From Fibrobacter intestinalis (GTDB lineage Bacteria; Fibrobacterota; Fibrobacteria; Fibrobacterales; Fibrobacteraceae), in the NCBI RefSeq assembly GCF_900167415.1, contig NZ_FUWU01000029.1:1-39429 (forward strand): a stretch of DNA of 39,429 bases, given 5' to 3'. The notes under the pieces were generated by a model that was given only the letters and a program-made list of their open reading frames with translations, ran no database searches and was not told the DNA's origin. Numbering within the stretch: position 1 is the stretch's first letter; each line of letters begins with the position of its first letter. The position numbers and the translations under genes were made by a program. This document shows, piece by piece, positions 1 through 39,429 of the stretch.

Positions 1-1
1 C

Positions 2-478
2 CTGGCCAAGGGCGTCGACTACGAGGAGCTCCAGGAGCAGTACATCCTGTTCATCTGCCCGGACGACATTTTCCATAAGGGGAAGCCCGTTTACAGGTCC
101 CAGAACCTCGAGTGGGGCAGCCCGGAAATTTCGCTCGGGGACCTCTGCTACAAAAATTTCTATATATTTAAGAAGTACTCCGAAATCAAGGATGCGGCGA
201 CCCGCGAGTATATGCAGTATTTCGCCACCAAGCAGAGCGGCTCCGAAAAGATGGACCGCATCCGCAGGCTTGTCGAAAAATACCGCCAGGATCCCGCAGC
301 GAGGAAGGCTTACATGACTCTGGAACAGGAATTCAACATCCGTTACAAGAAAGGCCGTTCCGAAGGTGCCGACTTCAGGAACAGGGAGCTTGCCAAGGGC
401 TTCCGCGATGATGGTGTTTCCATTGAAATCATCGCCAAGCGTACTGGCCTCACCCCCGAGGAAATCAAGGCGTTGTAA
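2..478 (+). CDS. PD-(D/E)XK nuclease family transposase (Rpn-like), 3' part
   Basis: The gene is cut by the left edge; the reading frame is open from base 2 to the TAA at 476-478, giving about 158 residues. The visible part matches the C-terminal portion of the Rpn/PDDEXK_2 'nuclease family transposase' group: a YILFICPDD-F segment followed by a loop with a short CY-NFYIFKKY strand, a charged helical stretch, and a C-terminal tail containing RRLVEKYRQDP and a small helix-turn-helix-like end (IAKRTGLTPEEIKAL). Family members are about 300 residues, so roughly half is missing and the catalytic core lies outside the window. Rpn proteins act on DNA and promote recombination; many copies per genome are usual in Fibrobacter-like bacteria. 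Family assignment is by pattern recognition of a partial protein. Confidence 0.75.
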   Translation: MAKGVDYEELQEQYILFICPDDIFHKGKPVYRSQNLEWGSPEISLGDLCYKNFYIFKKYSEIKDAATREYMQYFATKQSGSEKMDRIRRLVEKYRQDPAARKAYMTLEQEFNIRYKKGRSEGADFRNRELAKGFRDDGVSIEIIAKRTGLTPEEIKAL

Positions 479-485
479 TTTTGAA

Positions 486-512
486 AGGGTCGCTCCCGTG
501 AAGGGCGGCCCT
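486..512 (+). terminator. Possible terminator hairpin after the Rpn-like gene
   Basis: An 8-bp stem (AGGGTCGC with GCGGCCCT, one G-T pair) with an 11-base loop starts 7 bases after the stop codon. The downstream tract is only weakly T-rich (GTTCTGTTT), so termination is uncertain. The remaining space to 701 shows no gene; it holds a short CCGC-AG-GCGG hairpin followed by six T at about 671-688. Confidence 0.35.
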
Positions 513-701
513 GTTCTGTTTCTGCGTCCGTTCCCGTTCGCAGTTCCTTGTCGAATGTTTGCCGTCTTGATCTTAGGACGATTTTGACCGTTTGCCGCTT
601 CATTTTTTATTATGGCTAGAGAGCCAGTGAAAGCTTGTAGCGCAAGCGGAACGCTTTCCCAAGAAACCAGCCGCAGGCGGATTTTTTAAATTGCTTTTGC
701 A

Positions 702-2165
702 ATGAATGTGCGGTTTTTCCTGATTTTCCTTTTGATGCCTCTTCTTCTTTGTGCGGAAGAGGTTTCAAATGTGGACTCTCTGTCGGGTTCGTCGAATGTG
801 CCCAATACCGCCGAAACGGATGAATCCAAAAGCGTTTCGTACTATCTGACTCGTCCCTTTGCCTATGTCGTCCAGCCCCTGCTCGATATTCTGGTGTTTC
901 CTTTTTCTGCGCCGATTCGCTATGTGAACAAAAACGATGTGATTGAAAAAACGGTAAACGCTTTGGCTTTCGGCAAGGACAAAAATATCTATCTCTATCC
1001 GGAGTTCAACTTAAAGCCGGGAACGCAGACGCAGATGGGCCTCGCTTATCGCCATCGCAATATGATTTTCCGAAAAGATTACTTTGTTGCAAATGCAGCT
1101 CTGTATGTCAATAGCGATCTCAAATTTTCCCTGCGCTATACCAAGCGGAATCTGTTTGGCAGCGATTTTTTTGTCGGCGGGCGCGCCAATATGGTGATGG
1201 ATAGGGACGCGGGTTTTGCCGTGCCCCGTTCGCTGACACGTTTCGATACCCACGAGCCCTTTGTCTATACGGACTCCAGCTATGGATTCCAATTCCGATT
1301 AGGGCATCCTCTGGTTTTGGTTCCCAATATGGATATTCAGGCGCAGGTGGGCATTGAACATCGGCTTTACAATTATCCGGATATTAAAGATACGATTCTG
1401 GTTGAACATCCTCTTTTTGACCCGTCTCTTCGCGGGTTTTATCAAGATCACTACCAGTTCCCGTTCAGCGTTTCGCTGACCTACGATAATACGGACGCTC
1501 CGTTTGTGCCGACCAGGGGATTTCGCATTTCTTCGACGTGGACATATACGAATGTGGCGGATTATACGGGGGAGAACGTTCGTCCGGGCGCCAATTCCAA
1601 GGATCACGACTACCAATCGTTTGATTTTGTGGCACAGCATTATTTCTATTTGGGAAAGGACGATTCGCAATACGGGCTTTCGGTCAAGGAGGCGCGGGAA
1701 TTCCGGAAATTCTATACCGACTTTTCTTGGGAAGAAACGCTGCGTTTGTGGCGTCCCGAAAATATCCGACGGACCCTTTTGAATCGTCGGGTGCTGGCCG
1801 TGCAGTTCCGGTTGCGGCAAATGTGGGAAATGGAGAGCGGAGGGGCTCCCTTCAATGCCTTTTTTAATGCGGGCGGTACATTTCCGCTGCGAGGCTATAC
1901 GCGTAGATATTCTGATTATGCGCTAAAAGGAATTTCCGTGGAGTACCGCTGGCCCATCGACAGATTGGTGGACGGTGTGGTTTTTGACGAATATGTTATG
2001 TATGGCAGGAATTGGTACGGGTTCGACGGGGAAAAATTACTGAACTCCTGGGGTTTTGGCATTCGAGTGCGTAAGCCCGATCTGTATTTGTTCCGCGTGC
2101 AAATCGGTTTTCACGGATTGAACGGTTTTTCCGTCATCTGTACGGTCGCTCCCGAATTCCAGTAG
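702..2165 (+). CDS. BamA/TamA-family outer-membrane beta-barrel protein
   Basis: 487 residues with an N-terminal Sec signal (residues 1-18, hydrophobic, ending LLLCA). The rest has the alternating aromatic/polar strands of a surface-antigen (Omp85) barrel. Near the C terminus it carries FPLRGYTRRYSDYALKG, which resembles the conserved [V/L]RG[F/Y] lid-loop motif of the family, and a following EYRWPI strand. No POTRA repeats are visible: only about 75 residues precede the first barrel strands. It therefore resembles short POTRA-less Omp85 proteins more than BamA itself. No Shine-Dalgarno sequence is visible before the ATG, which lies in a small AATTGC-TTTT-GCAAT hairpin, so the start is somewhat uncertain. 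It stands alone between the Rpn-like gene and mdh. The substrate is unknown. Confidence 0.7.
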   Translation: MNVRFFLIFLLMPLLLCAEEVSNVDSLSGSSNVPNTAETDESKSVSYYLTRPFAYVVQPLLDILVFPFSAPIRYVNKNDVIEKTVNALAFGKDKNIYLYPEFNLKPGTQTQMGLAYRHRNMIFRKDYFVANAALYVNSDLKFSLRYTKRNLFGSDFFVGGRANMVMDRDAGFAVPRSLTRFDTHEPFVYTDSSYGFQFRLGHPLVLVPNMDIQAQVGIEHRLYNYPDIKDTILVEHPLFDPSLRGFYQDHYQFPFSVSLTYDNTDAPFVPTRGFRISSTWTYTNVADYTGENVRPGANSKDHDYQSFDFVAQHYFYLGKDDSQYGLSVKEAREFRKFYTDFSWEETLRLWRPENIRRTLLNRRVLAVQFRLRQMWEMESGGAPFNAFFNAGGTFPLRGYTRRYSDYALKGISVEYRWPIDRLVDGVVFDEYVMYGRNWYGFDGEKLLNSWGFGIRVRKPDLYLFRVQIGFHGLNGFSVICTVAPEFQ

Positions 2166-2214
2166 TTTTGCCTAAAGGAAAATTCTCGGCGGGAGCTTTG
2201 GCGAATCTCGCTAA

Positions 2215-3252
<1,038 letters not shown>

Positions 3253-3275
3253 TTTTCTTTTCCTCTTTGGAGAAC

Positions 3276-3315
3276 GCCCCGAAAAGTCTCGTACTTTCGG
3301 GGCTTTTGCTTTTTT
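3276..3315 (+). terminator. Rho-independent terminator of mdh
   Basis: A perfect 9-bp stem, GCCCCGAAA with TTTCGGGGC, encloses a 10-base loop and is followed by TTTTGCTTTTTT. It starts 23 bases after the mdh stop. Confidence 0.9.
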
Positions 3316-3360
3316 CAATGCGGATGTTTTCTTTTTTCCTTGCGGATCACGAGATGCTTC

Positions 3361-3422
3361 GCTTCCTTTAGGCGAATTGCCTCTTTTAGGACGGAATCGG
3401 AGATTTCAAGTTCCAGGGATGC
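3361..3422. repeat. Dispersed composite intergenic repeat, copy 1
   Basis: Two modules, GCTTCCTTTAGGCGAATTG (3361-3379) and a 32-bp module beginning ACGGAATCGGAGAT (3391-3422), recur almost unchanged in the repeat cluster at 34.9-35.4 kb. No coding potential is convincing here. The gap between the mdh terminator and potC (3316-3655) consists of this repeat, a GTT/AAC heptad array, and unassigned sequence. Confidence 0.7.
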
Positions 3423-3548
3423 TCGCCCCATGGGCTGCCCCTTTTCCCTTCACCCTATTCCCCGCCACGCTTTGTAGTTGGAAGTTTTGGTTTGGTGGGG
3501 TGGAATTGGATGTTGCGCCATAGCGAGAAGGGGAAACTCGGTTATCAG

Positions 3549-3590
3549 TTCCAACTTCCAACTTCCAACTTCCAACTTCCAACTAACCAC
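3549..3590. repeat. Heptanucleotide tandem array (TTCCAAC)6
   Basis: Six perfect head-to-tail copies of TTCCAAC. It is followed by TAACCAC and preceded about 60 bases upstream by GTAGTTGGAAGTT, the inverse orientation of the same theme. Comparable period-7 arrays lie near 10.0, 24.2 and 34.7 kb. Confidence 0.95.
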
Positions 3591-3655
3591 TACCCAAGCG
3601 AATCGGGTGGAATTTTGTATATAAGCCTTCAATTTTTGTTCGTACTTCCGCGGTT

Positions 3656-4483
3656 TTAAAATCTTTTGGCTTTTTCCGCTTTGCGTTCGCTTCGGACGCC
3701 TTTGAAAACGCCCAGCAGCATTGCAAAGAGGGTGAGGCTGAAAATGATGGTCGAAAGGGCGTGGATTTGCGGGGAAATTCCGCGTTTGAGCGATCCGTAA
3801 ATGTAGAGCGGAAGGGTTTGAGAATCCGGCCCGCTTGTGAAAAAACTCAAAATGAAATCGTCCAGGGAAAGGGTGAATGCCAAAAGTGCGCCGGCGATGA
3901 TGGCTGTGGAAAGTTGCGGCAAAATAACTCGGCACCAGGCTCCCGCAGTTGTCGCATACAAATCCCTTGCGGCTTCGATTTGTTCTTTTCCGATGTTCAC
4001 GAGTCGGCTTTGCACCACCAGAACGACAAAGCTGATTTCCAGGGTGATATGTGCGATAATCATCGTGAGCATGCCGGGGTCGAAGAGCGTTGTCCAGGAA
4101 CGGAAGAGGGCGAAAACAACGGCGAGGGCGATTGCCATCAGAATATCCGGCGTGACAACGGGAACATTGATGGACATGTCGAAAAAGTTCCGCATTTTTT
4201 TGCCCCAGGGCGTACGGTGCAGCCCGATGGCCAGAAGAGTGCCTAGCAGGGTGGCGATGATTGTGCTGACGACGGCGAGAACAAGAGTATTGACGGTCGT
4301 CGTTTGTACCATGGCGTTGTCAAAAAGCCCCCGATACCAGTCCAGAGTGAACCCGCTCCATTTTTGGCCGTGCTTGCTCGCATTAAAGCTCTGTTCTACC
4401 ACGAGAAACATGGGCATATACAAAAGGAGAAAGCCGATAAAGGTAAGGATAGAAACGATAATCGGAAGTTTGCGTTTAGACAA
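3656..4483 (-). CDS. potC: Spermidine/putrescine-type ABC transporter permease PotC
   Basis: 275 residues with about six membrane segments. The cytoplasmic coupling motif EAARDLYATTAGAWCRVILPQL (about residues 148-169) contains the EAA box typical of PotC. The start is a TTG at 4483-4481, chosen because a strong GGAGGA lies 8 bases upstream and the reading frame has no better start; it overlaps the end of potB by 8 bases, suggesting coupled translation. It forms the inner-membrane channel with PotB, powered by PotA. It is the last gene of the minus-strand run. No potD binding-protein gene follows; downstream is only a repeat-rich gap. Confidence 0.9.
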   Translation of the reverse strand: MSKRKLPIIVSILTFIGFLLLYMPMFLVVEQSFNASKHGQKWSGFTLDWYRGLFDNAMVQTTTVNTLVLAVVSTIIATLLGTLLAIGLHRTPWGKKMRNFFDMSINVPVVTPDILMAIALAVVFALFRSWTTLFDPGMLTMIIAHITLEISFVVLVVQSRLVNIGKEQIEAARDLYATTAGAWCRVILPQLSTAIIAGALLAFTLSLDDFILSFFTSGPDSQTLPLYIYGSLKRGISPQIHALSTIIFSLTLFAMLLGVFKGVRSERKAEKAKRF

Positions 4484-5378
4484 AGTTCTTTCCTCCGATC
4501 CGTTGGAAGATGATAAGGCTGATGACGCTCGTAAGAATCAGGACGACGCCGAGCATGGCACCGAAGGGCCAGTCGCTTGCCGAACCGAACTGCTGCTGGA
4601 TCAGGTTGCCGATGAGCATATACTTGCCGCCGCCCAGAAGGTCGCTGATCACATACATCCCGAGGCTAGGAACCAGGGTCAGAATGACGCTGGCGACAAT
4701 GCCTGGCATCATCTGCGAAAGAATGCCGTGCCGAAAAGTGCGTAAGGGACTTGCATAAAGATCGCGAGCCGCTTCAACGATTCCCCAGTCCAGGCGTTCA
4801 ACGCTTGTGTATAAGGGCAGCACGGAAAACGGGAGCATGGCGCTGACCATGCCGATATAGACGGCGAAACTTCCGGGATAGAGCGATTCGCTGTCGGCAA
4901 GAAGCCCCAAGAAGCGGGCGATACCGGCGGGAAACATTTCGGGGCCTAAAAGAATCATCCAGGCGGAAGTGCGGATGACCAGATTGGTACAGCTGGGAAC
5001 CATGATGAGCGTGAACCAGAATGCGCGCATGCTCTTGCCGCGGTTGGCGACCCAGAATGCCATAGGCAGCCCGATAACGAGACAGAGAACGGTTGTAAAG
5101 ACCGCTATTTTCAGACTGCGCCAAAGGATCAGCAGGTTGTCGGGCGACCAGCCGAAGGAACTGAATCCGAACAGGCGTTTTAAATTGGTGAAAGAAAATT
5201 CCCAGTTGATGCTGCCGTAACTGCCGCGTTCGGCAAAGGCGAGTACCATGAGAAAAATGGTCGGCAGCAAAAGAAAGACGAGAAGCCACAGAATGCCCGG
5301 TCCTGTGAGTAGCGCGCCGAATTTGCGCATTCGGCGGCGGGTCGTGAGCTTGCCTTCAAAAACTTCGGTCTGCTGCAT
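4476..5378 (-). CDS. potB: Spermidine/putrescine-type ABC transporter permease PotB
   Basis: 300 residues, normal for PotB. A cytoplasmic N-terminal tail (MQQTEVFEGKLTTRRRMRKF) is followed by a first membrane segment at about 24-48 and five more. The EAA coupling motif VEAARDLYASPLRTFRHGILP-like stretch lies near residue 200. The C-terminal half contains the PotB-typical segment GKYMLIGNLIQQQF. The gene starts one base after the potA stop (TGATATG) and overlaps potC, so the three are one transcription unit. Confidence 0.9.
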   Translation of the reverse strand: MQQTEVFEGKLTTRRRMRKFGALLTGPGILWLLVFLLLPTIFLMVLAFAERGSYGSINWEFSFTNLKRLFGFSSFGWSPDNLLILWRSLKIAVFTTVLCLVIGLPMAFWVANRGKSMRAFWFTLIMVPSCTNLVIRTSAWMILLGPEMFPAGIARFLGLLADSESLYPGSFAVYIGMVSAMLPFSVLPLYTSVERLDWGIVEAARDLYASPLRTFRHGILSQMMPGIVASVILTLVPSLGMYVISDLLGGGKYMLIGNLIQQQFGSASDWPFGAMLGVVLILTSVISLIIFQRIGGKNFV

Positions 5379-5379
5379 A

Positions 5380-6471
5380 TCAATCGCTCAAGACTTGCAG
5401 ATACTGCGGTTCCATGTACAAATTCACCGAATCGCCCGGATTGTAGATTTCATCGGGGTCGGTCATGACTCGGAGTTGCAGGCTTTTTCCGTTTTCTCCG
5501 GGAAGTTCCGCGATGAGTTCCCAGTAGTCGCCGCGGAAAATGCGTTGCAGGATTTTCGCAGGGAAAACATTGTTCGGAAAATTTTCGTCATTTTTGCAAA
5601 CGTGGATGTCTTCCATGCGAATGGCGATGCCGCCGCAGACTTTGCTTTCGGCATTGGCGTTCCATGCCGGGTCTTTTTCCAGAGCCAAATCGCCGAAATC
5701 CGTGTGCGCCATTTTTTCGGAAACGCGTTCGCATTCCAGAATGTTCGCTTCGCCGATAAAGGTGGAAACGAAACGGTTCACGGGATGTTCATAGACGTCT
5801 TCGGGGGAGCCGTCTTGGACAATTTGCCCTTGGTGCATAACCAGAATGCGATCGCTCACGGCAATGGCTTCGTCCTGGTCGTGGGTGACCAGAATAAAGG
5901 TCGTGTCGGTTTTTTTCTGCAATTCGCGGAGTTCCACCTGAAGTTTTTTGCGCAGGTTGGCGTCCAGAGCGGAGAGGGGCTCGTCCAAAAGGAGAATCTC
6001 CGGTTCGTTCACCAAGGCGCGCGCCAGGGCCGCCCGCTGCTTTTGCCCGCCGGAAAGAGTCGAGGGCATTTCTTTGGCGAGGTCGGCGATATTGACGAGT
6101 TCCAGCATGGCATTGACGCGTCGCTCGATTTCATCCTTGGGAACCTTTTGGCTTTTGAGCCCGAACGCCACGTTTCCGAAAATGTTCAGGTGCGGAAAAA
6201 GCGCATAATTTTGGAAAACCGTATTGATGGGACGTTTGGACGGGGATCGATTAGAAATGACCTGCCCGTTCAAAAGCACTTCGCCGGAGTCCGCTTTTTC
6301 AAAACCGCCGATAATGCGGAGAAGCGTCGTCTTTCCACAGCCCGAAGGACCGAGAAGCGTCACGAACTCTCCGTGCTTGACATCGACGTCGATGCCTTTG
6401 AGAACGGCTTTGGAACCGAAACTTTTATAGATGCTGCGAATTTGCAAATCGGTGCAAGGCAAAGGATCCAT
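5380..6471 (-). CDS. potA: Spermidine/putrescine-type ABC transporter ATPase PotA
   Basis: 363 residues. The ATPase domain has Walker A GPSGCGKT at 41-48, signature LSGGQ at 139-143, Walker B LLDEP near 161-165 and the switch His in VTHDQD. A TOBE-type regulatory domain occupies about 275-360. The start has GGAG five bases upstream. It is first of potABC and lies 78 bases after the HsdR_N gene, so it may be read from the alr promoter or its own. A polyamine substrate is inferred from the family; related transporters move other small cations or anions. Confidence 0.9.
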   Translation of the reverse strand: MDPLPCTDLQIRSIYKSFGSKAVLKGIDVDVKHGEFVTLLGPSGCGKTTLLRIIGGFEKADSGEVLLNGQVISNRSPSKRPINTVFQNYALFPHLNIFGNVAFGLKSQKVPKDEIERRVNAMLELVNIADLAKEMPSTLSGGQKQRAALARALVNEPEILLLDEPLSALDANLRKKLQVELRELQKKTDTTFILVTHDQDEAIAVSDRILVMHQGQIVQDGSPEDVYEHPVNRFVSTFIGEANILECERVSEKMAHTDFGDLALEKDPAWNANAESKVCGGIAIRMEDIHVCKNDENFPNNVFPAKILQRIFRGDYWELIAELPGENGKSLQLRVMTDPDEIYNPGDSVNLYMEPQYLQVLSD

Positions 6472-6549
6472 GGAATCTCCGATGAAGTTTGCGAAAAAAT
6501 AAGAAATTCGATTGTTTCTTTGGAACGGTAAAAGAAAGTTGCATCGTTT

Positions 6550-6993
6550 TTAATTGCCGCGTGAAAGGGTGCGGACGGGGACCGGATATTCTGGAATATC
6601 GGAAACGGGAGCGAAACTTTTTTTGTCGTCGGAAAGGGAAAAGAAAATGGCGCGATTTCCCAAGGCGAGCATGATGAACTGTGGCGTGAGAATGCGCAAA
6701 TACTTGTTTACCTGTGCTTGCAATGCTTGTGGGGATTCGACTCCGGGACGTTTGCATTCCACCAGGAGCCAGGGACGGTTCAGCGGATTTCCCGCCCGAA
6801 AATGATGGACAAGAATGTCCAGCCGGTCGGCGTTTTTCGGATCCAGAGCTTTCAAGGCGAATTCCGTTTCAATCAGGTGTGCGGGAACTTTTTTTTCCTT
6901 GATGAGCCAGGAGACGACCTGTTGGCGCACTTCTTCTTCGGGAGTTGCCGCGACTTCCTTTTGGCGAGAAATGTCAAAAACGGAACGGCTCAC
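6550..6993 (-). CDS. Small HsdR_N-domain protein (PD-(D/E)XK nuclease-like)
   Basis: 147 residues when started at the GTG at 6993-6991. That codon overlaps the pgpA stop as GTGA and has GGAG about 10 bases upstream; a longer frame to 7161 overlaps pgpA and has unconvincing sequence. The protein matches the free-standing version of the type I restriction enzyme R N-terminal domain: EEVRQQVVSWLIKEK, then RLDILVHHF (acidic metal ligand), then LLVECKRPG (the ExK half of a PD-(D/E)XK site). No HsdR motor domain and no hsdM or hsdS genes are near, so it is not a restriction enzyme subunit here. Such orphan proteins are common in Bacteroidetes-like genomes and their role is unknown. Confidence 0.75.
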   Translation of the reverse strand: MSRSVFDISRQKEVAATPEEEVRQQVVSWLIKEKKVPAHLIETEFALKALDPKNADRLDILVHHFRAGNPLNRPWLLVECKRPGVESPQALQAQVNKYLRILTPQFIMLALGNRAIFFSLSDDKKSFAPVSDIPEYPVPVRTLSRGN

Positions 6994-7466
6994 AGTAAAA
7001 AGCGCTCCACGCACAGAAGGCAGATTCCCGAGTAGATTCCGCCCAGAATATCGTCTGCCATCACTCCCCAGGCGCGCGGGAGTTTTTCCAGCCGATGAAT
7101 GCCCAGCGGTTTGAGTATGTCGAAAAAACGGAATAGGGCGAATCCCAAAGCGAGCATCCATGGGTCGCCGGTCAGGGTTTCTGGAGAAACGAATGCGAAT
7201 GCGGTGAAAATGCCAGCGGCTTCGTCGATGACAATCCAGCCGGGATCTTCCGTTTGCGAGTCCGCCATTGCCTTGTTCACAAAGGGAATCGCGACAAAGA
7301 ACGTCAGGACGGCGAGAAGGGCGAAACAGCCGGGGAATGAAACGAAAAGCAGCGGCCAGGAAAGAAGGGTGGCGAGCAGGCTTCCGAATGTTCCCGGCGC
7401 TTTTTTGGCGAACCCGGAACCGAAGAAGGTGACGACCAGCAGCGTAAATTTATCGGTTTTGCGCAT
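6990..7466 (-). CDS. pgpA: Phosphatidylglycerophosphatase A
   Basis: 158 residues, family length. It removes the terminal phosphate of phosphatidylglycerophosphate to give phosphatidylglycerol at the inner membrane. Family hallmarks are FGSGFAKKAPGTFGSL near the N terminus, the acidic motif WIVIDEAAGIFTAF, and FRFFDILKPLGIHRLEKLP with DDILGGIYSG near the C terminus; hydrophobic segments lie between. It starts 7 bases after the alr stop and overlaps the next gene by 4 bases, so it is the second gene of a tight operon. Confidence 0.92.
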   Translation of the reverse strand: MRKTDKFTLLVVTFFGSGFAKKAPGTFGSLLATLLSWPLLFVSFPGCFALLAVLTFFVAIPFVNKAMADSQTEDPGWIVIDEAAGIFTAFAFVSPETLTGDPWMLALGFALFRFFDILKPLGIHRLEKLPRAWGVMADDILGGIYSGICLLCVERFLL

Positions 7467-7473
7467 GGTGAAA

Positions 7474-8718
7474 TTATCGGAACGGGTAGGCGTTTAATGG
7501 AGGAATGCCGAATTCTTCTTTCAGATCGTCCCAGCGGATAAGCCGGTTCTTCCAGATGTATTTGCGGTAAAGTCTCCGCGCGACGCGGCTCGTGATTTCG
7601 TAGGGAATCGTGTGGTGCGCTTCGGCGACGGCTTCCATGGAAATGCGGGCATCGGCGGCTCCGTCCACGACGTTGACGGTCTCTCCGATTTGCGCGTCGG
7701 GAATGCGGCTGACATCGACCATGGTGGCGTCCATGCAGACCCGTCCGAGAATGGGGCAGAGCTGGTTTCGGATAAGGACGTAACCGTTGTTGTATTCGCC
7801 TCGCAGGTAGCCGTCCCCGTAGCCGATGGCGATTGTCGCAACCTTCGTCGGCTGTTGGGCGACCCAGTATTGCCCGTAAGAAACGCCTTCGCCAGTCGGC
7901 ACTTCATGAATCGTGCGAATGGTGGATTTGATAGTCATGACGGGCTTGAGTTCCGGGTATTCGAATCCTTCGGGAGGGGTTGCACCCATCGGATTGTAGC
8001 CGTAAAGGACAAGGCCCGGACGCACCATATCGAAATGGCTTTCCGGATGGCGCAACGTTCCCGCTGAACTGGAACAGTGACAAATTTTGGGGCGAATTCC
8101 CTCGTTGGTGAGAAGTTCCACCAGATTGGAAAAACGGTTGATTTGCTTTTGCGTGCTGGCGTTGGAATTTTTATCGATCATGTCGGCGGTGGCAAGATGC
8201 GTAAACAGCCCTTCTACATGCAAATGTTTCAAATTCAAAATCTGGCGAATGGTGTCGAAATCGTCGAAGCGGACGCCGTAGCGGTGCATTCCCGTGTTGA
8301 TGGCCAAGTGGGCGTCGCACGAAAGCCCGTTTTCTTTCAGGTATTCGTCAAAAGCGACGGCGGTTTTTAAATCGGAAAGAGCGGATGTCAGTTGGAACTC
8401 GGCAAGGTAGGGAAAGTCCGCAGGAATGCAGGGACCTAGAACGAGAATGGGCAAGTCCATGCCGTATTGCCGCAGAAGGATACCTTCGGAAAGGTGGGCG
8501 ACTCCCAGAAAATCGGCACCGCTGTATTTTGCCGCATAAGCGCAGGCGAGCGAACCGTGGCCGTAACTGTCGGCTTTGACGGGCAGCAGAATTTTGGTCT
8601 GCTTGGGAATGGATTTGCGGACAAATTGAATGTTGCTCGCGAGGGCGTCCAAATTGATTTCAATCCAGTTCGGGCGTGTGATGAGATTCAAATCGGGAGG
8701 AAGCTTTGATAAATTCAT
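7474..8718 (-). CDS. alr: Alanine racemase
   Basis: 414 residues from the ATG at 8718. It interconverts L- and D-alanine for peptidoglycan. The pyridoxal phosphate lysine is K48 in LLPVKADSYGHG and the opposite catalytic tyrosine is Y281 in GEGVSYGQYW. The AIGYGDG motif near 298 and the C-terminal beta domain are present. A longer open frame to 8916 exists, but it runs into the divergent upstream region and lacks similarity. The chosen ATG has no Shine-Dalgarno sequence. It is preceded by TATATT only 6 bases upstream, as expected for a leaderless message. First gene of alr-pgpA-HsdR_N. Confidence 0.93.
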   Translation of the reverse strand: MNLSKLPPDLNLITRPNWIEINLDALASNIQFVRKSIPKQTKILLPVKADSYGHGSLACAYAAKYSGADFLGVAHLSEGILLRQYGMDLPILVLGPCIPADFPYLAEFQLTSALSDLKTAVAFDEYLKENGLSCDAHLAINTGMHRYGVRFDDFDTIRQILNLKHLHVEGLFTHLATADMIDKNSNASTQKQINRFSNLVELLTNEGIRPKICHCSSSAGTLRHPESHFDMVRPGLVLYGYNPMGATPPEGFEYPELKPVMTIKSTIRTIHEVPTGEGVSYGQYWVAQQPTKVATIAIGYGDGYLRGEYNNGYVLIRNQLCPILGRVCMDATMVDVSRIPDAQIGETVNVVDGAADARISMEAVAEAHHTIPYEITSRVARRLYRKYIWKNRLIRWDDLKEEFGIPPLNAYPFR

Positions 8719-8724
8719 GCGGAA

Positions 8725-8730
8725 AATATA
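8725..8730 (-). promoter_or_regulatory. Putative -10 box of alr (leaderless start)
   Basis: On the minus strand TATATT is followed by TTCCGC and then ATG. Transcription would start at or within a base or two of the start codon, and no ribosome binding site exists. No clear -35 box was found. Confidence 0.5.
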
Positions 8731-8860
8731 GATTAAGAATTTTGCCGTGGGAAGAGTCCGCGCCGACTTCGGGATTGCGGGGCATTTCATTGCCGGATGC
8801 GTCTGCAAGGCTTCCCGTTGTCTTCCGCCTTTTGTAAATTTTGGGGCAAAGAGGAAAAAT

Positions 8861-9976
8861 ATGGATTCTAGAATCATTGATCTTGCCGATATGCTGGCGC
8901 ACAGCGCACTCTCCATTCAAAAAAACGAAAACGTTCTCATTGAAACCACCGATACTCCCGACGCGCTTTCGGTCGCTTTGGTTCGGGCGGTTGCCCGCGC
9001 GGGGGCGCGGCCATTTTTGACGCAGAATCGGAGTGCCGTCCATCGGGCTCTTTTGCAAAACGCCTCGGATGAACAAATGAAAATCGCGGCGGAGCACGAT
9101 TTGAATTTCATGAAGCAAATGCAGGTGTATCTTTCGATTCGCGGGAGCGAAAACTCGCTGGAATGTTCCGACGTGCCCAGCGACCGTCAGCTGGCCAGTC
9201 GTTTGATTCGCCAACCGGTTTTGGATTATCGCGTCAATAAAACCCGCTGGTGTGTTTTGCGTTGGCCGACCCCTTCGATGGCGCAAAGCGCGGGCATGAG
9301 CACAGAAGCTTTTGAAGATTTCTTCTTTCAGGCGTGCCTTGCCGATTATCCGGCGATGCGCGTGGCGGCTCAGGGACTTATCGATTTGCTGAACAGAACG
9401 GATAAAGTGCGCCTTGTCGCTCCGGGAACGGATCTTTCTTTCAGCATCCGGGGGATTCCGGCGGTGCCCTGTTGCGGCACGATGAATATTCCCGACGGCG
9501 AAGTTTACACGGCTCCTGTAAAGAATAGCGTGAATGGCGTGATTGCGTATAATGCGCCGACTCTTTATCAGGGCAAGAGGTTTGAAAATGTCCGGCTGGT
9601 CTTCAAAGACGGAAAAATTGTCGAAGCGACTTCTTCGGACACGCCGGCAATGAACGCCATTTTTGACACGGACGAAGGCGCGCGCTATGTCGGCGAATTC
9701 GCCTTTGGATTCAACCCGTTCGTGCGGCATCCGATTTGCGATATTCTTTTTGACGAAAAAATTTCGGGAAGCATCCATTTTACGCCGGGAATGTGCTACG
9801 AAGATGCGCCGAACGGAAACAAATCCGCGGTGCATTGGGACTTGGTGTTGATTATGACACCGGAATACGGCGGTGGAGAAATTTACCTGGACGGAAAATT
9901 GGTTCGCAAGGACGGCAGATTTGTTCTCCCGGAATTGGAAGCCCTGAATCCGGAAAATCTCTCGAAAAATTCATAA
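8861..9976 (+). CDS. Metal-dependent aminopeptidase, M29 (thermophilic aminopeptidase) family
   Basis: 371 residues; GAGGAAAAAT immediately before the ATG sets the start. M29 enzymes release N-terminal amino acids and use two metal ions. Candidate ligands sit with the family spacing: E214 in PDGEVYT, E279 in GEFAFG, H306 in GSIHF, and H325 and D327 in VHWDLV. The N-terminal domain (about 1-190) has the expected Rossmann-like pattern. At 371 residues it is slightly shorter than AmpS/AmpT (about 410). It diverges from alr; no operon partner follows, only a heptad repeat array. Confidence 0.88.
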   Translation: MDSRIIDLADMLAHSALSIQKNENVLIETTDTPDALSVALVRAVARAGARPFLTQNRSAVHRALLQNASDEQMKIAAEHDLNFMKQMQVYLSIRGSENSLECSDVPSDRQLASRLIRQPVLDYRVNKTRWCVLRWPTPSMAQSAGMSTEAFEDFFFQACLADYPAMRVAAQGLIDLLNRTDKVRLVAPGTDLSFSIRGIPAVPCCGTMNIPDGEVYTAPVKNSVNGVIAYNAPTLYQGKRFENVRLVFKDGKIVEATSSDTPAMNAIFDTDEGARYVGEFAFGFNPFVRHPICDILFDEKISGSIHFTPGMCYEDAPNGNKSAVHWDLVLIMTPEYGGGEIYLDGKLVRKDGRFVLPELEALNPENLSKNS

Positions 9977-10023
9977 GGAAAATGAGGGTCGGCAAAACGA
10001 AGAGGCTTGAACCAGTGCTTGCT

Positions 10024-10085
10024 GGAAGTTGGGAGTTATGAGTTGGAACTAATAACTGAAAACTGATAACTGATAACTGATAACC
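10024..10085. repeat. Period-7 GTT/AAC repeat array
   Basis: GTT occurs at 10028, 10035 and 10042 and AAC at 10047, 10054, 10061, 10068, 10075 and 10082, always seven bases apart. The tetranucleotide between changes (for example AACTAAT, AACTGAA, AACTGAT). Orientation flips once in the middle. It lies between the convergent M29 and GH51 genes. Confidence 0.9.
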
Positions 10086-10189
10086 GAATTTCCCTTGCGA
10101 AAAGAAAGTTCTCGTTTTGAAAATTTAATCGCGAGTATTTGGCGGGGGAGTGCATATCCCCCTATTTTTAATCCGTTCCTTTGATAACG

Positions 10190-10222
10190 AAAAAAGCTCC
10201 AGCAAAATGCCGGAGCTTTGAA
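10190..10222 (-). terminator. Terminator of the GH51 gene
   Basis: Stem AAAGCTCC-A-GCA with TGC-C-GGAGCTTT (10193-10204 and 10208-10219) ends in a run of T on the minus strand. It lies 17 bases past the GH51 stop; the A-rich left flank means it could also work weakly from the plus side. Confidence 0.8.
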
Positions 10223-10238
10223 AGTTTATGGGGAAGTC

Positions 10239-13200
10239 TTATTCGAGGACGATCAAATTGACCGTGCGCTTGCCGACCTTGACAGGCTTGGACAGATCCA
10301 CAGCCTTGGCCTTCTTGGAAGGATCGTTCGCCCAGCCTTCTTTCAGCTTTTCGGAGCTGCGATCCAAGACTTGCATCTTGGCTTTGCCCTTGAATCCCGG
10401 AATATCGAGCTTCAATTCGTAATCGCTGTAGGGGCTCTTGTTGATGACGAGCAGACTCTTCTTCTTGCCGTTTTCCGTGTAGTAAGTCGTCAAGAGGGAT
10501 TCCTTGTCGCCGGAAATCGTCGTTTTGAGGAGCTTGCCGCGGAGAGCGTCGGAAGCCATCTGGAATGCCCAGTAGCTCGGACGCGGGCAGTTCATGCATT
10601 CTTCAGCAGAACGGGTCAGGTAACCATAGTCGCCGCCTTCCGGAGTGATGTCGTTGTGGATATCCCAGTATTGCGCATTGTCCACGTTTTCGGTGGCGAG
10701 CATAGCGAGGTAGTCCGCAACGAACAAGCCGTTTTCGAGAGCGATGGTCTGCGGACCCGGATTGAAGTCCACAGAGTTCCATTCCGTGAGCCAGAGTTCG
10801 ATCTTCTTATCCTTCTTGAAGTGGGCAGTCCACTTGTCCACCGTCTTATGGAGACGGCTGTAAATCGGAGTCAAGTCCTGCGGAGCGGAAAGCATGGCGA
10901 AGTCGTTTTCTTCACCGAAGTGCTGCGGGTAATGGTGGACGATAAGACCGTCAGCGATGTCGCCCGTTTCCTTCAGAACGTTTTCGTTCCACTGGCCATC
11001 GAGAACGCCGAGAACAGCGACTTTGATGGTCGGATCGACCTTTTTCATGGCTTCAATGAACTTGCGGGCGCGTTTGCCGTAAATGGTTCCGCCGTCCTTA
11101 CCATACTTTTCGTAATAAGGATGCCAGTTGCCATAGACTTCGTTGCCGATTTCCCAGTACTTGATGCCGGCTTTCTTGTCGATATTGGTGTGCTTGACCC
11201 AGGCGGCAGCTTCCTGTTCGGTGCCGGAACCGAAGTTCACCGTGAACATCGCGTTGGAGCCTGTCTTCTTGAGCCAGTCGAGGAATTCGTCGGTATCGAC
11301 CATCCAGTCGTGGTTGTCGAGAATTTCCTTCCAGTGGTCGTCATCAGCGCGAAGGCCACCCGGATAGCGGACAATGCCGTGATTGACACGCTTGACGTAT
11401 TCCCAAGTCTGAGTCTTGAACTTCTTATTGTCCAGCATGTCGCCGTCCCAAAGGGCCGCGTTGATGCCGAAGAGTCCACTGGAAATGTTCGGGTTGATGA
11501 TTTCGGAAGAACCCTTCACATCGACCTTGACAAGTGCCGGACGGGCTGCCGCCTTGACTTCTTTCATGTTCGTGAGCTTGATGTTGTCCACTTCAAAGGA
11601 ACCGTTGGAACCTTCTCCACCCGGTTTGAAGTCGAGCGAAACGACTCCCTTCAGGTCGAAGACGCCGTTTTCTTTGGCGTTGGGCGGTTGGTAGTAGGGG
11701 AATTTGCTGAAGTTGCGGAACGGAACGATGACGGTATTGCGTCCGCGAGGAACGCCGGTGTTCGCCACAAAGAGTTCGTTGCCAGAGTCGCCAATCTGGA
11801 CCGTGATGGACTGCCATGCGCGTTCCGAATAGACGTCGAACATAATGCCCCAGTGGTTAGTCCAGTCGCGGAGTTTTGCCGGGTGATTCGCCTGGTTCTT
11901 GGTGAAGTCGAGAACGATATCGACCCAGTCGGACATTTCGAAGTGCTTGATAAAGAGAGAGTTGCCGTCGAGCTTGCTGCTCTTGTAGGGCATTTCCACT
12001 TCCACTTTGGATTTCGGACCCTTGGACGGTTCCCAGTTGTCCTTGGCGAAATTGCCTTCAAAGTCGGAAATGACCATGTCCGGAGCCTTGGACTTCCAGT
12101 TGTCCCACTTGATATCCGGATCCACCCAGTCGATGGTTTCGGTAAAGGTGATCTGGTCCACGAAGATGGTCACAGGAGCCGGCTTGCCCGGTTCGCCCTG
12201 GTTTTCGCCCTTGCCCACGGAGAAGCGGATTTCCTGGATTTTGTTCCATTGGATATCCTTGGCGACTTCGGCCTGCTTGTTGGCATCCCAAGCCTTGCCC
12301 TTGTCGTTGAACTTTTTCAGAGGAATTTTGACGAGTTTCCAGTCCGTACCGACCTTGGAACCTTCGATCCAGTCGTTCAGGCTGATCTTGGTCTGGCTCT
12401 TGATGTCGTTGCCCTGGTTGTCCAGAATGCCGACATAGACCTTTTCGCCGCCGAGCTTGCCTTTGATCCAGAAGTAGAGGCCGCCCTTGTTGCGCACCTT
12501 GGAAAGGTCGATGAATTTGCCTTCGCCGAGGGAGTAGGTGACGCCGGACCAGTCGTTGTTGTCGATGTACATCGCGAGCACGTTCGGGTTGCCTGCGGTT
12601 TTGGATGCCGCTTCACGCTGAGCGGAGAGGCCGCCGTAGCTGTAGGAGAAGCCTTTCAGCTGGTTGTCGTAGAAGGTGCCGTTCTTGACGGGCTTGACCT
12701 TGCCGTCCAGCTTTTCCGGATTCTTCGGACCGTCGATGACGTCTTCGTTTTCATCCCAGTAAACGATCTTGGGCTTGGGCTTCGCCTTCTTGTTGCCCTT
12801 GACGATTTCGATGTTATCTACCCAGACTTCAAAATCCGAAGCGCCGCTCTTGTCGATGGAGAAACGGACTTCCGCGATTTTATCCCAGTCGATGCGCGCG
12901 GGGAATTCGGACTTGCGGGTATTGTCCCAGTAGAGGCCGCGATCCGGGAAATCCACGAGAGGAATGGAAACTTTCTTCCATTCGGTCGTGACGGCGCCGC
13001 CTTCGATGTACTTGTTCATCGGAAGGACGACTTGGGTCTTTTTCCCGTCGGAAACTTCTTCGTCGAGAAGGCCGACCTTAATGGATTCGCCGCCTTTTTT
13101 GCCCTTGATCATGAATTCGAGTTTGGAATCGAGCATGTATTTGCTCAAATCGAAGAATTCGTTGTAAAGACAGATGGAAGCTCCCGAATATTCGCTCGGA

Positions 13201-13421
13201 TCCAGCTGGATCTGGAGAGCCGCCTTGGATTTGTAACCGCCCTCTTTTGTTATCGTGACGCCTTTGCTTTTTCCGCCGTAGGAGTAGTCGAAACCGCCCT
13301 GGCGATACTGGTCGTCAAACATTTTATAGACGACGATGCGCGGTGGGCGTTGTGCCATCGCCGTTGTCGTCGCTAGCCCTAAAAAGAGCAAGGATGTTGC
13401 CTTTAGAAATGGATGTCTCAT
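10239..13421 (-). CDS. celF: Secreted multimodular GH51 cellulase, CelF/Cel51A-like
   Basis: 1060 residues. A Sec signal (about 1-23, ending AMA before QRPP) is followed by two related cellulose-binding-like modules (about 28-207 and 247-430). Both open with a YDYSYGG/FSYSYGG segment and contain a W-K-V-IPL-F pattern, as in CBM30/CBM11-like modules. A third, different jelly-roll-like module (about 447-620) begins VISDFEGNF. The C-terminal GH51 catalytic region (about 640-960) has acid/base E761 in YWEIGNEVYG and nucleophile E880 in IELWLTEWN; a C-terminal beta domain follows. Size and layout match Fibrobacter succinogenes endoglucanase F, whose N-terminal part binds cellulose. The start has AGGAAAA upstream. 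No type IX secretion tail or basic terminal domain was recognised. The gene follows dsbA by 32 bases. Confidence 0.85.
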   Translation of the reverse strand: MRHPFLKATSLLFLGLATTTAMAQRPPRIVVYKMFDDQYRQGGFDYSYGGKSKGVTITKEGGYKSKAALQIQLDPSEYSGASICLYNEFFDLSKYMLDSKLEFMIKGKKGGESIKVGLLDEEVSDGKKTQVVLPMNKYIEGGAVTTEWKKVSIPLVDFPDRGLYWDNTRKSEFPARIDWDKIAEVRFSIDKSGASDFEVWVDNIEIVKGNKKAKPKPKIVYWDENEDVIDGPKNPEKLDGKVKPVKNGTFYDNQLKGFSYSYGGLSAQREAASKTAGNPNVLAMYIDNNDWSGVTYSLGEGKFIDLSKVRNKGGLYFWIKGKLGGEKVYVGILDNQGNDIKSQTKISLNDWIEGSKVGTDWKLVKIPLKKFNDKGKAWDANKQAEVAKDIQWNKIQEIRFSVGKGENQGEPGKPAPVTIFVDQITFTETIDWVDPDIKWDNWKSKAPDMVISDFEGNFAKDNWEPSKGPKSKVEVEMPYKSSKLDGNSLFIKHFEMSDWVDIVLDFTKNQANHPAKLRDWTNHWGIMFDVYSERAWQSITVQIGDSGNELFVANTGVPRGRNTVIVPFRNFSKFPYYQPPNAKENGVFDLKGVVSLDFKPGGEGSNGSFEVDNIKLTNMKEVKAAARPALVKVDVKGSSEIINPNISSGLFGINAALWDGDMLDNKKFKTQTWEYVKRVNHGIVRYPGGLRADDDHWKEILDNHDWMVDTDEFLDWLKKTGSNAMFTVNFGSGTEQEAAAWVKHTNIDKKAGIKYWEIGNEVYGNWHPYYEKYGKDGGTIYGKRARKFIEAMKKVDPTIKVAVLGVLDGQWNENVLKETGDIADGLIVHHYPQHFGEENDFAMLSAPQDLTPIYSRLHKTVDKWTAHFKKDKKIELWLTEWNSVDFNPGPQTIALENGLFVADYLAMLATENVDNAQYWDIHNDITPEGGDYGYLTRSAEECMNCPRPSYWAFQMASDALRGKLLKTTISGDKESLLTTYYTENGKKKSLLVINKSPYSDYELKLDIPGFKGKAKMQVLDRSSEKLKEGWANDPSKKAKAVDLSKPVKVGKRTVNLIVLE

Positions 13422-13453
13422 TCGGTGTTTTCCTTTTGTTTATGGATTAAAAA

Positions 13454-14200
13454 TTATTTTTTCTCTTTTGCTTCTTTCAGAAGTTTTTCTACCAGTTCGG
13501 GGCTGAAGCGGTCTTGGCGCTTGCCGTTGATGAAGAAGTTGGGCGTGCCCTGGACACCGACTTTGACTCCGAGCTGGAAATCTTCGCTGATGCGGGCCTG
13601 CTTGGCGGAATCGAGGACCATGCTCTTTTCAAATTTTGCCATGTCGAGTCCGATTTCCTTGGCGATTTTCTTGAAGGTTTCCGGAGTGAGCTCGCGGTTG
13701 TGGCTGGCGAGAGCGTAACGGAATTCCCAGAACTTGCCTTGTTCCTGGGCGGCGATGGAAGCCGCTGCGGCCGGAGATGCGTTCTGGTGGAAGGAAAGCG
13801 GGAAATGCTTATAGACGAATTTGATTTCGTCCTTGTGCTTGTCCATCAGGTCGTGGATGGCGGGAGCGATGCGTGCGCAATAGGGGCATTGGAATTCGGA
13901 AAATTCGACGATGGTCAAAATCGGATTCTTGGTGTTGCCGAAAACCGGGCTGTTGCCATCCGGAATATCCCAGACCTTGCTGTCCGCTTCCATTTCCGCT
14001 TTCATCTGTTCAATGGAGAGACCGCGTTTTTCCAGACCGTATTTGAGTACTTCAAATTCTTCGTGCATGGTTTTGACTTCGGCGGCAAGACTGTCCAATT
14101 TGGCACTGGAACCTGCCGATTGGCTATTGGCGGAGGCCTGGTTGCAGGCAGAAAGGGAAATGACAAGGATGGCGGAAAGCGCCAACGGGAATGATTTCAT
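13454..14200 (-). CDS. DsbA-family thiol oxidoreductase lipoprotein
   Basis: 248 residues. A signal peptide ends in the lipobox LSAC with C19 as the lipidated residue, so the protein should be anchored in a periplasm-facing membrane. A short coiled-coil-like helix (about 33-68) precedes the thioredoxin fold; the active site is C105-P-Y-C108 in EFSEFQCPYCARIAP, and a cis-Pro loop appears as GVQGTPNFFING near 215-226. This is the usual pattern of DsbA/DsbG-like proteins that form or rearrange disulfides. The start has AAGGA upstream. The GH51 gene begins 32 bases downstream on the same strand, so co-transcription is likely. Confidence 0.88.
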   Translation of the reverse strand: MKSFPLALSAILVISLSACNQASANSQSAGSSAKLDSLAAEVKTMHEEFEVLKYGLEKRGLSIEQMKAEMEADSKVWDIPDGNSPVFGNTKNPILTIVEFSEFQCPYCARIAPAIHDLMDKHKDEIKFVYKHFPLSFHQNASPAAAASIAAQEQGKFWEFRYALASHNRELTPETFKKIAKEIGLDMAKFEKSMVLDSAKQARISEDFQLGVKVGVQGTPNFFINGKRQDRFSPELVEKLLKEAKEKK

Positions 14201-14498
14201 GGATTATCCTTATGGTGAAATTTCGTTTGTCAAAATATATAAAAGGATGTTCGATGGAACTTAAAAAAAAAAGACTTTCGGTTACGGAGGAATCCGTTTT
14301 TAGAAAAACAAAAATTTACAATTGAGCGCAGAAAGCTGGACTGGAATGAAGAGCTTGTTGTGAAAAGCTTTTCTTCTGAATGAAGGATTTCCTCCGCTAG
14401 AAACCGCACTGTTCGACGGGATGAATCAATCAATCCCCGGGGAGCAAGTAGTAAGAATTTTCTTTCGCAATTGCGCAGTCGGTTGAAATCCAGGAATT

Positions 14499-14861
14499 TC
14501 ATTCCCTTGCATAAATTACATTATGCGAAATGTCGTAGAGTTTTTCCCTGTGCGTACATATTTTATAGGCTTGTCGCAAGGAATCTGCCTGTCGGTATGG
14601 TGGTGGGAATTGAGCGCGCTTTTGCTTGGTTCCTGAATTCAAGTCCAACGTGCAGACTCCTAGATCGTAGGCGGCTAGGAAGAAACTTCCATCCAGTTCT
14701 GCGGCCTTGAAAAACTGTAGTCCGTCTTCTTCGTATGGATTCCAGCTGGAATCGTTCTGGACGGCGATGATTGTCGTCATGCTTTTTTCCGCTTCGTCTA
14801 GACTGTCCTTGTAACCCGCCAAGCTGACGACGAGACGATGGGAAGATTTTCCGATGCTCAT
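14499..14861 (-). CDS. Doubtful hypothetical protein or gene remnant
   Basis: 120 residues, not recognised. The first 75 or so residues read like real protein (SHRLVVSLAGYKDSLDEAE, then SWNPYEEDGLQFFKAAELDG), while the last 40 look like random sequence. The frame continues upstream of the ATG as KEKAGEWINV before a stop at 14892-14894, which suggests a decayed gene whose 5' part is lost or interrupted. There is no convincing ribosome binding site. It could be a chance frame. Confidence 0.3.
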   Translation of the reverse strand: MSIGKSSHRLVVSLAGYKDSLDEAEKSMTTIIAVQNDSSWNPYEEDGLQFFKAAELDGSFFLAAYDLGVCTLDLNSGTKQKRAQFPPPYRQADSLRQAYKICTHREKLYDISHNVIYARE

Positions 14862-15083
14862 GACGTTGATCCATTCGCCTGCTTTCTCTTTTTAGGGGCT
14901 TATGTATAAAATTCCTCTCGATTCGCTTGTCATCGCTTCGCTTGCCCAAATCTCGTAATCTGCGAAAAAAGCACCTTGCGAAAAAGATGTTCACACCGGT
15001 CACGGCTTTGGCGCATGTCGATCAAGCATGCTGTGTTGGAGGAAAAAATATTTGTCTGCGCTAAAAGAAATCCATACGAACAA

Positions 15084-15114
15084 AGGCAACCTCGTTTTCA
15101 AGACGAAGTTGCCT
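15084..15114 (-). terminator. Terminator of the aminotransferase gene
   Basis: A 12-bp stem with one mismatch (AGGCAACCTCGT with ACGAAGTTGCCT) and a 7-base loop lies 35 bases past the stop. On the minus strand it is followed by TTTGTTCG, a short T-rich tail. Confidence 0.65.
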
Positions 15115-15148
15115 GAGCCGCCGTAGAAATTTTCTCGCCCAAAACCGG

Positions 15149-16453
15149 TTATGCGCTTTTTACGTAAGCCTTGATGGCGTCCCGGATTTTGGAAAAGACG
15201 AGGCGCAGTTCGTCTTCGTCTTCTTCGAGGAGCGTGATGCGGAATCCCTGGAGTTCGCTGCAGAAGCTGCTGATGGGAACGACGCAGACTCCGGTCGAGG
15301 CGAGCAGGTAATAGACGAAGCGGTAATCCAGGCTGGAGACGTTTTCCGTCCACTTCTCGACAAGGCTTCGGATTTCCGGATTTTCGACGGGCAGTGTTTG
15401 CCTGTCGTTGAGAACTCCCGGCTTGAAGACGATCGTGTTGTAGAACGCGCCGTAGGTCGGGTTGAAATACAGTTCGGGAACTTCCGAGAGAATTTCGTTG
15501 ATGAGCGCGCTGCGCCGTCCGATTTTTTCGTTCAGCGCGTCGCGGTGGATTTTGTAGCGCGTATCGCCGAGAACCTTGGGAATCGTCAGCTGCGGAATGG
15601 TTGTGGAGCAGACCTCGATCATCTTGGCATTGTCAATCGCGCGGCAGAATGCGTCAAATTCGGGATCCTTGTCGCGGTTGTAATATTCCGCCCAGCCGCA
15701 GCGGGAACCCGGCCACGGATATTGCTTGGAAATGCCGTTCAGCGAAATGCCCGGAACGTCCCCGATATAGGTGGCAAGCGGATGGGCGACGGCTCCGTTG
15801 TAGGTGATTTTGTTGTAAATCTCGTCGCAGATGATGCAGAGGTGGTAGTCCTTTGCAATTTTGACCATTTTTTCCAGATGCTCAATCGGGTAAACCATTC
15901 CCGTCGGATTGTCCGGATTGATAATCAGGATGCCCGCGATGCTCGGATTGTATTTCACTTTGTTCTCGAGCTCTTCCAAGTCCGGGAGCCAGTGATTTTC
16001 CGGGCGCAGGTGATAGACCAGCGGGGAAGCATGCGCATGGGAGGCTTCGGCGGAACTGTGGGTACTGTAGGCGGGGGACGGCCCGATGATGCGGGTCGTC
16101 ATGGAAAGGAGGCTGTAGATGGTGGAAATCGCGTCCCCGAGTCCATTGAAAAATAGGATGTCGTCAGCGGTGATCTGGACGCCGCCGAGCTTGTTCGTTT
16201 CGCTTGCCAGAAATTCGCGGGTGGCGAGAAGCCCTTTGGACGGGCAATAGCCGTAACTTTTATTTTCTTCGACGATTTCGCCGACGATTTCTTTGATCCA
16301 TTCGGGAACCTGGCAATGCTTTTCGATGGGGTCGCCGATATTTTCCCAGTGGATTTTCAATCCGAGTGCCTTTAACTGATTTGCCTTCTTGACGATTTCT
16401 CGAATTTCGTAAGAAAGTTCTTTGGCGCCTTCAGTCAAAAGTCGTTTACGCAT
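15149..16453 (-). CDS. Class I/II pyridoxal-phosphate aminotransferase
   Basis: 434 residues. Fold type I aminotransferase with NPDNPTG at 179-185, the cofactor-binding D210 in ICDEIY, and the Schiff-base lysine K243 in GISKQYPWPGSRCGW. It resembles alanine/aspartate-type aminotransferases (AlaA-like); the exact amino donor cannot be read from the sequence. The ribosome binding site GGAG lies about 11 bases before the ATG. Monocistronic, with its own terminator, and divergent from the VanZ-like gene. Confidence 0.85.
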   Translation of the reverse strand: MRKRLLTEGAKELSYEIREIVKKANQLKALGLKIHWENIGDPIEKHCQVPEWIKEIVGEIVEENKSYGYCPSKGLLATREFLASETNKLGGVQITADDILFFNGLGDAISTIYSLLSMTTRIIGPSPAYSTHSSAEASHAHASPLVYHLRPENHWLPDLEELENKVKYNPSIAGILIINPDNPTGMVYPIEHLEKMVKIAKDYHLCIICDEIYNKITYNGAVAHPLATYIGDVPGISLNGISKQYPWPGSRCGWAEYYNRDKDPEFDAFCRAIDNAKMIEVCSTTIPQLTIPKVLGDTRYKIHRDALNEKIGRRSALINEILSEVPELYFNPTYGAFYNTIVFKPGVLNDRQTLPVENPEIRSLVEKWTENVSSLDYRFVYYLLASTGVCVVPISSFCSELQGFRITLLEEDEDELRLVFSKIRDAIKAYVKSA

Positions 16454-16511
16454 AATCTTTTCATCTCCGATGAATTTGAATTTTTTTACAATGTAACAAT
16501 TTTCCCGTTTC

Positions 16512-16517
16512 TATATT
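16512..16517 (+). promoter_or_regulatory. Putative -10 box of the VanZ-like gene (leaderless start)
   Basis: TATATT is followed by CTTAGGC and then ATG, a distance of 7 bases, leaving no room for a leader or ribosome binding site. TTTACA at 16485-16490 is too far (21 bases) to be a standard -35. Confidence 0.5.
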
Positions 16518-16524
16518 CTTAGGC

Positions 16525-16944
16525 ATGAAAAAAATAGATTGTCTTTTTGAACGCTATCCGCTTTTCAGGTACATTCCTGCGATTTTGCTCCTGTCTCTTT
16601 TGTTTCGGACATCTTCGATTGGCGGCGAAGAGATGGGCTGGCTGGTGGAGCCTTTTGACAAAATTGTCCACGGTTTGACATACGCTTTTTTGGGAGCCTT
16701 CTTCGCTTTATGGTTTTCCAATCGCCGTTGGGATTTGCGCCCGTTCCTTTGTACTGTCGCCTGCATTATTTTGTGCGTAATCTCTGGTGCGCTGGATGAA
16801 TTTCACCAGAGCTTTGTTCCGGGGAGAACCGTCTCTTTGGGGGATGTGCTTGCGGACTTTGTCGGCGGGACTTTCGGCAGCGTCCTCTATGCCTGCTGGA
16901 AGCCGTGGAAACGCTTTTCCATTTTTCGGGAAGAATCCGTCTAG
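16525..16944 (+). CDS. VanZ-like membrane protein
   Basis: 139 residues with four hydrophobic segments. It shows the family signature DEFHQSFVPGRTVSLGDVLAD near residues 91-111, with DKIVHGLTYAFLGAFFAL upstream. VanZ relatives are small inner-membrane proteins; in one case linked to teicoplanin resistance, mostly of unknown role. It has no obvious functional link to the neighbours. Confidence 0.82.
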   Translation: MKKIDCLFERYPLFRYIPAILLLSLLFRTSSIGGEEMGWLVEPFDKIVHGLTYAFLGAFFALWFSNRRWDLRPFLCTVACIILCVISGALDEFHQSFVPGRTVSLGDVLADFVGGTFGSVLYACWKPWKRFSIFREESV

Positions 16945-17077
16945 TTTTGCCGGCAGATTTTGGGGGAGGAACGCCCAAGGGCGGCTCTAAAGGGGGAGTT
17001 GTGGCTTTCGCTCTTTTCCTGCGTCGCATTCTTTTTTTATTTTTGGGGCGCAAAATTTTATTACAGGACTCTGAAAT

Positions 17078-18577
17078 ATGCAGGAAATGAACGACCAATA
17101 CAAAGCTCGTCTCGATAAGCTCTCCAAGTTCAAGGAAATGGGGGTGAATCCCTATCCGCACAAATTTGACAGGACGCACACTTCCGAACTTCTTCGCGAG
17201 AAAAAGGAAGAACTTCTCAAGTCCGAAGAAAAAATCGCTTTTGCCGGTCGCGTCGTGCGCTACAACCGTAAAGGAAAGCTCTGCTTTATGCACCTGAAGG
17301 ATCGCTATGGTCGCTTGCAAGTGGTTTGCGCCAAGGATCTGGTGGGGGAATCGGACTATGAAATCGTCAAGATGATAGACTTTGGGGATATCGTGGGCGT
17401 TACCGGCTCCATGATGGAAACCCACACGGGCGAGTATTCCGTCAAGGCGGATAAAATCGAAATGCTGGCGAAGGCGATTCGCCCGCTTCCCGTGCCCAAG
17501 GAAATCGTGGATGAAAACGGCAACAAGAAAGTCTTCAACGAATTCAAGGATGTGGACACCCGTTACCGCGAACGCTATATCGACATGGCACTCAACGACG
17601 ATGTGCGGGAAGTCTTTTTGAAGCGCAGCCGCATCTTGCAGGCCATTCGCGAGTATCTGCTGGAAAACAAGTTCATCGAAGTGGAAACGCCGACCCTCCA
17701 GCCGATTTATGGCGGAGCGAACGCCCGACCTTTTACGACGCACCACAACGCGGCGGACATGACCCTTTACTTGCGGGTCGCTCCGGAACTGTATTTGAAG
17801 CGCTGCATTGTCGGCGGCATGGAACGCGTTTTTGAATTCAGCAAGAACTTCCGCAACGAGGGAATGGACAGAACGCACAGCCCGGAATTTACGGGGCTTG
17901 AATTTTATCAGGCGTATGCGGATTACAACGATATGATGGTCCACTTTGAAAACATTTACGAGCGGGCGGCGATTGCGGCGACCGGTTCCACCAAAGTGAA
18001 CTACCAGGGAACGGAAATCGATTTCAAGGCCCCGTGGCCGCGACTTTCCATGTATGACGCTCTGAAGCAATACGCAAACTACGACGTGACCGCGATGTCC
18101 GATGACGATTTAAAACGGGAACTCGAAAAGCTCGGCGGCAAAATGGACGGCGAGTGGATTCGCGGGCGCGCGATCATCGAACTCTTTGAATTGACCGTGG
18201 AAAAGAAGCTCGTGCAGCCCACTTTCATCACCGATATGCCCAAGGAAAGTACGCCGCTTTGCAAAAGCCATCGCCTGAATCCGGATTTGATTGAACAGTT
18301 CGAACCTTATGCGAACGGTTGGGAACTGGGCAATGCCTATACGGAATTGAACGATCCGGTTCGCCAGCGCGAGCTTTTGGAAGACCAGGTTCGGCGTGGA
18401 CGCGGTGGGGAAGGCGAAACGCATCCGATGGACGAAAACTTTATCGATGCGATTGAATCGGGGCTTCCGCCGACTGGCGGTGTCGGTTTTGGCATTGACC
18501 GAATGGTTATGCTGCTCACCAACCAGCAGACGATTCGCGATGTCATCCTTTTCCCGCTCATGAAACCGGAAGTCTAA
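17078..18577 (+). CDS. lysS: Lysyl-tRNA synthetase, class II
   Basis: 499 residues, typical of LysRS-II. An N-terminal OB-fold domain (about 50-145, with VAGRV-like IAFAGRVVRYNRKG and DRYGRLQV) binds the anticodon. The catalytic domain carries class II motif 2 (FRNEGMDRTHSPEFTGLEFYQ) and motif 3 (GVGFGIDRMVMLL). It charges tRNA-Lys in the cytoplasm. AGGA lies 9 bases before the chosen ATG; an internal ATG three codons later has a worse-spaced site. The Lol permease follows after 86 bases with a long hairpin between. Confidence 0.96.
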   Translation: MQEMNDQYKARLDKLSKFKEMGVNPYPHKFDRTHTSELLREKKEELLKSEEKIAFAGRVVRYNRKGKLCFMHLKDRYGRLQVVCAKDLVGESDYEIVKMIDFGDIVGVTGSMMETHTGEYSVKADKIEMLAKAIRPLPVPKEIVDENGNKKVFNEFKDVDTRYRERYIDMALNDDVREVFLKRSRILQAIREYLLENKFIEVETPTLQPIYGGANARPFTTHHNAADMTLYLRVAPELYLKRCIVGGMERVFEFSKNFRNEGMDRTHSPEFTGLEFYQAYADYNDMMVHFENIYERAAIAATGSTKVNYQGTEIDFKAPWPRLSMYDALKQYANYDVTAMSDDDLKRELEKLGGKMDGEWIRGRAIIELFELTVEKKLVQPTFITDMPKESTPLCKSHRLNPDLIEQFEPYANGWELGNAYTELNDPVRQRELLEDQVRRGRGGEGETHPMDENFIDAIESGLPPTGGVGFGIDRMVMLLTNQQTIRDVILFPLMKPEV

Positions 18578-18594
18578 GAGGGAAATCCCGTGTT

Positions 18595-18627
18595 GGGGTT
18601 TTCAGAAAGTCGCTTTCCGAAAATCCC
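18595..18627 (+). terminator. Long hairpin after lysS, possible terminator or attenuator
   Basis: Arms 18595-18609 and 18613-18627 pair over 15 positions with one wobble and one mismatch and a TCG loop. No T-tract follows (next bases ACTGAAAAAAG), so it may stabilise or process the message rather than end it. Confidence 0.5.
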
Positions 18628-18663
18628 ACTGAAAAAAGCGTTGCATTCGATGGAAAAAAATCG

Positions 18664-19911
18664 ATGAATAAACTGGAACTTTTAATCGCCTGGCGTTACC
18701 TTGGTGCCCAACGGAAAAGCCTTTTCGTCTCGCTGATAGGGATTTTCAGTATGCTGGGCGTGAGCATTGGCGTGTTTGCTCTGATTGTCGCCTTGTCTGC
18801 GGTAAACGGCTTTGAAAAAGAAGTCACCGCGCAGATGATCGGCAAGGATGCGCATTTTGAACTCTACGCTTACCGGAGCGAACCGGTTGCGGATTTCGAT
18901 TCGCTCGCCCTTCTGGTTCAGGAAAACGATTCGGCGGTCGTCGCGTCGGCTCCCTTTATCATTTACAAGGTCGGCATCAGCAGCAAGAAGGTGAACGACG
19001 GCGTTGTTCTGTATGGCATCGATACGGAACGCTCGGCGAAAGTGGTGAACCTTCACGAAAATATCGTGAGCGGCAATTATTCGCTCGACAGCTTGCCCGA
19101 TGCGATGGGCGAAAAACGTCCGGCGGTGATCCTCGGGGTGTCTCTGGCGAATCGCTTGCGGGTTCTTGTCGGCGATAAGATCATCATCCAGACTTTTCAG
19201 AGTACGGACGCCATGTCGTCCGGAGGCCCAAAAATCCTTTCGTGCGTCGTTTCGGGAATTTTTGAAACGGGAATGTATGAATACGACGGCAACATCGCCT
19301 ATATCGGCATTTCGGAGGCGCAACGGCTTTTGGGAATGCGGGATAACGAGGTTTCCGGCGTTCAGTTCCGGGTCCAGGACCAGTGGAAGGCGAACGAAAG
19401 CGCCGAGCGCGCGGGCGAAGTCGTCGGCTATCCGTATTACTTTCTGGATTGGAAAACCAAGAATATCACCCTCCTCAAATGGATGAATTACGAAAAGTTC
19501 ATCGTGGCGGCGATTATTTGCCTGATTATTTTGGTCGCGGCGTTTAACATCATCAGCTCCCTGATTATGGTCGTCACGGACAAGACCAAGGAAATCGGGA
19601 TTCTTCGCAGCATGGGACTTTCCAAAGCCGGCGTGATGCGGGTCTTTATGCTGATGGGTTCGTTCATCGGCGTCGGCGGAACGATTTTCGGCGGTTCTGT
19701 CGGGCTCGTGCTTTGCGCTTTGCAGCAGGCCTACCATTTCATCAAGCTTCCCGGGGACGTCTATGTGCTTCCTTATTTTCCGGTGCTGATTGATCCGATG
19801 GACGTTTTTGTAGTTTTTGTCTTGGGCATTTTGCTCTGCACGCTTTCGACGATTTTGCCGGCATGGAAAGCGTCGAAGCTGGATCCGGTGGGGGCGATTC
19901 GCCACGAGTAA
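18664..19911 (+). CDS. Lipoprotein-releasing ABC permease, LolC/LolE (LolF-like)
   Basis: 415 residues. The N-terminal motif AWRYLGAQRKSLFVSLIGIFSMLGVSIGV and a first membrane segment (about 22-45) are typical, followed by a large periplasmic domain (about 50-270) and three C-terminal membrane segments (about 278-300, 325-350, 375-400). This is the MacB/Lol fold that hands lipoproteins to LolA. Only one permease gene accompanies lolD, as in bacteria that use a single homodimeric LolF-type subunit, unless a second permease is encoded elsewhere. The next gene, lolD, begins 35 bases on. Confidence 0.88.
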   Translation: MNKLELLIAWRYLGAQRKSLFVSLIGIFSMLGVSIGVFALIVALSAVNGFEKEVTAQMIGKDAHFELYAYRSEPVADFDSLALLVQENDSAVVASAPFIIYKVGISSKKVNDGVVLYGIDTERSAKVVNLHENIVSGNYSLDSLPDAMGEKRPAVILGVSLANRLRVLVGDKIIIQTFQSTDAMSSGGPKILSCVVSGIFETGMYEYDGNIAYIGISEAQRLLGMRDNEVSGVQFRVQDQWKANESAERAGEVVGYPYYFLDWKTKNITLLKWMNYEKFIVAAIICLIILVAAFNIISSLIMVVTDKTKEIGILRSMGLSKAGVMRVFMLMGSFIGVGGTIFGGSVGLVLCALQQAYHFIKLPGDVYVLPYFPVLIDPMDVFVVFVLGILLCTLSTILPAWKASKLDPVGAIRHE

Positions 19912-19946
19912 GGGCGGAAAGCTTCCGTTTAGCTTGAGAGTAACGA

Positions 19947-20642
19947 ATGATTTTATTGGAAACGAAACAATTAAAGCGAGTCTTTTGCGAAACCGGCGAA
20001 CGCTTGGAAATTTTGAAAAATGTCGATTTTGCTTTGGCAAAAAACGAATTCTGTGTGCTTACCGGCGCATCGGGGTCGGGAAAATCGACGTTTCTGAATC
20101 TGGTCGGTGCTCTTGATACGCCAACTTCCGGCGAAATCCTTTTTGAAGGAAAGAATCTGGGCGCGATGACTTCTGCGGAAAAGGACGAATATCACGCGAA
20201 AAAAGTAGGATTCGTCTTCCAGTTCCATCACTTGCTCGCGGAATTTACGGCACTGGAAAACGTCTGCATTCCCGCTCGGATTTTAACTCCCTGCGGCAAT
20301 CGGAAAGAAATTCTGGAACGCGCCGAAGCCCTGCTGGAAAAAGTAGGTCTAAAGGAACGCTTAAAACATTTGCCCCGGGAACTTTCTGGCGGGGAACGCC
20401 AGCGAGTCGCCGTCGCCCGCGCCCTGATGAACAATCCGGACATTGTCTATGCTGATGAACCGAGCGGCAACCTGGACGAAAAAAATGCCCGAATGCTCAA
20501 TGAACTTTTTAAACAAATTAACGAAGATTACAAACAGACGCTGCTTGTCGTGACGCATGATGAGCGCATGGCGGAATATGCGACAAGGCGTGTTTCTATG
20601 CGCGGGGGAATCCTCGTGCCTTTTGAAAAGGAGTCTGAATAA
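19947..20642 (+). CDS. lolD: Lipoprotein-releasing ABC ATPase LolD
   Basis: 231 residues. Walker A GASGSGKS at 40-47, Q-loop in FVFQFHHLLAEFTALENV, signature LSGGERQRVAVARAL, Walker B IVYADEPSGNLD and switch VVTHDERMA. The FHHLL-EFTALEN stretch is typical of LolD. It supplies ATP energy to the adjacent permease for release of outer-membrane lipoproteins. The stop overlaps the clpC start as TAATG, so clpC is translationally coupled. Confidence 0.92.
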   Translation: MILLETKQLKRVFCETGERLEILKNVDFALAKNEFCVLTGASGSGKSTFLNLVGALDTPTSGEILFEGKNLGAMTSAEKDEYHAKKVGFVFQFHHLLAEFTALENVCIPARILTPCGNRKEILERAEALLEKVGLKERLKHLPRELSGGERQRVAVARALMNNPDIVYADEPSGNLDEKNARMLNELFKQINEDYKQTLLVVTHDERMAEYATRRVSMRGGILVPFEKESE

Positions 20643-23146
20643 TGCCTGGACGTTTTACAGACAGAGTGAAAAAAGTTTTGCAATATGCAAGGGAAGAAGC
20701 TAAAGCACTGAATTCGGAGAATGTGGGAACCGAGCATGTCCTTTTGGGAATCGTCCGGGAAGGAGCCGGGGTCGCAGCGGCGGCTCTTAAGGCTTTGGGG
20801 GTCGATTTGGAAAATCTTGCCCGGAACATTGAAAATTCCATTTCTTCGTCCGGCGGCATGATGACGATTGGATCCAGCTCGCAGCTGGTCTTTTCGGATC
20901 ACGCGAAGATCGTTTTGAAAACTTCCGCATCGGAAGCGCAGATGTGGGGCGACAATTATATTGGAACGGAACACGTGATTTTGTCCCTTTTAAAAGTGCC
21001 GGAATCGCAAGCTTCTGCCGTTTTGAGTGCCGCCGGAGTGGAATACAACGCCTTGCGTCAGGCGATTTTGTCCATCAAGGACGATTCTCGTGCCCAGCGC
21101 GGAGATTCCGGTTTGTCTTTGAACGCTTCGCCGCGCCGTACGGAACGGGAGCTCAAATCGAAAACGCCGATACTCGATCATTTTGGACGGGATTTGACGG
21201 CTTTGGCGGTGCAAGGGAAACTCGATCCGATTATCGGGCGCGGAGAGGAAATCGAGCGTTTGATTCAGGTGCTTTGCCGCCGGAAAAAGAATAATCCAGT
21301 GCTTATCGGGGAACCGGGCGTTGGAAAAACGGCGATTGTCGAAGGGCTCGCTCAAAAAATTGTGGAAAAGAAAATTCCCGAAATTCTGGAAAACAAGCGG
21401 GTCATCACTTTGGACGTGGCCGCGATGGTCGCAGGAACAAAATTCCGCGGGCAGTTTGAAGAACGCCTGAAAGCGCTGATTATGGAATTGCAGCGGAACG
21501 AAAACGCCATCATCCTTTTTATCGACGAACTGCATACGATTGTGGGAGCTGGCGGTTCGGAAGGAAGTCTGGACGCTTCCAATATCTTCAAGCCGGCTCT
21601 GGCGCGTGGGGAATTGCAGTGCATCGGGGCGACGACGGTGGATGAATACCGCAAGTATATTGAAAAGGATGCCGCTTTGGAACGTCGCTTCCAGCGGATT
21701 ACGGTGAATCCGCCGACAGTCGAAGAATCCGTGATAATTTTGAACGGTCTGATGGATCGCTATGAAAAGCATCACAAGGTCAAATATACGCCGGAGGCCA
21801 TTCGCGCTGCCGTGGTTTTGGGCGACCGCTATCTTTCGGAACGCTTTTTGCCCGACAAGGCGATTGACGTGATCGATGAGGCGGGGGCGCGCACCCGCCT
21901 TGCCAGCATGGCTGTTCCGCCGGAACTCCGCGAGATGGAGACAAAGCTCTCCGAAGCCTCTGCCAAAAAAGAGGAGGCTTTACGGACGGAAAAATTTGAA
22001 GACGCCGCCAAGGCGCGCGATGAAGCGGATGCTTTGCAAAAGAAAATCGCGGAACTCAAGAACGGCTGGCTGGAAAAACGGAAAACGGAATGCCTGGTCG
22101 TCGATGAGGACATTATCCGCGATGTGATAAGCAAGATGACGGGAATTCCCATTTCCCGCTTGGCGGAAGAAGAGACGAAAAAACTCATTCATTTGGACAA
22201 GGAAATCAAGGAGCGCATCATCGGTCAGGATCGGGCCGTAGAAGCGGTCGTCCGTTCGATTCGGCGTTCCCGGGCTGGCATTCGCGATACGCATCGCCCG
22301 ATGGGCAGTTTCCTCTTTTTGGGCCCCACGGGAGTCGGCAAAACGGAACTTGCCAAAGTGCTCTCCTTAAGTCTTTTCGGTTCCGAGGATTCCATGATTC
22401 GTATCGATATGAGCGAGTATATGGAAAAGCACAGCATTAGCCGCTTGATAGGCGCTCCTCCGGGATATGTCGGTTATGAGGAAGGCGGCGGACAGCTTAC
22501 GGAAAAAGTGCGCAAGCGTCCTTATTCCGTCGTGCTTCTCGATGAAATCGAAAAGGCGCACCCGGACGTTTATAATTTGCTCCTCCAGATTTTGGACGAT
22601 GGCCAGCTGACCGACAGTTTTGGGCGGAAAATCAATTTTAAAAACACCATCATCATTATGACGTCGAATGTGGGCGCTCGCGAGGTCAAGCACAGTGCGG
22701 GAATGGGATTCACCAAACTGTCCGAATACGACGATTACGAGCGGATGGAAACCACGATTCGTGAAGAGGCGAAGACCGTTTTTTCACCGGAATTTTTGAA
22801 CCGCATCGACGACCAGATCGTGTTCCGCAGCTTGAACAAAGAGGATTTGATTCGCATCGTGGACATTCTTTTGGGCAATGTGCAAAAGAATCTTTCCGAA
22901 CGGGGAATCCTTTTGGAATTTTCGCAGCAGTCGAAAGTCGTCATTGTGGAGCATTCCTACGATCCGGCTTTGGGCGCACGACCGCTTCGCCGGAGCATCC
23001 AGAGCTTGGTCGAAGACGAACTTTCCGAAGGTTTGCTTTTGGGCACGTTCTCGGATTTTTCGACGATTAAAATCGACGCCGACGCCAGCGGGAAAAAATT
23101 GACTTTTGTCACGGAAGACTTGCCGGGCAAAAATATCGAGGGCTAG
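20642..23146 (+). CDS. clpC: ATP-dependent Clp protease ATP-binding subunit ClpC
   Basis: 834 residues. The order is two Clp-N repeats (about 1-145), first AAA domain with GEPGVGKT at 223-230, a UVR-type mid region (about 440-475, [19 protein letters not shown]), and second AAA domain with GPTGVGKT near 560 and the C-terminal D2-small domain. The UVR stretch distinguishes ClpC from ClpB and ClpA. It unfolds proteins for ClpP; a hydrophobic MGF tripeptide near residue 692 may correspond to the ClpP-binding VGF loop. A strong AAAGGAG precedes the ATG, which overlaps the lolD stop. clpP is not in the window. Confidence 0.94.
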
Positions 23147-23150
23147 CGCA

Positions 23151-24116
23151 ATGACAGATGTGTTGGAACTTTCACAAAGAATTATCGATGGGTACCGCAT
23201 TCAACGGGGCGACGACCTTTCTTTTTTTCTGACCTGCGATTTGGAAAAACTGGAAACCGGCGCAGGAAAAATCCAAAGGCATTTTCGCAAAAATCACGTG
23301 GATCTTTGCACGATTATCAATGGACGCAGCGGAAGATGTCCGGAAAATTGCAAGTACTGCGCGCAGTCGGCGCACAATAAAACCGGCTGCGAAGAGTATC
23401 CGTTCTTGCCGAAAGAAAAAATTCTTGCAGAAGCCAAAAGCAATGCGGAAGCGGGGGTGAACCGTTTTGCCATCGTGACCGCGGGCAGGGCGTTAAGCGG
23501 GAGTGAATTCGACCGGGCGATAGAAGCTTATCAGGAAATGCGGGCGACGCTGCCTTTGGGGCTTTGCGCTAGCATGGGATTTCTTTCTGCCGAGCAGCTG
23601 CATCGTTTGCGTATGGCGGGAGTCAGCAATTACCATCACAACATCGAAACGAGTCGCCGTAATTTTCCGAATATCTGCACGACTCACACTTATGACGACA
23701 AAATCCGCGAAATCAAGATGGCGCAGGCGGAAGGCTTGCAGGTCTGTTCCGGCGGTATTGTCGGCATGGGAGAAACCTGGGAAGACCGCATCGATATGGC
23801 GATAAGCCTTTCGGAATTGCATATTTTGTCCATTCCGATCAATGCGCTCATGCCGATTCCTGGTTCGCCATTGGGACATTTGCACCAGATTTCCGCCGAC
23901 GATCTGATGCGCACCATTGCCATTTTCCGCTACATCAATCCGGAAGCGGATATTCGACTTGCCGCCGGTCGCAAAATTATGAAAGACTTTGGCGAAAAGG
24001 CTTTTGTGTCGGGCGCGAGCGCTACGATTACGGGCGACATGCTTACCACCAGCGGCACCACGATTCGCGGGGATTTTGAAATTTTGAAAAAACTGGGCCT
24101 TACGAACCGGGAGTGA
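23151..24116 (+). CDS. bioB: Biotin synthase
   Basis: 321 residues from the ATG at 23151, which lies 4 bases after the clpC stop and has GAGGG 8 bases upstream; an in-frame upstream extension overlaps clpC and is rejected. Radical-SAM enzyme: C63, C67 and C70 in GRCPENCKYC hold the 4Fe-4S cluster. YHHNIETSRR, GGIVGMGE and the C-terminal SGASATITGDMLTT are typical of BioB. It inserts sulfur into dethiobiotin. Other biotin genes are not here; the link with clpC looks like operon hitch-hiking. It ends directly before a repeat array. Confidence 0.93.
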   Translation: MTDVLELSQRIIDGYRIQRGDDLSFFLTCDLEKLETGAGKIQRHFRKNHVDLCTIINGRSGRCPENCKYCAQSAHNKTGCEEYPFLPKEKILAEAKSNAEAGVNRFAIVTAGRALSGSEFDRAIEAYQEMRATLPLGLCASMGFLSAEQLHRLRMAGVSNYHHNIETSRRNFPNICTTHTYDDKIREIKMAQAEGLQVCSGGIVGMGETWEDRIDMAISLSELHILSIPINALMPIPGSPLGHLHQISADDLMRTIAIFRYINPEADIRLAAGRKIMKDFGEKAFVSGASATITGDMLTTSGTTIRGDFEILKKLGLTNRE

Positions 24117-24130
24117 ATTTAGTGGTTAGT

Positions 24131-24150
24131 GCCCTTCGACAAGCTTAGGG
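24131..24150. repeat. Half of a CCCTTCGA-type palindromic element
   Basis: GCCCTTCGACAAGCTTAGGG is one arm of the widespread intergenic palindrome whose other arm reads like TGAGCCTG-TCGAAGGGC. A complete pair is present at 34768-34827. Confidence 0.6.
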
Positions 24151-24158
24151 ATCGGTTG

Positions 24159-24306
24159 AGAGTTAAGAGTTAAGAATTAGGAGTTAGGAGTTAGGAGTTA
24201 GGAGTTAGGAGTTAAAACTGAAAACTAATAACTAATAACTAATAACTAATAACTAATAACTAATAACTAATAACTAATAACTAATAACTAATAACTAATA
24301 ACTAAT
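24159..24306. repeat. Long period-7 GTT/AAC array next to ybaK
   Basis: The left part has degenerate AGAGTTA/AGAATTA units and five perfect TTAGGAG copies (24177-24211). After a short switch, twelve perfect AACTAAT copies fill 24223-24306. The last copy contains the stop codon of ybaK (minus-strand TAG at 24304-24302). Confidence 0.95.
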
Positions 24307-24805
24307 ATTTTCCCTTTTCCGTTTTGGGACCGGCGATGGCGGCAACCGTTGCATGGACAGTCTGGATTAAATCCTTGGGTGAAATTTTCAGTTGCATTCC
24401 CCGGACTCCGGCACTGACGTAGATGAAGTCGAATTGCAGTGCTGTTTCGTGGATGAAAATCGGGAAAGGCTTTTTGAGTCCGATGGGAGAGCAGCCTCCA
24501 CGGATATATCCCGTCAGGGGCTGCAATTCCTTGAGCGGAACGGTTTCAACGCTTTTGTTTTGGCTTGCCTTGGCCAGGGATTTCAGGACAATCTCCAGAT
24601 TGCCGGGGACGACGCCGATGATTGGCCCGGTCTTGTCTCCGCGGACAAGGATGGTTTTGAAAACGCGTTCAATCGGTTCTTGAAGACTTTCGGCGATGTG
24701 TTCCGCGCCTAAATCGTTTTCATCGACAGGGTAAGGGATGAGTTCGTAGGCGATGCCTTTTTGATCGAGAAGCCGTGCGGCGTTGGTCTTTTTATTTTCT
24801 TTCAT
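24302..24805 (-). CDS. ybaK: Cys-tRNA(Pro) deacylase, YbaK/EbsC family
   Basis: 167 residues, family length. It hydrolyses mischarged Cys-tRNA(Pro). Visible family features are the catalytic lysine in RVFKTILVR (K50), the GVVPGNLEIVLKSLAKA segment, GYIRGGCSPIGLKK and the C-terminal YVSAGVRGMQLKISPKDL. The final codons run into the heptad array, so repeat length changes could alter only the stop context. It lies 12 bases downstream of cobB on the same strand, forming M20-cobB-ybaK. Confidence 0.92.
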   Translation of the reverse strand: MKENKKTNAARLLDQKGIAYELIPYPVDENDLGAEHIAESLQEPIERVFKTILVRGDKTGPIIGVVPGNLEIVLKSLAKASQNKSVETVPLKELQPLTGYIRGGCSPIGLKKPFPIFIHETALQFDFIYVSAGVRGMQLKISPKDLIQTVHATVAAIAGPKTEKGKY

Positions 24806-24817
24806 TTTAGAGCAAAT

Positions 24818-25504
24818 TCATTCGTAAAATTTTTGGCACCAAGGCGGCACGATTTCGGTCGCTTTGCCCTGGATATTTTCGTCCGTCCAGGGATCTTGCG
24901 GATTGATTTCCAAATTCAGGCAGGTGACGTGGGCGCCGTTTCGTTTGGCGATTTGCTTAAATCCGGCGGCGGGATAGACGACGCTGCTTGTTCCGATATA
25001 GACAAATTCATCGGCGTCGCGCAGCGCTTTTTCGATTTCGTCCATAAATAGCGGAATTTCCCCGAACCAGACGATATGCGGGCGGCTCCGGCTTCCGCAC
25101 AAAGGGCAGCGGGTTTCTAGCGTTTCATTTCCGTCAAAAGAAAAAACGTGGTTTTCGTTTTGCTCGCAACGGAGTTCTTTCAAGTAGCCGTGCATGTGCA
25201 GCACTCTTTTACTGCCGGCGCGTTCATGCAAGTCATCGACGTTTTGCGTAATCAGAAGAAAATCTTTTCCGAGACGCTTTTCGAGTTCCGCCAAAGCGAA
25301 GTGCGCCGCATTGGGCTGAAAGTTCGGCAACGAGGTTCTTAATTTGTTGTAAAAATCCTTGACGCGTTTTTTGTCGCGAAAGTAGCCTTCGGGAGTGGCG
25401 ACCGCATCGATGGGTTCATTTTCCCAAAGCCCATCGTTTCCGCGAAAAGTTCGCAGCCCGGATTCTGCGCTGATTCCTGCGCCGGTCAGAACGACGATTT
25501 TCAT
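24818..25504 (-). CDS. cobB: NAD-dependent protein deacylase, Sir2/CobB family
   Basis: 228 residues from the ATG at 25504, which overlaps the stop of the upstream M20 gene as ATGA; a TTG two codons earlier is possible. NAD pocket GAGISAESGLRTFRG, catalytic His in HMHG after TQNVDDLHERAGS, and zinc cysteines represented by LRC and RCPLCG. It removes acyl groups from lysines using NAD. The class III (desuccinylase) pocket normally has Y-x-x-R; here the segment is FYNKLR, so the Arg is one residue later and the acyl preference is uncertain. Confidence 0.9.
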   Translation of the reverse strand: MKIVVLTGAGISAESGLRTFRGNDGLWENEPIDAVATPEGYFRDKKRVKDFYNKLRTSLPNFQPNAAHFALAELEKRLGKDFLLITQNVDDLHERAGSKRVLHMHGYLKELRCEQNENHVFSFDGNETLETRCPLCGSRSRPHIVWFGEIPLFMDEIEKALRDADEFVYIGTSSVVYPAAGFKQIAKRNGAHVTCLNLEINPQDPWTDENIQGKATEIVPPWCQKFYE

Positions 25505-26877
25505 TGGCAAAGTCCTTCAAAAAATAGTGCTTCCGCGAGAATGCCGTGTTCAAAATCCTGCAAGCTAAGGCTTTCGTTTTCGCTGTGCGCATTGCTTTTC
25601 GGGTCTTCGAGTCCGGTCATGAGAATCGGGATGTCGCCGAAGGTATTCCGAAAAAGTTGCGCTCCGGGAATGGATGCTCCGCAACCGATGAATTTGGCTT
25701 CGTTGCCATAGGCGATGGTCATCGCTTCTTTTATTTTGGCGAAATACGGGTGCGAAATATCCGTTGTAAAAGGATCGGCGCCATCTTCGGGAGCAAAGGA
25801 TACTTTCAATCCGGATGGGCAATTCTTTTTCAAGTGCTCCATCAAAAGGCGGGTGCAGGGCTCCGCGGACATTCCTGGTGCCAGTCGAATGCCGATGCGG
25901 GCGTATGCCGAATCCTGCAACACGTTTCCCGCCTGGGTTCGGGAACCCGCTTCAAAAGCGGTGACGACAATGGAAGGCTTTCTCCAGAGCGTTTTCAAAA
26001 TGGAGTCTCTACCGCCGAGAATCCGGGTGCCGGCAAGGAGGGACGCTTCTTTGCGGAATTGGGCTTCGCTGTAATGCAGTGCGTCGTAGCTTTTTTCTTC
26101 TTCGCCCGTAGGTGGGATGAGCGCGTCGGAAAAATGCTCGATGAGGATGTTGCCGTCGCTATCGGTGAGAGAGGCGATCATTTTGCAGAGCGCTTGGACG
26201 GGATCGGGGATGGGCCCCGACCAGGAGCCGGAATGCAAAGGCGTTTTCATGGCGCGAACGATGACGGACACGGCGGACATGCCGCGCAGCGTTGTCGTAA
26301 TGGATGGAGTCCCCTCGGCAAAGTTGGAAAGGTCCGCAATGATGACGGCGTCGCAGCGGAGCAGTTCCCGGTTTTTGGAAAGCAGGTCCCCGAATCCGGA
26401 GCTGCCGCACTCTTCTTCGCCTTCGATGAGAACCTTGATGTTGGGCATGGAGTCTCCGCATACAGCCAGAGCCTGGGTCGCCGCAGCCAGGTGAAGAACG
26501 ATGCCCGCTTTATCGTCGGCGGCCCCGCGTCCGTAGAGTCTGCCGTTTCGAATCTCGGGAGCGAATGGAGCGCTCTCCCACAAGGCTTCCCGCATGGTCG
26601 GTTGCACGTCGTGGTGCGCGTAAAGCAGAATTGTGGGGTTCGATTCCTTGGTTTTGATTTCCGCAAAAACGGAAGGCCTGCCCGTCGAAGGGGAAAGAAG
26701 CTGGGCGTTTTGAAAGCCGTGCTCTTCAAAAAGGGCTTTTACCGCCTGGGCGGAACGCCAGACTTCGTTCTGGTCGAAATTTTCAAAACTGATCGAGGGA
26801 ATTTGAATGAGGGATTCCAGCGCTTTCACGTAGCGTGGGAACATTTCATGAATGCGGGATGGCAGCGTTTCGTTCAT
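25501..26877 (-). CDS. M20-family metallopeptidase (dipeptidase/DapE-ArgE-like)
   Basis: 458 residues from the ATG at 26877. In-frame ATGs at 26922 and 26934 would add 15 or 19 residues; none has a well-placed ribosome binding site, so the start is uncertain. Metal ligands appear in LYAHHDVQP, GRGAADDKAG, EGEEECGSSG (catalytic Glu pair) and the C-terminal NAHSENE. It resembles carnosinase-like dipeptidases that cleave short peptides in the cytoplasm. First gene of a minus-strand trio with cobB and ybaK. Confidence 0.85.
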   Translation of the reverse strand: MNETLPSRIHEMFPRYVKALESLIQIPSISFENFDQNEVWRSAQAVKALFEEHGFQNAQLLSPSTGRPSVFAEIKTKESNPTILLYAHHDVQPTMREALWESAPFAPEIRNGRLYGRGAADDKAGIVLHLAAATQALAVCGDSMPNIKVLIEGEEECGSSGFGDLLSKNRELLRCDAVIIADLSNFAEGTPSITTTLRGMSAVSVIVRAMKTPLHSGSWSGPIPDPVQALCKMIASLTDSDGNILIEHFSDALIPPTGEEEKSYDALHYSEAQFRKEASLLAGTRILGGRDSILKTLWRKPSIVVTAFEAGSRTQAGNVLQDSAYARIGIRLAPGMSAEPCTRLLMEHLKKNCPSGLKVSFAPEDGADPFTTDISHPYFAKIKEAMTIAYGNEAKFIGCGASIPGAQLFRNTFGDIPILMTGLEDPKSNAHSENESLSLQDFEHGILAEALFFEGLCQ

Positions 26878-27068
26878 AATGGTTTGCGAAAGTCCTTTGG
26901 CGTTGTCGCCTGAATATGCCATTAAAAATAACATAAAAGTACTTTAGGTGTATAAAAATTGTCGTTCGATTTTTCTGTATGGAGACGTGGCTCCTGCTTT
27001 TTAGTGAGAAAAGTGAACTGTTACTCCAAGGTGTAATGTGACGAAACGACCTTCGTTCGTATTTTTAA

Positions 27069-27097
27069 GGATTGTCTAGCTTATGCTCGCAATGACG
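27069..27097. repeat. CGTCATTGCGAG-type palindromic element
   Basis: GGATTGTCTAGCTT and GCTCGCAATGACG give one copy of the element (reverse complement CGTCATTGCGAG). It sits 19 bases beyond the 3' end of the restriction gene. Related copies lie inside that gene and at 34.9-35.3 kb. Confidence 0.7.
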
Positions 27098-27115
27098 TGA
27101 ATGCGGCATATCTTT

Positions 27116-29809
27116 TCACCTCCTCAAAAATCCGTACTCATACACTTTCGGCTCGATTTTTTTGCCGAGCGTTTTCATTTTTTCACGCAGGTCGCCAATC
27201 CGCTCGTTGTAGGCTTCATCGCCGGACATGTTGTTCATCCTGCCTTTCGTTTCGCCCTGAAAATACTTTCTAATGTCGTAAAATGACGCGTCAGGATTTG
27301 CGTTCGGCTTTGTGTGGTAATAGTTCCACAGTTCAAGCGCGGAATCGTAAACCGCCTGCGCTTCAGAAGAAAGATTTTCCAAGGGGGAAAGCCTTCCCCT
27401 CGCTCCAGCCGCGTCCGCGTCTTGCGCTACCCCTTCTGCGGGGGACACCCCCGCAACGCCCCCGTGCATTGTCGCTCCGTCCGCGCCGCCCTCGTGGGCA
27501 TAGTCCGCGCCGTCATTGCGAGCCGTAGGCGAAGCAATCTTTACGGCGCACTCGTCCGAAGATTGCTTCGTCGCTTCGCTCCTCGCAATGACGGACTCTT
27601 CCCTGAACAGCCCGCCGTCCGCAGCTTTCGCGCGCAGCCTTAAATCGCCGCCTTTCAGGAAGTCGCTCATGAACGTGCTTTTGAACGTCTTTTTGCAGCC
27701 CACCTGTTCCCGGGTAAAGGGAATCCAGTGGTTTACGCCTTGCGCAGAGGAGATGCGGTTCTGTCCGTGGAAAAGCGCATAGACGAGGCAATCCGTCTGG
27801 AATTCAAAATTCGTTTTCCAGCCGTCGCTGGGGAACAGGAACTGGTCCCGGTCGTTGAGCCAGGTTTGTGCAATACAATGACGAACAGTGAAATAAATAC
27901 ACATCGGAATTAAATTCTTTTTCGTTATTATGAAATAAAAATGCGCCCGTAAATCATTTGGCGTAAGATCTACTGTAAGAAACAGCCCCATATTGTTTTG
28001 CATATCTTGTCCATTTACACGGACGTATCCAATAAAATCCCCATCTTTGTCATAATACTGTCTAATCCAATGCAGCATAAATTTGACATTGTTATATGAA
28101 TAAAAAGAATGCTTGTATAAATAATTTCCATTTGAATCAAAAACGTCTGCAACATATTCTGGCAAAGGTTTTATCTCCGTAGATTTTTCATTTTTTGTAT
28201 CTGTGTTCCAAATAAAAAAACCGATGGGAAATTGTCCCTTCACATTATCGAAAGTGTTTGCAGGAACTACAAAAAGGCTTTTTAGTTCCGCCCGAAATAC
28301 AGAGCGAAACTTTGCAAAATTGGGGGCGCAAAGCGCCTTCAATGTTGCAAACTGTGCCAGTTTGCAACATTGAATTTCTGTATAAATGCGAATTAAAAAT
28401 TCTGCATATACTTCTCTTGCGGCCGTTCCAATTATTTCACTCCATTTATCATAAACTTTGTTTTCAAATGAAACGTTACTTTTGTTCTGCCCTGTATCAG
28501 AAATTTGTCTTTTGTTTCCCGCTTCCGCATAGGGCGGATTTATATAAATCACCAGCTTTTTCCGCTTTTCCGCGTCGTTCAAAATCTCTTGCAATTCCTC
28601 CGGGCATTTGGAAAAGTCGTCGTTCAGAAAATCAAATTGGAACACGTGGTTTTCTGCCATGCGCCAGCCGTTGGCTATGCGGTCGGTCATCACGTCCACG
28701 TCCTGTTTGTCCAGGGTGCTTGCCCACACCCGGTCGTAGTTCGCAAGTCCGTTCAAAAGGTTGCCCGTTCCCGCGCAGCAGTCCCAAATGTAATAGTCGT
28801 CCTGCCAGGTTTCGCCGAGGACTTGGGCCAAATACGCCTGGGATTTTTCCACCCAGATTTGCGGAGTAAAAAAACTGCCTTTCCGCTCCCGAATGTCCTG
28901 GGGCACCAGCAAATCCCGCCGCGCAATGATGTAGTCCCAGTATTCTTCCTTGGGCGGCCTCTCGTAAACATTCCAGAATTCCTTGTAGGCTTTTTGCTTG
29001 TCGGTAAATCCAACGCTTTTCGTCGTTAAGAATCCGTCCTCGTCCAGCTTTTTCGCCAGTTCATACTTCGTGTTTTTCAGCACCACGTAGAGCGAATCTT
29101 TGAGGGACTCGCCGTCCTTGGAAAGTAAATCCGCCAAGAAAAAGTCGGCGGCGATAATCCCGCTCTTGTTGGATTTTTCCCAGTCCACGGCAATGGAGGG
29201 CTTCACCTTTTCCGACCATTTCTGGAACACGAAAGTGAAATTGTTCTTGGTGACGGCGATTTTTTCCGAAACGTCCTTGTCGGTTTTAAAATTCAGCCGG
29301 ATAAACTCTCTGAATTCCTCCTTTTGATTTTCGTAATGGAACAGGATGGAATTTTCTTCCAGGGAATTTTTGCAGAGAGTATAAAGCTGCTTGAATTCCT
29401 TCGTGTCGTGATTGGAGGGCGTGACCGTCCAGTTGAAGTCGTTTTGAAAAAAGATTTCTTGAATCTGGTGGTATTCGATAAAGGCGAATTTTTCTGCATC
29501 GAACGCGCCGATGTATTTGGGCGGCAGGTATTTTTCAAAGGTCCTTTCTTTGCCAATCGTCAGGATGAGCTGCACAAAACTTTCGTAAATGTCGTGATTC
29601 GTTCCCTGCTTTGCTTCTGCCCACAGGATGGATTTCAAACCGTCATTGTCGATGGAATCGAAAAGCGATCGGGAGCCGCCCTTGGTCAGGTGCTTGGCAA
29701 TGACAAAGTCGATGTTTCCCAGTTGGGTGCATTTGTAATCCGAAAAATAATCATCGCGAATGTAGAATTTCAGCGACTCTTCTTTTAATTTTTTGTAAGC
29801 ATTATTCAT
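27116..29809 (-). CDS. Single-chain type IIG restriction-modification enzyme (N6-adenine methylase fused to nuclease)
   Basis: 897 residues from the ATG at 29809, which has GGA 8-10 bases upstream; a longer frame to 29941 has unconvincing sequence. An N-terminal nuclease-like segment has acidic residues near 34-56 and E65-A-K67 in LWAEAKQG, fitting PD-(D/E)XK. The methylase core has the SAM motif DCCAGTGNLL at 343-352 and catalytic NPPY at 424-427. The following KLAQFATLKALCAPNF stretch is typical of this class. The target-recognition region (about 500-690) is coded by noticeably AT-richer DNA. Residues about 736-813 are derived from palindromic repeat DNA inserted in frame; a normal-looking C terminus (ENLSSEAQAVYDSALELW...) resumes after it. 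Activity after this insertion is not certain. Confidence 0.8.
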   Translation of the reverse strand: MNNAYKKLKEESLKFYIRDDYFSDYKCTQLGNIDFVIAKHLTKGGSRSLFDSIDNDGLKSILWAEAKQGTNHDIYESFVQLILTIGKERTFEKYLPPKYIGAFDAEKFAFIEYHQIQEIFFQNDFNWTVTPSNHDTKEFKQLYTLCKNSLEENSILFHYENQKEEFREFIRLNFKTDKDVSEKIAVTKNNFTFVFQKWSEKVKPSIAVDWEKSNKSGIIAADFFLADLLSKDGESLKDSLYVVLKNTKYELAKKLDEDGFLTTKSVGFTDKQKAYKEFWNVYERPPKEEYWDYIIARRDLLVPQDIRERKGSFFTPQIWVEKSQAYLAQVLGETWQDDYYIWDCCAGTGNLLNGLANYDRVWASTLDKQDVDVMTDRIANGWRMAENHVFQFDFLNDDFSKCPEELQEILNDAEKRKKLVIYINPPYAEAGNKRQISDTGQNKSNVSFENKVYDKWSEIIGTAAREVYAEFLIRIYTEIQCCKLAQFATLKALCAPNFAKFRSVFRAELKSLFVVPANTFDNVKGQFPIGFFIWNTDTKNEKSTEIKPLPEYVADVFDSNGNYLYKHSFYSYNNVKFMLHWIRQYYDKDGDFIGYVRVNGQDMQNNMGLFLTVDLTPNDLRAHFYFIITKKNLIPMCIYFTVRHCIAQTWLNDRDQFLFPSDGWKTNFEFQTDCLVYALFHGQNRISSAQGVNHWIPFTREQVGCKKTFKSTFMSDFLKGGDLRLRAKAADGGLFREESVIARSEATKQSSDECAVKIASPTARNDGADYAHEGGADGATMHGGVAGVSPAEGVAQDADAAGARGRLSPLENLSSEAQAVYDSALELWNYYHTKPNANPDASFYDIRKYFQGETKGRMNNMSGDEAYNERIGDLREKMKTLGKKIEPKVYEYGFLRR
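27438..27454. repeat. Perfect 7-bp hairpin within the restriction gene
   Basis: GCGGGGG-ACA-CCCCCGC. It is part of a GC-rich, hairpin-dense stretch (about 27370-27480) coding for a Gly/Ala-rich low-complexity part of the protein, next to the palindromic insert. Confidence 0.85.
27511..27592. repeat. Palindromic element inserted in frame in the restriction gene
   Basis: The outer arms CGTCATTGCGAG (27511-27522) and CTCGCAATGACG (27581-27592) are perfect inverse copies, as are GAAGCAATCTT (27531-27541) and AAGATTGCTTC (27559-27569). The open frame passes through it, giving VIARSEATKQSS...IASPTARND at about residues 739-766. Confidence 0.9.
28338..28374. repeat. Perfect 17-bp inverted repeat within the restriction gene
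   Basis: Arms TTCAATGTTGCAAACTG and its exact reverse complement enclose the loop TGC. Directly before it, 28325-28337 forms GGCGC-AAA-GCGCC. The DNA codes for the conserved IQCCKLAQFATLKAL segment after the NPPY motif. Confidence 0.95.
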
Positions 29810-30011
29810 AGCAATTCCAAAGGAAGGGGTGATTTTATTTTGGAAGTATAGAAAACCGGGAAAAGGATGGTGGCCAGTGGGAAAAAATTGTTGCCCTCGG
29901 TTTGGTAAAAAAATCAAGTGGGATGGACCTAGCGAAGGCAAGAATAAAAAGTTGCCGATAGGAATAGGGCTTCACTTGTGGTAACTTATTTAGAGATTTG
30001 TTTCAAGGTAG

Positions 30012-30059
30012 GAAACTATTGATGGGGAAAAAATGTATTATTGAACTCGTAATAGTTTC
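30012..30059 (+). promoter_or_regulatory. Inverted repeat in the ptuA leader
   Basis: GAAACTATT (30012-30020) and AATAGTTTC (30051-30059) are perfect 9-base inverse copies 30 bases apart, just before the ribosome binding site GAGGA (30062-30066). It could be an operator for a dimeric regulator or a leader hairpin; no regulator gene is adjacent. Confidence 0.5.
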
Positions 30060-30071
30060 TGCGAGGACTGT

Positions 30072-31367
30072 ATGAGGCTGTCAAAAATAGAATACTTCAA
30101 CTTTCGAGGATTTGAAAAAAAAGAATTTTCTTTGGATAATCCGGTAGTACTTTTTGTTGGAGATAATGCCAAAGGCAAGACCAGCGCATTGAAAGGCGTT
30201 GCCCTTGTGTTGTCGTCCTGGAATTCGGCCTTTCCTGAAATTAATGCCTTGAAGTATTCCATGGACGATGTTCGGAAAGTCGCTGTTCGCGGAGGGACCG
30301 AAATACCGACCTTCAATCCTTGCTCAGAGTCGTATGTGAAGGGATCGCTAACGGATGAGCAAGAGCAAGACATAGACTGGCTTCGGCGATATGGGAGCCA
30401 TGCAAATAGTGATGATCTGAAAAGAAAAGCAAAACAATTTTTAAAAAAAATCGAAGAAAACGAGAATGTTGATTTACCCTATTTCGGTTATTATGGGACA
30501 GGTCGACTTTGGGATGTTGATAAGCGAATCACTTCGAAAAAAGAAAAAGTATTTTTTAGAGATTCGCGCTACAAGGCTTATCAGGACGCTCTTGATGCGT
30601 CTTCATCAGATAAAATTCTGCGAAAATGGATTGCCAAGTTAAGTCATGCAGAATTTATCGAAAGAAAAAAATCATCAGTTTTGGCCTCTGTATGGGCCTG
30701 CCTGAAGAAAATTATTCCAGATGTTTCGAATGTTGATTGGAATCCTAAGGAAGACGATATATTTTTTGAGTTCAATAATGGTAAAGTGATTCCGTTGAAC
30801 AATTTGAGCGAAGGTCAAAGAATAGTTGCATCCTTGGTGATGGATTTATGTATTCGGTTTAGTTTGCTTAATCCCCATTTGAATGGCAATGCTTGTGAAC
30901 GGACAACGGGTGTTGTGCTGATTGACGAAATCGACTTGCACTTGCACCCGAAGTGGCAAAAGAGAATTGTCCCGGATTTGGCCGAATTGTTCCCTCGGAT
31001 TCAGTTTATACTGACATCGCATTCTCCGTTTATTATCCAGTCGCTAGAGGGAATTTCTGGAGCGAAAATAATTAACCTTGATAATGAAGATGGTGTAGAA
31101 GAATACTCACGTCAAAATCACAGAAGTGTCGAAGATATTGCTGAACATGTAATGAACGTTGATATGCCTCAGCGTAGCGAGCGCTACATTGCCATGAAAA
31201 ATGCTGCTAAAGAGTATTTTGATTTACAGGAAAAAGTTTCTGCAAATGAGGCAGAACTGGAAGAGGCTAAACGAGTATTAGAAAAATTTGTGGCTCAATA
31301 TGGAACAGATAATCCCGCTTATGCAGCGTTTCTGGAATCTAAGGCTGAATCTGCAGGAGTTTTGTAA
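30072..31367 (+). CDS. ptuA: Septu-like defence ATPase PtuA
   Basis: 431 residues; GAGGACTGT precedes the ATG. An ABC/SMC-like ATPase of the OLD/PtuA type: Walker A GDNAKGKT at 30-37, ABC signature LSEGQ at 245-249, Walker B VVLIDE at 281-286 followed by IDLHLHP, and the switch His in LTSHSPF (H317). A helical, coiled-coil-like tail (about 370-410) follows. In Septu, PtuA assembles into a complex with the HNH nuclease PtuB and senses phage infection. ptuB overlaps it by one base (TAATG), the usual Septu layout. The operon is clearly AT-richer than its neighbours, consistent with horizontal gain. No reverse transcriptase is nearby, so it is not a retron of the PtuAB type. Confidence 0.85.
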   Translation: MRLSKIEYFNFRGFEKKEFSLDNPVVLFVGDNAKGKTSALKGVALVLSSWNSAFPEINALKYSMDDVRKVAVRGGTEIPTFNPCSESYVKGSLTDEQEQDIDWLRRYGSHANSDDLKRKAKQFLKKIEENENVDLPYFGYYGTGRLWDVDKRITSKKEKVFFRDSRYKAYQDALDASSSDKILRKWIAKLSHAEFIERKKSSVLASVWACLKKIIPDVSNVDWNPKEDDIFFEFNNGKVIPLNNLSEGQRIVASLVMDLCIRFSLLNPHLNGNACERTTGVVLIDEIDLHLHPKWQKRIVPDLAELFPRIQFILTSHSPFIIQSLEGISGAKIINLDNEDGVEEYSRQNHRSVEDIAEHVMNVDMPQRSERYIAMKNAAKEYFDLQEKVSANEAELEEAKRVLEKFVAQYGTDNPAYAAFLESKAESAGVL

Positions 31368-32020
31368 TGCGAAGCCTGCAGAGAAAGTCGTGGCCAAAGA
31401 ATTCGGATGGAAGCCAAAAGGTTTTCAAGGCGTATAAAGATTTCTTGCCTGATTTAAAAGAAAATTTTGGACGTTATTGCTGTTATTGTGAAAAGAGGGA
31501 GAGAAAACTTGATGTAGAGCATGTTGCTCCAAAATCGCATAATCCATCGCAAATATTGGATTGGGATAATTTGCTTTTAGCGTGCCCAGTATGCAACCGG
31601 GACTATAAGAAAAACAAGAACCCATCTCGCGCGGGTTATGTTTGGCCGGATGTGGACGATACCTTTGATATATTCGAATACCATGGCGATGGATCGATGA
31701 CGGTAAATCAATCTTTGAGTCCACAAAAGCAGGTTGAGGCGCAAAATACCATTGGTTTAATGAACTTGAATGCTCCCGGTGGGAAAAATGACGAAATCCG
31801 TATGATTCGTATGGAACAATGGAATGTTGCATCGGATTTGTTGGATGAGTATAAACGAAAGAAAATTTCTATAGACAGTATTGTAGAAAATGTTGTTGCG
31901 AATGGTTATTGGTCTGTATGGATGACTGTTTTTAAGGACTATCCTGAAGTGACGCAAAAGATTGCAGATGCTTTTCCTGGAACTTTACCGAAATATTGTA
32001 CGCCGCCTTCTAATTCTTAA
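31367..32020 (+). CDS. ptuB: Septu-like HNH nuclease PtuB
   Basis: 217 residues, with CAGGAG upstream of an ATG that overlaps the ptuA stop. HNH fold: C38/C41 in YCCYCEK and C73/C76 in LACPVCN form the zinc pairs; E51-H52 in DVEHVAPKS supplies the catalytic His, N68 lies in WDNLL and N77 in the final helix of the motif. It is the effector that would cut DNA when released or activated by PtuA. The C-terminal 100 residues are helical and unrecognised. A short AGTGT-AGA-ACACT hairpin lies about 10 bases after the stop. Confidence 0.85.
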   Translation: MRSLQRKSWPKNSDGSQKVFKAYKDFLPDLKENFGRYCCYCEKRERKLDVEHVAPKSHNPSQILDWDNLLLACPVCNRDYKKNKNPSRAGYVWPDVDDTFDIFEYHGDGSMTVNQSLSPQKQVEAQNTIGLMNLNAPGGKNDEIRMIRMEQWNVASDLLDEYKRKKISIDSIVENVVANGYWSVWMTVFKDYPEVTQKIADAFPGTLPKYCTPPSNS

Positions 32021-32170
32021 GGTGTAACAGTGTAGAACACTAGCAAGTTTTGCATAGTTGGCGTGCATACCCAGTTTAAGGCCTAGGGTGTGCCGTTAAA
32101 ATTACGGAATGTCGTCGATATTGTTGCCGCCCGGATGGATGCGTCGCCTTCTTTTTGTTAATTTGAACGC

Positions 32171-33337
32171 ATGACTGTCGAAACGGAAAATCACGATTAC
32201 TATTTGCTGTACGGAGATAAGCTTCTCGCATTTATACGCCGTCTTTTCAAAGGCTCTCCGGAATTTCGCCACGATTCGTTGAAGTATGTGGCGCGCCTTG
32301 CCCCCTGCATCCCCTTTTTGGGAGGAAGGCCCGATTTTTCGCCGGCGTTGAAAACCGTCATCCGTTTTCCGGACAAGAGCTTGCCGCTTTCTTTTAGCGC
32401 GCCGATTATTTTGGCCGCGGGCGCGAACAAAACGGCAAACCGGATTGCGGATTTTGCGAATCTGGGTTTTGGCGGCGTCTCGGTGGGAACGGCGACAAGG
32501 CGTTATCGCGAAGGGAATACGCATCGTCCTCGCATCGGTTTTTTGGAAGAGGATCGAGCCATTTACAACAGCATGGGACTCAACAACGACGGCGTGGAAG
32601 CGGTGGCGAAACGCGTCGATGAACAGCTTGTCCGGGCGCACAAAAGCGGCATGAGCGTAGGGATTTCCATTGCGGAAACGCCGGGGCTTCTTTCGGAAAG
32701 GGAAAAAATTCAGGATGTCCTGGAAACCTTTGCCATTGCGTACAAGGCCGCCGATTATATCGAAATCAACGTGAGCTGTCCCAATACGGGGGAAGACCGT
32801 CTGGATTTGAACACCCGTTTTGTGGAAACCCTCTTTTCGGAAATCATGAACTTTCGCCAGTCGCAGGCGATTCGGAAAGCGGTGTATGCCAAGCTCAGCC
32901 CGGATTTTTCGGAGCACCAGTTGATTTCGACTTTGGAAGTTCTGGTGCGTTACGGCGTAAACGGCGTGGTCGTCGGCAATACGTTCCCGACTCGGAAAAT
33001 CGCGGAGTTGCCGATGTTTGCCAAATATGACGAGCTGAAGGTTCTGCGTTCGGACGGCGACAAGGGCGGACTCAGCGGACGCCCGCTTTACCACAACACT
33101 TACGCCCTGACGCGATTTGTCAAAGCGCGCTTTCCCCAGTTGAGCGTGATTGCCTGCGGGGGAATCGACCATGGATTGAAAGTATTCGACCTGATGCTTT
33201 CGGGGGCCGATGCGGTGCAGTGTTACAGCGTTTGCGCATTCCGTTGGATGCCGGCCCATGCGATGCGCCGAGAGCTGCTTTGGGCTTTGCAGAAAGCGAA
33301 TCTGAAAAGCATCGACGAGTTGCATACGAACGAATGA
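32171..33337 (+). CDS. pyrD: Dihydroorotate dehydrogenase-like flavoprotein
   Basis: 388 residues. TIM-barrel flavoprotein with LAAGANKTANRI, a class 2-like GNTHRPRIGFLEEDRAIYNSMGLNNDG block, the active-site loop EINVSCPNTG and the C-terminal flavin-phosphate site VIACGGI. An N-terminal extension of about 50 residues resembles that of membrane-associated class 2 enzymes. The catalytic base position is C203 (SCPN), which is the class 1 residue; class 2 enzymes normally have Ser. The electron acceptor is therefore uncertain. No ribosome binding site is visible; TTAATT lies 7 bases before the ATG. The stop overlaps the next start. Confidence 0.82.
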   Translation: MTVETENHDYYLLYGDKLLAFIRRLFKGSPEFRHDSLKYVARLAPCIPFLGGRPDFSPALKTVIRFPDKSLPLSFSAPIILAAGANKTANRIADFANLGFGGVSVGTATRRYREGNTHRPRIGFLEEDRAIYNSMGLNNDGVEAVAKRVDEQLVRAHKSGMSVGISIAETPGLLSEREKIQDVLETFAIAYKAADYIEINVSCPNTGEDRLDLNTRFVETLFSEIMNFRQSQAIRKAVYAKLSPDFSEHQLISTLEVLVRYGVNGVVVGNTFPTRKIAELPMFAKYDELKVLRSDGDKGGLSGRPLYHNTYALTRFVKARFPQLSVIACGGIDHGLKVFDLMLSGADAVQCYSVCAFRWMPAHAMRRELLWALQKANLKSIDELHTNE

Positions 33338-33885
33338 TGAAGCCCGGAGCGATTTCTGCGATTCTTTGGGGAATGGTTCTTGCCGTATCCGCCCATGCGG
33401 GATTCTTTCTGGAAAAGGACCATTCGGAAGAAGAAGTGCTTGTTAAAGAGGCGAGCTACGGTTTTTCTTGGGGTGGAGGAGCGGCGTTCGCCTATTATCT
33501 CGGCGGGTTCGATTTTTCCCTTTCGCCGCAGCTGGCGTATCGCTTTCAGAACGACTTGGCAATCGCTTCCGAATTGGCTTTGGGATTGAATGCCGACGTG
33601 CATGAAGCGGGGCTTTCTGTGCGGGCTTATATTGGCGACGAGGATTTCGTGTCTTTCGGGTCGAGCACCGTCTATTTCAAAAAACACGGGGACTGGCTCC
33701 TTGCCCCTCGCCTTTTTGTCGATTACGGGCGGAACATGAAGCCTTGGCGGCGCGCCCATTTCGCCTTGCAGGGGAAAGTCCGCTTGGGATTTCTCGTAGG
33801 GGAGAGTCTGGGTCGGGAGCGAAACGGCGAGACTAAAACCGCCTTTACGACGATTTCGGGGACGCTGGCTTTCATCTTTTTTTGA
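33334..33885 (+). CDS. Small predicted outer-membrane beta-barrel protein
   Basis: 183 residues from the ATG at 33334, which overlaps the pyrD stop as ATGA (a second ATG follows directly). A Sec signal ends at SAHA before GFFLEKD. The rest is made of alternating strands rich in aromatics and Gly (YGFSWGGGAAFAYYLGGFDFSLSPQLAYRF) and ends in Phe-Phe, as beta-barrels do. I do not recognise a named family. It may be anchored near the TlpA-like protein coded 9 bases downstream. Confidence 0.55.
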   Translation: MMKPGAISAILWGMVLAVSAHAGFFLEKDHSEEEVLVKEASYGFSWGGGAAFAYYLGGFDFSLSPQLAYRFQNDLAIASELALGLNADVHEAGLSVRAYIGDEDFVSFGSSTVYFKKHGDWLLAPRLFVDYGRNMKPWRRAHFALQGKVRLGFLVGESLGRERNGETKTAFTTISGTLAFIFF

Positions 33886-33894
33886 GGATTACGC

Positions 33895-34644
33895 ATGAAA
33901 AATGGGTGGATATTCTTGGTTTTGCTGCTGACTTCGGCTCTTCATGCCGTTCCGTGGCTGGGTCTCGTTTTTCGGCAGGAAACCTTTCAGAAACAGACGG
34001 TTCTCAAGGTGGAATCCGTGCATCCGGATGCCGATGCCAAGCAGGTGCGGCCTGGCGATTTGATTGTGGAAATCAACGGGACGAAGGTGACGGACATGGC
34101 GGCTGTCAAAAAATCGCTCGCCGGCTTGAAAACCGGTGCGACGGTGCCGCTCCAGTTGATTCGGAACGGAAAAAGGCTATCGGTCAAAGTGAAAATGACG
34201 GAGCGACCGGACGATGTTTCGCAAATGACGGGCTCTTCCATCGGAAACAAGTTCGTCGCCTTTCAAAAGAACTACTACCGCAATGCGGAAAAAAGCCAGA
34301 AAAAGCCCAAGGCGCGGCTTCTCGATTTTTGGGCGACCTGGTGCGGTCCTTGCAGGCAAACCCTTCCCATTTTGGCCCGGCTGTATCAGAAATACGAAAG
34401 CCAGGGGCTGGAGATTGTCGGCGTTTCCAGCGAGTCGCAGGATGTCCTTGAAAAATTCTATCAGGAGCATCCGTCGCCGTATCCGCTTTATCGGGACGCC
34501 ACCCAGGAACTTTCCCGAACGTATCGCATTTCTTCTATCCCGACGTTGATTCTTTTGGACGAAAATGGCTATATCCAGAAAATCTGGCCGGGAGTGCCGC
34601 ACGAATCCTCTTTGGACAAGGCGATTCGCGAAGTTTTAAAGTAG
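33895..34644 (+). CDS. PDZ domain-TlpA-like thioredoxin fusion, exported
   Basis: 249 residues. A signal peptide (about 1-18) precedes a PDZ domain (about 20-100: WLGLVFRQETF, VHPDADAKQVRPGDLIVEING, TVPLQLIRNGKRL) and a TlpA/ResA-like thioredoxin domain (about 125-249) with active site C150-G-P-C153 in FWATWCGPCRQTLP and cis-Pro in SSIPTLILLD. It should reduce or isomerise disulfides in the periplasm, with the PDZ part binding a partner or substrate peptide. It forms a tight group with the two genes before it. Confidence 0.82.
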   Translation: MKNGWIFLVLLLTSALHAVPWLGLVFRQETFQKQTVLKVESVHPDADAKQVRPGDLIVEINGTKVTDMAAVKKSLAGLKTGATVPLQLIRNGKRLSVKVKMTERPDDVSQMTGSSIGNKFVAFQKNYYRNAEKSQKKPKARLLDFWATWCGPCRQTLPILARLYQKYESQGLEIVGVSSESQDVLEKFYQEHPSPYPLYRDATQELSRTYRISSIPTLILLDENGYIQKIWPGVPHESSLDKAIREVLK

Positions 34645-34690
34645 GCCGCTTTTAAATGGCTAGGCAAATTCTTTCACACGGTGAACTCGG

Positions 34691-34760
34691 TTCTTAGTTC
34701 TCAGTTCCCAGTTTCAACTCCCAACTTCCAACTTCCAACTTCCAACTTCCGACTTCCAAC
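34691..34760. repeat. Period-7 GTT/AAC array
   Basis: GTT occurs with seven-base spacing on the left (TTAGTTC, TCAGTTC, CCAGTTT) and switches at about 34712 to seven AAC-type units ending 34760: TTTCAAC, TCCCAAC, three TTCCAAC, TTCCGAC, TTCCAAC. A further short run of CACTAAC-like units lies at 34832-34859. Confidence 0.9.
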
Positions 34761-34767
34761 CGGTCCC

Positions 34768-34827
34768 TGCCCTTCGATAAACTCAGGAACCGCCGGTTAG
34801 TGAGCCTGCTGAACTAGTCGAAGGGCA
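34768..34827. repeat. CCCTTCGA-type intergenic palindrome (both arms)
   Basis: Arms TGCCCTTCGATAAACTCAGG and TGAGCCTGCTGAACTAGTCG + AAGGGCA form a long imperfect hairpin around a CCGCCGGTTAG centre. One arm of the same family is at 24131-24150. Confidence 0.7.
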
Positions 34828-34883
34828 CAGATCACTAACCGCTAACCACTAACTACTAACTTGTTTTCAGAGATTCTTCAACT

Positions 34884-35417
34884 ACGGAATCGGAGATTCC
34901 AAGTTTCAGGGATGCAGCACCGCGGCAATCATGTCAGCGGCACGTCATTGCGAGCAAGGCCCCATGAGCCTTGGAAGCTCTGCTTCCTTTAGGCGAATTG
35001 TCCCTTCCAGGGATACTTCAACTACGGAATCGGAGATTCCTAGTTTCAGGGATGCGCAGCCGAAGCAATCTGTGCTGGCACCTCGTCATTGCGAGCCGCG
35101 ATAGCGGCCCATGAGCCTTGGAAGCTCTGCTTCCCTTAGGCGAATTGTGCAAAGCCGTGGCAATCTTGTCAGCGGAAAAGGATTGCTTCTACACTTCGAG
35201 TATAACTCCACTAAGGTAACAAAGTTACCAAGTGTCGTATATCCACATAGAGTATAACTCCACTAAGTCAATAAATTGACAAGTGTCGTATAACCCCTGT
35301 AGGGCTCGCAATGACGATCGCTTCCAAATATGGCTGATTTTCTCCTTGACGGGAGCGCAATGACGGTCCCTTCCAGGGATACTTCAACTACGGAATCGAA
35401 GATTCCAAGTTTCAGGG
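34884..35417. repeat. Cluster of dispersed composite repeats
   Basis: The 32-bp ACGGAATCGGAGAT module appears at 34884-34915, 35024-35055 and (slightly changed) 35390-35417. The GCTTCC(C/T)TTAGGCGAATTG module is at 34982-35000 and 35129-35147. CGTCATTGCGAG elements lie at 34943-34954, 35084-35095 and inverted at 35305-35316. Pieces of CCCATGAGCCTTGGAAGCTC join them. No convincing protein-coding frame exists between 34645 and 35559. Confidence 0.8.
35198..35301. repeat. Two tandem 52-bp units with conserved flanks and covarying centres
   Basis: Unit 1 (35198-35249) and unit 2 (35250-35301) share GAGTATAACTCCACTAAG on the left and AAGTGTCGTATA on the right. Their centres differ, yet each is self-complementary: GGTAAC-AAA-GTTACC in one and GTCAA-TAAA-TTGAC in the other. 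TATA and CACT on the left can also pair with TATA and AGTG on the right, leaving asymmetric bulges. The pair sits inside a GATTGCTTC...CTCGCAATGACG element. Confidence 0.9.
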
Positions 35418-35498
35418 AGCCTCGTAGGAGGCCGCCGTTTCTTCTATGAACTCTGACAACTGATAACTAACAACCAGCCTCGAATCCACATCCATTTT

Positions 35499-35528
35499 TT
35501 GAAGCTTGCCTGTAGGACTTTCTATATT
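35499..35528 (+). promoter_or_regulatory. Putative promoter of the IMP cyclohydrolase gene
   Basis: TTGAAG at 35499-35504 and TATATT at 35523-35528, 18 bases apart, about 32 bases before the start codon. Confidence 0.55.
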
Positions 35529-35559
35529 TAACGGCAAATTTTACAACACGAGGCATTCG

Positions 35560-36291
35560 ATGAGCTACCTATCCAAAGCGGAAGAAAATTTCCAGAAACT
35601 CTCTCAAAATCCATATCCCGGTCGCGGCATTGTGCTCGGCACGTCTGCGGACGGCAAAGCACTTGTTCAGGTCTATTGGATTATGGGACGCAGCGAAAAC
35701 AGCCGCAATCGCGTCTTTGTGCAAGAGGATTCCGGCTTTGTCAAGACGAAGGCCTTTGACGAAAGCAAACTCACCGACCCCCATCTGATTATCTATTATC
35801 CGGCGCGTCATTTGCCGAATGCGCACATCATCACGAACGGCGATCAGACCGATACGATTTTTGACGGCATCCGTCTGGGGGGAACTTTTGAAAGCGCTCT
35901 TGCCACTCGCGAATACGAAGACGACACCCCGAATTTCACGCCGCGGATTTCGGGCATTACTTACCGGAATCCCAGCCCGTATGTGTATCAGCTTTCGATT
36001 CTCAAGTCCGAGGACAATTCTGCGGATGCGGGATGCGTTCGCGAAACCTTCAGCTATGAAAAGGCGATGCCCGGACTGGGACATTTCGTTTCCACTTATG
36101 TCACCAACGGCTCTCCGATTCCTTCTTTTGCGGGAGTGCCGCAGTGGATGCCCATTTTTGAAAATGCGGAAAAGACGCTCGACGCCTACTGGAACGCCTT
36201 GGACGCCGACAACAAGGTTTCGCTTCTCGTCAAGTGGATTGACCGGGAAACCTTTAACGCGAAGACGCTCCTGGTGAACAAGCTGGGATAA
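35560..36291 (+). CDS. IMP cyclohydrolase, PurO-like family
   Basis: 243 residues from the ATG at 35560, with GAGG 7 bases upstream; the longer frame to 35506 overlaps the promoter. The N-terminal NPYPGRGIVLGTSADGKALVQVYWIMGRSENSRNRVF is characteristic of the IMP cyclohydrolase family first known from archaea, which closes the last ring of purine synthesis (FAICAR to IMP). Bacteria normally use the PurH fusion for this step, so this is either an alternative or a supplementary enzyme. Monocistronic, with its own promoter and terminator. Confidence 0.82.
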   Translation: MSYLSKAEENFQKLSQNPYPGRGIVLGTSADGKALVQVYWIMGRSENSRNRVFVQEDSGFVKTKAFDESKLTDPHLIIYYPARHLPNAHIITNGDQTDTIFDGIRLGGTFESALATREYEDDTPNFTPRISGITYRNPSPYVYQLSILKSEDNSADAGCVRETFSYEKAMPGLGHFVSTYVTNGSPIPSFAGVPQWMPIFENAEKTLDAYWNALDADNKVSLLVKWIDRETFNAKTLLVNKLG

Positions 36292-36312
36292 GTTTCGGAA
36301 CGGCGGAATATG

Positions 36313-36345
36313 AAAAAAGACCTTGCTCTCGGGCAAGGCCTTTTC
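36313..36345. terminator. Bidirectional terminator between converging genes
   Basis: Stem AAAAGACCTTGC with GCAAGGCCTTTT (one mismatch), loop TCTCGG. It has T-rich flanks on both strands, suiting both the IMP cyclohydrolase gene (plus) and the glnQ-type gene (minus). Confidence 0.85.
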
Positions 36346-36358
36346 CGTTTCCAGAGGA

Positions 36359-37105
36359 TTATTTCTTCAATGCGGAGAGAAATTCCCGGAGCCTTTCGTC
36401 CTTGGGGTTGTCGAAGATTTCCGCGGGAGTGCCGTCTTCCTTGACAACGCCGTCCGCAAAGAAGAGGACCCGGTTCGCGACTTCGCGGGCGAAGCCCATC
36501 TCGTGCGTGACCACGACCATCGTCATGCCGGATTGCGCGAGCGACTTCATCATCTTGAGAACTTCCCCGACCATTTCCGGATCGAGCGCGCTGGTCGGTT
36601 CGTCGAAGAGAATCGCTTCGGGATTCATGGCGAGCGCACGGGCAATGGCTATGCGTTGCTGCTGCCCGCCGGAGAGCTGCGCCGGGTAATGGTTTCCGCG
36701 GTCGGAAAGCCCGATGCGTTCGAGAAGTTCCTGCGCTTTCCTTTCCGCTTCGCCCTTGTCCATCTTGCCGAGCTTGACCGGGGCGAACATGATGTTTTTC
36801 TTGGCTGTCATGTTTTTGAACAGGTTGAACTGCTGGAAGACCATGCCGATGCGTTCGCGCACCAGATGGCTCGGGATGTCCTTGGCGAGGATGCTCTTGC
36901 CGTCGAGCAGGATGTCGCCTGAAGTGGGACGCTCGAGCAGGTTCAAGAGGCGCAGGAATGTCGATTTGCCGCAGCCGGAAGGACCGATGACGGCGACGAC
37001 GTCGCCTTTGCAAATGTCGAGCGAAATGTCCCGAAGAATCTGCTTGTCCCTGTAGGACTTGCTCAGGTTCCGGATCTGGATCAGGGGTTCGCGGTTAGCG
37101 TTCAT
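36359..37105 (-). CDS. glnQ: Polar amino acid ABC transporter ATPase, GlnQ-like
   Basis: 248 residues. Walker A GPSGCGKS near 37-44, signature [15 protein letters not shown], Walker [21 protein letters not shown] and [13 protein letters not shown]; these last blocks are the hallmark of the GlnQ/HisP group. The ATG overlaps the 3' end of the permease gene by 11 bases, so the two are coupled. It energises the adjacent fused binding-protein/permease. Confidence 0.92.
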
Positions 37106-38579
37106 TCTTTTTCAACCTCCTTTCGAGCCGGGCGACGCAAGCCGAAAGGCCCGCAACGAGAATAAAGTAGATGGCGGCGACGGCGAGCAGCGGAAGCATC
37201 GCCTCGTAAGTCGTGCTGCGGATGATGTCTCCCGCGCGGGTCAGATCGGTGAGCCCGATGTAGCCGCAAATGGAGGTTTCCTTGATGAGGGAAATGAATT
37301 CGTTGGTGAGTGCCGGCAGGGAATTCTTGGCCGCCTGCGGATAGACGATCGAGAAGAGAATCGTGCGGAAGCGGAGCCCGAGACTTCTGCCCGCTTCGAT
37401 TTGCCCGGGATCGACCCCCTTGATGCCGCCGCGGATGATCTCGGAAACGTATGCGCCCGAATTGATGCCGAACGCGATGACGGCGACGAGAATCTTGTTG
37501 ATGTTCACCGAGGAAAAGACGATGTAGTAGATGATGAGCAGCTGGACCATCATCGGCGTGCCGCGGACGATGGCGACGTAGGCCTTTCCTAGCGCATTCA
37601 AAATTTTGAAGCTGCCGTTCATCTCGTTGTTCGCACGGATGACGGCGATGAAAAATCCCACGACAATGCCGAAAAGCGCCGCGAAGAGGGAAATGAGAAG
37701 CGTGTTGCCGAGCCCCTGGACGATATACTTCCAGCGGGAATCCTTGACAAAGTTCTTGTAAAAATGGTCCCCGATGCTTTCTGCCGAGACCGCTGCGGCA
37801 TCGCCCCGGACGACGACCACGATTTTCGAATCGGCATACGGGTCGGTGAAGTTGATGGAGAGCTTCCTTTCCTCGGTGACGGTGAATCCGGAAAATCCGA
37901 TGTCCGCTTTGCCCGAACTCACCGCGTTGATGATGGCGTCAAATTCGATGTCCTGGATTTCGAGAGTGCGACCGAGATAGTCTGCGATGTAGTTGCAGAT
38001 TTCGATGTCGAACCCGACGATGCCTTCGCCCATGTGATATTCATACGGCGGAAACTGCGCATTGGTCGAGAGGACGAGTTTCGGACCGTCCTTGACTTTT
38101 TGGCTGTAGTGGAAGTTTCCCGCCTTGTTGATGTAGGTATTGAAAAGGGAGTCGTAGATGCCTTCGGATTTCAGTTTGCGGAGGGCCGCATTGACGCTGT
38201 CGAGCAGAGTTTCTTTCCCTTTGGCGACGACTCCCGCGTAGGTTTCCTCGACAAAGACCTCGTCGAGAATCCGGAGCGAAGGATTTTGCGCGACGAACGC
38301 TTTTGCCGGCTGGTCGTCGCTGAGGACCGCGTCGATTTTCCCCTGAAGAAGTGCCTGGATGGCATCGGCGAGCTTCGTGTAGCGTTCGACCTGGATCTTG
38401 GCCGTGTCGCCGCCAAAGTCGGAAGCGTAGATGTCCGCCGTGTTGCCTATCTGGACGCCGACTTTTTTGTTGCCCAAATCGCTGACGTGGAACACATGGT
38501 TTTCAAGGGGCTTGTCGCTTGCGCAGGCTGTCAAAGCAACTGCGATGGCGGCGAAAAGCGAAAATAGTTTTCGAATCAT
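37095..38579 (-). CDS. Amino acid ABC transporter: binding domain with swapped halves fused to permease
   Basis: 494 residues. A lipoprotein-like signal ends in LTAC (C19). Residues about 33-150 ([20 protein letters not shown] ... [13 protein letters not shown]) match the second lobe and C-terminal part of a SBP_bac_3 binding protein. Residues about 166-258 ([20 protein letters not shown] ... [23 protein letters not shown]) match its first lobe. The halves are thus in the reverse of the normal order. From about 285 a GlnP-type permease follows, with five or so membrane segments and the EAA motif [24 protein letters not shown]. Glutamine or another polar amino acid is the likely substrate. Upstream TATATT at about 38612-38617 may be its -10 box. 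Confidence 0.88.
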
Positions 38580-38635
38580 CGGGCGTGCCGTTGTTGAATG
38601 TGGATGCCCAAATATAGATGTTTTACCGCTTCCGT

Positions 38636-38664
38636 TTGTCCTTCGGAAAAAGATTTGCTATATT
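38636..38664 (+). promoter_or_regulatory. Promoter of the tmRNA gene
   Basis: TTGTCC (38636-38641), 17 bases, TATATT (38659-38664). The mature 5' end lies 19 bases downstream, consistent with a short leader removed by RNase P. Confidence 0.75.
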
Positions 38665-38682
38665 CCGAAAGTCATCTCGCAC

Positions 38683-39036
38683 GGGGGTGCTCTGGTTTCG
38701 ACAGGGTCGCTGAAGCGTGAGTTGCGTGCCGAGGGTCTGGCTGGCCTCGTAAAAAAGCCGGAAAACAATAAGTGCTAACGAAGAATACGCACTCGCTGCT
38801 TAATTGATAGCAACGCTGGAACTTGTCCCTTTCCCATGGGGATAAGAACTCCAGTCGCAATATGGGATAGGGCGGCGTCATGCTCTGGGGCGTCATCCGA
38901 AATTTTCAGAGCTGGTTCCGATTTGCGCCGGCCTTCTTGGGCGTGAAGAGGGACGAGAACTTAAATACGAAGGAAACGCACGTAGGAATGAACGGGGACG
39001 TGATTTTGGACAGGAGTTCGACTCTCCTCACCTCCA
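38683..39036 (+). ncRNA. ssrA: Transfer-messenger RNA
   Basis: 354 bases. The 5' end GGGGGTGCTCTGGTTTCGACAG is the canonical tmRNA start, and its first seven bases pair with CACCTCC at 39029-39035 to form the acceptor stem. A T-arm (AGGAGTTCGACTCTCCT) precedes it; the discriminator is A39036 and CCA is not encoded. The tag frame at 38774-38803 reads A-N-E-E-Y-A-L-A-A then TAA, ending in the ALAA expected for ClpXP-type degradation. It rescues stalled ribosomes with SmpB. Its own promoter and terminator are present. Confidence 0.97.
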
Positions 39037-39043
39037 CTTTGAC

Positions 39044-39077
39044 AAAGCGGCAGTTCGTCATGAACTGCCGCTTTTTC
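39044..39077 (+). terminator. Terminator of ssrA
   Basis: A perfect 13-bp stem, AAAGCGGCAGTTC with GAACTGCCGCTTT, loop GTCAT, followed by further T residues. Confidence 0.93.
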
Positions 39078-39107
39078 TATCGGAGTTTTTCTTTTGCATT
39101 TGACTTG

Positions 39108-39130
39108 TGCGGTTGTAGCGCTTAACCGCA
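39108..39130. repeat. Short inverted repeat at the left edge of the insertion sequence
   Basis: TGCGGTT and AACCGCA pair around GTAGCGCTT. It lies between the ssrA terminator and the transposase gene and may belong to the left end of the element. The exact terminal repeat cannot be set because the right end is outside the window. Confidence 0.4.
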
Positions 39131-39188
39131 ACTTGGAAAAAATTGAGGAAGCTAATAAGGTGTATATTTCCAACCAAGGAGCCACCTT

Positions 39189-39429
39189 ATGGCAGAAGAA
39201 AATAAACTTGAAAAACAGAAACGTCGCCGCCTGAGTGCGGAGGAGAAAGTCAAAATCCTGAGCGAAATTCTCCTCAAGGGCAGAGGCTTATCTGAACTTG
39301 CGGACGAGTACAAGATACATCCGAACAAAATTCTCGAATGGAGGAAGGTACTTTTCGAATCCGCTACGGGGATTTTCGAGCAGAAACGCCCCGACATAAC
39401 CGAAAAGGCGAAACAGCGTAAAATAGACG
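39189..39429 (+). mobile_element. IS3-like insertion sequence, start of transposase OrfA (partial)
   Basis: The frame starts at ATG 39189 with AAGGAG 7-9 bases upstream and is open to the right edge (80 residues). The visible part is the helix-turn-helix domain of IS3-family OrfA proteins: RRLSAEEKVKILSEILLKG, then LSELADEYKIHPNKILEWRK, then a helical segment FESATGIFEQKRPD. TATATT at 39163-39168 may be its -10 box. The catalytic OrfB part would lie beyond the window. Confidence 0.75.

Follow-up and report, generated by a model that had tools for sequence, protein, structure and literature searches.

Heptamer arrays in a Fibrobacter genome as the probable core of an IS1595-type MITE family

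To understand why one short core recurs every seven bases at scattered intergenic sites of a bacterial genome, we analysed a 39,429-bp window (the whole stretch of DNA under study) from Fibrobacter intestinalis together with its genome (Fibrobacterota/Fibrobacteraceae, 3.29 Mb, 116 contigs). A preliminary description had reported GTT-type units followed by twelve AACTAAT copies at 24159-24306 and further arrays near 3549, 10024 and 34691, and had suggested that a fixed AAC/GTT with variable neighbours marks either a binding site or a repeat-making process. The array at 24160-24306 was found as described. Its left arm of AGTT units of the GAGTTAG type spans 24160-24214; AACTGAA comes next, and then exactly twelve copies of AACTAAT (24223-24306). 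On the plus strand, eight 7-bp units with an AGTT core (one AATT), mostly AGGAGTT, occupy 24161-24213, a two-base flip centre (AGTT-AA-AACT) lies at 24214-24215, and the right arm of AACTGAA and the twelve AACTAAT units extends over 24216-24306. The other three arrays are also present, at approximately 3547-3584 (minus strand; (GGAAGTT)n-GG-AACT as read on the purine-rich strand, with one inverted unit), 10027-10084 (plus strand; a GG centre and a right arm of the AACTGAT type) and 34696-34747 (minus strand; a GA centre). The flip in orientation, previously noted for three arrays, thus occurs in all four.

The general form of the arrays is (..AGTT)n-NN-(AACT...)m, or RRNAGTT...RR...AACTRAN on the purine-rich strand. 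Throughout the genome, three AACT units at 7-bp spacing gave 96+96 (192) matches against 1+0 for the reversed control, and five units gave 43+17 against none. When spacers of 0-12 bases were allowed at the orientation flips, every match listed had a spacer of 2 or 9 bases (control, 0). The spacer of 9 equals 2 plus one 7-bp unit with a degenerate core, leaving the centre in phase. Positional information from 248 left and 198 right units reached 1.4-1.8 bits at the four core positions of the right arm, 1.1-1.8 bits in the left-arm core and 0.1-1.25 bits elsewhere, the core figures being somewhat inflated because units were admitted on a loose core criterion. The period-7 core is therefore real, but it comprises the four bases AACT/AGTT, not AAC/GTT. 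Nor are the remaining bases freely variable, as had been assumed; they are mostly purines on one strand in both arms, the left triplet being rich in G and the right one GA(T/G/A). For this reason the arms, which had been thought foldable, can pair at AGTT/AACT but not at the triplets, and they fold weakly. DNA folding of the 24160 array gave -14.5 kcal/mol against -9.1 +/- 2.2 for shuffled sequences with an unpaired centroid, and we rejected a structural role as a hairpin on this basis.

The order of the units also appears to be inherited. Several elements have the central order GAC-GAA-AAT-GAT in common and differ from each other by whole 7-bp units, in their counts of GGGAGTT or AACTGAT. Neighbouring units are identical in 23% of adjacent pairs, compared with 9-11% for units taken from different arrays. 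Both observations are as expected if the arrays descend from a small number of progenitors and have also undergone local duplications of 7 bp. Why AACT is conserved better than the rest is accounted for only in part: ascertainment contributes, as does expansion from a palindromic centre, and selection is possible.

Array statistics come from 747 kb of DNA fetched mostly around arrays and from the whole-genome pattern searches. The fetched DNA contains 58 arrays of at least four units. Using a simple codon-based gene caller, all 47 assessable arrays were intergenic, in 12 convergent, 15 divergent and 20 tandem gene intervals, without a strong preference. The other 11 arrays lie near contig ends, as expected because repeats break assemblies. 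Even though three of the window arrays reside between convergent genes, a terminator or convergent-gene role was rejected, as the classes are mixed genome-wide.

Once the arrays were aligned by strand, conserved flanks emerged. We mapped seven modules with blastn, which follow a fixed order and orientation, A-B-C-array-E-F, and make up one dispersed directional element. Modules A and F are mutually inverted and form the terminal inverted repeats (TIRs), with the sequence GGGA(A/C/T)TTATATACAA..TTCCACC and sharp ends at GGG/CCC; the ends carry GGGAATTATATACAATCTTCCACC. Module F resembles a promoter (TTGCGA-N-TATAAT-like), a role that we rejected because it is an inverted copy of module A and is also found at the 3' ends of genes. 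MITE modules accompany 44 of the 58 arrays on the same strand: 8 have both TIRs, 29 have one and 7 only inner modules. The other 14 have module B only or no MITE module. The TIR pattern matches 68 times in this genome, and one full element used as a query retrieved 61 further places.

We found 19 TIR-bounded elements, many of 177-404 bp, eight of which are flanked by perfect AT-rich 8-bp target duplications (TSDs): TTTTTTTG, AAATTTTT, CATTTTTT, AAAATAAA, AAATTTTA, GAAAATTT, AATTTTTT and CATTCTAT. The TSD score summed over the 19 elements was 104, against 40 +/- 9.7 in 1000 shuffles with a maximum of 71.5; a first TSD test with 14 pairs stood at 1 of 1000 shuffles. Two elements of 296 and 297 bp (L183 and L256), both without an array, are almost the same in sequence yet lie between different target duplications, an indication of recent movement. 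Around the TSD-bearing element L176 and the array at 3547, the flanking genes are not adjacent in the same-genus genomes. Short, non-coding and TIR-bounded, with TSDs of fixed length and many dispersed copies without a transposase, the family matches a MITE in these respects.

The TIRs of such elements should also occur on an autonomous element, and we identified one in a relative (G103). There, two TIRs at a distance of 4466 bp, which match each other exactly over 24 bases and are flanked on both sides by TTTTTTTT, bound a 4.47-kb transposon (L181:3675-8140), whose inverted repeats are the same as, or nearly identical to, the MITE ends. It encodes a 310-residue transposase of the IS1595 family (PF12762, E=4e-46; NF033547, E=5e-62) composed of a zinc ribbon (PF12760) and a DDE_Tnp_IS1595 domain. 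Three further open reading frames of 130, 149 and 772 residues in the same transposon, without Pfam matches, are passenger genes. Members of the IS1595 family have been reported with 8-bp TSDs (PMC8101967), and the MITEs, likewise, have 8-bp TSDs and ends starting with GG. The insertion sequence ISApl4 combines GG-starting TIRs with A/T-rich 8-bp repeats, AAATTTTT among them (PMC12561309). Like such elements, the full-length relative in G103 carries the zinc-ribbon and DDE_Tnp_IS1595 transposase; unlike them, the copies in the Fibrobacter genome have no transposase, and no matching transposase was found in its assembly. The only IS1595 relative in the assembly shows 26% identity and has different ends (GGCTCTGTTC.CCCA), so we rejected it as the partner of the MITE.

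The other three window arrays, besides the one at 24160, also have modules in their surroundings. The array at 3547 adjoins module A, the left TIR, at 3595-3629 (minus strand, 96.8% match to the A consensus) and module E2 of the MITE body at 3480-3543 (minus strand); the body of the element matches the genome at dozens of further places. Next to the 10027 array, 10079-10157 (plus strand) contains module E1 (10079-10123) and a degenerate module F, the right TIR (10122-10157). In the module map, module E1 adjoins the 34696 array at 34663-34692 (minus strand), and the segment 34768-34860, with no strand assigned, holds an inverted module B (34768-34792) and module C (34826-34860), a heptamer of the CTAACCA/TTAGTGG type.

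The window contains other repeats as well. The fetched DNA contains module B (CCCTTCGACAGGCTCAGGGACC; in the window at 34768-34830, among other places) about 40 times, frequently in inverted or doubled form; as it is also present apart from arrays, it could be a repeat in its own right. A diverged left-TIR-like sequence (GGGGCTTATGTATAAAATTCCTCTCGATTCGCTTGT) lies at 14895-14930, in a gap between genes that has no array. A different repeat family, of the CTACGGAATCGGAGATTCCAAGTTTCAGGGATGC type, is found at 3353-3436, 34884-34915 and 34974-35055, and the genome has some 25 or more copies besides these. At 35190-35310, GAGTATAACTCCACTAAG...CAAGTGTCGTATA appears twice with a spacing of about 60 bp, forming a short pair of repeats whose cores are inverted. 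Elsewhere in the fetched DNA, a second dispersed module (GGCCTCTAAAAATTCATTTTCAAAAAATCGGTTGC... / GGCCTCTAAAAATTCATTTTCAAAAAATCGGTTGCATTAGAGTGGCTAG) has about 25 matches, sometimes beside AACT arrays (L125:6691-6734, L136:5486-5533, L157:6723-6768, L149:6730-6772 and others); we rejected it as a second MITE, as no inverted pairs were found in the fetched DNA.

The array at 24160 resides in an inserted segment (24117-24301, plus strand) between the stop codons of a biotin synthase gene (23151-24116, plus strand) and a gene for an aminoacyl-tRNA editing domain (24302-24805, minus strand), both identified by Pfam. The stop codon of the editing gene (CTA on the plus strand, 24302-24304) sits within the last AACTAAT unit. 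Fibrobacter sp. MAGs were the closest named relatives found with the tRNA-editing protein. In three Fibrobacter sp. MAGs (L045-L047) the two reading frames abut or overlap by a few bases, whereas about 185 extra bases separate them in the window. Because the genes abut without a spacer in the MAGs, the segment was either acquired on the lineage studied here or deleted in each of the three relatives, acquisition being the simpler account. The array has the standard centre, and module B (CCCTTCGACAAGCTTAGGGATCGG) lies directly to its left at 24130-24155 (plus strand), as in other copies on the blastn map; the locus has no recognisable TIRs and no TSD. The array is linked to the MITE family, of which it was presumably once a full member, by its module B, its conserved centre and the empty site in the relatives.

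We therefore consider it highly probable (roughly 0.88) that the arrays are the length-variable core of a non-autonomous MITE family mobilised, now or formerly, by an IS1595-family DDE transposase. A transposase acting in trans would have recognised the MITE ends and placed the copies in AT-rich DNA between genes. Heptamers beside the palindromic centre AGTT-RR-AACT may have multiplied in 7-bp steps by slippage, by recombination between arrays, or by both. Each copy would have inherited the unit order of its progenitor and added local duplications, so that the tetranucleotides vary from array to array around a core that remains much alike. One or both ends would since have disappeared from many copies, the one at 24160-24306 among them. 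Of the two options raised earlier, a repeat-making process is borne out, namely the transposition of a composite TIR element. The pattern is real, yet largely ordinary mobile DNA in its explanation, since the arrays represent the stretchable middle of a MITE.

The alternative that survives best, even though we regard it as unlikely, is that the heptamer cassette (C-B-array) constitutes a separate insertion or recombination unit, which entered the MITE and also other sites such as 24160. The 14 arrays without other MITE modules, some of them adjoining an unrelated dispersed module, are consistent with this, as is the 24117-24301 insertion with its module B and array but no TIRs. However, no boundary motif was found for such a cassette, and truncated MITEs give the same picture because erosion of TIRs and TSDs is common, as the 29 arrays with one TIR only illustrate. 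Arrays may nevertheless sometimes move or arise apart from the MITE.

Related arrays in other genomes bring in a broader idea. Arrays of AACT-core heptamers have a patchy distribution (65 of 168 Fibrobacterota genomes), and the two-base centre recurs only occasionally outside this genome. The sister genus g4 has different arrays, a fixed 32-bp (AACTCTC)4AACT (loci L213, L214 and L272-L290 in G050; L210 and L215 in G046 and G047). In G050, a MAG, 19 of 21 sampled 32-bp arrays lie in sense within open reading frames, compared with 48% for random positions. Their host genes include those for an alanine racemase, a MiaB-like radical SAM protein and an HlyD-like protein; the insert adds a peptide like LNSQLSTLNSQL to its host protein, and its left border is often poly-A. 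Rickettsia palindromic elements are insertions into coding sequences, and the 32-bp arrays resemble them in position. These arrays are a phenomenon separate from the MITE arrays. It is doubtful, slightly more so than for the cassette, that AACT-core arrays are a self-propagating satellite-like sequence with different carriers, a MITE here and a 32-bp in-gene insert in the sister genus, with the TAACTGA repeats of Beggiatoaceae and Cyanobacteria as further cases.

Those TAACTGA repeats, known from Beggiatoaceae, Cyanobacteria and Bacteroidetes, match at the level of the unit, as AACTGAT of the right arm is the same heptamer in another phase. They are also mostly intergenic and patchy across taxa, with related heptamers mixed in in some genomes; the scatter came with no transfer mechanism found and no carrier element named (PMC4679880). 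Our arrays differ in residing within a TIR element and in having AGTT-type heptamers in an opposed arm. The likeness raises the explanation that the neighbouring genes are controlled by a DNA- or RNA-binding protein of the host whose target is either the AACT heptamer repeat or the AGTT-NN-AACT dyad, as has been suggested for the TAACTGA repeats of Beggiatoaceae. The right-arm consensus AACTGA(T/G/A) corresponds to a heptamer proposed as a regulator target (PMC4679880), the core is better conserved than its flanking bases, and the dyad spacing is invariant. However, in the genome studied best, most TAACTGA repeats directly precede start codons (PMC4679880), whereas the present arrays show no such placement among their mixed gene intervals. 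Conserved flanks, TIRs and TSDs indicate descent by transposition, which in itself explains the invariant centre. Heptamer arrays are absent or nearly so in all five same-genus genomes, and this speaks against a function conserved in the host. The TIR pattern has two matches in one of these genomes and none in the other four, and at most two in each of the other family genomes tested; one genome of the genus (G140) holds decayed modules A, B and C. The binding site suggested earlier is thus not supported, and we consider this explanation very improbable.

Least probable of all, by a narrow step, is that simple slippage created each intergenic array independently without a mobile element: the 7-bp copy-number changes, the local homogeneity of units and the many other Fibrobacterota genomes with heptamer arrays lacking these TIRs are in its favour, but the phased two-base centre in every listed flip, the module order, TIRs, TSDs and empty site speak against it, and since slippage cannot create shared flanks, it is contradicted for the 44 module-bearing arrays and might still apply to some among the 14 with module B only or none. 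The earlier remark that plain slippage of one unit is insufficient proved correct.

Among known systems, BrickBuilt and MITE464/PgRS of Porphyromonas gingivalis are likewise intergenic bacterial MITEs with an internal tandem repeat of variable length, TIRs matching a full-length insertion sequence and many copies without one or both TIRs (PMC4596501). Their units of 23 or 41 nucleotides run in one direction between IS5-type TIRs, and their TSDs have irregular lengths (PMC4596501), whereas the units of the present MITE are 7 bp long and form two opposed arms around a fixed dyad, its TIRs are of the IS1595 type and its TSDs are uniformly 8 bp. The G-rich heptamers of Xanthomonas and Nostoc, GGGAATC and GGGGA(T/C)T, are similarly abundant, intergenic and tandem and vary in length between relatives; they were studied as quadruplex formers and are reported to be generally unconnected with mobile elements (PMC4692102). 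Tandem repeats inside bacterial MITEs were thus known from P. gingivalis; what is new is the combination of an IS1595-type MITE with heptamers in two opposed arms and a fixed dyad. Such a MITE, with the TAACTGA-type heptamer inside it, is a concrete carrier to look for in other genomes, and where dispersed arrays show an invariant dyad and a conserved core, these can result from common ancestry through transposition and are not in themselves a sign of a binding site.
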